DNA from: Actinomycetospora lemnae
Lineage (GTDB): Bacteria > Actinomycetota > Actinomycetes > Mycobacteriales > Pseudonocardiaceae
Reading direction: 5' to 3'
DNA length: 64,000 bases
NCBI RefSeq assembly: GCF_028737315.1
Contig: NZ_JAQZAO010000019.1
Coordinates: 1 to 64,000, forward strand
Every line of letters begins with the position of its first letter. Position 1 is the first letter of the stretch. The position numbers and the translations under genes are program-made. Below the pieces are notes generated by a model, which was not told the DNA's origin, did not search any database, and was given only the letters and a program-made list of their open reading frames with translations. Of the stretch, positions 1 to 64,000 are shown in pieces.

Positions 1-46
1 GTGCCGTTGCGGACGTTGAGTGTCCGCAACGGCACTTCGCTGACAC
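1..46. repeat. Palindromic repeat, family P1, copy cut by window edge
   Basis: Bases 1-14 and 22-35 form a perfect 14-bp inverted repeat around a 7-base loop. The following bases 36-46 match the outer arm of the copy at 52191-52245, so the outer left arm probably lies before the window. The same core (GTGCCGT..GC..GAC, GTGTCCG..CGG..ACTTCG) recurs at 14666-14716 inside mftF and at 52191-52245. It could also fold as a terminator for an upstream gene. Confidence 0.75.
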
Positions 47-83
47 GTGCCACGTGGCGGCGCGACGCGGGGTTCTCCCGGGC

Positions 84-560
84 ATGAGCGTCGTCCACGA
101 CACCGCGATCGGTCCGCTGCACCTCGACGCGTCGCCGCGGGGGCTCACGCTGCTGGGCTTCTCCCCCGGGCCCGACCACGGCCCCGACCACGAGCCCGCC
201 GCCGACGTCCTCGACCTTGCCCGCCGCGAGATCGACGCCTACCTCGACGGCACCCTGCGGGAGTTCACCGTGCCCGTCGACCTCTCCGCGCACCCGGCGT
301 GGGACCGCCGCGTCCTCGAGGGGCTCGCGGCGGTCGGGTACGGCGAGACGGTGAGCTACGGGAAGCTCGCCGCGGCCGTCGGTCTCGGGCCGGGCGAGGC
401 CCGGCGGGTCGGCGGGGCGATGGCCCGCAACCCGGTCGCGATCGTCGTCCCCTGCCACCGCGTCGTCGGCGCCGACGGCAGCCTGACCGGCTACGCGGGC
501 GGCCTCGAGCGCAAGCGCACCCTGCTCGACCTCGAGGCCCGGGACACGCTGCTGTTCTAG
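84..560 (+). CDS. ogt: Methylated-DNA--protein-cysteine methyltransferase
   Basis: Suicidal DNA repair protein that moves alkyl groups from O6-alkylguanine to its own cysteine. The C-terminal half has the family core: the helix-turn-helix stretch VSYGKLAAAVGLGPGEARRV, then the active-site motif PCHRVV and the following GYAGGLERKRTLLDLE. Length (158 residues) fits the family. The ATG at 84 is preferred to an upstream GTG because the encoded MSVVHDTAIGPLHL matches the usual N-terminus. Its stop codon overlaps the stop of the convergent downstream gene within the palindrome CTAG (557-560). An alkA-like glycosylase lies one gene away, so this corner looks like alkylation repair. Confidence 0.93.
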   Translation: MSVVHDTAIGPLHLDASPRGLTLLGFSPGPDHGPDHEPAADVLDLARREIDAYLDGTLREFTVPVDLSAHPAWDRRVLEGLAAVGYGETVSYGKLAAAVGLGPGEARRVGGAMARNPVAIVVPCHRVVGADGSLTGYAGGLERKRTLLDLEARDTLLF

Positions 561-1021
561 AGCCGTCGCCGCAGGCTCGCCAGCTCCTCGAGCAGCTCGG
601 CGACGTCGTCGACGTCCTCGACCTCGTAGGGCGCCGGGGCGCCGTCCTCCCCCACGCCCACGACCACGTCGTCGGCGCCGCCGTCGGTCGCGACGCCCAC
701 GGCGACCAGCGCCGTCGCGCCGACCTCGTCGCGCAGGGCGCCGAGGCCCTCCGGGGCGACGACGCGCGCGCCGCCCTTCGACCCGGACAGGAACATCAGC
801 TCGGCGACCTCGTCGGCGGGCCGGTCGGACACCACGGCGACGGTGGTGGCGGGCAGCGCCATGAGGACGTTGAGCGCCTCGGACGACACCTGCTCCGCGC
901 GGGCCTGGGCGGGGTCGCCCTCGTCCGGGGCCAAAGCGCCGTCGAACGCGCAGGCCACGAGCAGGGCCGGCGTCTCCGCCACGCGGTCGAGCGCGCCCCA
1001 CAGGGCGTCGTCCGTGTCCAC
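557..1021 (-). CDS. Degenerate trehalose-phosphatase-like (HAD) protein
   Basis: 154-residue protein with a GTG start. Residues 18-70 resemble the N-terminal part of OtsB-type trehalose-6-phosphate phosphatases: PALLVACAFDGALAP followed by a TTVAVVSDRP stretch, matching the usual DFDGTLAP and VSGR blocks. The first aspartate of HAD motif I, the catalytic nucleophile, is replaced by alanine, and the later Lys and DD motifs and the cap domain are absent. It is therefore probably not a phosphatase; a binding or regulatory role, or decay, is possible. It lies directly downstream of the alkA-like gene on the same strand (about 4 bases apart), so the two may be co-transcribed. The fold assignment is by motif resemblance only. 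Confidence 0.6.
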   Translation of the reverse strand: MDTDDALWGALDRVAETPALLVACAFDGALAPDEGDPAQARAEQVSSEALNVLMALPATTVAVVSDRPADEVAELMFLSGSKGGARVVAPEGLGALRDEVGATALVAVGVATDGGADDVVVGVGEDGAPAPYEVEDVDDVAELLEELASLRRRL

Positions 1022-1025
1022 GCGA

Positions 1026-1925
1026 TCACCCTGGCATGGTGTTCACGGCGTGGTCCAGCGCCGCCCAGAGGTACTGCGTGGCGTAGGCGCGGTACGGCCG
1101 CCAGGTCTCGGCGTGGGCGACGATGTCACGGTCGCGGGCCGGGAGGCCGAGGCGCTCGGCGGCCACGCGGACACCGAGGTCGGTGGGCAGGAAGGCGTCG
1201 GGGTCGCCGAGCGCGCGCATGGCGACCGAGTCGACGGTCCACGGCCCGACCCCCGGCAGCGCGGCCAGCGCCGCGCGCGAGCCCGGGACGTCGGCCGGGT
1301 CGAGCACGACCTCGCCGTCGGCCAGCGCCCGCACCAGCGTCAGGAGGGTGCGCTTGCGCGTGCGGGGCATGCCGAGCTCGCCGGGGTCGACGGCGGTGAG
1401 CGCGGACGCGGACGGGAAGAGGTGGGTCAGCGTGCTGCCGGGCCCGGCGAGCCCGTCGGGCAGGGGCGTGCCGTGCCCGCGCACGAGCCGACCGGCGTGG
1501 GTACGTGCGGCGGCAGTGGAGACCTGCTGGCCGAGCACCGCGCGCACCGCGAACTCGTCGGCGTCGGGCGACCCCGGGACCCGCCGGCCCGGGGCCTCGT
1601 CGACCAGCGGGCGCAGCACGGGGTCGGCGCGCAGGGTGGCGTCGACGCTCCGCGGGTCCGCGTCGAGGTCGAGGACGCGCCGGGCCAGGCGCGCCGCCGC
1701 GTCGGCATCGGCGGGGTCGGTGAGGGTCAGCGTCGCGGCGACCGCGTCGGCACCCGGGCGCAGCGCGACCACCCCCGGCCCGCCGGGCAGCGCGAGCGTG
1801 CGGCGGTAGGCGCCGTCGTGCCACTCCTCGACGCCCGGGACCGCCGTGGCCACGAGGTGGCCGAAGAGGTTGTCGGGGCACAGCGGCGCGGTGAACCCCA
1901 GCGTGCGCTCCTCGCTGTGCAGCAC
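1026..1925 (-). CDS. AlkA-type DNA-3-methyladenine glycosylase
   Basis: Base-excision repair glycosylase of the HhH-GPD superfamily, expected to remove alkylated purines. The helix-hairpin-helix and catalytic region is clear: LAALPGVGPWTVDSVAMRAL followed by DAFLPTDLGV, whose aspartate is the expected catalytic residue. An upstream AVLGQQVS block fits AlkA. An ATG at 1986-1988 and a further in-frame extension exist, but they would overlap the start of the divergent gene at 1987. I prefer the GTG at 1923-1925, which has AGGA about 7 bases upstream. The downstream protein at 557-1021 may be in the same transcript. With ogt nearby this suggests a small alkylation-repair locus. Confidence 0.85.
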   Translation of the reverse strand: MLHSEERTLGFTAPLCPDNLFGHLVATAVPGVEEWHDGAYRRTLALPGGPGVVALRPGADAVAATLTLTDPADADAAARLARRVLDLDADPRSVDATLRADPVLRPLVDEAPGRRVPGSPDADEFAVRAVLGQQVSTAAARTHAGRLVRGHGTPLPDGLAGPGSTLTHLFPSASALTAVDPGELGMPRTRKRTLLTLVRALADGEVVLDPADVPGSRAALAALPGVGPWTVDSVAMRALGDPDAFLPTDLGVRVAAERLGLPARDRDIVAHAETWRPYRAYATQYLWAALDHAVNTMPG

Positions 1926-1986
1926 GGGCGCATCCTGTCCGATCGCTCCAAGCCCCGCGCCGCCGAGCCTCCCTACGGTGACGGAC

Positions 1987-2385
1987 ATGGCACCCCGACT
2001 CTCCGTCGTCGAGCTGGTCGTCGCCGACATGGCCACCACGCTCGCGTTCTACCGCCGCCTCGGCATCGACGCCCCGCCCGAGGCCGACGACCAGCCGCAC
2101 GTCGAGGTCGACCTCGGCGGCGGGCTGCGCCTGGCCTTCGACACCGAGGCCACGATCCGTTCCTTCGACCCCTCCTGGACGCCGCCGACCGGCGGCACCC
2201 GCAGCGCGCTCGCGTTCGCGTGCGACTCGCCCGCCGAGGTCGACGCCACCTACGCCTCGCTCGTCGACGCCGGGTACCACGGTGAGCTCAAGCCCTGGGA
2301 CGCGTTCTGGGGCATGCGCTACGCGACCGTGCACGACCCGGACGGCGGGTCGGTGGACCTCTTCGCGCCGCTACCGGGTGAGTAG
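1987..2385 (+). CDS. VOC (glyoxalase/bleomycin resistance-like) protein
   Basis: 132-residue single-domain member of the vicinal oxygen chelate superfamily. It has two beta-alpha-beta-beta-beta modules: RLSVVELVVADMATTLAFYRRLG at the start and the C-terminal YATVHDPDGGSVDLFAPLP typical of the metal-binding edge. Substrate cannot be told from sequence; relatives include dioxygenases, glyoxalases and antibiotic-binding proteins. The ATG at 1987 opens the conserved domain. Its last 15 bases overlap the convergent AraC-type gene, and its start abuts the divergent alkA-like gene. Confidence 0.85.
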   Translation: MAPRLSVVELVVADMATTLAFYRRLGIDAPPEADDQPHVEVDLGGGLRLAFDTEATIRSFDPSWTPPTGGTRSALAFACDSPAEVDATYASLVDAGYHGELKPWDAFWGMRYATVHDPDGGSVDLFAPLPGE

Positions 2386-3045
2386 CCCGGTCGGCGTGGT
2401 GCCCGCCAGCGCCCGGACCTCGCGGGCCAGGTGCGGCTGGTCGGCGAAACCCTCGACGGCCGCGACCTCGGCCCACGGCGTCCCGGCACGGGCGCGGGCC
2501 AGGGCGCGCTGCAGGCGCAGGATGCGCCCGAGGTGCTGGGGTCCGTAGCCGAAGAGCGGTAGGCAGCGCCGGTGCAGGGTGCGGGACGTGGTGCCGAGGT
2601 CGTCGGCGAGTCCCGCGACGTCCTGCCCGCGGGCGAGCGCCGCGAACACGCGCGCGCCGAAGCGCTCGCCGGGCGCGGGCGGTCTGGCCGTCACCAGGTG
2701 GGCCAGCGCCCCGGCGGGATCGTCGGCGACCCGGGCGGTGAGCGCCCGCGCGGCCGCGTCGGACCACACGGCGTCGAGGTCGACGGTGGTGTCACGCAGG
2801 TGGTCGGCGCGCACGGCGAGGAACCCCGGCCCGCGCCCGTGGGAGAACCGCAGGCCCACGTGCGCCCGCCCGCCCCCGTCGTGGACGCGGGGCCCCGCGT
2901 CCGGCCCGGCGACGACGAGCCCGCGCCCGTTCCAGATCAGGTCGAGGCACCCGTCGGGCAGGATCGTGCCCGGTGCCCCGTCGCTGCTCCAGAGCACGAC
3001 GCCGGGCGCGATCCGGCGCTCGCGGTAGCCCGCCACGGGCTCCAT
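2371..3045 (-). CDS. AraC-family transcriptional regulator
   Basis: 224-residue protein. The N-terminal part (about 1-125) resembles the DUF6597-like sensor region of short AraC regulators (LPDGCLDLIWNGRGLVVAG). The C-terminal half carries two helix-turn-helix units: VAGLADDLGTTSRTLHRRC and WAEVAAVEGFADQPHLAREVRAL. The end LAGTTPTGLL replaces the usual GxSPxxYR signature. Its ligand and targets are unknown. It ends inside the convergent VOC gene and starts 4 bases from the stop of the upstream P1 peptidase, so it may be transcribed together with the peptidase and thiamine genes. Confidence 0.85.
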   Translation of the reverse strand: MEPVAGYRERRIAPGVVLWSSDGAPGTILPDGCLDLIWNGRGLVVAGPDAGPRVHDGGGRAHVGLRFSHGRGPGFLAVRADHLRDTTVDLDAVWSDAAARALTARVADDPAGALAHLVTARPPAPGERFGARVFAALARGQDVAGLADDLGTTSRTLHRRCLPLFGYGPQHLGRILRLQRALARARAGTPWAEVAAVEGFADQPHLAREVRALAGTTPTGLLTR

Positions 3046-3049
3046 GGTG

Positions 3050-4066
3050 CTACGGACCCACGACGTCCCGGTACGCGAGCCAGCGCCCGCCCGGCGTCTC
3101 CACCGAGTGCGCCGCCAGCACGGCGTGGGCGACGGCGCGGGTCACGCAGTCCGCGCCGGCGGTGAGGAGCTCCTGGAGGCCCGCGAGGTCCGGCGCGGGG
3201 CGATCGGTGGTCGCGAGCCCGAAGAAGGTGTCGCCGTCGGTCATGCCGTGGGCCGGGCGCACGGCGCGGGCGAGGCCGCTCTGCCCGACCGCGGCGAGCT
3301 TGGCGCACTGCGCGACCGAGAGGCCGGCGTCGGTGGCGACGACGCCGATCGTCGTGTTGAGCGTCGGCGGGGCCGCGGCGCTGCGCAGGGTGGTGAGCAG
3401 GGTCGAGCGGTCGACCGGCAGGGCCGGGTGCTCGGCGTCGCCGTCGTAGCGGTGGCGCAGGCTCCACAGCTCGCCGGTCACGGGGTCGACCGCGGAGCCG
3501 GCGGCGTTGGCGACCACGAGCGCGGCGACTACGGTGCCGTCCGAGAGCACCGCCGACGCCGACCCGACCCCGCCCTTGAGCCCGCCGATCACGGTCCCGG
3601 TCCCCGCGCCGACCACGCCCTGGGCCGGCGGGTCGGCGGAGCAGGCGGCGAGCGCCGCCGCGCCCGTGCCGGCGGTCGGGCGGCGGCTGAAGTCGCCGCC
3701 CCGGCCGAGGTCGAAGACCACCGCGGCGGGCACCACGGGCACCACCTCGAGCGGACCCCGGCCCACGGGGAAGCCGCGGCCCTGCGCGCCGAGCGCGTCC
3801 GCGACCCCCGAGGCGGCCGCGAGGCCGTAGGCGCTGCCGCCGGTGAGCACGACGGCGTGGATGCGCTCGACGAGGGTCTTCGGGTCGAGCGCGTCGGTCT
3901 CCCGCGTGCCGGGGCCGCCCCCGCGCACGTCGACCCCGGCGACCGCCCCCGCGGGCCCGGGCAGCACCACCGTCGTGCCCGACAGCGCGCCCTCCCCCGT
4001 CAGCTCCGCGTGCCCGACCTGCAGGCCCGGGACGTCGACGATCGTGTTGGTGGCGCCGGGGTGCAC
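3050..4066 (-). CDS. P1 (S58/DmpA) family peptidase
   Basis: Self-processing N-terminal nucleophile hydrolase of the DmpA/L-aminopeptidase-esterase family. It shows the family opening NTIVDVPGLQVGHAEL, the TGGSAYGLAAASGV glycine-rich stretch, and the ANAAGSAVDPVTGELW block where the chain is normally cleaved before the nucleophilic serine. Length (338 residues) is usual. GTG start. Substrates of this family include N-terminal amino acids, amides and beta-amino acids, and none can be assigned here. It follows thiE by 5 bases on the minus strand, so it is probably in the thiM-thiE-peptidase-AraC transcript. Confidence 0.9.
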   Translation of the reverse strand: MHPGATNTIVDVPGLQVGHAELTGEGALSGTTVVLPGPAGAVAGVDVRGGGPGTRETDALDPKTLVERIHAVVLTGGSAYGLAAASGVADALGAQGRGFPVGRGPLEVVPVVPAAVVFDLGRGGDFSRRPTAGTGAAALAACSADPPAQGVVGAGTGTVIGGLKGGVGSASAVLSDGTVVAALVVANAAGSAVDPVTGELWSLRHRYDGDAEHPALPVDRSTLLTTLRSAAAPPTLNTTIGVVATDAGLSVAQCAKLAAVGQSGLARAVRPAHGMTDGDTFFGLATTDRPAPDLAGLQELLTAGADCVTRAVAHAVLAAHSVETPGGRWLAYRDVVGP

Positions 4067-4071
4067 GGTGA

Positions 4072-4704
4072 TCAGCCTAGAGGCGCCGCGCGCAGCGCCC
4101 GGGCCGCGGCGCCGGGGTCCGGGGCGGCGGCGATCGCCGAGCTGACCGCGAGGCCGTCGACGCCGGCGGCGAGCACGTCGCCGGCGTTGCCCGCGTCGAT
4201 GCCGCCGATGGCCACGGACGGCACCCCGAGCGCCCGCGCCCCGTCCGCGAGCGTGCGCAGCCCGTCGAGCCCGGTCGCGGGTGCGGCGTCGGGCTTGGTC
4301 GCCGTGGCGAAGACCGGGCCGATCCCGAGCAGGTCGACGACGGCCGGGTCGGCGGCCCGCAGGTCGCCCGGGCCCGTCACCGACCAGCCGATCGACAGCC
4401 CGGACCCCGCGATGCGCCGGGCCTGCGCCGGCGGCACGTCGTGGCGGCCCAGGTGCACGCCGTCAGCGCCGGCGGCGAGCGCGACGTCGAGGCGGTCGTC
4501 GACGATCACCGCGACGCCGGTGCCGGCGAGCGCGGCGACGACGGCGCGGGTGGCGTCGAACAGCGCCCGCCCGGTGGCCGCGGGCGCCCGGACCTGCACG
4601 GCCGTCACCCCGCCCTCGACGGCCGCGTGCACCACCGCGAGCGGGTCGGCGGGCCCGTGCACCGGGTCGAGGACCAGGTAGAGGCGCGGGTCGAGGGGCG
4701 TCAT
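4072..4704 (-). CDS. thiE: Thiamine-phosphate synthase
   Basis: Joins hydroxymethylpyrimidine diphosphate and thiazole phosphate to make thiamine phosphate. TIM-barrel signatures visible: VTAVQVRAPAATGRALF, IVDDRLDVALAAGADGVHLG, the phosphate-loop end VPSVAIGGIDAGNAGDVLAAG, and SSAIAAAPDP. The usual QLR(D/E)K strand reads AVQVRAP, and the TxTK loop is present as FATATKP. At 210 residues the length fits. It overlaps thiM by 4 bases (ATGA), the classic salvage pair. No TPP riboswitch was recognised in the short leader upstream of thiM. Confidence 0.92.
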   Translation of the reverse strand: MTPLDPRLYLVLDPVHGPADPLAVVHAAVEGGVTAVQVRAPAATGRALFDATRAVVAALAGTGVAVIVDDRLDVALAAGADGVHLGRHDVPPAQARRIAGSGLSIGWSVTGPGDLRAADPAVVDLLGIGPVFATATKPDAAPATGLDGLRTLADGARALGVPSVAIGGIDAGNAGDVLAAGVDGLAVSSAIAAAPDPGAAARALRAAPLG

Positions 4705-5492
4705 GCCGGGTCCACCAGGGCCGCCGCCGCGGCGCCGTCGACGAGCGCGAGCTCGTCGAGCCAGGCCGGCACGAACGAACCGGGGCCCCGTGCCGCCGCA
4801 CCGGCCGCGGCCCCGGACGCGCCGACGACGGCGTGCGCGGCAGCGGCGGCGGTCAGCGGGTCGTCACCGGTCGCCCGGGCGGCAGCGAGGAAGGCGGCGG
4901 TGACGGCGCCGAGCGCGCACCCCATGGCCGTCACCCGGCCCATCAGCGGGTGGCCGCCGCCGACGCGGTGGACGCGCGTGCCGTCGGTGAGCCGGTCGAC
5001 GACGCCGCTGACGGCCACGACCGTGCCGTGGGTGCGGGCCAGCTCGTCGGCGGCGTCGGCGGCGTCCTCGACCCCCACGGTCGCGTCCACTCCGCGGCCC
5101 CCGCCCTCGCGCCCGGCCAGGGCGAGGATCTCCGAGGCGTTGCCGCGCACCACCGTCGGCCCGAGCCCGAGCAGCTCCGACGCCACGTGCGTGCGCAGCG
5201 AGAGCGGGCCGACCCCCACCGGGTCGAGCAGCCACGGCGTCCCCGCGTCCCGGGCCGCGCTCGCGGCCGCGTGCATGCCCTCCGCGCGGAACCGCGACAT
5301 CGTGCCGGTGTTGACGACCAGCGCCCCGGCCACGGCCGCGAGCTCGGCGGCCTCCTCGGCGTCCTCGACCATCGCCGGGGAGGCGCCGACCGCGAGCAGG
5401 GCGTTGGCGGAGAACGTCGTGGCGACGAGGTTGGTCACGCAGTGCACGAGCGGGGTCCGCTCGCGCAGGCTGTCCAGCAGGGGCGCGCTCAT
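4701..5492 (-). CDS. thiM: Hydroxyethylthiazole kinase
   Basis: Phosphorylates 4-methyl-5-(2-hydroxyethyl)thiazole for thiamine salvage; its product is used by ThiE, encoded next with a 4-base overlap. Family blocks are intact: PLVHCVTNLVATTFSANALLAVGASPAM near the N-terminus, ALVVNTGTMS, PWLLDPVGVG, VVRGNASEILALAG, and MGRVTAMGCALGAVTAAFLAA, which holds the catalytic cysteine. 263 residues, ATG start. The strong hairpin at 5528-5578 lies just upstream and insulates this gene from the cox operon, so a promoter in the roughly 35-base gap, or readthrough, is needed. Confidence 0.93.
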   Translation of the reverse strand: MSAPLLDSLRERTPLVHCVTNLVATTFSANALLAVGASPAMVEDAEEAAELAAVAGALVVNTGTMSRFRAEGMHAAASAARDAGTPWLLDPVGVGPLSLRTHVASELLGLGPTVVRGNASEILALAGREGGGRGVDATVGVEDAADAADELARTHGTVVAVSGVVDRLTDGTRVHRVGGGHPLMGRVTAMGCALGAVTAAFLAAARATGDDPLTAAAAAHAVVGASGAAAGAAARGPGSFVPAWLDELALVDGAAAAALVDPA

Positions 5493-5527
5493 GTCCCGGG
5501 CCTAGCCGCTCGCGCCACCCCGTACAC

Positions 5528-5578
5528 GAGCGAAGGGCCCCTCCGGTCGATCTACTCGACCGGAGGGGCCCTTCGCTC
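5528..5578. terminator. Long perfect hairpin after the cox operon
   Basis: Perfect 23-bp inverted repeat (5528-5550 with 5556-5578) around a 5-base loop. It sits between the end of coxG and the start of thiM, both on the minus strand. There is no clear T-tract, as is common for GC-rich actinobacterial terminators. The likely role is to end the coxSLMG transcript before thiM. Confidence 0.85.
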
Positions 5579-5594
5579 AGACCAGCTGACGTAC

Positions 5595-6473
5595 CTACGA
5601 CGAGCGGCCGCGCACCACGAGGATGATCGCGATGATCGCGGCGAGCACGCCGGCGCCGATGCCCACCGGCACGAGGCGCTTGAGGATGGCGTCGCGCGAG
5701 CTGTCGAGCAGGTCGATCGCCTCGACCTGCTGGCGGCGCTGGCCGGCGGGCTGGGCCGCGGCCTCGCCGGCGGCGCTGGTGGCGCCACCGACCGACGCGC
5801 CGGGCTTCGCGCCCGTGTCGCCCTTGGCGGCCTCGGCCACCGTGGTCGGCATCGACGCGGCCGTCGGCGCGCCCGAGCCCGACGCCACGGGCGTCGGCGA
5901 CGGCGGCGCGGTCACGGGGGCGGCGTCACCACCGGCGGCCACGGCCTCCGGCGCCGGCGCGGTGCCGTTGCCGCCGGTCGCGGCCGTGTCGGTGCCCGAG
6001 ACGGTCGGCGCCGCGGTGCCGCCCGCGCTGCTGCTGCCGAACTCGTCGGCGAGGCAGGACGCGAACTGCCCGAGGATCTTGTCGCCGACGTCGGACATGA
6101 CACCGCGGCCGAACTGCGCAGGCTTGCCGGTCACCTGCATCTCGGTGAGGACGTTGACCTTGGTCTTGCCGCCCTCGTCGGTCATCGTCAGCGTCGCCTT
6201 GGCCGACGCGGTGCCGTTGCCCCGCGAGTCACGGCCTTGAGCGTCGACGACGACCTTGTGGTTGGTCTTGTCGCGCTCGACGAAGGTGCCCTTGCCCTTG
6301 TAGGTCATCGAGATGGGGCCGAGCTTCACCTTGACGGTGCCGGTGAAGTCGTCGCCCTCGTGCGAGTCGAGGGTGGCGCCGGGGAAGCACGGAGTGACCT
6401 TCTCCGGGTCGTTCAGGGCGTCGAACACGGTGTCGATGTCCACCGGGACGGTGAACTCGTTCTCCAGCTTCAC
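5595..6473 (-). CDS. coxG: CoxG-type SRPBCC protein with C-terminal membrane anchor
   Basis: 292-residue protein. Residues 1-150 form a CoxG/SRPBCC domain (KLENEFTVPVDIDTVFDALND, CFPGATLDS, KLGPISMTYKGKG). A long low-complexity Ala/Thr/Pro/Gly region follows, and residues near 265-288 form one transmembrane helix (VPVGIGAGVLAAIIAIILVV). CoxG proteins are encoded with CO dehydrogenase-type hydroxylases and are thought to attach the enzyme to the membrane; this architecture fits that. The GTG start is chosen over the longer frame because an AGGAGG box lies 7 bases upstream. Last gene of coxSLMG. Confidence 0.9.
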   Translation of the reverse strand: MKLENEFTVPVDIDTVFDALNDPEKVTPCFPGATLDSHEGDDFTGTVKVKLGPISMTYKGKGTFVERDKTNHKVVVDAQGRDSRGNGTASAKATLTMTDEGGKTKVNVLTEMQVTGKPAQFGRGVMSDVGDKILGQFASCLADEFGSSSAGGTAAPTVSGTDTAATGGNGTAPAPEAVAAGGDAAPVTAPPSPTPVASGSGAPTAASMPTTVAEAAKGDTGAKPGASVGGATSAAGEAAAQPAGQRRQQVEAIDLLDSSRDAILKRLVPVGIGAGVLAAIIAIILVVRGRSS

Positions 6474-6598
6474 GCAGTACCTCCTGGGTGCGCTCGGACG
6501 ACGGCGACGGCCCGCCCCGCCCTGTCCGGTACCCGGGCGGGCACCGCAGGATGCGGAGCGGGCCGTCGCTGTCGAGACGATCGGTCGTCGGTCGAGCC

Positions 6599-7468
6599 TC
6601 AGCCCGCGGCCGCGAGGACGGCCCGACCCGTGAGCACCCTGGCGAGGTGCTCGCGGTAGTCGGAGCCGGCGTCCGCGTCCGCGGTCGGGCTGGTGCCCTC
6701 GGCGGCGGCCTGGGCGGCCTTGCGGACATTCTCCTCGGTGGCGCTCTGCCCGACCAGGGCCGACTCGACGGCCCGGGCGCGCACCGGGGTGCCCGCCATG
6801 TTGGTCAGGCCGATGCGGGCGTCGGAGATCGTGCCGCCGTCGACCTTCACCGTCGCGGCGACCGCGACGATCGACCAGGCCTGCGCGACCCGGTTGAACT
6901 TCTCGTAGCGCGCGCCCCACCCGGTGTACTTCGGGAAGCGGATCTCGGTGAGGAGCTCACCCTCGCCGATGGCGGTGGTGAAGTAGTCCTCGAAGAAGTC
7001 CGCGGCCCCCACCGTGCGGGTGCCCGTCCCGGATCCATCTTGGCTGGGTCCCGCGATGACGAACTGCGCGTCGAGGGCCAGCGCCGGCGCCGCGAGGTCA
7101 CCGGCCGGGTCGGCGTGGGCGAGCGCCCCGCCGAGCGTGCCCTTGTGGCGCACCTGCGGGTCGGCGACGGTCTTCGTCGCCTCCTGGATGAGGGCGACGT
7201 GCTGGCGCAGCGTGTCGTCCCGGGTGACGTCGTAGTGCGACGTCATGGCCCCGACGACGACCTCGTTGCCCTCCTCCCGGACGCCCTTGAGCTCCGGGAT
7301 GCCACCCAGGTCGATGATCAGCGAGGGGTCCGCCATGCGCAGGCGCAGCACCGGCAGCAGGCTCTGGCCGCCGGCCAGGAGCTTGGCGTCGTCACCGCCG
7401 TCGCGCAGGGCCTGGATCGCCTCCTCGACGGTGGTCGGCCGGACGTAGTCGAACTGGGCCGGGATCAC
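6599..7468 (-). CDS. coxM: CODH-family FAD-binding medium subunit
   Basis: Electron-transfer flavoprotein subunit of a molybdenum hydroxylase, passing electrons from the iron-sulfur subunit through FAD. 289 residues. Visible family motifs are the FAD pyrophosphate loop LLAGGQSLLPVLRLRMADP, then VRHKGTLGGALAHADPAGDL, and the C-terminal CO_deh_flav_C region. GTG start with a GGGAGGA box upstream; the start overlaps the coxL stop by 4 bases. It belongs to a S-L-M-G order operon. The substrate of the complex is set by CoxL. Confidence 0.92.
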   Translation of the reverse strand: MIPAQFDYVRPTTVEEAIQALRDGGDDAKLLAGGQSLLPVLRLRMADPSLIIDLGGIPELKGVREEGNEVVVGAMTSHYDVTRDDTLRQHVALIQEATKTVADPQVRHKGTLGGALAHADPAGDLAAPALALDAQFVIAGPSQDGSGTGTRTVGAADFFEDYFTTAIGEGELLTEIRFPKYTGWGARYEKFNRVAQAWSIVAVAATVKVDGGTISDARIGLTNMAGTPVRARAVESALVGQSATEENVRKAAQAAAEGTSPTADADAGSDYREHLARVLTGRAVLAAAG

Positions 7469-9957
7469 AGGTGTCCTCCCTGGGTGTCGCCCCTCGAGAT
7501 GTCGCTGGCGGTGGAGCCGAGGCCCGCGCCGGGCGAGGCCACGTTCGCCTCGTCGGCACGCCCGGCGTGACCCGAGGCGTTCTGGATCGCACTCCAGACG
7601 CGGTACGGGGTCGTCGGCATGTCGATGTCCTTGACACCGAGGTGCCGGATCGCGTCGAGCACCGAGTTCACGACCGCCGGGGTGGAGGCGATCGTGCCCG
7701 CCTCGCCGACGCCCTTGACCCCGAGCGGGTTGGTGGTCGACGCGGTGGTGGTGTTCGCGGTGTCGAAGCTGATCAGGTCCGCCGCGGTCGGCAGCGTGTA
7801 GTCGACCAGCGTGCCCGAGAGCAGCGTGCCCTGGTCGTCGTACGCGGCCTCCTCGAACAGGGCCTGCGCGATGCCCTGCGCGAGACCGCCGTGGACCTGG
7901 CCCTCGACGATCAGCGGGTTGATCACGTTGCCGACGTCGTCGACGCAGACGTACTTGTAGAGCTGCACGAAGCCGGTCTCGGTGTCGACCTCCACGGCGC
8001 ACAGGTGCGTGCCGTGCGGGAACGAGAAGTTCTCCGGGTCGAACGTCGCGTGGGCGTCGATGTCGGGCTCGATGCCCTCCGGGTAGTCGTGGGCCGCGAA
8101 CACCGCGAGCGCGATGTCCTGGATGCCCACGCCCTTGTCGGTGCCCTTGACCGTGAACCGCCCGCCCGAGAACTCGAGGTCGCCCTCGGAGGCCTCGAGC
8201 ATGTGCGCCGCGATCGGCTTGGCCTTCTCGATGACCTTCTCGGCCGCCTTGACGACCGCGATGCCGCCGACGGCCAGCGAGCGCGAGCCGTAGGTGTCGA
8301 GGCCCTTGTACGACGACTGCGTGTCGCCGTGGAGGATCTCGACGTCGTCGAACGGCACGCCGAGCTGGTCGGCGACGATCTGCGAGAACGCGGTCTCGTG
8401 GCCCTGCCCGTGCGGGCTGACGCCGACGACGACCTCGGCCTTGCCGGTGGGCAGCATCCGGATGGACGCGGTCTCCCAGCCGCCGGCGCCGTAGTCGAGC
8501 GAGCCGAGCACGCGGGACGGGGCCAGGCCGCACATCTCGGTGAAGGTCGAGATGCCGATGCCGAGCTGCTTGACGTCGCCGCGCTGACGACGCTCCTGCT
8601 GCTCACGCCGCAGGCCGTCGTAGTCGAACATCTGCAGCGCCTGGTCGGTGGCCGCCTCGTAGTTGCCCGTGTCGTAGGTCAGCGTGCTGACCGTGGTGTA
8701 CGGGAACTCCTCGTGCTTGATCCAGTTCTTCCGGCGGAACTCCATCGGCTCCATGCCGAGCTCGAGGGCCGCCTCGTCCATCAGGCGCTCGATCCCGAAG
8801 GTGGCCTCCGGGCGACCGGCGCCGCGGTAGGCGTCGGTGAGCGTCTTGGTGGTGAAGACGTTGGTGCAGTCGAACCGGTACGCCGGGATCTTGTAGATCG
8901 CGTTGAACATGAACGCGCCGAGGATCGGCACGCCCGGCCCGACGAGGCCCAGGTAGGCGCCCATGTCGGCGAGGAGCTTGACGTCCAGGCCCGTGATCTG
9001 CCCGTCCTTGGTGACGGACATCGTCAGGTCCTGGATCTGGTCCCGGCCGTGGTGGGCGGTGAGCAGCGACTCCGAGCGGGTCTCGGTCCACTTCACCGGC
9101 TTGCCCAGCTTCTGGGCCACCAGCAGCGTCAGGACCTCCTCGGGGGCCACGGCGATCTTGCCGCCGAAGCCGCCGCCGACGTCCGGCGCGATGACACGGA
9201 TCTTGTGCTCGGGCAGGCCGAGCGTCAGCGCCAGCATCGTCTTGAGGATGTGCGGCACCTGCGTCGACGACCACATGACGAGCTGCTCGCCGCTGGGGTC
9301 GACCACCGTGGAGCGGGGCTCCATGAACACCGGCACGAGGCGCTGCTGACGGAAGCGGCGCTTGACGATGATCTGGTCGTCGTCCGACTCGGCCTTCTGC
9401 AGCGCCTCCGCGACGCTGCCGCCCGAGCCGGCCTCGCCGGAGTCGAACACCCACTGCGCGTTGGCGTTGGTGCCGATCTCCGGGTGGACCAGCGTCGCGC
9501 CGTCGGCGAGCGCGGCCTCCATGTCGAGGACCGGCTCGAGCTCGTCGTAGTCGACCTCGACCTGCTCGGCGGCGTCCTTGGCGATCGCCGCGCTGCGGGC
9601 GACGACCACCGCGACGCCCTCGCCGGCGAAGTTGACCCGGCTGCCGGCCAGGGCCGGACGCTGCGGGGCCTTCATGTCCTTGGTGACCGGCCAGGCGCAG
9701 GGCAGCTGCACCTGGTCGGCGCCGAGGTCGGCGGCCGTGTAGACGGCGACGACGCCGGGGACCTGCTTGGCCGCCGACGTGTCGATGCCCTTGATCTCCG
9801 CGTGCGCGAAGGGGCTGCGCACCACCGAGATGTGGAGCAGGCCGGTGAGGGCCTGGTTGTCGGTCCACCGGGTGCGCCCGGTGATCAGCCGGCGGTCCTC
9901 CTTGCGGCGGCGGTCCCGCCCGATCTCCTGGGTCGGTGCGTTCTCGGTCGTCGTCAT
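7465..9957 (-). CDS. coxL: CODH-family molybdopterin large subunit, form II motif
   Basis: 830-residue catalytic subunit of a xanthine-oxidase-family molybdenum hydroxylase. Residues 19-140 are the N-terminal a/b hammerhead domain. The Mo-cofactor domain follows, with the glycine-rich PDVGGGFGGK near 258 and the active-site loop AYRGAGR at 376-382. True CO dehydrogenases (form I) carry AYxCSFR there, with the copper-binding cysteine; AYRGAGR is the form II signature, whose substrates are uncertain and may include CO weakly or other small or aromatic compounds. The ATG shares one base with the coxS stop. I call it cox by operon and family, not as proof of CO oxidation. Confidence 0.9.
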   Translation of the reverse strand: MTTTENAPTQEIGRDRRRKEDRRLITGRTRWTDNQALTGLLHISVVRSPFAHAEIKGIDTSAAKQVPGVVAVYTAADLGADQVQLPCAWPVTKDMKAPQRPALAGSRVNFAGEGVAVVVARSAAIAKDAAEQVEVDYDELEPVLDMEAALADGATLVHPEIGTNANAQWVFDSGEAGSGGSVAEALQKAESDDDQIIVKRRFRQQRLVPVFMEPRSTVVDPSGEQLVMWSSTQVPHILKTMLALTLGLPEHKIRVIAPDVGGGFGGKIAVAPEEVLTLLVAQKLGKPVKWTETRSESLLTAHHGRDQIQDLTMSVTKDGQITGLDVKLLADMGAYLGLVGPGVPILGAFMFNAIYKIPAYRFDCTNVFTTKTLTDAYRGAGRPEATFGIERLMDEAALELGMEPMEFRRKNWIKHEEFPYTTVSTLTYDTGNYEAATDQALQMFDYDGLRREQQERRQRGDVKQLGIGISTFTEMCGLAPSRVLGSLDYGAGGWETASIRMLPTGKAEVVVGVSPHGQGHETAFSQIVADQLGVPFDDVEILHGDTQSSYKGLDTYGSRSLAVGGIAVVKAAEKVIEKAKPIAAHMLEASEGDLEFSGGRFTVKGTDKGVGIQDIALAVFAAHDYPEGIEPDIDAHATFDPENFSFPHGTHLCAVEVDTETGFVQLYKYVCVDDVGNVINPLIVEGQVHGGLAQGIAQALFEEAAYDDQGTLLSGTLVDYTLPTAADLISFDTANTTTASTTNPLGVKGVGEAGTIASTPAVVNSVLDAIRHLGVKDIDMPTTPYRVWSAIQNASGHAGRADEANVASPGAGLGSTASDISRGDTQGGHL

Positions 9958-10481
9958 CAGGCGCCCCCGCCCGCGACGGTCTGCTTGGCGCCGGAGTCGG
10001 CGGTCGCGGACGCGCCCGGCTTCATCTTCGAGGCGGCGTCCTGGACGGCGCGCACGATGTTCTGGTAGCCGGTGCAGCGGCAGAGGTTGCCCTCGATGCC
10101 CTCGCGGATCTCCTGCTCCGACGGGTCGGGGTTCTCCCCCAGCAGGTCGATCGACTGCATGATCATGCCGGGCGTGCAGTAGCCGCACTGCAGGGCGTGG
10201 TTGTCGTGGAACGCCTGCTGCATGGGGTGCAGCTGGCCGTCCCGCTCGAGGCCCTCGATGGTGAGGACCTCGCTGCCGTTCGCCTGGACGGCGAGCACCG
10301 AGCACGACTTCACGCTCAGGCCGTCGAGGTGGACGGTGCACGCCCCGCAGTTGCTCGTGTCGCAGCCGATCACCGTGCCCGTCTTGCCGAGTCGCTCACG
10401 CAGGTACTGGACGAGCAGCATGCGGGGCTCGACGTCGTCCTCGTAGACGAGTCCGTCGACGGTGGTCCGGATGCGTGCCAT
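9957..10481 (-). CDS. coxS: CODH-family iron-sulfur small subunit
   Basis: Subunit carrying two [2Fe-2S] clusters. The N-terminal plant-type ferredoxin cysteines are in [15 protein letters not shown] with a following SCSV cysteine. The C-terminal helical domain has [10 protein letters not shown] and [14 protein letters not shown] Gly/Ala-rich tail of about 25 residues follows. A GTG three codons upstream is possible, but GAGGAG lies about 8 bases before the ATG at 10479-10481. First gene of the operon; the roughly 430 bases upstream are the likely promoter region. Confidence 0.93.
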
Positions 10482-10909
10482 GGACCTCACTCCTCACTCG
10501 GCCGCGCGACGGGGCACCGGAGCCCGACGAACGTGACCGAGGACGTGGTGGTGGTGTTGTTGCGAACCGTGCGCGCCGCCGTCACGACGGCGCACACGCG
10601 TTGCCGACCAACTCCGGCGTGGTGGCGGACACATCACACCCCCCTCGTCGGGGTGGCGCAACATCCACTCGGGGCCCGGATCCGGTCGGTAAACGTCCTG
10701 GTGGGAGGCCATTCGGGTGCTGATTCCGCAGCCGCGGAGAGTCGACGTCCGTCGCGCCGTACCTGCGGCACGACGAGCGCCGAGCGCCGGTGGGCGCCGT
10801 CCGAAAGAGAGCGTCCCGGACAGCCACGCCCCCCTCCGTTCGGAGGGGTGGCGCCGTCACGCGGAGCACACGCGCCGCGACGCCGGGCGAGCCCGTCGTC
10901 GGGCTCTGC
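10482..10909. promoter_or_regulatory. 428-base gap: cox promoter region and ppdK 3' side
   Basis: No gene is supported here; the open frames have no recognisable domain or consistent start. It should hold the promoter of the minus-strand cox operon near 10500-10700, and the end of the ppdK transcript does not fall here because ppdK is also on the minus strand with its stop at 10910. The only structure I see is the small hairpin near 10823-10852, placed where it could stop ppdK readthrough into this gap. No clear -35/-10 pair was recognised. Confidence 0.5.
10823..10852. terminator. Possible terminator of ppdK
   Basis: CCCCTCCG and CGGAGGGG (about 10831-10848) pair with almost no loop, extended by GCCAC/GTGGC with a bulge. 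Located about 60 bases downstream of the ppdK stop on the minus strand. The fold is imperfect and there is no T-tract, so it is only a candidate. Confidence 0.4.
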
Positions 10910-13591
10910 TCAGCCCGCCGACGACGTCGCCGCGCGCCCCGCCTCGAGCCGCGCGACGGGGATCCGGAACGGCGAGCAGGACACGTAGTCCAGGCCGGCG
11001 TGGTGGAAGAAGTGCACGGAGTCCGGGTCGCCGCCGTGCTCCCCGCAGATGCCGAGCTTGAGGTCGTGGCGCACCTCGCGACCCCGCCACGACGCGATCT
11101 CGACGAGCTCACCGACGCCCTCGGTGTCCAGCGACTCGAACGGGGAGACGCCGAAGATGCCCGACTCGAGGTAGTCGGAGAAGAACGAGCTCTCGACGTC
11201 GTCGCGGGAGAAGCCCCAGGTGGTCTGCGTGAGGTCGTTGGTGCCGAACGAGAAGAACTCGGCGACCTCGGCGATCTGCGCGGCGACCAGGGCCGCGCGC
11301 GGCAGCTCGATCATCGTGCCGATCTGGTGCTCCACCGGCTCGCCGTCCACCAGCGACTCCGGCTCGGCGACCACCTCGGCGATCTCCGCCGCGACCGCCT
11401 GCAGCTCCTGCACGGTGCCGACCAGCGGCACCATGATCTCCGGGAGCACGCGGATGCCCTCGGCCGCCAGCCCCGCGGCCGCCCGCGTGATCGCGCGGAC
11501 CTGCATCGCGTAGAGCCCCGGGACCGCGATCCCGAGCCGCACGCCGCGCAGCCCCAGCATCGGGTTCTGCTCGTGCAGGCGGCGCACGCTCGCGAGCAGC
11601 TCCTCCTTCTCCTCGGTCAGCTCCCCGCGCTCGCGGGCGACGGCGACCTCGACGGAGAGCTCGGTGAGGTCGGGCAGGAACTCGTGCAGCGGCGGGTCGA
11701 GCAGCCGGATCGTGACCGGCAGGCCCTCCATCGCGCGGTAGATCGCGGTGAAGTCCTCGATCTGCAGGGGCAGCAGCGCGGCGAGCGCCTTCTCGCGCTC
11801 GTCCTGGGTCTCGGCGAGCACGAGCGTCTCCACGAGCTCGCGGCGCTCCCCCAGGAACATGTGCTCGGTACGGCAGAGCCCGACGCCCTCGGCGCCGAAG
11901 GTCCGCGCCGTCGCGCAGTCCTCGCCGGTGTCGGCGTTCACCCGCACGCGCAGCCGCCGGGCGGCGTCGGCGTGGCGCATGATCCGGTCGACCGCCGCCA
12001 CGAGGTCGTCGTTCTCGGCGAGGCCGGTCGACCCCTCGAAGTAGGACATCACCGGGCTCGCGACCACGGGGACCTCGCCGAGGTAGACCTCGCCGTTGGT
12101 GCCGTCGATGGAGATGGTGTCGCCCTCGACGACCTCGCGGCCGTCGGGGGCGGTCATCGTCCTCGTCCGGACGTCGACCTCGAGCTCCTCGGCGCCGCAG
12201 ACCGCGGTCTTGCCCATGCCCCGCGCGACGACGGCGGCGTGCGAGGTGCGCCCGCCGCGGCTGGTCAGCACGCCCTCGGCGGCGATCATGCCGTCGAGGT
12301 CGTCGGGGTTGGTCTCGCGGCGGACCAGCACGACCTTCTCCCCCGCCTTCGCGCGGCGCACCGCCGTCGGCGAGTCGAAGACCGCGATGCCGCTGGCCGC
12401 ACCGGGCGAGGCGTTCATGCCCGTGGTGAGCAGCTCCTTCTCGGCGTCGCGGTCGAACCGGGGGAACATCAGGTTGGCCAGCTGGGCGCCGGTCACCCGC
12501 TGGAGCGCCTCGTCCATGTCGATGAGGCCCTCGTCGACGAGCTGGCAGGCCACGGTGAACGCCGCCGCGGCGGTGCGCTTGCCGACGCGGGTCTGCAGCA
12601 TCCAGAGCTTGCCCCGCTCGATGGTGAACTCGATGTCGCAGAGGTCGCGGTAGTGGTTCTCCAGCGTCCTCATGATGTCCATGAGCTGGTCGTACGAGGT
12701 CTTGTCGATCCGCTCCAGCTCGGTGAGCGGCAGCGTGTTGCGGATGCCCGCGACGACGTCCTCGCCCTGGGCGTTCTGCAGGTAGTCGCCGTACACGCCC
12801 TGGGCGCCCGACGCGGGGTCGCGCGTGAAGGCGACGCCGGTCCCGGAGTCCATGCCGAGGTTGCCGAACACCATCGAGCAGACGCTGACCGCGGTGCCGA
12901 GGTCGGCGGGGATGCGCTCCTGGCGGCGGTAGACGTTCGCGCGCGGGGAGTTCCAGGAGTCGAACACCGCGCGGATCGCGAGGTCCATCTGCTCGCGCGG
13001 GTCCTGCGGGAAGTCGCGGCCGACCTGCTCCCGCACGACGCCCTTGAACGTCTCGACGAGCGTGCGGAAGTCGTCGGCGTCGAGGTCGAGGTCGTCCGCG
13101 GTGCCCTTGGCCCTCTTCGCGTCGTCGAGGGCGTCGGCGAAGTGCTCGGCCGGGATGTCGAGCACCGTGGCGCCGAACATCTGGATGAGGCGCCGGTAGG
13201 AGTCCCAGGCGAAGCGCTCGTCGCCGGCCTGCGTCGCGAGGCCGTGCACCGACGCGTCGTTGAGCCCGACGTTGAGGACCGTCTCCATCATCCCGGGCAT
13301 CGAGAACTTCGCCCCGGAGCGCACGGAGACCAGCAGCGGGTCGTCGGCCTGCCCGAGCTGCTTGCCCATCGTCTTCTCGAGGGCGACGAGGTGCTCGGTG
13401 ACCTCGTCGGCCAGTCCGGCGGGCTCGTGGCCGTCGGCGAGGTAGGCCCGGCAGGCCTCGGTGGTGATCGTGAACCCGGGCGGCACCGGCAGCCCGAGGT
13501 TGGTCATCTCGGCGAGGTTGGCGCCCTTGCCGCCGAGCAGGTCCTTCTGGTCGCGGTCACCCTCGGCGAAGTCGTACACGAACTTGGTCAT
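10910..13591 (-). CDS. ppdK: Pyruvate, phosphate dikinase
   Basis: Interconverts pyruvate + ATP + Pi and PEP + AMP + PPi. 893 residues, full length. The N-terminal ATP-grasp part starts at KFVYDFAEGDRDQKDLLGGKGANLAEM. The phosphohistidine domain carries LTSRGGRTSHAAVVARGMG with the phosphorylated histidine. The C-terminal TIM barrel ends with KLGICGEHGGDPDS, whose cysteine (near 849) is the proton donor. The ATG at 13589-13591 begins the conserved N-terminus, so the 45-codon upstream extension is rejected. It could supply PEP for gluconeogenesis or anaplerosis during growth on C1 compounds or CO2; that role is inferred from the neighbourhood. Confidence 0.96.
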   Translation of the reverse strand: MTKFVYDFAEGDRDQKDLLGGKGANLAEMTNLGLPVPPGFTITTEACRAYLADGHEPAGLADEVTEHLVALEKTMGKQLGQADDPLLVSVRSGAKFSMPGMMETVLNVGLNDASVHGLATQAGDERFAWDSYRRLIQMFGATVLDIPAEHFADALDDAKRAKGTADDLDLDADDFRTLVETFKGVVREQVGRDFPQDPREQMDLAIRAVFDSWNSPRANVYRRQERIPADLGTAVSVCSMVFGNLGMDSGTGVAFTRDPASGAQGVYGDYLQNAQGEDVVAGIRNTLPLTELERIDKTSYDQLMDIMRTLENHYRDLCDIEFTIERGKLWMLQTRVGKRTAAAAFTVACQLVDEGLIDMDEALQRVTGAQLANLMFPRFDRDAEKELLTTGMNASPGAASGIAVFDSPTAVRRAKAGEKVVLVRRETNPDDLDGMIAAEGVLTSRGGRTSHAAVVARGMGKTAVCGAEELEVDVRTRTMTAPDGREVVEGDTISIDGTNGEVYLGEVPVVASPVMSYFEGSTGLAENDDLVAAVDRIMRHADAARRLRVRVNADTGEDCATARTFGAEGVGLCRTEHMFLGERRELVETLVLAETQDEREKALAALLPLQIEDFTAIYRAMEGLPVTIRLLDPPLHEFLPDLTELSVEVAVARERGELTEEKEELLASVRRLHEQNPMLGLRGVRLGIAVPGLYAMQVRAITRAAAGLAAEGIRVLPEIMVPLVGTVQELQAVAAEIAEVVAEPESLVDGEPVEHQIGTMIELPRAALVAAQIAEVAEFFSFGTNDLTQTTWGFSRDDVESSFFSDYLESGIFGVSPFESLDTEGVGELVEIASWRGREVRHDLKLGICGEHGGDPDSVHFFHHAGLDYVSCSPFRIPVARLEAGRAATSSAG

Positions 13592-13686
13592 GTGTCCCGT
13601 CCCCGTCCCGTCCCCCGGTCCTCGTCGGGGAACCTTGTCACGGCGTCGCGCCGCCGGACCACGTCCGAGTGCGCGGCATCGCGTGC

Positions 13687-14319
13687 TCAGGCGCGGGTCA
13701 AGCGCTTGCGTGCCCACGTGTGCCACGACGCGGGCAGGCCCGGCGCGTCGAGCAGGCGGGCCGCGCGGTCCCGGTCGTGGTGGAAGATCGTGAACGCCTC
13801 GGCGACGGAGACGCCGTCCGTCGGCCGGTCGGTGACCTCGATCGCGTCACCGGCGGTGATCGTGCCGGGGCGCACGACCCGGAGGTAGACGCCGGGGCGG
13901 TCGGCGGCGGCGAAGCGCCGGGGCAGGGTCGGGTCGCCGGCGCGCAGGCCGAGCTTGAAGCACGGGATGCGGGGCTGGACGACCGCGAGCTCCGCGGTGC
14001 CGACGTGCCAGTGCTCGCCGATCACCGCGGCGCGCAGGTCGAGGCCGGTGGTGGTGAGGTTCTGGCCGAAGACCTGGTCGTCGAGCGGGCCGAGCTGGGC
14101 CCGCCACCAGGCGAGGTCCTCGTCGCCGTAGGCGTAGACCGCCTTCTCCGGGCCCCCGTGGTGGACGCGGTCGGCCTGCTCGTCGCCGACCAGGCCCTCC
14201 GGCCCGACCTCGACCGGCCCGTCGACGGGGTCCTTCCAGATCGCGGTGGTCGTCGTCTCGCCGACGCGGCGGCCCGGGACCTCCCGCGGACGGCCGAGGG
14301 CGACGGTGCGGATCCTCAT
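13687..14319 (-). CDS. MOSC domain protein (YiiM-like)
   Basis: 210-residue protein with the MOSC beta-barrel (molybdenum cofactor sulfurase C-terminal domain) and a YiiM-type 3-alpha domain at the C-terminus. Signatures: GPEGLVGDEQADRVHHGGPEKAVYAY, QVFGQNLTTTGLDL and the block RIPCFKLGLRAGDP with the conserved cysteine. Proteins of this type reduce N-hydroxylated compounds or handle the molybdenum cofactor. Its start overlaps the mftF stop by 4 bases (ATGA), so it is translated with that gene. A cofactor link to the cox hydroxylase 4 kb away is only a guess. Confidence 0.88.
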   Translation of the reverse strand: MRIRTVALGRPREVPGRRVGETTTTAIWKDPVDGPVEVGPEGLVGDEQADRVHHGGPEKAVYAYGDEDLAWWRAQLGPLDDQVFGQNLTTTGLDLRAAVIGEHWHVGTAELAVVQPRIPCFKLGLRAGDPTLPRRFAAADRPGVYLRVVRPGTITAGDAIEVTDRPTDGVSVAEAFTIFHHDRDRAARLLDAPGLPASWHTWARKRLTRA

Positions 14320-15818
14320 GACGGTGCCTTCCCGGTGAGGTCGGGGCGCAGGGGCGCGACGGTGCGGTGGCGCCAGGCGCCCCACCAGAGCCCGGCGCCG
14401 TACGCGAGGTCGTCGAGGCGGTGCGCGACGACGTGCGTCGCGGCGTCGAGGGGGCCCGCGCCGGGCGGGCGGAAGCGCCACCAGTCGGCGAGCCCTTCGG
14501 CGACCGCCGCGGCGACCGTGGCCCGTCGTAGTCGTCGCGAGACCAGCGAGCCGGCCACGGCCGCGGGCCACCAGTGGCGCGTCAGGGCCCCCGCCGCCTG
14601 CCACACCGCTCCGCCCAGCCCCCACGGCGCCAGCACCGCCGCCAGGCGGGCGGCTCGCGCCGTGCCAGCGAAGTGCCGTCGCAGACGTTGAGTGTCCGTA
14701 TCGGTACTTCGATCACGACGCCGGGACCGGGCGAGCTCCCGCGCCAGGCGGGCCGTGGCGGCGAGCGTGACCGCGCCCGCCGCGGCCGTGCTCCAGGGGC
14801 GCTGGAGCCCGAGCAGCGTCACGGTGGCCGCGGTCCACGGTGCGAGCGCGACCGGGGGCACGCGACGCGGGTGGCGCAGGGCGAGCGGCGCCGCGCCGGT
14901 GCCGTAGAACGCCTTGCGCGCGAGCCACGGGCCGACGGCGTCGCGGTGCTCGTGCGCCACCTGCGAGGCCGGCTCGTAGCGCAGCCGCCAGCCGTCGCCG
15001 GCCAGGCGCCAGACGAGGTCGACGTCCTCGGCGACGGGCATGTCCTCCGCGAACCCGCTGCCCAGCGCCTCGCGGCGGACGAGGAGCGCGGCGCTGGGGA
15101 CGTAGGCGACCCGCGATCGCGCGGTGACCGGTGCGGGGCGGGCGCCGAGGTCGAGGCTGGACCGTCGTTCCTCGTAGCGGGCGACCGCCCGGCGCGCGAC
15201 CGAGCTGGGGGCTTTCCTGGCGTTGGACGCCAGCGTGGACGCCAGGCTGACAACCCCGGACCTCGCCCCGGTCCAGGCCACGATCCGGGGGGCGGCGAGG
15301 GCGACAGCGGGGTCGGCGAGGTGCCCGAGCAGCGGGGCGAGCCAGCCCGGCTCGGGGACCACGTCGGAGTCGAGGAACGCCACCAGCGCGCCGGACGACG
15401 CCGCCGCGCCCGTGTTCCGCGCGGCGGCGGGACCCCGCGAGACCGGGTGCCGGACGACGCGCGCGCCCCGCTCGTCGGCCACCCGCGCCGTCGCGTCGGG
15501 GTCGTTGGAGCCGTCGTCGACGACCACCACCTCGCCGAGCCCGGGCGCCGTGTCACCCAGGGCGTCGAGGAGCCGCGCGAGCTCGGCGGGGCGGTCGCGC
15601 ACGGGCACGACCACCGAGACGTCGACGGCGTCGGGCGCCTCGGGGTGCGACGGCTCCGGGTGCGCGACGCCGGCGTCGGTCAGCAGGCGCGCCAGCGCCG
15701 CGGACGTCGCATCGTCGACGACCAGCCGCGCGCCGGGCGGCACCACCCCGTCGGGGCCGGCGAGCCGCGCGACCGCCCCCGGCGCCAGGTGCAGCACCCG
15801 CGGCGGCGAGCCGCCCAC
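14316..15818 (-). CDS. mftF: Mycofactocin glycosyltransferase MftF with two in-frame repeat inserts
   Basis: Family 2 glycosyltransferase expected to attach glucose residues to premycofactocin. The GT-A core shows DVSVVVPVRDRPAELARLL, VVVVDDGSND, GPAAARNTG and AFLDSDV (DxD-like), followed by the MftF-typical RRSSLDLG and VAYVPSAALLVRR and a hydrophobic C-terminal half. Two dispersed palindromic repeats are translated in frame: 15207-15257 (about 17 residues) and 14666-14716 (about 18 residues). Similarity continues upstream of the first GTG (15818) through RLPSGWAVVLDRRV to about 15890, yet that stretch has no ATG, GTG or TTG. The true start is therefore probably non-canonical, e.g. CTG near 15884. 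mftE lies three genes upstream. Confidence 0.85.
   Translation of the reverse strand: MGGSPPRVLHLAPGAVARLAGPDGVVPPGARLVVDDATSAALARLLTDAGVAHPEPSHPEAPDAVDVSVVVPVRDRPAELARLLDALGDTAPGLGEVVVVDDGSNDPDATARVADERGARVVRHPVSRGPAAARNTGAAASSGALVAFLDSDVVPEPGWLAPLLGHLADPAVALAAPRIVAWTGARSGVVSLASTLASNARKAPSSVARRAVARYEERRSSLDLGARPAPVTARSRVAYVPSAALLVRREALGSGFAEDMPVAEDVDLVWRLAGDGWRLRYEPASQVAHEHRDAVGPWLARKAFYGTGAAPLALRHPRRVPPVALAPWTAATVTLLGLQRPWSTAAAGAVTLAATARLARELARSRRRDRSTDTDTQRLRRHFAGTARAARLAAVLAPWGLGGAVWQAAGALTRHWWPAAVAGSLVSRRLRRATVAAAVAEGLADWWRFRPPGAGPLDAATHVVAHRLDDLAYGAGLWWGAWRHRTVAPLRPDLTGKAPS
14666..14716. repeat. Palindromic repeat P1 inside mftF
   Basis: Matches the core of the copy at 1-46 (GTGCCGT.GC.GACGTTGAGTGTCCG with ACTTCG) and the copy at 52191-52245. 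The arms pair imperfectly (AAGTGCCGT with ACGGTACTT type). On the mftF strand it reads through as DRSTDTDTQRLRRHFAGT with no stop, so it adds roughly 18 residues. Confidence 0.8.
15207..15257. repeat. Palindromic repeat P2 inside mftF
   Basis: Shares the core CCAGCGTGGACGCCAGGCTG and the leading TTTCCTGGCGT with copies at 30958-30999, 31050-31096 and 61203-61251. On the mftF strand it is open and encodes GVVSLASTLASNARKAP, placed between the GT-A core and the conserved ARYEERRSSLDLG block. Confidence 0.8.
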
Positions 15819-15956
15819 CAGCGTCCGGCCGCCGTCGACGCGCAGGACCCGGCGGTCGAGGACGACGGCCCACCCCGACGGCAGGCGCGCGGGGCGGGCG
15901 GGGGCGAGCGTGGGGGTGGCGATGGGCGGCGAGTCTAGGCAGCGCGCGAGGCGCGG

Positions 15957-16577
15957 TCAGCGATCCAGCACACGCCGGACGTCGTCGTCGGTGAGCTGTC
16001 CGAAGTCGTCGTACGCGTCGCCGACCGCCCGGAAGTCCTCGGGCACGAGCACCGCGACGACCTCGACGTCGCCCACCCGCTCCAGCGACGGCGGCGACGC
16101 GACGGGCACGCCGAGCACGAGCCGCGCCGGCCCGGCGGCGGCGATCGCGCCGAGGGCCGCGCGCACCGTCACCGCGGTCGCGATGCCGTCGTCGACGAGC
16201 ACCACGTCGCGGCCCGGGACGCGCGGCCGCCACCCGGCGCCGTAGGCCTCCTCGCGGCGCGCGGCCTCCGCCCGCTCGGCGGCGACGGCGTCGGCCAGCG
16301 CGTCCGAAGTCAGGCCGGCGCTCTGCAGGGCCCGCTCGAACCACACCGGCTCGCCGTCGACCGCGACCGCGCCCAGCCCGGCCTCGGGCCGCCCCGGCGC
16401 CGTGATCTTGCGGGCGACGCCGACGTCCACGTCCGCGTCCAGTACCCGCGCCGCCGCGACCGCCACCGGCACGCCGCCCCGCGCCAGCCCCACGACCAGC
16501 GGACGGTCGAGCCCGACGTCGGCGAGCCGCTCGCCCAGCGCGTGCCCGGCGGCGGTCCGGTCGGCGAAGCGGTCCAC
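15957..16577 (-). CDS. Phosphoribosyltransferase-domain protein
   Basis: 206-residue type I phosphoribosyltransferase fold protein. The PRPP-binding motif is VVLVDDGIATAVTVRAAL, with upstream RPLVVGLARGGVPVAVAAARVL and the conserved DVGVARKITAPGRPE. This architecture is the stand-alone actinobacterial PRTase often fused to or near dienelactone hydrolases; the substrate is unknown. The GTG at 16575-16577 (VDRFADRTAAGHAL) is the likely start, since the upstream frame is Ser/Arg-rich shadow. Its TGA lies in the same frame as the following mftF, with no usual start codon between them. It sits in the mftE-mftF minus-strand run. Confidence 0.82.
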   Translation of the reverse strand: MDRFADRTAAGHALGERLADVGLDRPLVVGLARGGVPVAVAAARVLDADVDVGVARKITAPGRPEAGLGAVAVDGEPVWFERALQSAGLTSDALADAVAAERAEAARREEAYGAGWRPRVPGRDVVLVDDGIATAVTVRAALGAIAAAGPARLVLGVPVASPPSLERVGDVEVVAVLVPEDFRAVGDAYDDFGQLTDDDVRRVLDR

Positions 16578-16587
16578 CGACCCGATG

Positions 16588-17022
16588 CTAGGTGGCGCCG
16601 ACGATCGACTTCGTGACCTGGCTGAGCGCGACCGGCCGGTCCGGCCCGTCCTCGAGGCTCGCGGTGACGCTGACGAATGCGACATCGCGGGCCCGCTTGG
16701 CGAGCTTGCCGACCACGCGCACGCGTTGCCCGGCGCGTGCCGCGCGCAGGTACTGGGTGGAGATCTGGTGGGTCACCGCGTGCTGCGCGGGCGTCAGCGT
16801 CGGGAGCACGGCGAGGTACCCGGCGAGCTCGATGGCGGCACCGAGTGCGGCGGCGTGCGCGGTCGCTGCGGGCGTGACGGCGAGGCCCGCGACGGGCAGG
16901 ACGACGCCGTCGAGGGGGGCGTGCGGGTCGACGAACTCGACGCCCAGCGCGTCGGGGAGCGCCACCGCGAGCGCGGCCTCGGCGCGGGCCAGGAGATCGT
17001 CGCCGGTGAGCAGTCCGGTCAT
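16588..17022 (-). CDS. Hotdog-fold thioesterase-like protein (DUF4442/PaaI-like)
   Basis: 144 residues. The middle and C-terminal strands show a hotdog pattern: GVVLPVAGLAVTPAATAHAAALGAAIELAGYLAVLP, HAVTHQISTQYLRAARAGQRVRVVGKLAKRARDVAFVSVTA. Such proteins hydrolyse acyl-CoA or related thioesters, and no substrate can be named. ATG start. It lies between mftE and the phosphoribosyltransferase on the same strand with a 10-base gap to the latter, so it is probably co-transcribed. A specific role in mycofactocin formation is not established. Confidence 0.75.
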   Translation of the reverse strand: MTGLLTGDDLLARAEAALAVALPDALGVEFVDPHAPLDGVVLPVAGLAVTPAATAHAAALGAAIELAGYLAVLPTLTPAQHAVTHQISTQYLRAARAGQRVRVVGKLAKRARDVAFVSVTASLEDGPDRPVALSQVTKSIVGAT

Positions 17023-17099
17023 GCTGCCCGAGTGTCCGCCGGGGGTGTGAACGGCGCGAGGACGTGCGTGGTCGGGCCGCGGTCGTCCGGGCGCCGGGC

Positions 17100-17777
17100 T
17101 CAGGTGAGGCGGCCGGTCGCCTCGTCGACGATCCACCGCTCGGACGCCGTGCGGAGGCCGGCGACCATCACCGACACGGTCTCCGCGCCCTCGCCACCGC
17201 TCGCGCCGCTCGGGTCGCCGAGCACGCCGGACGGGCTGACGTCGCGGACCGAGCCGGCGGCGATCGCGGGCATGAGCTCGCGCAGGGGCGCGGTGTTGCC
17301 GGGGGCGGCGAGGTCCTCGCGGACCGTGTCCGGCGCGAGGGCGAGCATCACCGACGTCTCGTGGCGCCCGGCGTGGGCGTCGGCGCCCGGGACGCCGCAC
17401 GGGAACCAGGCGGCGTCGCGGCCCTCGGCGCGCAGCATCGGCACGGCGACCCGCAGCGCGCCGACGTTGCCGCCGTGCCCGTTGACGAGCAGCAGCCGGC
17501 GGGCGAAGCGGCACGCGGAGCGCCCGAGCTCGACGATCACGGCGGCCAGGGTCTCGGTGCCGATGGAGACGGTGCCCGGGAAGCCCTCGTGCTCGCCGGA
17601 CGCGCCGTAGGGCAGCGCCGGCGCGGTCGGCAGGCCGCTGCGTGCGGCGACGGTGGCGGCGACGGTGGTGTCGGTGCCGAGCGGCAGGTGGGGGCCGTGC
17701 TGCTCGGTCGCCCCGATCGGGACCAGCAGCAGCGGGACGTCCTCGCACTCGGCCCACCGGGCCTCGCCGATCTGCAC
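17100..17777 (-). CDS. mftE: Mycofactocin peptidase, creatininase family
   Basis: 225-residue member of the creatinine amidohydrolase family; MftE hydrolyses the modified MftA peptide to release the C-terminal Val-Tyr-derived piece. Metal-binding residues are visible in VPIGATEQHGPHLPLGTDT (Glu, His, Asp) and in VNGHGGNVGAL. The GTG at 17775-17777 (VQIGEARWAE) is chosen because the upstream extension in this frame only translates a palindromic repeat (17792-17831). The neighbours OYE1/OYE2 upstream and mftF three genes downstream support the mycofactocin assignment. mftA-C lie 26 kb away. Confidence 0.88.
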   Translation of the reverse strand: MQIGEARWAECEDVPLLLVPIGATEQHGPHLPLGTDTTVAATVAARSGLPTAPALPYGASGEHEGFPGTVSIGTETLAAVIVELGRSACRFARRLLLVNGHGGNVGALRVAVPMLRAEGRDAAWFPCGVPGADAHAGRHETSVMLALAPDTVREDLAAPGNTAPLRELMPAIAAGSVRDVSPSGVLGDPSGASGGEGAETVSVMVAGLRTASERWIVDEATGRLT

Positions 17778-17791
17778 CCCGCCGACCCTAG

Positions 17792-17831
17792 GTGAGCGGA
17801 CTTTCCAGCTATAGCTCGAAAGATCGCTCAC
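17792..17831. repeat. Palindromic repeat P4, copy 1, upstream of mftE
   Basis: 40-base near-palindrome beginning GTGAGC and ending GCTCAC, with central GCTATAGC and ACTTTC/GAAAG inner arms; about 17 of 20 positions pair. Closely related to 37831-37874 and more weakly to 17842-17881. It lies 15 bases before the mftE start, so it could act as terminator, operator or leader structure. Confidence 0.8.
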
Positions 17832-17841
17832 GACGGCCCTC

Positions 17842-17881
17842 GTGAGTGGTCGGCGCGCCTATAGCCGCGCCAACTGCTCAC
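17842..17881. repeat. Palindromic repeat P4, copy 2, forming the 3' end of the OYE1 gene
   Basis: 40-base imperfect palindrome (GTGAG..GGCGCG, central CTATAG, CGCGCC..CTCAC). On the minus strand the OYE1 gene runs into it, ending EQLARL, and the TAG stop is the centre of the palindrome. Adjacent to copy 1. Confidence 0.7.
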
Positions 17882-19805
17882 ATGCTGCCGTACCCTCGCG
17901 GACCGCGGCGTCGATGCCGCGCGGGGCGAGGCAGTCGCCGACGCGGACGACGGGGACGTCGAGGGTGCCCAGGTCCGGCACCACCGGCGTCGGCGGGCCG
18001 GCGTGCACGACCCAGTCGGCGGGCCACGCCGTCACCTCGCCCGTGAGGTGGTGCAGCACGTCGAGGACGAGGCCGTCGCGGCAGGCGAGCACCACCCGAT
18101 CGGTGTACTCGGCGATCCCGACCTCGGCGGCGCGGCGGCGCCAGCGCTCGCGGTCGAGGGTCGGGGCGAGGTCGCCGGCCGCCACGAGCGCCGGGGTCAG
18201 CGTCGCCACGGACGCGCCCCGGCGCGCCAGCAGCTCCGCGGTCGACGTCGCCGCGTGGCCCCGCCCGTCGTCGACGACCAGCACCCGCCCGCTCGGCGCG
18301 ACCCGCCCGGTGAGCACGTCGGTGACGTCGACGACCCGGGGGTGCCCGCCCGCCCAGGCCGGGAGTGCCGGGCGGGCGCCGGTGGCGAGGACGACGGCGT
18401 CGGCACCCTGCACGTCCTCCACGGGGGTCCGAAGCCGCACGACGACCCCGAGGTCGCGGGCCTCGTGCGCCAGGTCGGCGACGAGGTGCGCCAGCTCCCG
18501 GCGCTCGGGGGCGCGCGACGCGATCGCGAGCTGGCCGCCGAGGACGTCCGAGCGCTCGGCGAGCGTCACCGCGTGCCCGTCGCGCGCCGCCGCGACCGCC
18601 GCCGCCAGCCCCGCGGGCCCGCCGCCGACGACGAGGACGAGGACGCGAGCGAACGGGGAGTTCGCGCGCGTAGAAGCAGCGAGATACCCGTTCGTTGCGA
18701 AGGACTCGCGACCGGCCACAGGGTTGACCGCGCACCCCAGCCGCTGGTTGAGGCCCACGCGCGCGATGCACTCCTGGTTGCAGCCGATGCACCGCCGTAC
18801 GCGCCCGCCCCGCAGCGCCTTCGCCGCGAACGCGGGGTCGGCAATCTGTCCCCGCACGACGCCCACGAGGTCGCACGACCCCGACGCCACGGCCTCGCGC
18901 GCCTGCTCCGGCGTCGTGAACCGCCCGACCCCGAGCACCGGCACCGACACGGCCGCGCGCACCGCCGTCGGCACGTGCGCCGCGTACCCCGCCGGCACGC
19001 CCATCGGCGGCTCGATGAGCGGCAGCGTCCGAGTGGCGACGCCGACCGCGGTGTTGACGTAGTCCACGAGCGGCTCGACGGCGACGGCGACCCGGACGGC
19101 GTCCTCGGTGCCCAGCCCGCCGGCGAACCCCTCGTCGCCCTGCAGGCGTACCCCGAGCACGCCGTCCGGGCCGAGCGCGGCCCGCACGGACTCCAGGATC
19201 GCCACGAGGAACGGCAGCGCCCGCGGCGAGGCGGCACGCAGCGCGGCGGAGCTGCCGCGCCGGAGGCGGGCGTCGGCCGACACCAGCTGCCGGATCAGCG
19301 ACGCCTGCGAGCACTGGATCTCGACGCCGTCGAGCCCGCCCGCCCTGACGTGTGCCGCGACCAGCCCGAACCCGTCCACCAGCCGCGCCAGCCCCGCGTC
19401 GGACAGCGGCCGCGGCACCTCCCCGAACATCGGGTCGGGCTCGTCGTCGGCGCCGTCGACGGGTGCCCGGGAGTACAGGGAGGACGACTGCCCGCCGTTG
19501 TGCCCGAGCTGCGCCAGCACGAGCGCGCCGTGGGCGTGCACGGCGTCGGCGATCGCCCGGTAGCCCGGCACGACGGCCGGGTCGGTGCCGTCGACGAGCT
19601 TCTCGTAGGGCCGGTCGGCGGGGTCGACCGACTGCTCCTCGGTGATCACCATGCCGACCCCGCCGGCGGCGCGGGCGCCGTAGTACGCGGCGTGCTGCGC
19701 GGTCGGTCGGCGCGCCACCGCCGCGTCCGTCAGGTGCGCGGGGAAGACGATCCGGTTGCGGACGACGCGCGACCCGAGCCGCAGCGGCTCCCCCAGGACG
19801 CTCAC
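17859..19805 (-). CDS. FadH/OYE-family flavoprotein, mycofactocin-associated, with in-frame repeat insert
   Basis: 648-residue 2,4-dienoyl-CoA-reductase-like protein. The N-terminal FMN TIM barrel starts LGSRVVRNRIVFPAHLT. A complete [4Fe-4S] motif follows, C-x2-C-x3-C-x11-C in CIGCNQECI and CAVNP. Then come an FAD domain (VLVLVVGGGPAGLAAAVAAA) and a second nucleotide-binding region. Between GRE and RVLVLVVGG the sequence SFATNGYLAASTRANSPFA is encoded by a repeat (18651-18706) also found between genes at 57097-57147. GTG start overlaps the OYE2 stop by 4 bases. Paired FadH/OYE proteins are typical mycofactocin neighbours, with unproven redox partners. The stop lies in a P4 palindrome. Confidence 0.87.
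   Translation of the reverse strand: MSVLGEPLRLGSRVVRNRIVFPAHLTDAAVARRPTAQHAAYYGARAAGGVGMVITEEQSVDPADRPYEKLVDGTDPAVVPGYRAIADAVHAHGALVLAQLGHNGGQSSSLYSRAPVDGADDEPDPMFGEVPRPLSDAGLARLVDGFGLVAAHVRAGGLDGVEIQCSQASLIRQLVSADARLRRGSSAALRAASPRALPFLVAILESVRAALGPDGVLGVRLQGDEGFAGGLGTEDAVRVAVAVEPLVDYVNTAVGVATRTLPLIEPPMGVPAGYAAHVPTAVRAAVSVPVLGVGRFTTPEQAREAVASGSCDLVGVVRGQIADPAFAAKALRGGRVRRCIGCNQECIARVGLNQRLGCAVNPVAGRESFATNGYLAASTRANSPFARVLVLVVGGGPAGLAAAVAAARDGHAVTLAERSDVLGGQLAIASRAPERRELAHLVADLAHEARDLGVVVRLRTPVEDVQGADAVVLATGARPALPAWAGGHPRVVDVTDVLTGRVAPSGRVLVVDDGRGHAATSTAELLARRGASVATLTPALVAAGDLAPTLDRERWRRRAAEVGIAEYTDRVVLACRDGLVLDVLHHLTGEVTAWPADWVVHAGPPTPVVPDLGTLDVPVVRVGDCLAPRGIDAAVREGTAACEQLARL
18651..18706. 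repeat. Palindromic repeat P3 inside the OYE1 gene
   Basis: About 50 bases nearly identical to the reverse complement of 57097-57147 (shared core CGCGTAGAAGCAGCGAGATA with flanking AACGGGGAG and CCCGTTCG). The ends CGAACGGG/CCCGTTCG are inverted repeats. It is translated in frame on the minus strand and falls in the linker between the Fe-S region and the FAD domain. Confidence 0.82.
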
Positions 19806-21634
19806 GCGAGCAGCTCCCGCGCCGCCGCGCGCCCCTCGCGCACGGCCTCGGCGACGGTCCGGGGCGCGACGGCGTCGCCGACGACGACCAGCCCGACCCG
19901 CGACGGCACGGCCGGCGCGCGCCGCGGCCCCGCGTCGACGAGCACGGCCGCCGGCCACGACGACACCGCGCCCGTCACGACGTCGGCGACCGTCACGACG
20001 CCGTCGGCGAACCCCACGACCGACGACTCCCTCACCCGCCGCACCCCGGCGCGCGCGAGCCGGGCCTGGGCGTCGACGAGGTCCCCGGTGCGCGCGAGCC
20101 CCGGCCCGACCAGCAGCCCCGGCGCCACCACCGCCACCTCGCGGCCCTCCCCCGCGAGCCGCTCCGCCAGCGCGACCGCCGCCCCGTCACCGACCGGGTC
20201 CTCGATCACCACGGCCCCGGGGGCGACGCCGTCGCGCACCGCCGTCGCGATCGGCACCCCGCGTCCGGGGCGGTCGACGCCGCCGGTCGCGAGCACGACG
20301 AGCCCGTCGGACGGCACCTCGCCCACGACCCCGAGCTCGACGGCCACCCCGAGCGCCCAGAGCTCCGCGCGGTACCAGGCGACGAGGTCGGCGAAGCGCC
20401 CCCGCCCGGGCAGCCCGGACACGTCGCGCAGCAGCCCGCCGAGGGCGTCGGCGCGCTCCACCACCCGCACCGCGGCGCCGCCGAGCGCGAGCGTGCGCGC
20501 GGCCTCCAGCCCCGCCGGCCCGGCGCCGATGACGAGCACGGAGGCATCGGTGGGTGGGACGGCCGGGAACGGAGGCGCCACCGTGCAGCCGATCCGCGGG
20601 TTGCGGACGTCGCGCACCCGGCACTGCTGGTTGGTCAGCACGCACGGCCGGACCCGGCGACCCGCGCGGACACGGGCGACGAGCTCGGGGTCGGCGAGCT
20701 GGGCCCGGGTCATCTCGACGAGGTCGGCGTCACCGGACGCCAGGACCTCGGAGGCCATCGCGACGTCCACGACGCTACCCGCCAGGACCGTCGCGACGCC
20801 GTCCGCCCGGACCGCCCGGCACGTGCTCCGCAGGAACCCCGGCTCCGTGTGCCCGTCGGGCCGCGTCGCACCGACCGTCAGCGCCGAGCCCCGCACGGGC
20901 ACGACGAGGTCGACGAGACCCGCCACCCGTTCCAGCACCGACGAGGCGAGCACAGGCGTGATCCCCGCCCACGGCGCCAGCTCGTCGACGGTCAGCCGCA
21001 GGCCCACGACCGCGTCGTCGCCGACCGCGTCCCGCACCGCCGTCAGCACCTCGACCAGCAGCAACGCCCGGTCGGTGCCGTAGGCGTCGTCGCGGTGGTT
21101 CGTCAGCCCGGACAGGAACTGGCGCAGCAGCGCGTGCTGGCCCGCCTGGATCTCGACGCCGTCGCACCCGGCCGCGACCGCGGCGGCGGCGGCCGAGGCG
21201 AACCCCGCCACCACGTCGGCGATCCCGGCGACGGACAGGACCGCGGGCACCTCCCCGCTCGCCGGGTCCGGCACCGCCGACGGCGCCCACAAGGGCCCGC
21301 GGGTGTACGCCGACGACCCCTGCCCGCCGGCGTGCCCGAGCCCGGCGAGCACGACCGTCCCGGACGGCCGGCACGCGTCGGCGACCGCCCGCCAGCCCGG
21401 CGGGCAGGACGAGGCCAGCGGTGCGTCCTCGTAGGGGTGGTCGGCGGCGAGCACCGACGCGACCTCGGTGACCACGACGCCCGAGCCGCCGACCGCCCGG
21501 GCGCGGTAGTGCGCGACGTGGTCGCCCGACAGCGCCCGGGGACGGTGCGGGTCGGCGAGGTGCGTGACGTGGGGACCGAACAGCACCCGGCTCGGCGCGG
21601 TGCGCCGGCCGAGCACGATCTCCTCGCCCAGCAT
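19802..21634 (-). CDS. Second FadH/OYE-family flavoprotein, mycofactocin-associated
   Basis: 610 residues, same plan as the downstream paralogue: N-terminal FMN barrel (EEIVLGRRTAPSRVLFGPHVTHL, GLGHAGGQGSSAYTRG), Fe-S region, FAD domain (VLVIGAGPAGLEAARTLAL) and a C-terminal nucleotide-binding region. The Fe-S motif reads CVLTNQQC then IGC. The second cysteine of the usual C-x2-C-x3-C-x11-C set is threonine, so the cluster may be altered or ligated differently. ATG start; its TGA overlaps the next gene's GTG. It is the first gene of the long minus-strand run toward mftE and mftF. Confidence 0.87.
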   Translation of the reverse strand: MLGEEIVLGRRTAPSRVLFGPHVTHLADPHRPRALSGDHVAHYRARAVGGSGVVVTEVASVLAADHPYEDAPLASSCPPGWRAVADACRPSGTVVLAGLGHAGGQGSSAYTRGPLWAPSAVPDPASGEVPAVLSVAGIADVVAGFASAAAAAVAAGCDGVEIQAGQHALLRQFLSGLTNHRDDAYGTDRALLLVEVLTAVRDAVGDDAVVGLRLTVDELAPWAGITPVLASSVLERVAGLVDLVVPVRGSALTVGATRPDGHTEPGFLRSTCRAVRADGVATVLAGSVVDVAMASEVLASGDADLVEMTRAQLADPELVARVRAGRRVRPCVLTNQQCRVRDVRNPRIGCTVAPPFPAVPPTDASVLVIGAGPAGLEAARTLALGGAAVRVVERADALGGLLRDVSGLPGRGRFADLVAWYRAELWALGVAVELGVVGEVPSDGLVVLATGGVDRPGRGVPIATAVRDGVAPGAVVIEDPVGDGAAVALAERLAGEGREVAVVAPGLLVGPGLARTGDLVDAQARLARAGVRRVRESSVVGFADGVVTVADVVTGAVSSWPAAVLVDAGPRRAPAVPSRVGLVVVGDAVAPRTVAEAVREGRAAARELLA

Positions 21635-21986
21635 CGGCGGGACGGTAGTCCGGGACGGCCGGGTCGGCCGCGTGGCGAGCGCTCACCCCGTCTTCCGCGC
21701 CCGGAATCCGCCGGAGCGCGCCGGGCGACCTCGTCGCACGAATGACACCCGATCGTGGCCGATCGTGCCTGCGCAGCGGCCTGTTGATCACCGAGCGTCA
21801 CCGTGTTACCCGTTTGTGACGTGATCGACGGTCCCCACCGGTCGCGTTTCGCAGTCGGAGCCACCGAGGTACAGCCTCCGACGGCCCGTCGCGGAGGTGA
21901 CCACCACGCGCGGCGGGACGACCCGCTGTCGACCGCCGACGTGCCCCGCGGGACGTCGGAGGGGGGAACCACCCGGTGATCGATCA
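21635..21986. promoter_or_regulatory. 352-base divergent promoter region
   Basis: Lies between the OYE2 gene (minus) and the Pls-like operon (plus). I see no gene. A small dyad GTCAC..GTGAC near 21798-21820 (inside CGTCACCGTGTTACCC and GTTTGTGACGTG) is a candidate operator. Local base composition around 21780-21850 is less GC-rich than the flanking genes, as expected of promoters. No clear -10 hexamer could be fixed. Confidence 0.45.
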
Positions 21987-26032
<4,046 letters not shown>

Positions 26033-26036
<4 letters not shown>

Positions 26037-26659
26037 GGGCGCTGGTCTACCGGGGGCCCGCGAGCCTGCCCGGCTGCCCCGAGGCCGTCGCGTCCGTGCT
26101 CGACGCGGTCGGGCTCGACGTGCGCTACGTCGGGCCGCGCGAGGACCTGGCCCTCACCGGGCCGGTGCTCGCCGGCGCCGACCTGTACGCCCAGCCCGGC
26201 GGCGGCACCCTGCGGCAGGGCTGGCGGCGGATGCGCCGGCACCGCCGGGCCGTGCGCGACTTCGTCGACGGCGGCGGGCACTACGTCGGGTTCTGCCTCG
26301 GCGCCTACCTCGCCGGCGCGACGCCCGGGTTCGGGCTGCTGCCCGGCGACACCGACCAGGCGCTCGACACCGAGGACGACACGGTGGTCGAGGTCGACTG
26401 GGGCGGCCGTCGCCGGGCGGTGTACGCCCAGGACCCGGCCGCGCTGCTGGTCGACGGGCGCGCCGACGTCCTCGCCCGCTACCCCGACGGGCAGGTCGCG
26501 GCCGCCGTCGCCCCGTACGGTGCCGGGCGCGTCGGCGTCGTCGGCCCGCACCCCGAGGCCACCCCCGACTGGTTCACCGACGCCGGCCTGCCGGTCGCCC
26601 CCGACGCCCGTGACCTGGCCCGCGACCTCGTCGCCCACACCCTGGAGGGCACCCCGTGA
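26033..26659 (+). CDS. Class I glutamine-amidotransferase-like (BPL_N-type) protein
   Basis: 208 residues. The nucleophile elbow VGFCLGAYLAG, preceded by a YAQPGGGTLRQGW strand-turn, and a late GRVGVVGPHPEATPDWF histidine region match class I GATase-like and biotin-protein-ligase N-terminal (BPL_N) domains. Cys, His and Glu are all present, so hydrolase or amidase activity is plausible. The GTG overlaps the Pls-like stop by 4 bases and its own stop overlaps the M1 peptidase start by 4, so the three are translationally coupled. A maturation role for the product of the first gene is inferred from that coupling only. Confidence 0.8.
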
Positions 26660-28044
26660 GGGCCGTCATCGTCCTCGTCGCGCTGCTGGCCGCGATCGCC
26701 GGCTGCGCCACCCCGCCGGCGCAGGCCGCGCCCTGGCCGGAGCGGCCGTCGGTCGACCTGTCCTACGACCTCGCGCCCGACCTGCGGGGCGCCACCGGCC
26801 GCGAGGCCGTGACGTTCACGCCGGACCAGCGGATCTGCGAGCTGGTGTTCCGGACCTGGCCGAACGCGCCGTCGCCGGCGTCGGAGGGCAACGCGCTGCG
26901 GGTCACCGACGCGACCGTCGACGGGCGCCCGACGACGCCCGTCGTCCGATCCGCCGGAGCGCCGCCCGGGGCGCCCGGGACGCTGGTCGAGCTGCCGCTG
27001 CCGTCGTGCGTCGACGCGGGCACGACCATCCGCGCCGAGCTCGGGTTCACGCTGCGCCTCGGCGTCGACGCCGACGAGCGCCTGGGCACCTCCCCGTCCA
27101 CCGGGACCGCCTGGTTCGGCTCCGCCTTCCCGATGCTCGCGTGGGTGCGCGGGCGGGGCTGGGTGCGCGACGACGCCGTCCGCATCCCCGGCGAGACCGC
27201 CGTCAGCGAGGAGTTCCGCCTCGACGCGCTGCGCGTCACCGCGCCGGAGGGCGCCGCGGTCTCCGGGGTCGGCCGCGCCGAGGGCACCACGCCCGGCCCG
27301 CGCCCCGGCACGACCACGCACACCTTCCGCGCCGACGGCGTCCGCGACGTGTCGGTCGCGGTCGGCGCCTACCGGGTCCTCGAGCGCGAGGTCGCCGGAG
27401 GTACCCGGCTGCACCTGTTCACGCCGGTCACCGGCACCCGCGTCGACCCCGAGCGCTGGGCCGCCGAGATCGACGGGGCGCTGGGCCGGCTCGAGGACAT
27501 GCTCGGCCCGATGCCGCAGCCCGACCTGTGGGTGGCGATCGCGCCGTCGCAGTCGTCGGGCATCGAGTACCCGGGCGCGCTGCAGTTCGGCGACACCGCG
27601 CCGCGCCAGCTGCCCGAGCTCGTCGCGCACGAGCTCGCCCACCAGTGGTTCTACGCGCTCGTCGGCAACGACCAGGGCCGCGACCCCTGGCTCGACGAGG
27701 CGTTCACGACCTACGCGCAGGCCCGGGTGACGGCCACCGAGGACGACGACTATGCCCTCGAGGACGTGCCCGAACGCCTGCGCGGCGACCTCGGCCTGCC
27801 CATGTCCGCGTGGGCCGAACGCGGCTTCGGGCCCTACAACACCGGCGTCTACGTCCAGGGCGCCGCGGTGCTGCTCGCCGCGCGCGAGCGGGCCGGCGCC
27901 GAGGCGTTCGACGACGCCCTGCGCGCCTACGTCGCCGACAACGCCCACCGCGTCGCGACCCCCGACGACGTGGCCCGCGCGTTCGCCGACCTGCCCGCGG
28001 TGACCGACCTGCTCACCCGCGCCGGCGCGCTGCCGCCCACCTGA
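26656..28044 (+). CDS. M1-family zinc metallopeptidase, lipoprotein
   Basis: 462 residues. The N-terminus is a lipoprotein signal (VIVLVALLAAIAGCATPP, lipobox cysteine near residue 17), so it should sit outside the membrane. The gluzincin site is intact: VAHELAHQWFYALVGNDQ (HExxH) and DPWLDEAFTTYAQ (the distal glutamate). A GxMEN-like substrate loop appears as GIEYPGALQF. It lacks the long C-terminal domain of classical aminopeptidase N. GTG start overlapping the previous stop. In this operon it could process an extracellular peptide or amide product; the true substrate is unknown. Confidence 0.9.
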   Translation: MRAVIVLVALLAAIAGCATPPAQAAPWPERPSVDLSYDLAPDLRGATGREAVTFTPDQRICELVFRTWPNAPSPASEGNALRVTDATVDGRPTTPVVRSAGAPPGAPGTLVELPLPSCVDAGTTIRAELGFTLRLGVDADERLGTSPSTGTAWFGSAFPMLAWVRGRGWVRDDAVRIPGETAVSEEFRLDALRVTAPEGAAVSGVGRAEGTTPGPRPGTTTHTFRADGVRDVSVAVGAYRVLEREVAGGTRLHLFTPVTGTRVDPERWAAEIDGALGRLEDMLGPMPQPDLWVAIAPSQSSGIEYPGALQFGDTAPRQLPELVAHELAHQWFYALVGNDQGRDPWLDEAFTTYAQARVTATEDDDYALEDVPERLRGDLGLPMSAWAERGFGPYNTGVYVQGAAVLLAARERAGAEAFDDALRAYVADNAHRVATPDDVARAFADLPAVTDLLTRAGALPPT

Positions 28045-28055
28045 GGAGCCCACCC

Positions 28056-29285
28056 ATGACCGCTGCCCCGCTCGCCGACACGCGGGCCGACGCCACCGAG
28101 CCGCGCACCGAGCCCGTCCCCGCCGTCCCGTCCCCGGGGCGTGTCCTCGGTGTCGACGCCGCCCGCGGTGTCGCGCTGCTCGGGATGATGGCCGTGCACG
28201 CGCTCTACGTCGCCGACGCCGCGGGCCGCCCGACCTGGGTCGGCACGGTCGCCCTGGGCAACGCCGCGGCGCTGTTCGCGGTGCTCGCCGGCGTGGGCGT
28301 CGCGTTCCTCACCGGCCGGGCGCGGGTCCGCCCCGGCGCGGGCATCCGGCGCGCGGCCGCCTCGCTGACGGCGCGGGCGGTGGTGATCGGCGTGCTCGGG
28401 CTCGCCGTCGGGGACGTCACGGACCCCGAGATCGCGACCGTGATCCTCCCGTCCTACGCCGTGCTGTTCCTGCTCGCGATCCCGCTGGTGCTCCTGCCGA
28501 CCTGGGTCCTCGTCGGGGGCGCCGTGCTGGGCGCGGCCGGGATCCCGTTCGCGAGCCACCTCGTGCGGGCTCACCTGCCCCTGCCGGAGCTCGGCAACCC
28601 GTCGCTGTCGTGGGTCGTCACCGACCCCCTCGGGCTCGTGCGCGAGCTCTTCCTCACCGGCTCGTTCCCGGCGCTGTCGTGGCTGCCCTACCTCGCGGTC
28701 GGGCTCGCGGTCGGGCGGGCGCGGCTGCGCTCGCGGCGGCTCGCGGCCGGGCTCGCCGGGGGTGGGGTCGCGCTCGCGGCGGCCGCGGCCGGGACGTCGG
28801 CGCTGCTGCTCGGGCCGGGCGGCGGGCTCGCGCGGATCACCGGGGCCTCGTCCGGCCTCGACCCCGCCGTCGTCGGGGAGGCCCTGACGATCGGCCCGGA
28901 CGGGACGACGCCGACCACGACCTGGTGGTGGCTCGCCGTCGACAGCCCGCACTCCTCGACGCCGCTCGACCTCGCCCGCACGATCGGTGTCGCGCTCGCC
29001 GTGCTCGGGGTGATGCTGCTGCTCGACCGTGTGGGCGGGCCCGTCGTCGCGGTGGTGCGGGCGCCCCTCGCGGCGGCCGGGGCGATGACGCTGACCTTCT
29101 ACACGCTGCACGTCCTGTTCGTCGGCTCGCCGGTGGACGTCTACGAGCCGATGGCCGGCTACGTCGTGCAGGTCGTGGCGGTGCTGGTCCTCGGGACGGC
29201 GTGGCGGGCGACCGCGGGGCGGGGGCCGCTGGAGACGGTCGCCTCGGCGGCGGGTGCCCGCGCGGCGCGGTGGGTCGCGCCCTGA
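28056..29285 (+). CDS. Multi-pass membrane protein, DUF418/DUF1624 (acyltransferase-like)
   Basis: 409 residues, with about ten hydrophobic helices and a hydrophilic N-terminal 25 residues. The opening signature VLGVDAARGVALLGMMAVHAL is that of the heparan-alpha-glucosaminide N-acetyltransferase-like (HGSNAT) and DUF418 proteins, which move acyl groups across or at the membrane. A late LTFYTLHVLFVGSP helix fits DUF418. ATG with a GAGGAG box 8 bases upstream; 11 bases after the M1 peptidase. Last gene of the Pls-like operon. It might acylate or export the operon's product, which is inference. Confidence 0.8.
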   Translation: MTAAPLADTRADATEPRTEPVPAVPSPGRVLGVDAARGVALLGMMAVHALYVADAAGRPTWVGTVALGNAAALFAVLAGVGVAFLTGRARVRPGAGIRRAAASLTARAVVIGVLGLAVGDVTDPEIATVILPSYAVLFLLAIPLVLLPTWVLVGGAVLGAAGIPFASHLVRAHLPLPELGNPSLSWVVTDPLGLVRELFLTGSFPALSWLPYLAVGLAVGRARLRSRRLAAGLAGGGVALAAAAAGTSALLLGPGGGLARITGASSGLDPAVVGEALTIGPDGTTPTTTWWWLAVDSPHSSTPLDLARTIGVALAVLGVMLLLDRVGGPVVAVVRAPLAAAGAMTLTFYTLHVLFVGSPVDVYEPMAGYVVQVVAVLVLGTAWRATAGRGPLETVASAAGARAARWVAP

Positions 29286-29390
29286 TCAGCGGGTCCTCCC
29301 CGGGCGGGGTCGGGTCTTCCCTACTCCCCGGGCGCCGCGGCGGCCCCAGGCTCGTGATCGTCCCGCTCGAGCCCGCCGTTGGAGACCGCG

Positions 29391-30887
29391 ATGACCTACC
29401 ACCTCGGTGTCGACCTCGGTACGACGGCCACCACGGCCGCCGTGCACCGTGCCGGCCGTGCCGGTGTCGTCATCCTCGGCGAGCGCAGCGCGGCCATCCC
29501 CTCGCTGCTGCTCTGGCCGGCCGAGGGGTCGCCGCTCATCGGTGACGACGCCGAGCGGCGCGCCGCCGACGAGCCCACCCGCATCGCCCGCGGCATCCGT
29601 CCCCGCCTCCTCGACCCGGTGCCGTTCTCGCTCGGCGGCGCGCCCTTCGCCGCGAGCGCGCTGCTCGGGGTGCTGCTGCGCCGGGTCGTCGACCTCGTCG
29701 CCCAGCGCGAGGGCGGGGCGCCGGACGGCGTCGTCCTGACCCACCCCGCGACGTGGGGCTCGGCGCACCGCGAGGCGTTCGCCGACGTGGCCGCCTCGCT
29801 CGGGCTCGGCGAGGTCGCCCTCGTGACCGCGCCGGAGGCGGCCGTCACCGACCACCTGGCGCGCCGCGGTGTCGTCGCCGTGGGGACGCTCGCCGTCGTC
29901 GACCTCGGCGGCGGCAGCCTCGACGCGACGGTGGTGGCGCACGGGCCCGGCGGGCTCACGGTGCTCGGGCGGCCCGAGGGCGTCGAGCACCCCGACGACG
30001 AGGAGCCGACCGAGGAGTGGATCCTCGCCGCGCTGCACCGGACGCTCGCGAGCGCCGGGCTCGGCGCGGCCGACCTCGACGGCGTCCTGCTCACGGGTCG
30101 CTCGACGCGGATGGGCGTGCTGGCGGCGTCGTTGACCGCGGCGCTCGGCCGCCCGGTCGAGGCCGGGCCGGAGCCGGAGCACGCGGTCGCGATCGGCGCC
30201 GCGCGGCTCGGCGCGCACGTCGCCGCGCCGGCGGCGCCCCGCCCGCCCCGTCCGGTGGTGGACGCGGAGCCCGTGACCGCGATCGTCGAGCACCCCGTGC
30301 CAGCCGCCGTGGGAGCCGTGGGAGCCGTGGGAGCCGCGGGCGCCGCGGGCCTCCCGGCCCCGTCGCCGGCCGGCCCGGTCGTCGCGCCCCCGCGGCGACG
30401 GTCCCGGCGTGGCCTGGTCGCCGGGCTCGCCGCGGCCGCGATCGTGCTGGGCGCGGCCGGTGGGGGCACGCTCGCGCTGCTCGGCGCCGCGTCCCCGGCC
30501 GTCGCGGCCCCGCCGGTGACGGTCCCCGCGGCGCCGGTCGCGGCGGAGACCACGACCACCACCACCACAGAGCCCGCCGAGGAGCCCGCCGAGGAGCCGG
30601 ACGCGTCCGAGCCGACCGTCGCCTCGGTGGCCGAGACGTCCACGTCCGACACCACCACCCACGCCGTGACGCCCCGGACGCGCACGACCACCACCACGGC
30701 GACCGCGGACACGTCGGACCACCGCCCCCGCGGCTCCCACGACGACCGGCAGGACGGGGGACGCGACGACGGACGCGACGACTCCGGCCGCCACGAGGGA
30801 GGGACCGAGGATCCCGACCCCGACGACCCGGGCTCCGACCCGTCCACCGGCGACGACACCCAGACCCCGCCCGACCAGCACAGGTGA
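29391..30887 (+). CDS. Hsp70-like ATPase with a membrane anchor and acidic Thr-rich tail
   Basis: 498 residues. The N-terminal 300 residues form an Hsp70/actin-fold ATPase: phosphate 1 motif YHLGVDLGTTATTAAV, phosphate 2 LAVVDLGGGSLDATVV, and the adenosine motif region VLLTGRSTRMGVL. No DnaK substrate-binding domain follows. Instead there is an Ala/Pro linker, an Arg-rich patch, one transmembrane helix (GLVAGLAAAAIVLGAAGGGTLALL) and a 110-residue Thr/Asp/Ser/Pro-rich tail, presumably outside the membrane. Such membrane Hsp70-like proteins are common in actinobacteria and of unclear function. The ATG at 29391 has GGAG upstream; a TTG four codons earlier is unlikely. No DnaJ or GrpE gene is nearby. 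Confidence 0.82.
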   Translation: MTYHLGVDLGTTATTAAVHRAGRAGVVILGERSAAIPSLLLWPAEGSPLIGDDAERRAADEPTRIARGIRPRLLDPVPFSLGGAPFAASALLGVLLRRVVDLVAQREGGAPDGVVLTHPATWGSAHREAFADVAASLGLGEVALVTAPEAAVTDHLARRGVVAVGTLAVVDLGGGSLDATVVAHGPGGLTVLGRPEGVEHPDDEEPTEEWILAALHRTLASAGLGAADLDGVLLTGRSTRMGVLAASLTAALGRPVEAGPEPEHAVAIGAARLGAHVAAPAAPRPPRPVVDAEPVTAIVEHPVPAAVGAVGAVGAAGAAGLPAPSPAGPVVAPPRRRSRRGLVAGLAAAAIVLGAAGGGTLALLGAASPAVAAPPVTVPAAPVAAETTTTTTTEPAEEPAEEPDASEPTVASVAETSTSDTTTHAVTPRTRTTTTTATADTSDHRPRGSHDDRQDGGRDDGRDDSGRHEGGTEDPDPDDPGSDPSTGDDTQTPPDQHR

Positions 30888-30957
30888 TCATCGGCGAGCA
30901 CCGCCTGAGCGCCGTCTGAGCGCCGCCTGCTCTACGGCTGGGCGAGGCCCGGGGTCG

Positions 30958-30999
30958 TGCCAGCCTGGCGTCCACGCTGGCGCTCAACGCCAGGATTTC
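30958..30999 (-). repeat. Palindromic repeat P2, inverted copy
   Basis: Reverse orientation of the P2 element (its complement carries CCTGGCGTTGAGCGCCAGCG and GGACGCCAGGCTG). Together with 31050-31096 it makes an outward-facing inverted pair about 50 bases apart. The first copy lies about 70 bases after the Hsp70-like gene and may end its transcript. Confidence 0.78.
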
Positions 31000-31049
31000 C
31001 CCCAGCTCGACCCCGGCCGGTCCGGCACCCCTCGCCCGTGATCGTGGTG

Positions 31050-31096
31050 GGTTTCCTGACGTCTGACGCCAGCGTGGACGCCAGGCTGAACAACCT
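31050..31096 (+). repeat. Palindromic repeat P2, direct copy
   Basis: Contains TTTCCTGACGT then GACGCCAGCGTGGACGCCAG, matching 15207-15257 and 61203-61251. It ends 8 bases before the stop of the cbbY-like gene, so it may terminate the minus-strand prk-cbbY transcript. Confidence 0.78.
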
Positions 31097-31103
31097 CGGT
31101 GCG

Positions 31104-31862
31104 CTAGTGGGCGCGGGCGCGGGGGGTGCGGGCGAGGGCGGTGCCGAGCTCGGCGGTGGTGAGCTGGTGGGGGGTGTCGAAGCCCTCGCGCACGATCGCC
31201 GCGCCGCGCACGTCGTGGTCGGCGGTGTAGTGGTTGGTCACCACGACCGTCGCGAGCCCCGCCGCCAGCGCCGCCCGCAGGCCCGGGCCGGAGTCCTCGA
31301 CCGCCACGGTCCGCGCGGCGTCGACGTCGAGCCGGGCGAGTGCCAACCGGTAGGCCTCGGGATCGGGCTTGAGCTCCGCGACGTCGTCACCGCACACCAC
31401 GACCTCGGCCGTCCCCGCGCCGAGCAGGTGGGCGAGCAGCGGCTCCACCCACGCCCGCCGACCCGTCGTCGCGACGGCGATGCGCACGCCGTGGGCGCGC
31501 AGGTCGTCGACGAGCGCGGGTAGGCCCGGGCGCGGACCGATGTCGCCGCGCCGGACGACGTCGACGAACAGGTCGGTCTTCGTGCGGTGCACCGCCGCGG
31601 CGACCTCGTCGGCGTCCTCGAGGCCACGAGCCCGCAGCACCGCCGCGACCCGCTGCCGCCCGCCGGTGATCGTCAGCAGCTCGCCGTAGTGCTCGACGTC
31701 CCACGACAGGTCGAGGCCGTGCGCCGCGAACGCCTCGTTGAACGCCACACGGTGCCCGTCGCGCTCGGTGTCGGCGAGGGTGCCGTCGACGTCGAAGACG
31801 ACGGCCTCCGGGAGACGCCGGGGCGCGGCGCCCGAGCCGTCGGAGGGCAGGTCGGCGATCAC
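31104..31862 (-). CDS. cbbY: HAD phosphatase, CbbY/phosphoglycolate-phosphatase-like
   Basis: 252-residue HAD hydrolase. Motif I is VVFDVDGTLADTE, motif II VATTGRRAW, the motif III lysine is in ELKPDPEAYRLAL, and motif IV is VAVEDSGPGLRAA. A helical cap lies between motifs I and II. In CO2-fixation loci such proteins remove 2-phosphoglycolate or the RuBisCO inhibitor xylulose-1,5-bisphosphate. The GTG start overlaps the phosphoribulokinase stop by 4 bases, which supports the Calvin-cycle role. Which of the two substrates it uses cannot be told from the sequence. Confidence 0.85.
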   Translation of the reverse strand: MIADLPSDGSGAAPRRLPEAVVFDVDGTLADTERDGHRVAFNEAFAAHGLDLSWDVEHYGELLTITGGRQRVAAVLRARGLEDADEVAAAVHRTKTDLFVDVVRRGDIGPRPGLPALVDDLRAHGVRIAVATTGRRAWVEPLLAHLLGAGTAEVVVCGDDVAELKPDPEAYRLALARLDVDAARTVAVEDSGPGLRAALAAGLATVVVTNHYTADHDVRGAAIVREGFDTPHQLTTAELGTALARTPRARAH

Positions 31863-32803
31863 CGCGCGGCCTCCGTCAGGTGGTAGAGCAGCAGGAGCTG
31901 GGCGATCGCGAGCGGCTCGCTGCGCCCGTCGCCCAGCCGCCCGAGGCACTCCGGGGTCTCGGTGTCGGGCGCGCCGAGCGAGGTCCAGATCGCCTTCTCC
32001 ACCGCGAGGCTCTCCTCGCGCGGCACGTAGCCGTGCACGTGCAGCGACTCGACCGGCCGGCCGTCGGGGTCCCGCTCGAGCTTGAGGTGCATGGCGCGCG
32101 AGAGCCCGGGCTGCAGGGCCTCGGTGAGGTCGGGGTGGTCGATCGTCGGCCGCATCATCATCGTCGCCGACAGCGGGGTGTCCGGCGGGTCGTCGCGGCT
32201 CTCGATCGGCGCGAAGCGCACGACGAGGTCGGCGTTGGCCCGCTGCGGGCGGATGTAGGCCTCCGACTCCGGCTCGCGGCGCTCGAGCTCGGCGAGCACC
32301 TTCTCCTCGGTGTAGCCGCGCTTGCTCGTGTCCCGCGCGACCTTCCACCCGCGGCGGATCTCCTCGGGCGGGTCGAGGAAGACGGTGACGTCGAAGCAGG
32401 CCCGCGACAGCTTGCTCCACAGCGGGAACAGCCCCTCGACGATGACGAACTCGGCGGGCTCGACCAGCTCGGGACGCACGAGCTGTCCGGTGCCGTGGTC
32501 GTAGACCGGCTTGAGCACGGGCGCGCCCGTCGCCAGCAGCTGCAGGTGCTGCTCCATGATCTCGAGGTGGTTGCAGTCGGGGTGGAGCGCGGTGAACGGC
32601 AGGTCCTTGCGCTCCTCCCGGTCGTAGCGGTGGTAGTCGTCGGTGCACAGCGACACGCACCGCTCGGGGCCGAGGGCCTCCACCAGACCGCGGGTCATCG
32701 TCGTCTTGCCGGCGGCGCTGTCCCCGGCGATCGCGAGCATCACCGGGCGACGCTGTGGCGGCACCCCGCCGGCGCGCCGGATGCGCAGGGACTTGTCGGG
32801 CAC
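31859..32803 (-). CDS. prk: Phosphoribulokinase
   Basis: Makes ribulose-1,5-bisphosphate from ribulose-5-phosphate for RuBisCO. 314 residues. The P-loop is AIAGDSAAGKTTMTRGLVEAL; DDYHRYDREERKDL and YDHGTGQL are active-site blocks of the bacterial enzyme, and EFVIVEGLFPLWS is the Walker-B-like strand. GTG start with GGGAG 5 bases upstream. It is the first gene of the minus-strand prk-cbbY pair, divergent from the two-component and cbbLSX genes, so the 185-base gap should hold both promoters. Confidence 0.93.
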   Translation of the reverse strand: MPDKSLRIRRAGGVPPQRRPVMLAIAGDSAAGKTTMTRGLVEALGPERCVSLCTDDYHRYDREERKDLPFTALHPDCNHLEIMEQHLQLLATGAPVLKPVYDHGTGQLVRPELVEPAEFVIVEGLFPLWSKLSRACFDVTVFLDPPEEIRRGWKVARDTSKRGYTEEKVLAELERREPESEAYIRPQRANADLVVRFAPIESRDDPPDTPLSATMMMRPTIDHPDLTEALQPGLSRAMHLKLERDPDGRPVESLHVHGYVPREESLAVEKAIWTSLGAPDTETPECLGRLGDGRSEPLAIAQLLLLYHLTEAAR

Positions 32804-32880
32804 GAGGTCTCCCTTCGTCGATCCGGACGCTAGGGATCGCCGGCCGGCCCGTACTCCCCCGTGACGGGGGGTGCGGCGGG

Positions 32881-32950
32881 GGAGACGCAGCGGAGCGGAG
32901 CTCGACCGTCGAGGGGGAGAACGCAGCGGAGCGGAGCTCGACCGTGGAGG
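32881..32950 (+). repeat. Tandem 34-36 base repeat between prk and the response regulator
   Basis: Two near-identical units (32881-32914 and 32915-32950) share CGCAGCGGAGCGGAGCTCGA followed by CCGT and GAGG, with the beginning of a third. A degenerate copy spans about 33659-33683 at the kinase start, and a related copy lies inside the mftC 3' end (43361-43400). It occupies the divergent promoter region, so regulator binding is possible. Confidence 0.8.
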
Positions 32951-32988
32951 GGGAGACGGCGCCGGGTGGCGTCCCTAGGGTGGGTCGG

Positions 32989-33651
32989 ATGACGGGGACC
33001 GCACCGCTGCGCGTGGTCCTGGTCGACGACCACGAGATGGTGATCGTCGGCCTCAAGGCGATGCTCGCCCCGTTCGCCGGCCGGGTCCGGGTGGTGGGCA
33101 GCGCGAACGGCGCCCGCGAGGCCCTCGACGTCGCGGTGTCGCTGGCCCCCGACATCGTCCTGTGCGACGTGCGCCTGCGCGGCGACAGCGGCCTCGACCT
33201 GTGCCGCAGCCTCGCCGAGCGGGCGCCGGGGCAGAAGGTCGTGCTGCTCTCGGTCTACGACGACGAGCAGTACCTCTACCAGGCCCTCCGCGCCGGGGCG
33301 GCCGGCTACCTGCTCAAGCACATCGGCGGCGAGGAGCTCGTCCGCCACCTCGAGCTGGCCGCGTCCGGCACGACGGTCGTCGACGCGACGATGGCCGGCC
33401 GCGCGGCGGCGTCGGCGGCCCGCCTGGAGCGCGACGAGTTCTGGCCCGGCGCACACCTGGGGCTCACGCAGCGCGAGAGCGAGGTCCTCGCGCTGCTCGT
33501 CGCCGGGCACAGCAACCGCGCCATCGCCGCCGAGCTCGTCATCGGCGACGAGACGGTGAAGAGCCACGTGCGCTCGCTGCTGCGCAAGCTCGCGGTGCCC
33601 GACCGCACCGCCGCCGTCGCCGCGGCGCTGCGCGAGGGGGTGTTCCGGTGA
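32989..33651 (+). CDS. NarL/LuxR-type response regulator
   Basis: 220 residues. The receiver domain starts RVVLVDDHEMVIVGL, has the phospho-acceptor aspartate near residue 60 (IVLCDVRLRG) and the lysine in YLLKHIGG. The LuxR helix-turn-helix is LTQRESEVLALLVAGHSNRAIAAELVIGDETVKSHVRSLLRKL. The ATG at 32989 follows the repeat region. Its stop overlaps the kinase GTG (GTGA). It sits between the divergent prk and cbbL genes, so control of CO2 fixation is a reasonable guess. Confidence 0.9.
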   Translation: MTGTAPLRVVLVDDHEMVIVGLKAMLAPFAGRVRVVGSANGAREALDVAVSLAPDIVLCDVRLRGDSGLDLCRSLAERAPGQKVVLLSVYDDEQYLYQALRAGAAGYLLKHIGGEELVRHLELAASGTTVVDATMAGRAAASAARLERDEFWPGAHLGLTQRESEVLALLVAGHSNRAIAAELVIGDETVKSHVRSLLRKLAVPDRTAAVAAALREGVFR

Positions 33652-34904
33652 GGGACACGGCGCGGGGCGGAGCTGGACCCGTGAGTCAGCCCCGCGGCCT
33701 GGGCCTCGCCGACCCCGAGCGGGAGAACGCCGTCCTGTTCGCGATCATCGAGGCCGCGACGAGCGGGCCGGGCGTGGAGCCGCTGGCCGCCGCCGTCGCA
33801 CGCGTGATCACCGAGGCCACGGCCACCGACGTCTGCTTCGTGCACGTCCTCGACGACACCGAGCCGTCGCTGACCCTCGCCGGCGCCACGCCGCCGTTCG
33901 ACGCGCAGGTCGGCGTGGTGCGGCTCCCCCTCGGGACGGGCGTGACGGGCTGGGTCGCGAGCCACCGCGAGCCCGTCGTCATCCCCGCCGACAAGCAGGA
34001 CGACCCGCGCTACGTCGCCATCCCGGAGCTGCGCGGCGAGGCGTACACGTCGATGGTCTCGGTGCCGATGGAGAGCGAGCCGGCGGGCCTGGTCGGGGTG
34101 CTCAACGTCCACACCGTCGCGCGCCGGGAGTTCGACGACCGCGACGTCCGCGTGCTGCGCACCATCGGGCGGCTCGTGGCGGGCGCGGTGCACCAGGCCC
34201 GGATGCACCGCCGGCTCGCCGCCCGCGAGGAGGCGCACGGGCGGTTCGCCGAGCAGATGGTCGCGGCGCAGGAGGCCGAGCGGCAGCGGCTGGCGCGCGA
34301 CATCCACGACGGCATCTCGCAGCGGCTGGTGACGCTGTCGTTCCACCTCGACGCCGTGCGCACGTTCCTCGACCGGGCCGAGGCGCAGGCCGCGCGGACC
34401 GACCTCGCCACCGCGTGCGACCTCGTCCTCACCACCCTCGACGAGGCCCGCGCGGCGATCGGGGCGCTGCGCCCGCCGGTGCTCGACGACCTCGGGCTCG
34501 CCGGCGCGCTCGCCGCCCTGGCCCGCGGGCTGCCCGACGCGCGTGTCGTCCTCGACCTCGACGACCGCCGCCTGCCCGAGCACGTCGAGGTCGCGCTGTA
34601 CCGGATCGCGCAGGAGACCCTGCAGAACGTCCTCAAGCATGCCGGGGCCGACGAGGTCGACGTGCGCCTGGCGGCCACCGACGGCGGGGTGCAGCTGACG
34701 CTCGCCGACGACGGCGTCGGGTTCGACCCCCAGGACGGCCGGGCGGGCGTCCACGGCTACGGCCTCGCCTCGGTGCGCGAGCGCGCGGAGCTCGTCGGCG
34801 GCACCGTGCGGGTGATCTCGCGGCCGGGGACCGGCACGTCGGTGACCGTCACCGTCCCCCTCGACGATCAGGCGATCGACGAAGGGTCCGCCCGGAACAC
34901 TTGA
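33648..34904 (+). CDS. GAF-domain histidine kinase (HisKA_3)
   Basis: 418 residues from the coupled GTG. A GAF sensor domain spans about 27-180 (PLGTGVTGWVASHREPVVIPA, TSMVSVPM). The dimerisation/phosphoacceptor helix is EAERQRLARDIHDGISQRL, histidine near 220. The ATPase domain shows YRIAQETLQNVLKHAGADEV and LADDGVGFDPQ. No transmembrane helix, so it is cytosolic. A second GTG at 33681 would skip a stretch resembling the nearby tandem repeat and could be the real start. It is paired with the preceding regulator and lies 36 bases before cbbL, possibly the same transcript. Confidence 0.9.
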   Translation: MRDTARGGAGPVSQPRGLGLADPERENAVLFAIIEAATSGPGVEPLAAAVARVITEATATDVCFVHVLDDTEPSLTLAGATPPFDAQVGVVRLPLGTGVTGWVASHREPVVIPADKQDDPRYVAIPELRGEAYTSMVSVPMESEPAGLVGVLNVHTVARREFDDRDVRVLRTIGRLVAGAVHQARMHRRLAAREEAHGRFAEQMVAAQEAERQRLARDIHDGISQRLVTLSFHLDAVRTFLDRAEAQAARTDLATACDLVLTTLDEARAAIGALRPPVLDDLGLAGALAALARGLPDARVVLDLDDRRLPEHVEVALYRIAQETLQNVLKHAGADEVDVRLAATDGGVQLTLADDGVGFDPQDGRAGVHGYGLASVRERAELVGGTVRVISRPGTGTSVTVTVPLDDQAIDEGSARNT

Positions 34905-36365
<1,461 letters not shown>

Positions 36366-36375
36366 GGAGCACCGC

Positions 36376-36837
36376 ATGCGCATCACCCAGGGGACGTTCT
36401 CGTTCCTGCCCGACCTGACCGACGACGAGATCACCGCGCAGATCGCCTACGCGCTCGAGCACGGCTGGCCCTGCTCGGTGGAGTACACCGACGACCCGCA
36501 CCCCCGGAACACCTACTGGGAGATGTGGGGCCTGCCGCTGTTCGACCTGCAGGACCCGGCCGCGGTGCTCGACGAGGTGCGCGCGTGCCGCGACGAGCAC
36601 CCCGAGCACTACGTGCGCGTCAACGCCTACGACGCGGGCCTCGGCCGGCAGACCGTCGCCCTGTCGTTCCTGGTCAACCGGCCGAGCGAGGAGCCCGGCT
36701 TCCGCGTCGACCGCCAGGAGGGCGCGGACCGGCGCGTCCACTACTCGATCCACTCCTACGCCACGGAGCGGCCCGCGGGGTCCCGCTACGGCGGGGCCCG
36801 GGGCGGCTCGCGGAGCAACGGCCATGGGCAGCACTGA
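36376..36837 (+). CDS. cbbS: RuBisCO small subunit
   Basis: 153 residues. Begins [26 protein letters not shown] and contains the small-subunit hallmark [15 protein letters not shown]. The C-terminal region after about residue 110 is the long extension typical of red-type small subunits, here ending in a Gly/Arg/Ser-rich tail. ATG with GAGGAG upstream. Its last 14 bases overlap the start of cbbX, so all three are coupled. Confidence 0.96.
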
Positions 36838-37822
36838 GAACGGACGGGTCTCCTTCGCGACGGCCGGGCGGGCGTCCCGTCCGGTCGTGGCGGAGCCGGA
36901 CCCCGGCGAGCCCACCGTGCCCGACGAGCCCGACGTCCTCGACCCGGACGCCACCGTCGACCTCGACGAGGTCCGGCGGGAGGCCGGGGTCGACGACGTG
37001 CTCGACGGGCTCGACCGCGAGCTCGTCGGGCTCGCGCCGGTCAAGGAGCGGCTGCGCGAGCTCGCGGCGCTGCTGGTCGTCGACCGGGTGCGCGAGCGCT
37101 TCGGCGTCACCACCGACCGCCCGACCCTGCACATGTGCTTCACCGGCAACCCGGGCACGGGCAAGACGACCGTCGCGCAGCGGATCGGGGACCTGCTGAA
37201 GGGTCTCGGCTTCCTGCGCCGCGGGCACCTCGTCACCGCGACGCGCGACGACCTCGTCGGCCAGTACGTCGGGCACACGGCGCCGAAGACGAAGGAGATC
37301 GTCGGCAAGGCGCGCGGCGGCGTGCTGTTCGTCGACGAGGCCTACTATCTGCACCGGCCGGGCAACGAGCGCGACTACGGCGGCGAGGCCATCGAGATCC
37401 TGCTGCAGGCGATGGAGTCCCACCGCGACGACCTCGTCGTCGTGCTCGCCGGCTACGCCGACCGGATGGCCACGTTCTTCGAGGCCAACCCGGGGATGCA
37501 GAGCCGGATCGCGCACCACGTCGACTTCCCGGACTTCAGCGCCGACGAGCTGGTGACCATCGCCGAGGGCATGGTCGCCGAGCAGGGGCTGGGGCTCTCG
37601 CCCGAGGCGCACACCGCGCTGCGCGAGTACCTGGCGCTGCGCCGCGAGCAGGAGTGGTTCGCCGGCGCCCGCAGCGTCCGCAACGCCCTCGACCGCGCCC
37701 GCATGCGCCAGGCCCGCCGTCTCGCGGAGGGCGGGAGCCGCGTCGGCCTCGCCGACCTCACCACCCTCCAGGCCGCCGACCTGCGCGCCAGTCGCGTCTT
37801 CGCCGGCGGCCACCGCACCTGA
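36824..37822 (+). CDS. cbbX: RuBisCO activase CbbX (AAA+)
   Basis: Remodels inhibited red-type RuBisCO by pulling the large-subunit C-terminus. 332 residues; about 60 N-terminal residues are acidic and disordered. AAA+ core: Walker [20 protein letters not shown], the pore loop region [16 protein letters not shown], Walker [13 protein letters not shown], sensor region [11 protein letters not shown], and the arginine-finger region [16 protein letters not shown]. Overlaps cbbS by 14 bases. A P4 palindrome begins 8 bases after its stop and probably ends the cbbLSX transcript. Confidence 0.95.
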
Positions 37823-37830
37823 CCGCCCCC

Positions 37831-37874
37831 ATGTGAGCACTTTCGACGGCTATAGCCGTGGAAAGTGCTCACAT
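37831..37874. repeat. Palindromic repeat P4, copy 3, after cbbX
   Basis: 44-base palindrome with ATGTGAGCACTTTC and GAAAGTGCTCACAT as outer arms and ACGGCTATAGCCGT at the centre; 20 of 21 positions pair. Same plan and centre as 17792-17831. It lies between the cbbX stop and the LysR gene start and can serve as a terminator. Confidence 0.85.
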
Positions 37875-37885
37875 AGGTTCGGCGG

Positions 37886-38761
37886 GTGACCACCACCGCG
37901 CGCCTGCGGGCGTTCGTCGCGCTCGCCGACCGGGGGTCGGTGCGGGGCGCGGCAGCGGCGCTGGTGGTCACCGAGTCCACCGTCTCGGCCGCCGTGCGCG
38001 CGCTGGCCGACGAGGTCGGCGTCGCCCTGCTCGAGCGCGAGGGCCGCGGCGTGCGCCTCACCCCCGCCGGCGCCCGCTACGCCGACTACGCCCGGCGCAT
38101 CCTCGGCCTGCTCGACGAGGCCACGACGGCCGCGCGCGGCGCGGCCGACCCGGAGCACGGGCACATCCGCCTCGGCGCCGTCACCACGGCCGGCGAGCAC
38201 CTCCTGCCCGCCCTGCTCGCATCCTTCCGCGCCCGCCACCCGCACGTCGGGGTGGGCGTCGACGTCTCCCCCAGCGCCGCGGTGTGGGCGATGCTGCGCC
38301 ACCACGAGCTCGACGTCGTCGTCGCCGGCAGCCCGCCGGGCGACCTCGACGGCCGGGTGCGCGCCCGACGCGAGAACACGCTCACCGTCGTCGGCGCCCC
38401 GGACGCGGCGGCCGGCTTCGACCCGGCGACCGCGACCTGGCTGCTGCGCGAGCAGGGCTCCGGCATCCGCGCCACCCTCACCGCGCTGCTCGCGGACCTG
38501 CCCGGCGACCCGCCCCGCATGGTCCTCGGCTCCCACGGCGCGACGATCGCCGCGGCGCGGGCCGGGCTCGGGGTGACCCTGGTGGCGCGCGAGGGCGTCG
38601 CGCGCCTGCTCGCCGAGGGCACGCTGGTCGAGCTGGCGGTGCCGGGCGTCCCGATCGCGCGCCCGTGGCACGTCGTCACGCACCCCGACGCCACGGCCAG
38701 CACCCAGCTCCTCATCCACCACCTGCTCGAGGACGAGGAGCTCGGCTGGGAGCGGGTCTGA
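37886..38761 (+). CDS. cbbR: LysR-type regulator, probable CbbR
   Basis: 291 residues. N-terminal winged helix-turn-helix: LRAFVALADRGSVRGAAAALVVTESTVSAAVRALADEVGVALLERE. The C-terminal effector domain spans about 90-285. CbbR proteins activate cbb operons in response to metabolites. Unlike most cbbR genes it lies downstream of cbbLSX on the same strand and is not divergent, so the name rests on location and family. GTG start 64 bases after cbbX, just past the P4 palindrome. The two-component pair upstream is a second candidate regulator. Confidence 0.82.
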   Translation: MTTTARLRAFVALADRGSVRGAAAALVVTESTVSAAVRALADEVGVALLEREGRGVRLTPAGARYADYARRILGLLDEATTAARGAADPEHGHIRLGAVTTAGEHLLPALLASFRARHPHVGVGVDVSPSAAVWAMLRHHELDVVVAGSPPGDLDGRVRARRENTLTVVGAPDAAAGFDPATATWLLREQGSGIRATLTALLADLPGDPPRMVLGSHGATIAAARAGLGVTLVAREGVARLLAEGTLVELAVPGVPIARPWHVVTHPDATASTQLLIHHLLEDEELGWERV

Positions 38762-38768
38762 CCGGTGC

Positions 38769-39791
38769 TCAGGCCGCGACGGCCCGGTCCACCTCGCGCC
38801 GCAGCGCCGCGCGGCCCGCGTCGGCGGCGGCCGGGTCGCCGCGCCACGCGAGCAGGGCCGGCGAGACGAGCGCCCGCCCGAACGAGAACGTCAGCGGCCA
38901 CGGGCCACCGCGCCGACGAATCGCGGCGAGGTTCGCGGCGGCGGTCGCCGACGGCTGGCCCCCGGAGAGGAACGCGACGCCCGCGAGCTCGTCGGGCATC
39001 GTCGCGCGCAGGGTGTCGACGGTGGCGCGGGCGACCTCGGCCGGGCCCGCCGCCTGCCGCGCGCCCTCGCCCGCGGTGACCATGTTCGGCTTGAGCACCA
39101 TCGCCGCCGGGTCGACGCCGGCGCGGTCCAGGGCGCGGGCGAGCCGGGCGAGCGTCCGGGCGGTCGCGGCGGCGCAGACCTCGATGCGGTGGCCGCCGGC
39201 GCTGAGGATCTCGGGCTCGACGATCGGCACCAGGCCGCCGTCCTGGCAGATCCGCGCGTAGGCCGCGAGCGCCTCGGCTCCCGCCTCGAGGGCCCGGGTC
39301 GACGGGCGGCCCGCGCCGAGGTGCAGCACCGCGCGCCACTTGGCGAACTCCGCGCCGAGCGCGACGTACTCGGCGACGCGGTCGGCGAGGCCGTCGAGGC
39401 CCTCGGTGACCGTCTCGCCGTCCTCGCCGCCGTCGAGGGGCGCGGTGCCGGTGTCGACCTTGATGCCGGTCTGGATGCCGGCGTCGGCGAGCGCGGCGGG
39501 GAACGGGCGGCCGTCGGCGAGGTGCTGGCGCAGCGTCTCGTCGCACAGGATGACGCCGCTGACGCCCTCGCCGAGGTCGTCGGCGGTCAGCAGCAGCTCG
39601 CGGTACGCGCGGCGCTGCTCCTCGGTGGGGTCCACGCCGGCGTCCTCGAGGCGCCGCGACATCGTCCGCGGGCTCTCGTCGGCCGCGAGGATCCCGCGAC
39701 GCCCGGCGACGAGGCGCGCGGCGGTCGCGCGCAGCTCCTCCCGGGCGGGAATCGGGTACTCGGTGATCGTCGTCGTGGCTGTGCTCGTCAC
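38769..39791 (-). CDS. fba: Class I fructose-bisphosphate aldolase
   Basis: 340 residues. Schiff-base type aldolase of the plant/animal class: GILAADESPRTMSRRL, the GIKVDTG strand, EFAKWRAVLHLG, PIVEPEILSAGGH, and the substrate-lysine strand AMVLKPNMVTAGEG, ending FLSGGQPSATAAANLAAI. The enzyme acts in glycolysis, gluconeogenesis and the Calvin cycle. GTG start with a GGGAGG box 5 bases upstream; the longer ATG start is less likely. Convergent with cbbR (7-base gap). Being next to cbb genes suggests it serves FBP and SBP formation in CO2 fixation. Confidence 0.92.
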   Translation of the reverse strand: MTSTATTTITEYPIPAREELRATAARLVAGRRGILAADESPRTMSRRLEDAGVDPTEEQRRAYRELLLTADDLGEGVSGVILCDETLRQHLADGRPFPAALADAGIQTGIKVDTGTAPLDGGEDGETVTEGLDGLADRVAEYVALGAEFAKWRAVLHLGAGRPSTRALEAGAEALAAYARICQDGGLVPIVEPEILSAGGHRIEVCAAATARTLARLARALDRAGVDPAAMVLKPNMVTAGEGARQAAGPAEVARATVDTLRATMPDELAGVAFLSGGQPSATAAANLAAIRRRGGPWPLTFSFGRALVSPALLAWRGDPAAADAGRAALRREVDRAVAA

Positions 39792-40045
39792 GGCGGCCTC
39801 CCTCGGCGGTGTGCCCACCGACGCTAGGGACCCCGCCCCCCGCCCGGCGTCCCCTGCGCGGTGGAGCGGGCGGGGGAGGTGGTAGCCGGCGCGCTCGACG
39901 CGCTGCCGCGCGATCCGCAGCGCCTGCGGGCGTCACCACCCGCGTCGCGATCAGCGCCGCGTCCGTCGCCGGCGGCCACGAGCGCCCGCCCGCCCGGGAC
40001 GACGAGACGTGAGCGCATGCGGCACGGGTGTTCACTCGGGCGCGG

Positions 40046-40423
40046 TCACGCGTGCCGCGCCGGCACGTCGACGCGGCGCCGGGACCGGGACCGGACCAGG
40101 GCCGGCCCGCCGAGGATGGCGGCGGCCGCCCCGACGACCAGGGCCACCCACCCCCCGACGATCCCGTAGCCGGTGCCCGGACCACCACGGGCGGCGGCCA
40201 CCACCCACGCACCGATGACCGTCGCCGTGAGACCCGCGACCAGGGCCACGATCGCCCTGGTCCTCCCGGCGCCGCCGCCGCGCCCGGAGCGGGCCAGGGC
40301 GGGCCCTCCGAGGACCACCCCGCCCAGGCCGAGCGCGATCGCCACGAGGGACCACGACCGTCCGGGGGTCAGGGTGTGGGCAGTGGCGGTGGCCGCGTCG
40401 GCGGCCAGCAGTGTGTGGGACAC
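40046..40423 (-). CDS. Small membrane protein, DUF6223-like
   Basis: 125 residues with three or four transmembrane helices (SWSLVAIALGLGGVVLGGPALA, AIVALVAGLTATVIGAWVVAAA, GIVGGWVALVVGAAAAILGGPALV) and a duplicated GGPALxRS motif. I recall this pattern in the DUF6223 family of actinobacteria; function unknown. The GTG at 40421-40423 is used because AGGAG lies 7 bases upstream; the longer frame adds a low-quality extension. Divergent from the histidine kinase at 40641, whose partner regulator may control it. Confidence 0.75.
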   Translation of the reverse strand: MSHTLLAADAATATAHTLTPGRSWSLVAIALGLGGVVLGGPALARSGRGGGAGRTRAIVALVAGLTATVIGAWVVAAARGGPGTGYGIVGGWVALVVGAAAAILGGPALVRSRSRRRVDVPARHA

Positions 40424-40640
40424 GAGACGCTCCTCGTCCTCCGGTGCTCGAACACGTCCGAGCGTGGCCCCGGGCCACACCCCCGGGCGTCGCCCCGACG
40501 CGGACACCTCGCGCTGCCGTCGGTGCCGCAGCAGGCTGCCGCGGACGCGGTAGGACCCACGGCCGTACCACCCGCGCAGTAGGCGCCCGATCCTCCGCGT
40601 GCGGGAGTCGCCGGCGTGTGACCGGGGCTAGCGTTCCCCC

Positions 40641-41768
40641 ATGGGCCGGGGGCGGATCGGGCTCCGCGACGGCGCGGTCGCCGTCGCCGTGGGGGCGTTC
40701 CTGCTCGTCGTCGAGCTGTTCGGGCAGCACCCCGCGACGGATGCCGCCCCGGTCGGCTACGCCCTCCTGATCGCCGGAGCGCTGTCCCTGGTCGCGAGCC
40801 GGCGGGCTCCCGTCACCGTGCTGGCCGTGACCGGGCTGTGCGCGCTGGGGCACCTCGCCGTCGGGCTGGACGTGCCGGCCGTCGCGTACCTGGTCGCGGT
40901 GTACGCCACGGTGCGGGCGGGGCACCGCGTCGTCGCGGTGGCGGGTTCGGTGATCATGCTGGTTGCCGTCCCGTTCGCGATGCTGGCCTCTCCGCACCAC
41001 GTGTCCCTGGGCGAGGCGCTCGTCCCGGCCAGGGACGTGCTCCCCCTGGCCTGGCTGGTCGCCGCCGGAGCTGCGGGCGAGGCCCTGCGACAGGCCGAGA
41101 GACGGGCGGAGGAGGCCGAGCGCACGCGTGAGGAGACCGCCCGGCGGCGCGCCGACGAGGAACGACTGCACATCTCGCGGGAACTGCACGACTCGCTCAC
41201 CCACCAGATCTCCGTGGTCAAGGTGCAGGCCGAGGTCGCCGTCCACCTGGCCCGCAAGCGCGGGGAACAGGTGCCGGAGCCCTTGCTCGCGATCCGGGAG
41301 GCCGGGCGCGAGGCGGCTCGGGAACTGCGCGCGACACTGGAGACGCTGCGTGACGACGAGGCGGACCGGAGGAATCCGCCCCATGGGCTCGACGACGTCC
41401 CGGACCTGGTGGAACGGGCCCGGACGAGCGGTCTGGACGCGACCCTGACGATCGAGGGTGACCGGCACGAGGTCCCGGTCACCGTGCACCGGACCGCGTA
41501 CCGGATCGTCCAGGAGTCACTGACCAACATCACACGGCACGCCGCCGCCACCAGGACGACGGTGGTGATCGGCTACCGACACGATGCCGTGGTCGTCCGC
41601 GTCGACGACGACGGACGAGCGACCCCGGACACCGCGCCGGAGCCCGGCGTCGGGCTGCTCGGGATGCGGGAACGGGTCACGGCGCTCGGTGGCCACCTCA
41701 GCGCGGAGCCCCGCTGCGAGGGCGGGTTCACCGTCCGGGCCGAGCTGCCCACGGGACACGCGTCGTGA
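40641..41768 (+). CDS. Membrane histidine kinase (HisKA_3, DesK-like)
   Basis: 375 residues. Four to five N-terminal transmembrane helices to about residue 150, then a coiled-coil (RQAERRAEEAERTREETARRRADE), phosphoacceptor RLHISRELHDSLTHQIS with histidine near 183, and an ATPase domain (YRIVQESLTNITRHAAATRT, VRVDDDG, GVGLLGMRERVTALGG). It lacks a large sensor domain, so the signal is probably membrane state or envelope stress. The ATG is at 40641 and its stop overlaps the start of the response regulator. That partner is frameshifted in this sequence. Confidence 0.9.
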   Translation: MGRGRIGLRDGAVAVAVGAFLLVVELFGQHPATDAAPVGYALLIAGALSLVASRRAPVTVLAVTGLCALGHLAVGLDVPAVAYLVAVYATVRAGHRVVAVAGSVIMLVAVPFAMLASPHHVSLGEALVPARDVLPLAWLVAAGAAGEALRQAERRAEEAERTREETARRRADEERLHISRELHDSLTHQISVVKVQAEVAVHLARKRGEQVPEPLLAIREAGREAARELRATLETLRDDEADRRNPPHGLDDVPDLVERARTSGLDATLTIEGDRHEVPVTVHRTAYRIVQESLTNITRHAAATRTTVVIGYRHDAVVVRVDDDGRATPDTAPEPGVGLLGMRERVTALGGHLSAEPRCEGGFTVRAELPTGHAS

Positions 41769-42426
41769 TCCGCGTCCTCCTGGTCGACGACCAACCGCTC
41801 ATCCGCAGCGGTTTCCGCGCGCTCCTCGAGGTCGAGGACGACATCGAGGTGGTGGGCGAGGCCGGCGACGGTCGCGAGGGTGTGGCACTGGCACGCGAAC
41901 ACCTGCCCGACATCGCGCTGATCGACATCCAGATGCCGGTCGTCGACGGTCTCGAGCCACCCGCCGCATCGCCGCCGATCCGGCCGTGGCCTCGGTGCAC
42001 GTCGTCATCCTGACCAACTACGGCCTCGACGAGTACGTCTTCGAGGCGCTGCGCGCCGGCGCGGCGGGATTCCTCGTGAAGGACATCCTGCCGGAGGACT
42101 TCCTGCACGCCGTCCGGGTCGCCGCGCGCGGCGACGCGCTGCTCGCCCCGGCGATCACCCGCAAGCTGATCGACCAGTACGTCACCCACCCGCCCGCCAC
42201 CCGCAGCGCCACGGCGCTGCGAGCCCTGACCAACCGGGAACGGGACGCGGTCGCCCTCGTCGCCCACGGCCTGTCCAACGACGAGATCGCGGACCGCATG
42301 GTCATCAGCCCGCTGACCGCCAAGACCCACGTCAACCGGGCCATGACCAAGCTCCACGCGCGCGACCGCGCGCAACTGGTCGTCCTCGCCTACGAGACCG
42401 GGCTGGTCACCCCGGGTTCCCCCTGA
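41765..42426 (+). pseudogene. LuxR-family response regulator with a frameshift
   Basis: The first frame encodes the receiver start IRVLLVDDQPLIRSGFRALL, phospho-aspartate near 54 (IALIDIQMPVVDGLE), then degenerates. The -1 frame continues exactly where expected: ATRRIAADPAVASVHVVILT, lysine block FLVKDILPEDF, and the LuxR domain LTNRERDAVALVAHGLSNDEIADRMVISPLTAKTHV. One G appears to be missing near 41956-41957, where GAGGCCACC would restore one 220-residue protein. Either a real inactivating deletion or a sequencing error. The stop-start overlap with the kinase and the intact downstream part argue for a recent event. Confidence 0.85.
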
Positions 42427-42520
42427 GACCGGCGCGCCACGGGCGGGGCACCGGTCAAGAGCTACTCTCCGTCATCTCGGTCTTGTCGCGATGGTCCGCA
42501 CGTGTCGAGAATCGTCGTCC

Positions 42521-43075
42521 ATGACCTTCCCTTTCGGGGCTTCGTCACTCGACGACACCGTGGCCGCGCGACGGGCATGGATCCTCCTGGCCGCCGCGGT
42601 CGTCGTCGAGGTCGTCGTCGTCGCGCTGTTCGCCCTGGTGCTGCTGACGTCGTCGTCGACCGGCACGCTGGTCCTCGCGGTCGGCGGCATCGCGGTCTCG
42701 TCGATGCTCACCGTGCTCGCGGTGATGAACCTCGTGCGGACGCGCGTGCACGCCGCCGTGACCGGCGTGCCGGGGGCCGCCGTGTCGGGTCTCGGGGTGG
42801 GCGGGGTCCGCGTGGGCGCCGGCACCGGAGGCGGCGGGCCCCGCGGCGGGGGCTCCCGCGGCGCCGGCTCGGGCCCGTACGACCACGGGCACCCCGGGCA
42901 CACGCACCACGGTCACCACCACGACCACGGGTCCTGGTCCGACCCCGGCTCGTGGAGCGACTCCGGGTCGTCGACCAGCGACTCCGGGTCGTCGTCGAGC
43001 GACTCCGGGTCCTCGAGCAGCGACTCCGGGTCGTCGTCGAGCGACTCCGGCTCGTCGGGCAACTCCTCGGACTGA
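42521..43075 (+). CDS. Small membrane protein with His-rich and Ser/Asp repeat tail
   Basis: 184 residues from the ATG at 42521 (an ATG at 42491 is also possible; neither has a good ribosome site). Two transmembrane helices (WILLAAAVVVEVVVVALFALVLL and TLVLAVGGIAVSSMLTVLAVMNLV) are followed by a Gly-rich stretch. Then come a His-rich segment (GHPGHTHHGHHHDHG) and five 7-residue SDSGSSx repeats ending NSSD. Compositional features only; no family recognised. The His-rich part may bind metal. It lies downstream of the frameshifted two-component pair. Confidence 0.65.
   Translation: MTFPFGASSLDDTVAARRAWILLAAAVVVEVVVVALFALVLLTSSSTGTLVLAVGGIAVSSMLTVLAVMNLVRTRVHAAVTGVPGAAVSGLGVGGVRVGAGTGGGGPRGGGSRGAGSGPYDHGHPGHTHHGHHHDHGSWSDPGSWSDSGSSTSDSGSSSSDSGSSSSDSGSSSSDSGSSGNSSD
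42956..43060 (+). repeat. Five 21-base tandem repeats encoding SDSGSSx
   Basis: In-frame repeat units of AGCGACTCCGGGTCGTCG plus 3 variable bases. Third-position changes between units are few, so the array is likely recent or slippage-prone. Length variation between strains is expected. Confidence 0.85.
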
Positions 43076-43145
43076 CCACGGCCGTCGCGGACGATCGGCG
43101 ACGCCGGGCCGTCGCCCGCGGTGCCGTCCTCGACGGGGGGGCTCA

Positions 43146-43180
43146 CCCCGGTGCCGCGGGGATCGCCCGCGGCACCGGGG
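43146..43180. terminator. Bidirectional hairpin between convergent genes
   Basis: Perfect 15-bp inverted repeat (43146-43160 with 43166-43180) around a 5-base loop. It lies between the plus-strand membrane protein (ends 43075) and minus-strand mftC (ends 43254), so it can terminate both. Confidence 0.85.
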
Positions 43181-43253
43181 GAGATCAGCCGACCGACCTC
43201 CGGCGAGGAGGCGCGGGCGCGACGGGCGCTCCGCGTGTCCTCGCCCCGGAGGA

Positions 43254-44510
43254 TCAGCCGACGCGGATGCCGGCGGGCAGGCGGGTGCCCTCGCCGGCGA
43301 GGGGGTCGGAGTCGCAGGCCCGGTCGGGACGGCGCACCGACAGCGTCAGCGGCACCGGCCCGCTCCCACCGGTCGAGCCCCGCTGCGCTCCGTCTCCCGC
43401 GTCCTTGCGCGGCCCCCGGGTCGTCCGGTGGGAGTGGTCCAGCGACGGCTTGGGGACGACGGTGTCCATCTCGAGCTGCGCCAGCGCCCGCTCGCCGTTG
43501 CCGAGCACGCACTCCGGGTCGGGGCCGTCGAGCGGCAGGCCGGTGAAGAACTTCGCCGCCATGCAGCCGCCCTGGCAGGCGTCGTAGTGCGAGCACTTCG
43601 TGCACGCGCCGCCCGACTGCGGTCCGCGCAGCTCGGCGAACAGCTCGGACTCCCGCCAGACGGTGTCGAAGCCCCCCGGCGATCGGACGTTGCCCGCGAG
43701 GAACTGCTCGTGGATGGCGAACGGGCAGGCGTAGACGTCGCCGACCGGGTCGATCAGGCACACCACGCGCCCGGCGCCGCACAGGTTGAGGCCCGGCAGC
43801 TCCTGGCCGAACGCCGAGAGGTGGAAGAACGAGTCGCCGGTGAGGACGTCCTCGCCGCGGGCGACGAGCCAGTCGTAGAGCTGGCGCTGCTGCTCGCGGG
43901 TGGGGTGCAGCTCGTCCCACGAGTCGGCGCCGCGGCCCGAGGGGCGGAAGCGGGTGATCCGCAGCTGGGCGCCGTAGCGGTCGGCGATGGCCTTGAACTC
44001 GTCGAGCTGGTCGACGTTGTGCCGGGTCACCACCACACTGATCTTGAACTGCCCGAACCCGGCCTCGTACAGGTTCTCCATGGCCCGGATCGCCGTGGCG
44101 TACGAGCCGGGGCCGCGGACGTGGTCGTTGACCTCGGCCGTCGCGCCGTCGAGGGAGATCTGCACGTCGACGTAGTCGGTGGCCGCCAACTGCGCCGCGC
44201 GCGCCTTGTCGAGCTTGACGCCGTTGGTGGAGAACTTGACGCCGACGTCGTGGGCGATCGCGTAGTCCAGCAGCTCCCAGAAGTCGCTGCGGACCGTCGG
44301 CTCGCCGCCGCCGATGTTGACGTAGAAGACCTGCATGCGCTGGAGCTCGTCGATGACCGCCTTGCACTCCTCGGTGGAGAGCTCGTTCGGGTCGCGACGA
44401 CCGGAGCTGGACAGGCAGTGCACGCAGGACAGGTTGCAGGCGTAGGTGAGCTCCCAGGTCAGGCAGATCGGGGAGTTCAGGCCTTCGACGAAGTGGTCGA
44501 CGAGTTTCAC
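43254..44510 (-). CDS. mftC: Mycofactocin radical SAM maturase
   Basis: Decarboxylates and cyclises the C-terminal Val-Tyr of MftA. 418 residues. The radical SAM cysteines are in YACNLSCVHCLSS, then GGGEPTVRSDFWELLDYA. SPASM cysteines are in NLCGAGRVVCLIDPVGDVYACPF and CTKCSHYDACQGGC. Similarity to family ends near PSLDHSH; about 48 further residues follow, part of which (GDGAQRGSTGG) is encoded by a repeat related to 32881-32950, so the C-terminus seems extended. The GTG start overlaps the mftB stop by 4 bases. Confidence 0.93.
   Translation of the reverse strand: MKLVDHFVEGLNSPICLTWELTYACNLSCVHCLSSSGRRDPNELSTEECKAVIDELQRMQVFYVNIGGGEPTVRSDFWELLDYAIAHDVGVKFSTNGVKLDKARAAQLAATDYVDVQISLDGATAEVNDHVRGPGSYATAIRAMENLYEAGFGQFKISVVVTRHNVDQLDEFKAIADRYGAQLRITRFRPSGRGADSWDELHPTREQQRQLYDWLVARGEDVLTGDSFFHLSAFGQELPGLNLCGAGRVVCLIDPVGDVYACPFAIHEQFLAGNVRSPGGFDTVWRESELFAELRGPQSGGACTKCSHYDACQGGCMAAKFFTGLPLDGPDPECVLGNGERALAQLEMDTVVPKPSLDHSHRTTRGPRKDAGDGAQRGSTGGSGPVPLTLSVRRPDRACDSDPLAGEGTRLPAGIRVG
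43361..43400 (-). repeat. Copy of the 35-base repeat inside the mftC 3' end
   Basis: On the minus strand it contains GGGAGACGGAGCGCAGCGGG then GCTCGACCG, closely matching the tandem units at 32881-32950. It lies in the apparent C-terminal extension of MftC. Confidence 0.6.
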
Positions 44511-44842
44511 GGGGTGTCCCCCTCGGAGCGCCGCTTGATGGTGCCCGCCTGCGCCAGGCCGGCCAGGGCCTTCAGGTACTGGTCCCGCTGGGGTGCAGGA
44601 ACCTCGGCGGCCTCGAGGGCGCCGTGGACGTCGGGGTGGTCGGCGAGCGTCTCGACGACCCGGACCAGGGGCCGGGTCTTGAGGAACGACAGCCGCCGGG
44701 TGTGGAAGTCGTAGACCAGGGCGCCGAAGGACTCCGGACGCACCGAGACCGAGCCGGAGATCCGGTACGGCTGGTCGGCGTCGAAGTGCTCGACGCCGGC
44801 GGGGGTGGCTCGCGGGCCGGCCCCCGCCGCCGTCGTCGACAT
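44507..44842 (-). CDS. mftB: Mycofactocin peptide chaperone
   Basis: RiPP recognition element (PqqD-like) protein that presents MftA to MftC. 111 residues. Recognisable blocks are DQPYRISGSVSVRPESFGALVYDFHTRRLSFLKTRPLVRVVETLADH and QRDQYLKALAGLAQAGTIK. The ATG at 44840-44842 shares one base with the mftA stop; a few upstream codons in frame are rejected. Overlaps mftC by 4 bases, so A-B-C are tightly coupled. Confidence 0.93.
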   Translation of the reverse strand: MSTTAAGAGPRATPAGVEHFDADQPYRISGSVSVRPESFGALVYDFHTRRLSFLKTRPLVRVVETLADHPDVHGALEAAEVPAPQRDQYLKALAGLAQAGTIKRRSEGDTP

Positions 44843-44919
44843 CAGTAGACGCCGCACATGCCGTCGATCGAGACCTCCTCGACGAGGGTCTCCTCGACCA
44901 GCTCCTCGTTCTCTCCCAT
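44842..44919 (-). CDS. mftA: Mycofactocin precursor peptide
   Basis: 25-residue ribosomal peptide precursor ending EEVSIDGMCGVY. The final Val-Tyr is the part converted to premycofactocin, and IDGMCGVY is the invariant MftA signature. The leader is acidic and short (MGENEELVEETLVEE). ATG at 44917-44919, with GGAGG about 5 bases upstream. The stop shares a base with the mftB start. First gene of the minus-strand A-B-C operon, divergent from mftR across 141 bases. Confidence 0.95.
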   Translation of the reverse strand: MGENEELVEETLVEEVSIDGMCGVY

Positions 44920-45060
44920 TGCGTCCTCCTCACCAGCGGTGCCTCGGGCGCTGGGAACGCTAAGCGGCACTCGGTGCCACCACCAGACGTCCGGCGGACG
45001 GGATTCCCCTGTCCGATCGGTGGGGGCGGCGGACGACCCGGGTTGGTAGAGGATGCTCGT
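44920..45060. promoter_or_regulatory. Divergent mftA/mftR promoter with two dyads
   Basis: Contains GGCAC-TCG-GTGCC (44966-44978) and CGTCC-GGC-GGACG (44988-45000), short perfect dyads separated by about 9 bases. Their place between mftA and the TetR gene mftR makes them candidate MftR operators. No -10 or -35 could be fixed with confidence. Confidence 0.5.
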
Positions 45061-45651
45061 GTGGTGACGACGAGGAGCGCGCGACGGGTGCCGGTCGCCC
45101 GGCGCCTCGAGGACGTCGCCCTCGAGCTGTTCGCGACGCAGGGCTTCGACGAGACCACGGTCGACGAGCTCGCCGTCGCCGGCGGGGTGGGCCGGAGGAC
45201 CTTCTTCCGGTACTTCCCCACCAAGCTCGACGTCGTGCTCGGCGAGCTGGACGACGGCCTCGCCGCCCTCGCCGCCGTGCTGCGCGACGAGCCCGGCGAC
45301 GACCCGGTCGTCGCCGCCCGCGCCGCCTTCCTCGCGGTCAACCACTACGCCGACGCCGAGCTCCCCGCGCTGCGCCGGCGCCTCGGGCTCATCGAGGACG
45401 TCCCGGAGCTCGCCGCGCGGGCCACGGTCCGCTACCGCGACTGGGAGCAGACCCTCGCCACCGACGCCGCCGGGCGCTGGGGCACCGACCCCGCCTCGCT
45501 GCGCGCGCAGGTGTTCGGGCGGGCCGTCGTCGCGTCGATGCGCGCGGTGTTCAGCGCCTGGCACGGGCGCCCGGAGGCGGACGCCGCGGCGCTGGGCGCG
45601 CTGGTCGAGGAGGCGTTCGACGCCCTGGCGCGGGGGTTCTCGTCGCCGTGA
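45061..45651 (+). CDS. mftR: Mycofactocin TetR-family regulator
   Basis: 196 residues. The DNA-binding domain is VARRLEDVALELFATQGFDETTVDELAVAGGVGRRTFFRYFPTKLDVVLGEL, with a ligand domain to the end (FGRAVVASMRAVFSAWHGRPE). MftR represses mft genes in mycobacteria and is released by long acyl-CoA. GTG GTG at 45061/45064, with AGAGGA 8 bases upstream. Divergent from mftA, which supports the name. Its stop overlaps the GntR gene start by 4 bases. Confidence 0.9.
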   Translation: MVTTRSARRVPVARRLEDVALELFATQGFDETTVDELAVAGGVGRRTFFRYFPTKLDVVLGELDDGLAALAAVLRDEPGDDPVVAARAAFLAVNHYADAELPALRRRLGLIEDVPELAARATVRYRDWEQTLATDAAGRWGTDPASLRAQVFGRAVVASMRAVFSAWHGRPEADAAALGALVEEAFDALARGFSSP

Positions 45652-46019
45652 GCGCGCCCGAGGAGCTCATCGACCTCGATCCCGACTCGTCCGACCCGCC
45701 CTACGAGCAGCTGCGCGCCCGGATCACCGAGCTCGCCCGCACCGGTGGCCTCGCCCCGCACACGCGCCTGCCGGCGGTGCGCCGACTCGCCGGGGACCTC
45801 AACCTCGCGCCCGGCACCGTTGCCCGCGCCTACCGGGAGCTCGAGGCGGCCGGGGTCGTCGAGACCCGGGGGCGGCTGGGCACCTTCGTCGTGGGCGGGG
45901 AGTCGCCCGCCGACCCGGCCCGCGAGCTCGCCGCCGAGTACGCGCGGCGGGTCACCGCGCTCGGCGTCTCGCGGGAGCGCGCGCTGGACCTCGCCCGCGC
46001 GGCCCTCGCCGAGTCCTGA
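45648..46019 (+). CDS. GntR-family regulator (YtrA-like)
   Basis: 123 residues. Winged helix: PPYEQLRARITELARTGGLAPHTRLPAVRRLAGDLNLAPGTVARAYRELEAAGVVETRGRLGTFV. Only a short C-terminal helical part follows, as in the YtrA subfamily, which usually controls membrane transporters. GTG start overlapping the mftR stop, so it is co-transcribed with mftR. Its targets are unknown. Confidence 0.9.
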   Translation: MSAPEELIDLDPDSSDPPYEQLRARITELARTGGLAPHTRLPAVRRLAGDLNLAPGTVARAYRELEAAGVVETRGRLGTFVVGGESPADPARELAAEYARRVTALGVSRERALDLARAALAES

Positions 46020-46033
46020 CCGGGGCCCGCGGG

Positions 46034-46050
46034 GCGAGGGACGCCCTCGC
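46034..46050. terminator. Short bidirectional hairpin
   Basis: GCGAGGG and CCCTCGC (46034-46040 with 46044-46050) around a 3-base loop, with a second GCGCCCTCGCTCCCC nearby. It lies between the convergent GntR and SDR genes. Confidence 0.65.
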
Positions 46051-46084
46051 TGCCTCCCACGCACCCAGGGGCGCCCTCGCTCCC

Positions 46085-46792
46085 CTACCAGGGCACCTCG
46101 GCCCGGTCCTCCCACAACCGCCCGGTCGGCGCCGGGTCGGACGGGCTGGAGGCCCGCCCGCAGAGCCAGATCGCCGTGTCCGCGCCCTGCTCGACCGACC
46201 GGGGCGCGTCGGGGCCGCCCATGTCGGTGCGGCAGTGGCCGGGGCAGGTCGCGTCGACGAGGACCCCGCGCCGGCCGAGCGCCAGCTCGTGGGCGAGGTT
46301 GCGGGTCAGCGCGTTGAGCCCCGCCTTCGCGACGCGGTAGGGCGCGAGCCCGCCCGCGGTGCCCGGACCGGTCATGCGCCCGAGGCACGCGGACAGGTTG
46401 ACCACCCGGCCCCACCGGCGCCGCGCCATCCCCGGCACGAGCGCGCCGACGAGGGCGAAGGGGGCGTCGAGGTCGACCGCCCGCACGTCGCGCCACTCCC
46501 CCAGCGACGTGTCGAGCGTCCTCGACCGCTTCGCGCTCATCACGGCCGCGGCGTTGACCAGCACGTCCACCTCGAGCCCGTCGACGCGGGCGGCGATCCC
46601 GTCGACGTCGGCGAGGTCGTGCACCAGCGCCCGCCCGCCGATGGCCGCCATCGCCGCGCCCAGGGCGTCCCCGTCGCGCGCCACGCCGATCACCGAGGCA
46701 CCCGCGGAGGCCAGCCCCGCCGCGATCGCCCGGCCCAGGCCCCGGCTGGCACCGGTGACGAGCGCGGTGCGCCCGGACAGCTCCTCGGTCAC
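46085..46792 (-). CDS. Short-chain dehydrogenase/reductase
   Basis: 235 residues. NAD(P)-binding motif ALVTGASRGLGRAIA, NAAAVMSAKRS (NNAG equivalent), catalytic serine in RVVNLSACLGRM and YxxxK in YRVAKAGLNALTRNLAHELA, ending with the CPGHCRTDMGG loop. The GTG at 46790-46792 opens the Rossmann fold; the longer upstream frame has no domain. It does not show the extra insert I would expect of mycofactocin-dependent SDRs, so ordinary NAD(P) dependence is likely. Substrate unknown. Divergent from the methanol dehydrogenase gene across 260 bases. Confidence 0.88.
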   Translation of the reverse strand: MTEELSGRTALVTGASRGLGRAIAAGLASAGASVIGVARDGDALGAAMAAIGGRALVHDLADVDGIAARVDGLEVDVLVNAAAVMSAKRSRTLDTSLGEWRDVRAVDLDAPFALVGALVPGMARRRWGRVVNLSACLGRMTGPGTAGGLAPYRVAKAGLNALTRNLAHELALGRRGVLVDATCPGHCRTDMGGPDAPRSVEQGADTAIWLCGRASSPSDPAPTGRLWEDRAEVPW

Positions 46793-47052
46793 CGGCCCGA
46801 GGTTCCCGCGGCCGTCCCCTTCCACCCTTGACGCTTGTCGCGTACACCTTGCAACAACGGGTCGGCGACAACGCCGCACGATGGCCAGGCGGGCCACCTG
46901 CCCGAAGGTGCAGGCCGGGCACCGTCGCCGTGGTCGGGATCACCGCGCGCCCCTGTCCTCGTGACCCGCGCCACCCCTAGCGTCGCGCCGGATCGCGCGG
47001 AGCCGGCCCCCTGCGGGGCGCTCCGGGACCGACCCCGACCGAGAGGACCGCC

Positions 47053-48345
47053 ATGCAGGTAGACGAGCTGCTCAAGCCGTTCCCGATCAAGGAGTTCCAC
47101 CCCTTCCCGCGGGCGCTGCTGGGGCCCGGCTCGCACGAGATGATCGGCCCCGAGGCCCTCAAGATGGGCTTCAAGAAGACGCTGATCATGACCTCGGGTC
47201 TGCGCGGCACGGACATCGTCCACAAGATCTCCGAGTCCATGAAGTGGCACGGGATCGAGACGGTCATCTACGACCAGGTCGAGTCCAACCCCAAGGACTA
47301 CAACGTCATGGACTCGGTGAAGCTGTACCAGGAGAACTCCTGTGACAGCTTCGTCTCCATCGGCGGCGGCTCCTCGCACGACGCCTGCAAGGGCGCCCGC
47401 GTCTCGGTCGCCCACGACGGCCGCAACGTCAACGAGTTCGAGGGCTTCAACCAGTCCGAGAACCCGAAGAACCCGCCGCACATCGCGGTCTCCACGACGG
47501 CCGGCACGGGCTCGGAGACGTCGTGGGCCTACGTCATCACCGACACCACGACCGACCCGAACAACCCGCACAAGTACGTCGCGTTCGACGACGCCTCGGT
47601 GACCAGCCTGGCGATCGACGACCCGGTGCTCTACTACGACTGCCCGGTCGACTTCACCGCCCAGTGCGGCTTCGACGTGCTCGCGCACGCCTCCGAGCCC
47701 TACGTCTCGCGCCTGAACTTCCAGCCGAGCCTGGGCAACGCCCTGCGCGCCATCGAGCTCACCAACGAGCACCTGCGCGAGGCCGTGTGGAACGGGCAGG
47801 ACCTGCCCGGCCGCGAGGGCATGATGTACGCGCAGTACATCGCCGCCCAGGCGTTCAACTCCGGCGGCCTCGGGATCATCCACTCGATCTCGCACGCGGT
47901 GTCCGCGTTCTACGACACCCACCACGGCCTCAACAACGCCATCGCGCTCCCCCGCGTGTGGGCGTTCAACATGCCGGTGGCCTACAAGCGCTTCGCGAAG
48001 ATCGCCCAGGCCATGGGCGTGGACACCACGCACATGACCGACGTCCAGGCCGCCGAGGCCGCGCTCGCCGCGTCCATCCGGCTGCTGCGCGACGTGGGCA
48101 TCCCGGAGAAGTTCACCGACGTCACCCAGGACTCGTACTCGAAGAACCGCCTGGGCCAGGGCCCGACCAAGTTCTACGAGAACGAGAAGACCATCACGGG
48201 CAACGACGCCGACGTGGACCGCATCACCAACCACGTCCTCGGTGACGCCTGCACGCCGGGCAACCCCAAGGAGTGCACGTTCACGACCGTGCGCCCCGTC
48301 GTCGACCACTGCATGAACGGCGACCTCGACGACCTGCTCAGCTGA
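47053..48345 (+). CDS. mdo: NDMA-dependent methanol dehydrogenase, iron-alcohol dehydrogenase family
   Basis: 430-residue group III alcohol dehydrogenase of the actinobacterial Mdo/Mno type, with tightly bound NAD(P). It oxidises methanol and other primary alcohols, and electrons are believed to leave via mycofactocin (artificially NDMA). Motifs: SIGGGSSHDACKGA, STTAGTGSETSWAYV, and the metal histidines in QCGFDVLAHASEPYV, HSISHAVSAFYDTHHGLNNAIALP. ATG with GAGAGG 6 bases upstream. Codon use is strongly biased to the preferred C-ending codons, consistent with high expression. Followed by a hairpin, then moxR, VWA and mftM-like genes. Confidence 0.92.
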   Translation: MQVDELLKPFPIKEFHPFPRALLGPGSHEMIGPEALKMGFKKTLIMTSGLRGTDIVHKISESMKWHGIETVIYDQVESNPKDYNVMDSVKLYQENSCDSFVSIGGGSSHDACKGARVSVAHDGRNVNEFEGFNQSENPKNPPHIAVSTTAGTGSETSWAYVITDTTTDPNNPHKYVAFDDASVTSLAIDDPVLYYDCPVDFTAQCGFDVLAHASEPYVSRLNFQPSLGNALRAIELTNEHLREAVWNGQDLPGREGMMYAQYIAAQAFNSGGLGIIHSISHAVSAFYDTHHGLNNAIALPRVWAFNMPVAYKRFAKIAQAMGVDTTHMTDVQAAEAALAASIRLLRDVGIPEKFTDVTQDSYSKNRLGQGPTKFYENEKTITGNDADVDRITNHVLGDACTPGNPKECTFTTVRPVVDHCMNGDLDDLLS

Positions 48346-48351
48346 TCGCAG

Positions 48352-48402
48352 CACCGGTGCCCGGTGAGGTCGGCCTCTGCGCTGGCCCGCCGGGCACCGG
48401 TG
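48352..48402 (+). terminator. Hairpin between mdo and moxR
   Basis: CACCGGTGCCCGG (48352-48364) pairs perfectly with CCGGGCACCGGTG (48390-48402), 25-base loop, followed by TGTGTTCCCC. It starts 7 bases after the mdo stop, 38 bases before moxR, and may cut expression of the downstream genes relative to mdo. Confidence 0.75.
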
Positions 48403-48439
48403 TGTTCCCCTCGATCCGCCACCTTCGGAAGGACCCCGC

Positions 48440-49690
48440 GTGACCAGCACGACCACCGACGCCAGCCCGCCCTTCGGAACGGTCGAGGAGGTCGTCGACG
48501 CGCTCGCCGCGCAGGGCTACATCGCCGACCGGCGCCTGGCCACGACGGTGTTCCTGCTGACCCGCCTCGAGAAGCCGCTGCTGCTCGAGGGACCGGCGGG
48601 TGTCGGCAAGACCGAGCTGGCGAAGATGCTCGCCCTGGCCACGGGCCGGCGCTTCCTGCGGCTGCAGTGCTACGAGGGCCAGGACGAGACCAAGGCCCTC
48701 TACGAGTGGGACTACGGCAAGCAGCTGCTCTACACCCAGATGCTGCGCGAGAAGATCAGTGAGATCGTCCAGGACGCCCCCGACATCAAGACCTCGGTCG
48801 AGCGCATCGCGTCCCAGGACAGCGTCTTCTTCTCGGAGCAGTTCCTCGCGGAGCGGCCGCTGATGGAGGCCATCCGCTCCGACGAGCCCGTCGTGCTGCT
48901 CATCGACGAGGTCGACCGCGCCGACGAGGCGCTCGAGGCCGTGCTGCTCGAGACGCTCGGCGAGTTCCAGATCTCGGTGCCCGAGGTCGGGACGTTCAGG
49001 GCGGAGAACGCGCCCTACGTCATCCTGACCAGCAACAACACGCGCGACCTGGCCGCCGCCCTCAAGCGCCGCTGCCTGCACCTCTTCCTGGACTACCCCA
49101 CCGCCGAGCGCGAGCTGGAGATCGTGCGCTCGAAGGACACCGGGCTGCCCGAGGCGGCCGCGCGCGAGCTCGTCGAGGTGGTCCGCGGGCTGCGCGAGCT
49201 CGAGCTGCGCAAGGCGCCGAGCATCTCCGAGACCATCGACTGGGCCCGCACCCTGGCCGTGCTGGGCGTCGACGAGCTGAACTCGCAGATCCTCGCCGAC
49301 ACCGTCTCGGTCGTCGTCAAGTACGACAAGGACGTCACCAAGGCCCTCGGCGCCCTGCCGAAGCTCGTCGACCCCAACGCCGAGATCGACGACGCCCACG
49401 GCCACGGCCACGGGCACGGCCACGGGCATGGCCACGACAACGGGCACTCGAGCGGCCCGGCGCCCGCGACGTCCCGGCCCGTGCACGACGACGAGGACGA
49501 CGGCCCCGACGGCCGCGCGGTCCGCGCCGCCAAGGACCAGGAGGGACGGCACGCGGGCGTCTACGGCGCCCCCGGTCGGGAGTACCAGGAGCGCGCCCGC
49601 TCGGGCGAGACCGAGCCGACCAAGAAGCGGCCGGTGAGCTCCGGTCAGGGCAGCCGCTCGTTCGGGCTCGGCAAGAAGCGCGCCCTCTAG
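48440..49690 (+). CDS. MoxR-family AAA+ ATPase with His-Gly repeat
   Basis: 416 residues. Walker A LLEGPAGVGKTELAKMLALA, Walker B VVLLIDEVDRADEALEAVLLE, sensor 1 YVILTSNNTRDLAAALKRRC. A C-terminal segment holds an HGHGHGHGHGHGHD run near residue 325 and then an acidic, disordered tail. MoxR ATPases work with VWA proteins as chaperones that insert metals or cofactors into enzymes such as methanol or CO dehydrogenase (CoxD plays this part for CODH). Next to mdo, maturation of that metal enzyme is likely. GTG start at 48440. Confidence 0.9.
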   Translation: MTSTTTDASPPFGTVEEVVDALAAQGYIADRRLATTVFLLTRLEKPLLLEGPAGVGKTELAKMLALATGRRFLRLQCYEGQDETKALYEWDYGKQLLYTQMLREKISEIVQDAPDIKTSVERIASQDSVFFSEQFLAERPLMEAIRSDEPVVLLIDEVDRADEALEAVLLETLGEFQISVPEVGTFRAENAPYVILTSNNTRDLAAALKRRCLHLFLDYPTAERELEIVRSKDTGLPEAAARELVEVVRGLRELELRKAPSISETIDWARTLAVLGVDELNSQILADTVSVVVKYDKDVTKALGALPKLVDPNAEIDDAHGHGHGHGHGHGHDNGHSSGPAPATSRPVHDDEDDGPDGRAVRAAKDQEGRHAGVYGAPGREYQERARSGETEPTKKRPVSSGQGSRSFGLGKKRAL

Positions 49691-49716
49691 CCCCGCCCGC
49701 CCGAGAGGAGGCCTGC

Positions 49717-51261
49717 GTGGAGGCCAGCATCCACCGCTTCGTCCGGCTGCTCCGCATCCGGCAGGTCCGGATCTCCACGTCGGAGGTCCTCGACGCCATG
49801 CGCTGTGCGCGCGAGCCCGGCGTGCTCGCCGACCGCGAGACGCTGCGGGCCGCCCTGCGCGTCGCGCTGGTCAAGGACGTCCGGGACGAGGCGACCTTCG
49901 ACGAGATCTTCGACGCGTACTTCGCCCTGGTCCGCATCGGCGCCGAGGAGCGGGGGCACGGTCACGGGCACGGTCACGAGGACCTGTCCGACGACGGCAC
50001 GCTCGAGGACTTCACCCTCTCCGACGAGCCCGCCGAGACCCCGCAGCAGGGCCACGACCACGGCAAACCCGTGGACATCAAGGAGTTCTTCGACCCCGAG
50101 GACATGGCCCAGCAGTACAACCTGCACCAGGAGGCCAACAAGCTCGACCTCGCGGCGATGACCGACGAGATCGTCTTCTCCAAGGACGGGGCCACCGACC
50201 AGACCGGCACCACCGAGAAGGTCCAGATCGAGACCGACCGTCTGCACGGCGGCGGGCTGCCCGGCGACATCGCCACCGAGTCGGGCACGAAGGTCGACGC
50301 CGACCTCAACGTCGCGCAGCAGGAGGCGCTGCTCGGCTGGCTGCAGGGCGTCGAGGACGGGATCTCCGACGACGGCGACGAGACGGACGCGATGGCGCTG
50401 CGGCGCCGGCTCGCCGGGATGCTCGAGAACCTCCCCGAGGCGATCAAGCGCCACCTCGAGCGGCTGCTGGAGATCGAGCAGCGGATCGTCGACGGCGGGC
50501 ACGCCGACGAGGAGGCGCACCGGGCCGAGGTCGACCGCGCCGAGGAGCACGAGCGCCAGCAGCTCGAGGACTCGCTGCGCCGGCTCGCGAAGACCCTGCA
50601 CGGCGCGCTGACGCACAAGCGCCGCGAGTCCCCGCGCGGGCGCATCGACCCCGGGCGCACGATGCGGCGCAACATGCGCTTCGACGGGGTGCCGTTCCGG
50701 CCGGTCACCGTCGAGCGCACCGAGGACAAGCCGCGCCTGGTGATCCTCGCCGACGTCTCGCTGTCGGTGCGCGCCACGGCCCGCTTCACGCTGCACCTCG
50801 TGCACGGGCTGCAGGACATGTTCGGGCAGGTGCGCTCGTTCGCGTTCGTCGCGGACCTGTTGGAGGTCACCGACCTGTTCGCCGACCACACCGTCGAGGA
50901 CGCCCTCGGGCTGATCTTCGGCGGCGACCTGCTCGACGTCGACGCGAACTCCGACTACGGCACCGCGTTCGGCACGTTCCTCGAGGACCACGGCTCGGCG
51001 GTGAACCGGCGGTCCACGGTGATCGTGCTGGGCGACGGTCGGGGCAACGGCAACGACGCGAACATGGAGGCGTTCGCCGAGATCACCCGCCGGGCGCGCG
51101 AGACGATCTGGCTGACCCCGGAGCCCCGCTACTCCTGGGGGCTCGGCGCCTGCGACCTGCCGCGCTACGCCGAGCACGTCGACCGCATCCGCGTCGTCCG
51201 CGACCTCACCGGGCTGTCGGAGGTCAGCCACGACATGGCGGCCGAGATGATCGGCAGATGA
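49717..51261 (+). CDS. VWA-domain protein, CoxE-like partner of MoxR
   Basis: 514 residues. The N-terminal helical part (ASIHRFVRLLRIRQVRISTSEVLDAM) matches CoxE-type proteins. A His-Gly run (GHGHGHGHE) occurs near residue 82 and an acidic Gln/Glu/His middle follows. The C-terminal VWA domain carries the MIDAS motif LVILADVSLSVRATARFTL and the late DLLDVDANSDYGTAF and IVLGDGRGNG loops. GTG with AGGAGG 7 bases upstream. It pairs with the preceding MoxR as a metal-insertion chaperone system. Its stop overlaps the methyltransferase start by 4 bases. Confidence 0.9.
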   Translation: MEASIHRFVRLLRIRQVRISTSEVLDAMRCAREPGVLADRETLRAALRVALVKDVRDEATFDEIFDAYFALVRIGAEERGHGHGHGHEDLSDDGTLEDFTLSDEPAETPQQGHDHGKPVDIKEFFDPEDMAQQYNLHQEANKLDLAAMTDEIVFSKDGATDQTGTTEKVQIETDRLHGGGLPGDIATESGTKVDADLNVAQQEALLGWLQGVEDGISDDGDETDAMALRRRLAGMLENLPEAIKRHLERLLEIEQRIVDGGHADEEAHRAEVDRAEEHERQQLEDSLRRLAKTLHGALTHKRRESPRGRIDPGRTMRRNMRFDGVPFRPVTVERTEDKPRLVILADVSLSVRATARFTLHLVHGLQDMFGQVRSFAFVADLLEVTDLFADHTVEDALGLIFGGDLLDVDANSDYGTAFGTFLEDHGSAVNRRSTVIVLGDGRGNGNDANMEAFAEITRRARETIWLTPEPRYSWGLGACDLPRYAEHVDRIRVVRDLTGLSEVSHDMAAEMIGR

Positions 51262-52190
51262 CAGGGCTGGCGGACGCGCCCGCCACGGGGGTCGTGCGGA
51301 TCGACCCCCTCGCCCCGTCCCACCCGGGACGCTGGGAGGACGACCGGGTCGTCGTGTGCCACGTCGACCGGGGCGCGGTACCGGTCCGCCTCGTCGCCGC
51401 GCGCCCGCCGGAGCGGGTCACCGAGCACTTCGAGGTGCACCGGCAGGGCGCGCGGCTGCTCGTGCTGCACCGGCTGCGGCCCGACGAGCTCGACGACGAC
51501 ATCGCGGGCCTGCTCGCCGGGGAGCTGGGCGGGCTGGTCGCCTCGGCCGGCGACTTCGAGCGCGTCTTCACCGGCATCGTGCGCTCGACGATCAGCGACC
51601 CGCTCACGGCGTGGTCGACGTTCTACGCCAACAGCCTCGCGGCGCTGCGCGCGCCGGCGCACGAGGTGGCGCCGGACGTCGCGCCCGAGTCGTCGCTGGC
51701 GGCGTTCGCCCCGGTGCACGAGCGGGCGCTCGTCGAGATCCGCGGCCGCACGGTGCTCGACGTCGGCTCGTGCTTCGGCTTCCTGCCGCTGCGCCTCGCG
51801 CAGGAGGGGTTCGACGTCGTCGCCAGCGACCACACCCCGGGCACCATGGGCCTGCTCGGCGCCGTCGCCCGGCGCCGCGGCGAGGCGGTGCGCGCGATCG
51901 TCGCCGACGCCCGGGCCCTGCCCGTCGCCGACGGCGCCGTCGACACCGTCACGGCGGTCCACCTGCTCGAGCACCTGCCGCCGCGCGAGACCGTCGGGGT
52001 GCTCGACGAGGCCCTGCGCGTGGCGCGCCGCCGCGTCGTCGTCGCCGTGCCCTACGAGGACGAGCCGGAGCCCGTCTACGGCCACCTCCGGACCTTCGAC
52101 CACGCCGCCCTGCACGCGCTGGGCGAGCGCTCCGGGCGCCCGTTCACCGTGGCCGACGACCACGGCGGCTGGCTCGTGATCGAGGCCTGA
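51258..52190 (+). CDS. mftM: SAM methyltransferase, probable mycofactocin methyltransferase MftM
   Basis: 310 residues. N-terminal 140 residues are specific to this subgroup. The Rossmann methyltransferase follows: VLDVGSCFGFLPLRLAQEGFDVVASD (motif I and acidic loop), DARALPVADGAVDTVTAVHLLEHLPP, and VVVAVPYEDEPEPVYGHLRTFD. MftM methylates the second glucose of mycofactocin and, as I recall, its mycobacterial gene sits next to mycofactocin-linked alcohol dehydrogenase genes. Here it is the last gene after mdo, moxR and VWA, with a 4-base overlap. Identification rests on context and fold, so it is not certain. Confidence 0.75.
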   Translation: MTGLADAPATGVVRIDPLAPSHPGRWEDDRVVVCHVDRGAVPVRLVAARPPERVTEHFEVHRQGARLLVLHRLRPDELDDDIAGLLAGELGGLVASAGDFERVFTGIVRSTISDPLTAWSTFYANSLAALRAPAHEVAPDVAPESSLAAFAPVHERALVEIRGRTVLDVGSCFGFLPLRLAQEGFDVVASDHTPGTMGLLGAVARRRGEAVRAIVADARALPVADGAVDTVTAVHLLEHLPPRETVGVLDEALRVARRRVVVAVPYEDEPEPVYGHLRTFDHAALHALGERSGRPFTVADDHGGWLVIEA

Positions 52191-52245
52191 GTGTCAGCGA
52201 AGTGCCGTCGCTGACACCCAGTGTCCGTATCGGTACTTCGATCAC
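52191..52245. repeat. Palindromic repeat P1, intergenic copy
   Basis: Contains GTGTCAGCGAAGTGCCGTCG then CTGACAC and AGTGTCCGTATCGGTACTTC, matching 14666-14716 and the left-edge copy. It lies between the mftM-like stop (52190) and the convergent nos stop (52260) and may terminate both transcripts. Here it is not coding. Confidence 0.85.
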
Positions 52246-52259
52246 TCGCCGACCCGGGT

Positions 52260-53690
52260 CTAGACCGGGCAGCCGCGTCCCCGCGCCTTGGCCTGCTCGT
52301 CGAGGCGGAACATCGGGCCGGTGTCGGTGGGCTCGTCGTAGTACCGGTGGAACACCGGCGTGAGGCCACCGGAGATCGGCGGGACGATCCAGCTCCAGTC
52401 GACCGGGCACTTCCGCCCCGCGGCCTCCTCCTTCTCGACGAAGCGCAGGAAGCGCTGGGACTCGCCGTGGTGGTCGGCGAGGGAGACGCCGGCCTCGTCG
52501 AACGAGTGCTGGACGGCGGCGGTCAGCTCGACGGCCGCGCGGTCGCGCCACAGGGTGCGCTCGCTGGAGGTGTCGAGGCCCATCGCCTCGGCCACGTCGG
52601 GCAGCAGGTCGTAGCGGTCGGTGTCAGCGAAGTTCCGGGCCGCGATCTCGGTGGCCATGTACCAGCCGTTGAACGGCGCCGCCGGGTACGAGACGCCGCC
52701 GATGTCCAGCCGCATGTTGCTGATCACCGGGAGCGCGTGCCAGCGCAGCCCCAGGTCGGTGAACCAGCCGAACTCGGGGTGGCTCAGCGGGACCTCGAGC
52801 ACGGCGTCGGCGGGGACCTCGTGGATCTGCGGGCCCTCCCCGACGTGCTCGCCACCGCCGCTGACCACGAGCGGCAGGACGTCGAAGCGGCCCATCGGGC
52901 TCGGCGGCATCCAGCCCAGCGCGCGGGCGTTGTCGGTGAACCCGACGTAGCGCGGGTCGCCGAGCACCCGCCCGCCGGCGCGGTAGCCGGCGTAGCGGAC
53001 GAGCTGCTCGTTCCAGATCCGCGGCCCGGAGCCGGACGGCCCGTCGGGAGCGAAGATCGTGATCGTCGAGCGGATGCGCCCGCGGCGGGTGGCCTCGCGC
53101 AGGTGCCCGATGCACTCGGCGGCGACCTCGTCGGGCGCGGTGACGTGCCGGCGGTCGCGCAGGTGCAGGCTGCGCCAGTAGAGGCGCCCGATGCAGCGCG
53201 CGGAGCTCCGCCAGGCCACGCGGGCGCCGAACTCGAGCTCCGCGGTGGTGTGGACGTACGTGCCGGTGCGGGCGATCTCGTCGTGCACCGCGGCGATCCG
53301 CGGCTCGACGGGGCCCTCGGCGGGGTTCTCGGCGTGGAAGAGCCGGAGGAACTCCTCGGCCTCGGCGGGGTCGACGGTGCGGCCGCGGACCGGGGGCTCG
53401 GGGGCGGGGCCGGCCACCGCGACGGGGGCCGCAGGGTCGACGGCGACGTCGGCCGCATCGGCCTCGACGGCCTCGACCGGGACCTCGACGGGCTCGACCG
53501 ACTCGACCGACTCGACCGACTCGACCGACTCCTCGGGAGCCTCGGCCATCTCCGGCGGGGCCGCGGGAGCGGGCACGCCCGGGGCGACGACCGACGGCAC
53601 GCGAGGCCGTGGGCGGGGTCGCGGATGCGGGGTGGGGACCGTGGTGTGGTCCCCGCTGCCGACGGCCTCGATCGCCACGCCGCGCGTCAT
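52260..53690 (-). CDS. nos: Bacterial nitric oxide synthase oxygenase
   Basis: 476 residues. Residues 110-470 are the NOS oxygenase domain that makes NO and citrulline from arginine using heme and a pterin. The heme-thiolate motif WRSSARCIGR has its cysteine near 166. Other blocks are FNGWYMATEIAARNFAD (with the substrate-binding glutamate), RWHALPVISNM and VDWSWIVPPISGGLTPVFHRYY. There is no reductase domain, so a separate reductase is needed. The first 105 residues are Pro/Glu/Val-rich and disordered, with a 9-base repeat coding ESVESVESV. ATG with GGAGG 4 bases upstream. Confidence 0.95.
   Translation of the reverse strand: MTRGVAIEAVGSGDHTTVPTPHPRPRPRPRVPSVVAPGVPAPAAPPEMAEAPEESVESVESVESVEPVEVPVEAVEADAADVAVDPAAPVAVAGPAPEPPVRGRTVDPAEAEEFLRLFHAENPAEGPVEPRIAAVHDEIARTGTYVHTTAELEFGARVAWRSSARCIGRLYWRSLHLRDRRHVTAPDEVAAECIGHLREATRRGRIRSTITIFAPDGPSGSGPRIWNEQLVRYAGYRAGGRVLGDPRYVGFTDNARALGWMPPSPMGRFDVLPLVVSGGGEHVGEGPQIHEVPADAVLEVPLSHPEFGWFTDLGLRWHALPVISNMRLDIGGVSYPAAPFNGWYMATEIAARNFADTDRYDLLPDVAEAMGLDTSSERTLWRDRAAVELTAAVQHSFDEAGVSLADHHGESQRFLRFVEKEEAAGRKCPVDWSWIVPPISGGLTPVFHRYYDEPTDTGPMFRLDEQAKARGRGCPV
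53493..53531 (-). repeat. 9-base tandem repeats in the nos N-terminal extension
   Basis: About four units of CTCGACCGA on the plus strand code repeated Ser-Val-Glu triplets in the disordered N-terminus of NOS. Length is likely to vary between strains. Confidence 0.75.
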
Positions 53691-54214
53691 GCCACCTCCG
53701 TGTCTCGAGCCGTCCCGCGCGGCCGCCGTCCACTGTGCCGCCCCGGGTCCCGGAACGGATCTCGCTGTTCGGATCAATCGTCCGGCTGGACGTCCGAACC
53801 CTGAAGGTCTGTTCGGCGCAGTCGGGACCCGCCGACCGGCGGCACCACGTCACCGACGGCGACGGGGAGCGACGGTGAGGCAGGCCGCTGACCAGGCCCG
53901 ACGGCGCAGTCCACGTTCGGGTCGGCGGGACCGGGCGTCGCCACGCGGTGTCCCCGACGCGGCCTCGCCGACGTGCCGGCGTCCCGTGACGGCTCCACGT
54001 CGGCCCACTGTAGAGGGTGCTCCGGGCACGGTGCGCACACACCGTCCTTCCCCGGACAGCCCCGGACCGCCCGGCACCCGACCCTCGGCCACGGGTCGTT
54101 CGCGTTCGGTCGATCACGTCTGGCACGCTGCTCGGTCGACAACGTGTGATGGCCTCGTACACAGCGCGTCACGTCGTCGGGGACGGCGCGCACCGCGGGG
54201 TCGGGAGGTGCACC
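53691..54214. promoter_or_regulatory. 524-base divergent region between nos and the membrane-protein gene
   Basis: I see no gene here; open frames have no domain and poor third-position bias. It should hold the divergent promoters. The clearest structure is the dyad at 53767-53799 about 75 bases upstream of nos. The GGGAGGTG box at 54201-54208 serves the plus-strand gene. Confidence 0.5.
53767..53799. promoter_or_regulatory. Bulged hairpin or operator upstream of nos
   Basis: GTTCGGA (53767-53773) pairs with TCCGAAC (53793-53799), and CGTCC with GGACG pair inside it around GGCT, leaving a 5-base bulge (TCAAT). It lies 77-109 bases before the nos ATG, so it may be a leader structure or a dyad operator. 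Confidence 0.5.
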
Positions 54215-55087
54215 GTGACGCGAGCCCCGGGGCCCGCGAGCCACGAGCCGGACGGGCCGGGCCGGACGCCCGCGTCCGCCGCGCGCCCGGCCGGCCCGCC
54301 GGCCGACGAGGGCGAGACCACCGTGCTGCCGGTGGTCGGTCCGGCCGGGACGGGACGCACGGCGCCCGCGCTGCCCGAGGTCCCCGCGATCGCCGACATC
54401 GCCGCCCCCGGACGCCCGGACGTCGACGCCGTCGTCGCACCGGCGGAGCCCCCGGCCCGCCGTCGCCCCCGCCCGTCGCGGCACATGCGGGCGCGCGCCG
54501 ACGAGATGGCCCGCCTGCTCTCCCACGGGCAGGGGACGGGGCGCCGGGAGCGCCGCGGGCTGTCGTCGCTGCCGGCGGCCGCCGCGGTGATGGCCGCCGT
54601 CGCCGTCGGCGGCGTGGGCATCGCGCTCGGGCTCGACGCCCAGCGCACCGGGGCGCAGATGGCGCTGCCCGGCCTCCCCGACGTGCCGGCGGAGCAGACG
54701 CCGGTGCCCGGGACCACCACCGTCCCGACCGTCGACACCGGGGTCGTCGGCGCGCTCGAGCCCGACGTGTCCGTGCGCGTCGTGGAGCCCTCCTCGGTGG
54801 CCGCCTCCGCCCCCGGCGCACCGCAGCCGGTCGCGCCCCCGCGCGCGACCACCTCGTCACGGACCCGCCCGAGCGCGACGACGCCGCGCTCGACCACCCC
54901 CGAAGCCACCTCCCCCTCCACCCCGACCCCGCGCTCGACGTCGTCGCCGACCCCGCGCGCGGACGGCGGCGAGGACGCGCCCCCGCGGGAGGACACGGGC
55001 GCCGGGAGCCGGGACCTCGACGAGCTCGACGACGGCTCCGCGACCTCGTCGTCGCCCCTCGACGGGGGATCCACCACCGCGAACTGA
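54215..55087 (+). CDS. Single-pass membrane protein with Ser/Thr/Pro-rich tail
   Basis: 290 residues. Residues 1-95 are hydrophilic and Pro/Ala-rich, then an Arg-rich patch, one transmembrane helix near 110-135 (SSLPAAAAVMAAVAVGGVGIALGL), and a 155-residue extracytoplasmic tail rich in Thr, Ser, Pro and Asp. No family recognised. The GTG at 54215 is chosen for its GGGAGG box 7 bases upstream; in-frame ATG and GTG codons further upstream lack one. It stands between nos and the globin-reductase gene, divergent from nos. A functional link to NO is not shown. Confidence 0.7.
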   Translation: MTRAPGPASHEPDGPGRTPASAARPAGPPADEGETTVLPVVGPAGTGRTAPALPEVPAIADIAAPGRPDVDAVVAPAEPPARRRPRPSRHMRARADEMARLLSHGQGTGRRERRGLSSLPAAAAVMAAVAVGGVGIALGLDAQRTGAQMALPGLPDVPAEQTPVPGTTTVPTVDTGVVGALEPDVSVRVVEPSSVAASAPGAPQPVAPPRATTSSRTRPSATTPRSTTPEATSPSTPTPRSTSSPTPRADGGEDAPPREDTGAGSRDLDELDDGSATSSSPLDGGSTTAN

Positions 55088-55175
55088 CGCGGGCGGGCGC
55101 CCGTCCGGCGATGCCCCGCCGTGGGCCCCGGCCACCGTGGAGATCGACGACGGGGAGCGGTCGTCCCGCGACGAC

Positions 55176-55205
55176 GGGTGACGCGGCCGATCGGCCGCGT
55201 CACCC
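55176..55205. terminator. Perfect 30-base palindrome
   Basis: GGGTGACGCGGCCGA and TCGGCCGCGTCACCC are exact reverse complements with no loop. It lies about 90 bases after the membrane-protein stop and before the globin-reductase gene. Candidate terminator, or a dyad binding site for the downstream promoter. Confidence 0.65.
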
Positions 55206-55379
55206 GATCCGGGGGTGACCGGACTCCGCTCACCGGGCGTGGCCCTACGCTGACCGCACGGGGACACGACAGAGCGGTACCGGGTGCGACCGGGAGTAGC
55301 GTTCGCAGGTCGAGGACAACCGCTAGGGTGGCGCGACGCCGGGGGAGACCAGTCATCCGGGACGAGGAGTCGACCAGAC

Positions 55380-57080
55380 GTGACCGCAGCGAGGGACGAC
55401 CGTTCCCTGGCGGGGGGGCCGCTCGGCAGGTCCCCCGTACCGGGTGGTGCCCACGACCGTGACCTCCGTGACGATCACCGGGTGGACCCCCGGGGCGGCT
55501 ACGGCCGCTCCGAGCCCGACGGCTACGAGACGTCCTCCGGCCCCCTGTCCCGCCCCCTCGGCGCCGGTCGCCCGACCGGTCCCGACCAGACCGACAGCTC
55601 GGTCTTCGACATCGCCGACGACCGCCGTGACGGCCCGTCGTACCGACCGTCCACACCCGGGCCCGACCGCACCGGTCCCCATCGCTCGGCGTCCGAGGGG
55701 AGCTCGATGACCTACCCGCACGGCTCGTACGGTCGGCAGTCCGGCGTGCGCTCCTACCCGGGGTCCACGCCGGCCGCCGCGCCGCCGGCCCCGTACGACG
55801 GCGGCCGGTACGACGGGGCCCGTCCCACGGGTCCGTCGTCGATGCCGCCGATCCCCACCGCGCCGCCTCCGCCGCCGCCCGCGCCCGCCCCGGGCGCGCC
55901 GTCGGGCCGGGCGCCCGAGGGCGTCGGGCTGCCGGCGCCGCGGGAGGCCGCCGCGTCGAACGACGTGCACGACATGGTGTCGCTGATCCGGTCGAGCTTC
56001 GCCGCGGTCGCGCCCCGCTCCGAGGAGCTGACCCAGCTGTTCTACGGCTGGCTGTTCCGGATCGCGCCCGAGACCCGGGAGCTGTTCCCGGTCACCATGG
56101 AGCTGCAGCGCACCCGGCTGCTGCGGGCGCTGGTCCACGTGGTGCAGATGGTCGACCGGCCCGACGAGCTGTCGGTCTTCCTGCGCCAGCTCGGTCGCGA
56201 CCACCGCAAGTTCGGGGTCGTCGGCGAGCACTACGACAAGGTCGGCGAGGCCCTCCTCGGCGCGCTGCGCGAGACGGCCGGGCCGGCGCTGTGGACCCAC
56301 GAGGTCGAGGAGGCGTGGACCGGGGCGTACGGCATCGTCGCCCAGGCCATGCGCGAGGCGGCCGACGCCGAGCGCGGCCCCGCGGTGTGGATGGCCCGCG
56401 TCATGGAGCACCGGCGGATCTCCCAGGACCTCGCGGTGGTCCGGGTGCAGACCAGCCAGCCGGTGCCCTACCTGGCCGGGCAGTACGTCAGCGTGGAGAC
56501 GCCGCAGCGCCCGCGCATGTGGCGCTCGATGTCGCCGGCGAACGCGCCCGGTCCGGACTGCGTGCTCGAGTTCCACGTGCGCACGGTCCCGGGCGGCTGG
56601 GTCAGCCGGGCGATCGTGTCGCACGCCCGCGTCGGCGACGTGTGGCGCATCGGCCCGCCCATGGGCCAGATGACGCTCGACCCCCGCTCGCGCTCCGACC
56701 TGCTCATGGTCGCCGGCGGCACCGGCCTGGCGCCGGCCCGCGCGATCATCGAGCAGCTCATCATCGACGGCACCGACCGCAAGGTCGCGCTGTTCGTCGG
56801 CGGGCGCTCCTGGGCGGACCTCTATGACATCGAGGCCCTGCGGCGCAGCGCCCAGGAGAACCCGTGGCTGTCGGTGGTGCCCGTGGTCGAGGACGACGGC
56901 CGTCCTCACGGCGCGGAGACCGGCACGGTGGGCGAGGTCGTCGCCCGATACGGCGCCTGGGCCGACCGGGAGATCACGGTCAGCGGCTCCCCGCCGATGG
57001 TGCGCGCGACGGTCAACGCGCTCCTCGACGCCGGCACGCCGTTCCTCAACATCCACTACGACCCGTACCACACGGACTGA
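55380..57080 (+). CDS. Globin-FAD/NAD reductase (flavohemoglobin-like) with long disordered N-terminus
   Basis: 566 residues. After about 200 Pro/Gly/Asp-rich residues, the globin domain runs DMVSLIRSSFAAVAPRSEELTQLFYGWLF with the proximal-histidine region GRDHRKFGVVGEHYDKVG. The ferredoxin-reductase domain follows: AGQYVSVETPQRPRMWRSMSPAN (FAD), VAGGTGLAPARAII (NAD) and the C-terminal VSGSPPMVRATV. Flavohemoglobins oxidise NO to nitrate with O2. Third-position GC bias starts well before the ATG at 55707, so I choose the GTG at 55380; the ATG has a better ribosome site (GGGGAG). With nos 2 kb away it may protect against NO or supply electrons to NOS. Confidence 0.88.
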   Translation: MTAARDDRSLAGGPLGRSPVPGGAHDRDLRDDHRVDPRGGYGRSEPDGYETSSGPLSRPLGAGRPTGPDQTDSSVFDIADDRRDGPSYRPSTPGPDRTGPHRSASEGSSMTYPHGSYGRQSGVRSYPGSTPAAAPPAPYDGGRYDGARPTGPSSMPPIPTAPPPPPPAPAPGAPSGRAPEGVGLPAPREAAASNDVHDMVSLIRSSFAAVAPRSEELTQLFYGWLFRIAPETRELFPVTMELQRTRLLRALVHVVQMVDRPDELSVFLRQLGRDHRKFGVVGEHYDKVGEALLGALRETAGPALWTHEVEEAWTGAYGIVAQAMREAADAERGPAVWMARVMEHRRISQDLAVVRVQTSQPVPYLAGQYVSVETPQRPRMWRSMSPANAPGPDCVLEFHVRTVPGGWVSRAIVSHARVGDVWRIGPPMGQMTLDPRSRSDLLMVAGGTGLAPARAIIEQLIIDGTDRKVALFVGGRSWADLYDIEALRRSAQENPWLSVVPVVEDDGRPHGAETGTVGEVVARYGAWADREITVSGSPPMVRATVNALLDAGTPFLNIHYDPYHTD

Positions 57081-57096
57081 GCGGCGCCCCGGTTCC

Positions 57097-57147
57097 GCAG
57101 CGAACGGGTATCTCGCTGCTTCTACGCGTACGAGCTCCCCGTTGATC
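57097..57147. repeat. Palindromic repeat P3, intergenic copy
   Basis: Near-identical in reverse complement to 18651-18706 (core TATCTCGCTGCTTCTACGCG). CGAACGGG and CCCCGTT ends are inverted. It lies between the globin-reductase stop and a strong hairpin terminator. Confidence 0.82.
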
Positions 57148-57153
57148 ACAGGA

Positions 57154-57190
57154 GAACGGCGCCGCCCACGAGTCGTGGGCGGCGCCGTTC
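57154..57190. terminator. Bidirectional hairpin
   Basis: GAACGGCGCCGCCCAC (57154-57169) pairs perfectly with GTGGGCGGCGCCGTTC (57175-57190), 5-base loop. It separates the convergent globin-reductase and OsmC genes and can end both. Confidence 0.9.
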
Positions 57191-57214
57191 GTCCGTCTCG
57201 GGGCGGGCGACCCG

Positions 57215-57739
57215 TCAGGCGCCGGCGGGCTGGCGCGGGGTCATCTCGACCGAGAGCTGCGGCGGCTTGGCCAGCGTCTGGAAGACGACGCAGTACCGCT
57301 CGGTGAGCTTGTGCAGCGTGGCGAGGGTGTCGGCGTCGGCGTCGGTGTCGAGGTCGAAGCGCAGGCGGACCTCACGGAACCCGACCGGCGCGTCCTTGGC
57401 GACGCCCAGGGTGCCGCGGAAGTCGAGGTCGCCCTCGGCGTGCACGTTGCCCCCGCGGATCTCGACGCCCATCGAGGTGGACACGGCGCGCAGGGTGACG
57501 CCCGCGCAGGCGACCAGCGCCTCGAGCAGCATGTCCCCGGAGCAGAGCTGGGTGCCGTCGCCGCCGGTGGCGGGGTGCAGCCCGGCCTCGACGAGCGCCT
57601 GGGACGTCTGCACGCGGCAGGCGATGCCCGAGCCGTCGACGTCGCCGTAGGCCTTGAGCGTGACGACCGCCGACTCGGGGTCCTCCTTGTACTGCGACTT
57701 GAGCGGGCCCTGGGTCTCGGCGAGCTTCGTCTTGTCCAT
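57215..57739 (-). CDS. OsmC-family protein
   Basis: 174 residues. OsmC/Ohr fold thiol protein. Two cysteines in CSGDMLLEALVACAGVTLRAV fit the redox pair region, and the C-terminal LHKLTERYCVVFQTLAKPP is typical of the OsmC-like (not Ohr) group. Such proteins reduce organic hydroperoxides. ATG at 57737-57739. 32 bases downstream of the MFS gene on the same strand, so they may share a transcript. Confidence 0.88.
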   Translation of the reverse strand: MDKTKLAETQGPLKSQYKEDPESAVVTLKAYGDVDGSGIACRVQTSQALVEAGLHPATGGDGTQLCSGDMLLEALVACAGVTLRAVSTSMGVEIRGGNVHAEGDLDFRGTLGVAKDAPVGFREVRLRFDLDTDADADTLATLHKLTERYCVVFQTLAKPPQLSVEMTPRQPAGA

Positions 57740-57771
57740 GACCGCGATCCTCCCCCGTGATCGGTCGTGCG

Positions 57772-59163
57772 TCACCCGGTCGTCACGGGGGTCCGCACCC
57801 GCCGGGGTCGGCAGGCCGCCACCGCGAGGGCCCCGACCAGCGAGAACGCGACGAGCAGCGGCAGCGCGTCGTTCCAGCCCTCGACCAGCGCGGCCGGGCC
57901 GGCGCCGAGGGACGGGCGGGTGGCGACGACGGCGATCACGGTGGTCCCGATCGCCGAGCCGACGTAGCGGGCGGTGTTGTTGGCACCGCCGCCCATCGCC
58001 CCGCGGCCCGGGGGCACGCTGGCGACGGCCTCGCGGCCCAGCGACGCGTTGACGACCCCGCTCGCCGCGCCCGCGAGGGCGAGCCCGGGCACCAGCGAGA
58101 GAGGGCTGTCGTCCGGCGCGAGCCCGAGCAGCAGGAGCTGGCCGAGCGCGACGACGGCGAGGCCGCCGGCGAGCAGCAGCCGTCCCGACCAGGCGGCGGG
58201 CAGGCGGCGGGCGAGCAGCGCGGTGACGACGCTCGTGCCCGACCACGCGAGCAGGAGCAGGGCGCCGACCACCGCGGTGCTGCCCAGCCCGCGCTCGACG
58301 ACGGTGGGCAGGAAGGAGGTCGAGGCGATGATGCCCATGCCCGTCGCGAGCGCCCCGACGGTGGCCGCGACGAACGCCGGCGACGCGAACAGGCCCAGGT
58401 CGAGCATGGGGGCGGCGCGCCGACGCTCGAGGACGACGAACACGGCGAGCAGCACGACGCCGGCCGCGAGCAGGGCGAGCACGCCGGGCCGGGCGAACCC
58501 CGACCGGCCCTCGACGAGACCCGCGAGCAGCGCGGCGAGGCCGGCGGCGAGGACGAGCACGCCGGGCACGTCCACCGGGCGCGGAGTCTCGGCGCGCGAC
58601 TCCGGCACCGCGCGGGCGGTGACGAGGGCGAGGACCAGCGCGGCGAGCGCGGCGGCCCAGTAGGCGCCGGTCCAGCCGACGACGCGGTCGAGGCCCGACG
58701 CGAGGAACGGGCCCGCCGCGATGCCGGCGCCGAGGCTCGCGCCCCACACGCTGCTGGCCGTGCGCGCCTCGTGGGTGCCCGCGGGGAAGGCGTGGCCGAG
58801 GAGCCCCTGGCTGCACGCGACCAGCGCCGCCGCCCCGATGCCCTGCAGCACGCGGGCGACGACGAGCACGAGGGCGTTGGGGGCCAGCGCGCCCAGGACC
58901 GAGGACGCCGCGAGGACCCCCGCGCCGAGCACGAGGACCCGGCGCCGGCCGAGGTCGTCGCCGAGCGCGCCGACCGAGAGCAGCGCCACCCCGAGCCCGA
59001 TGCTCATCGAGCTGAGGATCCACGCCTGCGCCTCGGGGCCCGCCCCGAGCGTGGTGGCCGTCGAGGGCAGCGTCGCGAGGGGCGTCGTGAAGACGACGAG
59101 CGCGAGGAACGTGGCGGTCCCGGCGACGGCGAGCACGGCGCGGGGGCGGTCGACCGGGGGCAC
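57772..59163 (-). CDS. MFS transporter (drug-efflux, DHA2-like)
   Basis: 463 residues, with 12-14 hydrophobic helices. The motif A loop is GALGDDLGRRRVLVLG, with VVARVLQGIGAAAL in helix 4 and a GPFLASGLDRVVGWTGAYWAAA stretch of the EmrB/QacA type. It exports an unknown compound. GTG start. Divergent from the HxlR regulator gene with 47 bases between, and a dyad in that gap (59184-59202), so HxlR very likely controls it. Confidence 0.88.
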   Translation of the reverse strand: MPPVDRPRAVLAVAGTATFLALVVFTTPLATLPSTATTLGAGPEAQAWILSSMSIGLGVALLSVGALGDDLGRRRVLVLGAGVLAASSVLGALAPNALVLVVARVLQGIGAAALVACSQGLLGHAFPAGTHEARTASSVWGASLGAGIAAGPFLASGLDRVVGWTGAYWAAALAALVLALVTARAVPESRAETPRPVDVPGVLVLAAGLAALLAGLVEGRSGFARPGVLALLAAGVVLLAVFVVLERRRAAPMLDLGLFASPAFVAATVGALATGMGIIASTSFLPTVVERGLGSTAVVGALLLLAWSGTSVVTALLARRLPAAWSGRLLLAGGLAVVALGQLLLLGLAPDDSPLSLVPGLALAGAASGVVNASLGREAVASVPPGRGAMGGGANNTARYVGSAIGTTVIAVVATRPSLGAGPAALVEGWNDALPLLVAFSLVGALAVAACRPRRVRTPVTTG

Positions 59164-59183
59164 GTCGGGGACGGTAGCAGCCC

Positions 59184-59202
59184 AGGTTCGGTCATTGAAC
59201 CT
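59184..59202. promoter_or_regulatory. Candidate HxlR operator
   Basis: AGGTTC (59184-59189) and GAACCT (59197-59202) form a perfect dyad with a 7-base spacer GGTCATT, centred in the 47-base gap between the divergent MFS and HxlR genes. Placement and symmetry suit a dimeric winged-helix regulator. Confidence 0.6.
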
Positions 59203-59210
59203 CTGGCGGT

Positions 59211-59771
59211 GTGACGACTACCGTGGTTGGCGTGCCGCTGGGGAAGGACTACGACCGCCAGGACTGCGCGCTCGCCCGCGCGCTGGAGGTCGTCGGCGAG
59301 CGCTGGACGCTGCTCGTGCTCCGCGACTGCTTCTTCGGCGTCCGCCGCTTCGCCGACCTGCGCGCGCACCTCGACATCCCGCGCGCCGTGCTCTCCGACC
59401 GGCTGGCGACCCTCGTCGACGCCGGCATCCTCGAGCGCCGGCCCTACGCGCCCGGTCGCGACGAGTACGTGCTCACCGAGGACGGGCTCGACCTGTGGCC
59501 CGCGCTGTTCAGCCTCGCCCGCTGGGGCGACCGGCACCGCGTGGGGCCGGGCGGGGGGCGGCGCCGGTTCCGCCACGCCGACTGCCCGGCGGGCGGCGCC
59601 GACCTCGCCGCCGGCGGCGTCTGCCCGGCGTGCGGCACCCTGCCGCCGCCCGCCGCCCTGGAGACCCGGGCGCTCGACCCCGACGAGGACGACGGCACCC
59701 GCCCCGAACGCGACGACGCCGTCAGCCGCGCCCTGCGCCGCCCCCACCGGCTCCTGACGCCGCTGCCGTGA
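59211..59771 (+). CDS. HxlR-family transcriptional regulator
   Basis: 186 residues. The HxlR winged helix is complete: CALARALEVVGERWTLLVLRDCFFGVRRFADLRAHLDIPRAVLSDRLATLVDAGILERRPY, then YVLTEDGLDLWPALFSLARWGD. A C-terminal extension has cysteines HADCPAGG and GVCPACG, which could bind zinc or sense redox. GTG at 59211 or a later GTG in frame. Divergent from the MFS gene, which it probably represses. Confidence 0.9.
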   Translation: MTTTVVGVPLGKDYDRQDCALARALEVVGERWTLLVLRDCFFGVRRFADLRAHLDIPRAVLSDRLATLVDAGILERRPYAPGRDEYVLTEDGLDLWPALFSLARWGDRHRVGPGGGRRRFRHADCPAGGADLAAGGVCPACGTLPPPAALETRALDPDEDDGTRPERDDAVSRALRRPHRLLTPLP

Positions 59772-59783
59772 TGGGCGAGGGCG

Positions 59784-60236
59784 TCACCACGCGCCCACCG
59801 GCCGGCGGATGGCGACGTTGGCGTGGTTGAACAGGTTGGTCAGCGCGATCTGCGCGACGAGCCCGGCGAGCGCCGTCTCGTCGAAGTGCCGGGTGGCCTC
59901 GGCCCAGACCTCGTCGGAGACGGGGTCCGGGCGGTCGGCGATCCGCGTCGCCGCCTCGGCCAGCGCGAGCGCGGCCCGCTCGGCGTCGGTGAACCCCGGG
60001 GCCTCGCGCCACACCACGAGCATGGCCAGCCGGTCCTCGGACTCGCCGTTCTTGCGCATGGTCCTCGTGCCCGAGTCCACGCAGAACGCGCAGCCGTTGA
60101 TCTGGCTGACGCGCAGGTGGACGAGCTCCAGCGTGGTGTCCGGCACGCCGGCGGAGCGGATGGTGCCGATCATCGACCCCACCGCCTCGCCGAAGCCGGG
60201 CAGCGCGCGGGTGAAGTGCTCCAGTCGTCCGGCCAT
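59784..60236 (-). CDS. Carboxymuconolactone decarboxylase/AhpD-like protein
   Basis: 150 residues. The AhpD-type redox motif is INGCAFCVDSGTRTMRKNGE (CxxC), preceded by LRVSQ and followed by the helical WREAPGFTDAERAALALAEAATRIAD. Members act in alkylhydroperoxide defence or as small decarboxylases; the CxxC favours the peroxidase-like type. ATG at 60234-60236. Divergent from an ECF41-type sigma gene. ECF41 factors are typically encoded beside such proteins and control them. Confidence 0.9.
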   Translation of the reverse strand: MAGRLEHFTRALPGFGEAVGSMIGTIRSAGVPDTTLELVHLRVSQINGCAFCVDSGTRTMRKNGESEDRLAMLVVWREAPGFTDAERAALALAEAATRIADRPDPVSDEVWAEATRHFDETALAGLVAQIALTNLFNHANVAIRRPVGAW

Positions 60237-60254
60237 GATGGTCTCCTCTGTCGG

Positions 60255-60281
60255 TGTCACATCGACCGGCGGTCGCCGGTC
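60255..60281 (+). promoter_or_regulatory. Candidate ECF41-type promoter upstream of the sigma gene
   Basis: TGTCACA (60255-60261), 16-base spacer, then GGTC (60278-60281), 36 bases before the sigma ATG. ECF41 promoters have TGTCACA as -35 and CGTC as -10, so this site matches apart from one -10 base and points to autoregulation. I found no equally good site facing the decarboxylase gene. Confidence 0.6.
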
Positions 60282-60317
60282 ACCAGGGAGACCTCTCGCG
60301 ACGCAGGGATGTGACCG

Positions 60318-61196
60318 ATGGACACCGAGAATCTCGCCACGACCTTCGAGACCCACCGCCCGCACCTGCGCGCGGTGACGATGCGGCTGCTCGGCAGCCC
60401 CGTCGAGGCCGACGACGCGGTGCAGGAGACGTGGCTGCGGCTGGCGCGCACCGACGTCTCCGAGGTGGAGAACCTGCGCGCCTGGCTGACGACGGTCGCC
60501 GGGCGCGTGGCGCTGACCATGCTGCAGCGGCGCGGGACGCGGGCGGAGTCGGACCTCGCCGAGGCCGAGGCGGCCGTCGACGAGGAGCCCGACCCCGAGA
60601 CCCGGGCTCTGCAGGCCGACGCGCTCGGTGCCGCCCTGCACGTCGTGCTCGAGCGCCTCGAGCCCGCCGAGCGCCTGGCGTTCGTGCTCCACGACCTGTT
60701 CGCCGTCCCGTTCGACGAGATCGCGACGGTCGTCGAGCGCAGCCCGGCCGCGGCACGCCAGCTCGCGAGCCGCGCCCGCCGGCGCGTCCGCGGGGGCTCG
60801 GCGGACGGCGACCCGGACCCGGCGCGCCGCCGCGAGGTCGTCGCGGCCTTCCTCACCGCGGCGCGCGACGGCGACTTCGCCGGGCTGCTCGGCGTCCTCG
60901 ACCCCGACGTCGAGCTGCGCGCCGACCGCGTCGCGCTGGCCGCGGCCGCCGCGAACCCGAACGCGCCGCAGGTCGGCGGGGAGATGCGCGGAGCCGAGGT
61001 CGTCGCCCGCGTGTTCACCGGTCGCGCCACCGCCGCGCAGCCGGCGCTGCTCGACGGCGCGTTCGGCGTGGCCTACGCCCCGGGCGGGCAGGTGCGCGCG
61101 GCGTTCGACCTCGTCATCGTGGGCGGGCGGATCGTGGCCATCGAGATGATCGCCGACCCGGACGTGCTCGCCGGGATCGAGGTGGAGCTGCGGTGA
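60318..61196 (+). CDS. ECF41/SigJ-type sigma factor with SnoaL-like C-terminal domain
   Basis: 292 residues. Sigma region 2 (FETHRPHLRAVTMRLLGSPVEADDAVQETWLRLAR) and region 4 (LERLEPAERLAFVLHDLFAVPFDEIATVVERSPAAARQLASRARRRV) are followed by a C-terminal SnoaL/NTF2-like domain from about 175 (VVAAFLTAARDGDFAGLLGVLDPDVELRADR). That extra domain controls the sigma factor's own activity in place of an anti-sigma. ATG at 60318. Neighbouring carboxymuconolactone decarboxylase is the expected target class. Confidence 0.92.
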   Translation: MDTENLATTFETHRPHLRAVTMRLLGSPVEADDAVQETWLRLARTDVSEVENLRAWLTTVAGRVALTMLQRRGTRAESDLAEAEAAVDEEPDPETRALQADALGAALHVVLERLEPAERLAFVLHDLFAVPFDEIATVVERSPAAARQLASRARRRVRGGSADGDPDPARRREVVAAFLTAARDGDFAGLLGVLDPDVELRADRVALAAAAANPNAPQVGGEMRGAEVVARVFTGRATAAQPALLDGAFGVAYAPGGQVRAAFDLVIVGGRIVAIEMIADPDVLAGIEVELR

Positions 61197-61202
61197 TCGT
61201 GG

Positions 61203-61251
61203 GTGCTTTCCTGACGCCCAGTGTCAGCGTGGACGCCACGCTGACACACCC
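61203..61251 (+). repeat. Palindromic repeat P2 and probable terminator
   Basis: GTGTCAGCGTGG and CCACGCTGACAC (61221-61232 with 61236-61247) are perfect arms around ACG. The leading TTTCCTGACG marks it as P2, with outer bases resembling P1. It lies between the convergent sigma and response-regulator genes and may end both. Confidence 0.82.
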
Positions 61252-61257
61252 CGTGCG

Positions 61258-61935
61258 TCAGATCAGGCCCATCTTCGAGGCGGCGTAGACGGCCTCGGCG
61301 CGGCGGGTGACGTCGAGCTTGCGCATGAGGTTGCCGACGTGGAACTTCACCGTCGTCTCGGAGATGAAGAGCTCGCGGCCGATGGTGCGGTTGGACATGC
61401 CGCGGGCGAGCAGGCGCAGGACGTCGAGCTCGCGGCCGGTCAGCGGGTCGCCGTGGGGCTGCTGTCCGTTGAGGGAGCGCACCACGGCGGCCGCCGAGCG
61501 GGAGTCGAACGCCGACTCGCCGCGCGAGACCGCGCGGATCGCCGCGGTCAGCTCGGTGGTGTCGACGTCCTTGACGACGTAGCCGCGCGCGCCGGCGTGG
61601 ACCGCCTCGACCACCAGGCGGTCGTCGAGGAACGTCGTCAGCACGAGCACGCCGACGCCGGGGTGCGCCTGGGTGAGCTGGCGGCACAGCTGCAGGCCCT
61701 CGGAGTCCGAGCTGGTCGAGAGCTTGAGGTCGAGCAGCACGATCGACGGCCGCTGGTGCGCGACGACGGCGAGCGCCTCCGCCGCGCTCGACGCCTCGCC
61801 GACGATGGCGAACTGCGGCTCGCGCTCGAGCACCGAGCGCAGGCCCTGGCGGACGATGGCGTGGTCGTCCACGAGGACGATGCGCACCTCGCCCCGCTTG
61901 GCGGCGGCGCGGGCGGGTACGCGGATCTCGGTCAT
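61258..61935 (-). CDS. NarL/LuxR-type response regulator
   Basis: 225 residues. Receiver VRIVLVDDHAIVRQGLRSVL with phospho-aspartate near 69 (IVLLDLKLS) and lysine in YVVKDVDTTEL. HTH: LTGRELDVLRLLARGMSNRTIGRELFISETTVKFHVGNLMRKL. The ATG overlaps the kinase stop by 4 bases. Adjacent to an iron alcohol dehydrogenase gene; in mycobacteria (from memory) a kinase-regulator pair, MnoSR, beside such genes controls diol and methanol oxidation. A similar role is likely but unproven. Confidence 0.9.
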   Translation of the reverse strand: MTEIRVPARAAAKRGEVRIVLVDDHAIVRQGLRSVLEREPQFAIVGEASSAAEALAVVAHQRPSIVLLDLKLSTSSDSEGLQLCRQLTQAHPGVGVLVLTTFLDDRLVVEAVHAGARGYVVKDVDTTELTAAIRAVSRGESAFDSRSAAAVVRSLNGQQPHGDPLTGRELDVLRLLARGMSNRTIGRELFISETTVKFHVGNLMRKLDVTRRAEAVYAASKMGLI

Positions 61936-63305
61936 GACCGGCTCCCGGCTTCCTCGGCAGTGTCGGTGGTGGGTGCCGCGGCGGGCGCGGTGGTGAGCGG
62001 CACGCCGACCTCGACGCGGATGCCGCCCTGGGGCGCGCGGCGGATGCGCAGGGTGCCGCCGATCTCGCGGGCGCGCTCGGCCATGTTGACCAGGCCGCGG
62101 TGGGAGCCGTCGAGGTCGCCGGCGGCGGCGACCCGCAGCGAGCGGCGCACGTGCTCGGGGTCGCCGGTGCCGTCGTCGGACACCGAGAGCACCAGGCGGT
62201 CCTTGCGGTAGGCCAGGCGCACGACGGCCACCCCCGCCTCGGCGTGCACGGCCGCGTTGAACAGCGCCTCGCCCGCCACCCGGAACAGCGAGCGCTCCGC
62301 CGCGGACGACAGCGGCACCGGGCGCCCCTCGATGCGCACCTGGACCCGCAGGTCCGAGGGCATGTGGACCGTCGAGAGCTCCTCGAGCATGGCGGGCAGG
62401 CTCTGCCGCCCGCGGTCGCCGGAGTGGTTGAGCGCGTAGATCGCCGAGCGCAGCTGCTCGACGGCGCGCCGCGTCAGCGCCTTCGCCGTCTCGAGGCGCC
62501 GGCGCTGGCGCTCGTCGCGGATCTCGGAGCGGACGACCTCGATCTGCATGCCCGCCGAGAGCGCGTACTGGGTCACCGAGTCGTGCAGCTCGCGGGCGAT
62601 GCGGTGCCGCTCGGAGTCGAGCACCTCGCGCTGGCGGGCGACGGTCAGCGCGTCGCGGGTGTGCTGGAGCTGCTCGTTGCGGGCGGCGAGGTCCTCGGCG
62701 TGCCGGCTCGCCTCGCCGTAGAGGCGCATCGTGCGCTGGTGCAGCGCCGAGTTCTGCAGCGCCGCCGCGGTCTGGCCGGCGAGCACGCGCAGGACCGAGG
62801 CGTCGGTGGCGTCGATGGCCCGCTCGGCGCCGGTCCACGCCACGATCTCGCCGACGACGTCGCCGTCGAGGTGCACCGGGACGTGCAGGTGGTGGGGGTC
62901 GTGCGCGGGTTCCGACTCGGGGGTGACGACGTGCGTGTGGCCCTCGCCCGTGCGCACGGCGCGCAGGTGCGCGACGACCCACGGCGGCAGCTCCGGGTCG
63001 TCCGCGTCGACCTCCTCGCCCGCCGGGCCGAGCACGAGGTGGCGCGGCGCGGCCTCGGGCAGCGCGCCGTCGGCGAGGGCGAACACCACCCAGTGCGCGG
63101 TGAGGTGGTCGGCGGCTGCCTCGGCCACCGCGCGCACGAGCGTGCCCGGGCCCTCGGTGGTGCGCACCAGCGCGCGCGAGATCCGGTCGAGGGCGTGGAT
63201 GACCCGGCGCAGCCGCTCGGCCGAGGCCAGGTACTCGATGTAGAAGGACGGCTTGCCGGAGCGGATCCCGGTGAGCTGGTCCAGATCGTGGTGGTCGACG
63301 GACAT
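61932..63305 (-). CDS. GAF-type sensor histidine kinase
   Basis: 457 residues. A GAF domain spans roughly 35-190, with an unusual His-rich segment (EPAHDPHHLHVPVHL) near 135. A coiled-coil leads to the phosphoacceptor SERHRIARELHDSVTQYALS, histidine near 241. The ATPase domain shows FRVAGEALFNAAVHAEAGVA and SVSDDGTGDPEHV. No transmembrane segment, so it senses a cytosolic signal. ATG at 63303-63305, 5 bases from the alcohol dehydrogenase stop, so the three genes form one minus-strand unit. Confidence 0.9.
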   Translation of the reverse strand: MSVDHHDLDQLTGIRSGKPSFYIEYLASAERLRRVIHALDRISRALVRTTEGPGTLVRAVAEAAADHLTAHWVVFALADGALPEAAPRHLVLGPAGEEVDADDPELPPWVVAHLRAVRTGEGHTHVVTPESEPAHDPHHLHVPVHLDGDVVGEIVAWTGAERAIDATDASVLRVLAGQTAAALQNSALHQRTMRLYGEASRHAEDLAARNEQLQHTRDALTVARQREVLDSERHRIARELHDSVTQYALSAGMQIEVVRSEIRDERQRRRLETAKALTRRAVEQLRSAIYALNHSGDRGRQSLPAMLEELSTVHMPSDLRVQVRIEGRPVPLSSAAERSLFRVAGEALFNAAVHAEAGVAVVRLAYRKDRLVLSVSDDGTGDPEHVRRSLRVAAAGDLDGSHRGLVNMAERAREIGGTLRIRRAPQGGIRVEVGVPLTTAPAAAPTTDTAEEAGSRS

Positions 63306-63310
63306 CGGGG

Positions 63311-64000
63311 TTACAGGGCCGCCCGGAACAGTGTCTCGATGTCGGCCTGGCCGGCCTCGCGCGGGTTGGTGGACAGGCAGGCGTCGGCCAGCGTCATCGC
63401 CGACAGCAGCGGCACGTCCGCCTCGGTGACGCCGATCTCGCCCAGGCCCTTCGGCACGCCCAGCTCGTCGGCGAGCCGGCGCACCTCCGCCGCCGCCCAC
63501 TCCGCGGCCTCCGCGGCGCCGGCCGTCGAGTCGGGCACGATGCGCCCGGGCAGGCCGAGGGCCTGCGCGATCGGGACGAACCGGTGCGGGTCGGGCTCGC
63601 TGTTGAAGCGGATGACGTGCGGCAGCAGCACCCCGTTGATGACGCCGTGCGGCAGGTCGAGCAGGCCCCCGACCTGGTGGCTCATCGCGTGCGCGGCGCC
63701 GAGGATCGCGTTGGTGAACGCGAGTCCCGCCTCGAGCGCGGCCTGCGCCATGCAGGTGCGCGCGGCCTCGTCGGCGGGGTGGTCCATGGTGCGCTCGAGG
63801 TGCTCGCCGACCAGCGCGATCGCCTGCAGCGCGTGGTGGTCGGTCAGCGGGTTGTGGGCGCGCGAGACGTAGGCCTCGATGCCGTGGGTGAGCGCGTCGA
63901 GCCCGGTGGCGGCGTTGAGCCAGTCGGGCATCGTCGTGAGCAGCGACGGGTCGACGACCGAGACGTCGGGCACCATCGCCCGCCCCAGGATCGTGATCTT
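63311..64000 (-). CDS. Iron-containing alcohol dehydrogenase, 5' part outside the window
   Basis: At least 230 residues, open at the window edge. The C-terminal metal-binding part has NAATGLDALTHGIEAYVSRAHNP, NAILGAAHAMSHQVGGLLDLPHG, and the histidine ligands in these blocks. It is group III (iron) alcohol dehydrogenase of the EutG/1,3-propanediol dehydrogenase type, distinct from mdo at 47053. It heads the operon with the kinase and regulator, suggesting alcohol or diol oxidation under their control. The N-terminal NAD-binding domain cannot be seen. Confidence 0.92.
   Translation of the reverse strand, partial: KITILGRAMVPDVSVVDPSLLTTMPDWLNAATGLDALTHGIEAYVSRAHNPLTDHHALQAIALVGEHLERTMDHPADEAARTCMAQAALEAGLAFTNAILGAAHAMSHQVGGLLDLPHGVINGVLLPHVIRFNSEPDPHRFVPIAQALGLPGRIVPDSTAGAAEAAEWAAAEVRRLADELGVPKGLGEIGVTEADVPLLSAMTLADACLSTNPREAGQADIETLFRAAL

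Follow-up and report, generated by a model that had tools for sequence, protein, structure and literature searches.

A candidate AbiEi-like, nuclease-like partner for the REP/RAYT-like palindromes that occupy enzyme loops in Actinomycetospora

Introduction

The systems closest to the one described here are the REP and REPIN sequences with their RAYT genes, or REPtrons. In the accessible parts of two papers (PMC3733652, PMC8049555), these are presented as dispersed palindromes, many of them lying by the 3' ends of genes, together with a single-copy gene that is flanked by palindrome copies; separate palindrome families have their own genes, and the RAYTs are vertically inherited. A CGTC tag at the ends is reported for the palindromic elements of Rickettsia in the part of Di Nocera 2013 available to us (PMC3733652), which also states that a dedicated enzyme was not found for the CGTC families. 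Palindromes lying in frame have been described in Rickettsia and other bacteria, where, according to the same part and to the accessible part of a further paper (PMC3733652, PMC10969869), they belong to several families, sit in genes for functional proteins and occur twice in some of these genes. Here we compare with these systems two palindromes, P1 and P2, of a window of 64,000 nucleotides from Actinomycetospora lemnae (contig NZ_JAQZAO010000019.1), which were noticed within one enzyme gene.

Palindromes within mftF

The minus strand of the window encodes the mycofactocin glycosyltransferase MftF (mftF, 14319..15926), assigned from profile TIGR03965, its translation and a structure model; the product scores 461 bits, above the threshold of 280 of this NCBIfam profile. 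The gene contains a P1 element of 55 nt on the plus strand (about 14662-14716), with the minus-strand reading DRSTDTDTQRLRRHFAGT, and a P2 element on the minus strand (about 15201-15257), which reads VSLASTLASNARKAPSS. Translation bears out the statement of the earlier note that both lie in frame without stops: the mftF frame stays open through P1 and P2 alike, giving residues DRSTDTDTQRLRRHFAGT and VSLASTLASNARKAPSS. Open frames number four of six in P1 and five of six in P2.

The closest named MftF is that of A. straminea (87% identical). Of the relatives from a family search in 100 genomes, we compared the 29 best-scoring, 26 of them outside the genus. None of the 29 has the P2 segment and none of the 26 has the P1 segment, in agreement with the proposed insertion at these points. 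Some relatives have other extra residues at the P2 site, as in L066, where they are unrelated. Such variation in loop length would suit the idea that the two segments are ordinary MftF loops resembling repeats by chance. We regard this idea as refuted, because in a BLAST search of the whole genome copies on other contigs share 98% identity with the P1 of mftF; the lack of both segments in the 26 relatives from other genera also contradicts it.

A model of MftF built from 32 sequences, with residue numbers 14 less than those of the translation, has a mean pLDDT of 90.5. Its only stretch below 50, residues 208-224, covers the greater part of the P2 insert (about 210-228), and the P1 insert (about 390-408), with blocks of pLDDT 66 and 77, is placed where one long helix breaks off and the next begins, continuing into the latter. 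Both inserts are modelled as flexible, low-confidence parts of an otherwise confident fold, consistent with the earlier suggestion that they form loops.

The mycofactocin cluster has a third in-frame insert, a partial P6 palindrome on the minus strand (18649..18682), in the gene for the FadH/OYE oxidoreductase (TIGR03997, 706 bits, under the cut-off of 793), which neighbours mftF with its two inserts. The segment at 18649-18682 is shorter in five Actinomycetospora relatives (L112, L113, L115, L116 and L118).

Copies in the genome and kinship of P1 and P2

Copies of both elements had also been proposed elsewhere in the window, and they are present there. P1 recurs on the plus strand at 52191..52245 (L030), in intergenic position between a left gene whose stop codon precedes it by 3 nt and a convergent gene on the right, and on the minus strand at 1..46, where the copy is cut by the contig end. 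P2 forms an inverted pair (30952..31010, plus strand; 31042..31096, minus strand) and has a further minus-strand copy at 61197..61252. Beyond the window, a BLAST search of the whole genome (6.06 Mb), with 40 candidates scored, listed 51 rows for P1 and 43 for P2, which we count as no fewer than 40 separate places per family; the P1 places are fewer than the rows because some rows represent the same palindrome on the opposite strand. Covariance models at E 0.001 gave 102 P1 and 75 P2 matches among the best 150 candidates each, many of the 102 being one place matched on both strands because P1 is nearly symmetric. A sample of 864 kb, composed of the window plus 800 kb picked regardless of repeats, holds 6 copies of P1 and 16-17 of P2. 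Inverted pairs of P1 and of P2 are also present in this genome.

P1 and P2 had been taken for two unrelated families, a view which these data overturn. Their short termini are related, P1 having GTGYCAGC and CGATCAC and P2 having GTGYCAGC with either CGATCAC or CTCG, so that GTGYCAGC is shared, as is CGATCAC in many copies. Consensus sequences composed by hand from variants with intact ends are identical at 33 of 55 positions (mean of 13.9 and maximum of 25 in 5000 shuffles), and the P1 covariance model also picks up a P2 copy at E = 1e-5. We take P1 and P2 for sister subfamilies of one REP-like element, a palindrome of about 55-65 nt. A simple scan of the window for the end motifs gave mostly noise. 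Visual inspection of the flanks of 60 copies, and comparison with the empty site of G104, revealed no target-site duplication.

The genome has an additional family of near-perfect palindromes, GTGAGC...GCTATAGC...GCTCAC, found at six places in the 864 kb, one of them at window positions 37833-37872; the palindrome of this family at 17792-17831 overlaps with the beginning of mftE in its longest reading frame. A partner gene for the GTGAGC...GCTCAC family was not identified in this genome.

In-frame copies and their occupation across the genus

Gene context was checked for 60 copies, the first 30 listed for each family and its best-scoring ones, with gene calls from a home-made codon-score heuristic and with L033 and L042 excluded as ambiguous. 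The copies lie mostly outside genes, often directly after stop codons: for 12 of the 30 P1 copies the left-hand gene ends at a stop codon no more than 18 nt away, and some copies stand between convergent stops (L004, L011, L021, L030). Seven of the 60 lie clearly in frame within six genes, a share biased toward mftF-like copies because the 60 are the best-scoring. The hosts are mftF (twice) and the genes for a THUMP-like methyltransferase, CofH of F420 synthesis, a family 9 glycosyltransferase (GT9), an Emb arabinosyltransferase and CoxG. The at least 40 places per family support the proposal that the elements have spread through the genome.

Of the 18 genomes of the genus, 17 match MftF with E values no higher than 1e-80, and a typed element is present at the P1 site of mftF in 12 of these 17 and at the P2 site in 9. 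The P1 site holds P1 in this genome, G108 and G102 (30 bits), P2 in G111 and G112, P3 in G104, G109, G103 and weakly G113, and P4 in G042, G075 and weakly G106; in G105 the gene is truncated at this site by its contig end. P1, P2 and P4 are dispersed repeats, and P3 is defined from copies in these loops, the typing profile having been built partly from the same loops. At the second mftF site of G104 and G112 two elements adjoin each other.

Of the five other host genes, three were aligned with their orthologues, those for the methyltransferase, CofH and GT9. Within one clade of the genus their loops are filled, in most or all members, by differing palindrome types; in the second clade some or all members have them empty. 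In CofH of G110 (L246) the loop has short near-tandem repeats after its P2 and exceeds the empty loops of the second clade by 132 nt. Across the genus, four enzymes have between them five loops that are repeatedly occupied at the same place by different palindrome types, with constant orientation at four of the five sites (12/12, 9/9, 10/10 and 8/8 typed elements) and mixed orientation, 6 versus 5, at the methyltransferase site. Even sister species differ, this genome from G111 at the first mftF site and the methyltransferase, and G112 from G104 at the first mftF site and CofH. The methyltransferase loop of G101 is 54 nt longer than the empty loop of G104, without visible target duplication.

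How did the same loops come to hold different palindromes? In mftF the occupants vary while place, orientation and alignment frame stay constant, and we infer that replacement of one element by another would fit this pattern better than many random insertions. Repeated independent insertion into hot-spot loops, followed by loss through slippage, has a good chance of being the correct explanation instead, if somewhat short of an even one. In its favour are the mixed orientation at the methyltransferase, which points to some independent insertion, the empty methyltransferase site of G104 where its sister G112 has a filled one, and the two adjacent elements at the second mftF site of G104 and G112. 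Hot-spot insertion has more difficulty with the single orientation of all 39 typed elements at the other four sites, and with the constancy of the reading frame in the alignments when four of six P1 frames and five of six P2 frames are open.

The partner gene

Contig 29 has a gene inside a P1 pair, and a paralogue of it lies inside a P2 pair of contig 24; a protein search found four such paralogues in this genome, the same four that a profile recovers at E 1e-12. All four are bracketed by inverted flank copies of a palindrome, a different one in each case, with inverted matches of 50 nt at 100% for the P1-type gene, 66 nt at 91% for the P2-type gene, 46 nt at 96% for the P5 gene (contig 12) and 41 nt at 95% for the P6 gene. 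As the protein search alone had led to the genes of contigs 12 and 26, the palindromes on their flanks amount to a confirmed prediction. All four flank palindromes are dispersed in the 864 kb, P1 with 6 copies, P2 with 16-17 and the remaining two with 4 and 9, and none has a copy in samples of five other genomes. A hairpin at window positions 5528-5578, with two arms of 23 nt, is similar to P5, the palindrome on both sides of the nuclease-like gene of contig 12.

In G101, G108, G109 and G110 the P1 pairs enclose an orthologue of the P1-type gene (73-76% identity), and in G111 and G112 the P2 pairs enclose one of the P2-type gene. Both genes occupy the same genomic places in all six genomes compared, with 12 of 12 flanks similar. 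Judged from these positions, it is the palindromes that would spread, the partner gene staying in place.

The palindromes could alternatively be the MITE-like ends of a classical insertion sequence, with the nuclease-like gene a passenger or a settled defence gene. The shortness and relatedness of the P1 and P2 ends would agree with this, as would the inverted pairs around other genes or none: of 18 regions fetched, 17 are pairs, and 11 of these 17 lack a nuclease-like gene. We consider such an origin quite improbable, given that each of the four paralogues has its own palindrome, that the link of gene and palindrome recurs in other genera with other palindromes (see below), and that no transposase domain of the IS200/IS605 type, the one transposase class searched, was found in the genus. 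The RAYT transposase domain (PF01797) occurs in 0 of 18 genus genomes, with a control search positive in 5 of 14, and a Y1 transposase was discarded as the mover, its domain being found in 0 of the 18.

The N-terminus of the protein is AbiEi-like in all four paralogues (PADLOC, E 1e-6 to 2e-13). AbiEi antitoxins repress their own operons by acting on inverted repeats there, and this, together with the AbiEi-like N-terminus, supports another interpretation, namely that the palindromes are binding sites of an autoregulator and the dispersed copies a regulon or bidirectional terminators, without any mobilisation. The 12 of 30 P1 copies lying at most 18 nt from the left gene's stop, and those between convergent stops, would also suit it. 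Yet an autoregulator needs no second inverted copy downstream, no in-frame copies in enzyme genes and no separate palindrome for each paralogue, and it leaves the change of occupants between sister species unexplained. On balance we find it unlikely.

The C-terminus is weakly similar to MTES_1575 (PF18741, E 0.03) and DUF559 (E 0.2), under the curated cut-offs; nucleases of these families are Vsr-like. A motif Asp...Glu-x-Asp is present in 21 of 31 homologues aligned (alignment A5, without L353, a duplicate of L331, and without L355 and L376, which have stop or strand trouble). From this motif and the weak profile matches, the C-terminus appears to resemble a PD-(D/E)XK nuclease. The strict D-E-D motif is found at 15 of 19 palindrome loci versus 6 of 12 others, which is not significant (p = 0.13), and a looser D-[EQ]-D pattern, picked after looking at the data, at 18 of 19 versus 6 of 12 (p = 0.007). 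Three palindrome-flanked homologues (L364, L374, L375) have Gln in place of the Glu of the motif and are perhaps inactive or of different chemistry. A search for solved structural relatives gave a best match of E = 0.78, which we do not take as a relative, and no viral relatives were confirmed in IMG/VR. NCBIfam assigns no family to three of the four paralogues, and a nitrite reductase match to one of them (E = 0.066) was disregarded.

Spread of the gene and its palindromes

Actinomycetospora belongs to the Pseudonocardiaceae. Of 60 genomes from this bacterial family, 47 have a match to the protein family with an E value no higher than 1e-12, and these represent 37 of 46 genera. When flanks of 450 bp were compared, inverted matches over 40 bits occurred at 28 of 52 genes of the nuclease-like family (24 of 48 without this genome) and at none of 73 control loci drawn from four other genes (Fisher p = 7e-14), these controls including orthologues from one genus and therefore not being fully independent. 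The result of 28/52 versus 0/73 is unchanged whether both orientations or inverted matches only are counted; in the range of 35-40 bits lie seven control loci and one test locus. At the other 24 of the 52 loci no flanking repeat within the 450 bp exceeds 40 bits, and in a subset of 28 loci 11 have no such match. A second control with mismatched flanks of different loci gave 2 of 60 pairs over 40 bits (L373/L381 and L360/L354), which may stem from conserved neighbour genes.

Of 14 flank palindromes for which a sample of their own genome was available, ten have at least one copy in it and four have none; the count of five for L357 in the G057 sample includes the flanks of that locus itself. The flank palindrome of L423 (G042) has no copies in the sample of its own genome and two in the present genome. 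The type-4 palindrome, which lies in mftF of G042 and G075, has nine copies in a 400-kb sample of G042 and flanks a degenerate paralogue in that genome. This paralogue (L426, G042:C1:3553100-3556600) is still palindrome-flanked, and its palindrome family may possibly have outlived its enzyme.

Proposed mechanism and meaning

Considering this evidence together, we favour, with a probability of roughly 0.6, a REP/RAYT-like system that has a different, non-HUH partner enzyme; its architecture is as described above, and its partner would bind, cleave and mobilise the palindromes. The AbiEi-like/nuclease-like protein would recognise its cognate hairpin and nick or cut there, and cutting would either copy the palindrome to new sites or convert one resident palindrome into another. 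A minority of copies would then persist inside genes where the frame is kept, as in the flexible loops predicted for mftF. More tentatively, one may picture a palindrome-specific AbiEi-fused nuclease, rather than a HUH transposase, as what drives the mobile palindromes: it would cut at cognate hairpins, repair would then write one palindrome over another in a homing-like manner, and in-frame enzyme loops would serve as exchangeable cassettes across a genus.

In-frame palindromes being already known (in the accessible parts of PMC3733652 and PMC10969869), this side of our observations adds one more example to a behaviour already described. Our search of the literature, which covered few subscription journals and no preprints, found, among the titles and abstracts listed, no AbiEi-like proteins joined with palindromic repeats, no DUF559 or MTES_1575 nucleases tied to cognate palindromes and no publication on AbiEi together with DUF559; a partner gene of the present kind was likewise absent from the papers listed. 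As regards the spread of palindromes without RAYT, including the in-frame ones of Rickettsia, a dedicated enzyme was not found for the CGTC families (PMC3733652). With four families that have a candidate partner, and a gene family present in 37 of the 46 genera sampled, a biochemical test is feasible. The same material supplies a natural set of enzymes that take up many different inserts, roughly 17-20 residues long, in one and the same loop.

Comparison with known systems

The likeness to REP/RAYT systems lies in the dispersed palindromes near gene ends, the single-copy gene between palindrome copies and the presence of one gene per family. The partner gene is likewise flanked by its own palindrome, in four of four paralogues here, albeit as a non-RAYT gene, and the P1-type and P2-type genes keep constant places in six genomes, as is described for RAYTs in the accessible part of PMC8049555. 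The differences concern the enzyme and the ends: no Y1/HUH domain was found in the genus, the partner combining an AbiEi-like part with a PD-(D/E)XK-like C-terminus, and P1 and P2, as elements of 55-65 nt, end without a GTAG tag. Because the HUH enzyme and the GTAG tag, both features that define REP/RAYT systems, are missing, we do not class the P1/P2 system as a member.

With the AbiEi antitoxins of type IV toxin-antitoxin systems the partner shares its N-terminal part, at PADLOC E values down to 2e-13, and it differs from them by its additional nuclease-like C-terminus. With DUF559 and MTES_1575 it shares the Asp...Glu-x-Asp motif and weak profile matches, whereas its scores stay under their curated cut-offs.

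The earlier note had likened the in-frame copies to the palindromic elements of Rickettsia. In behaviour the likeness holds, with in-frame copies in genes of conserved proteins, several families and some genes hit twice. Kinship is not supported, since the ends of P1 and P2 carry no CGTC tag, this motif being found only in their interior. A further difference from the CGTC families is that, while these are reported without a dedicated enzyme in the accessible part of PMC3733652, four palindrome families here each have a candidate one.
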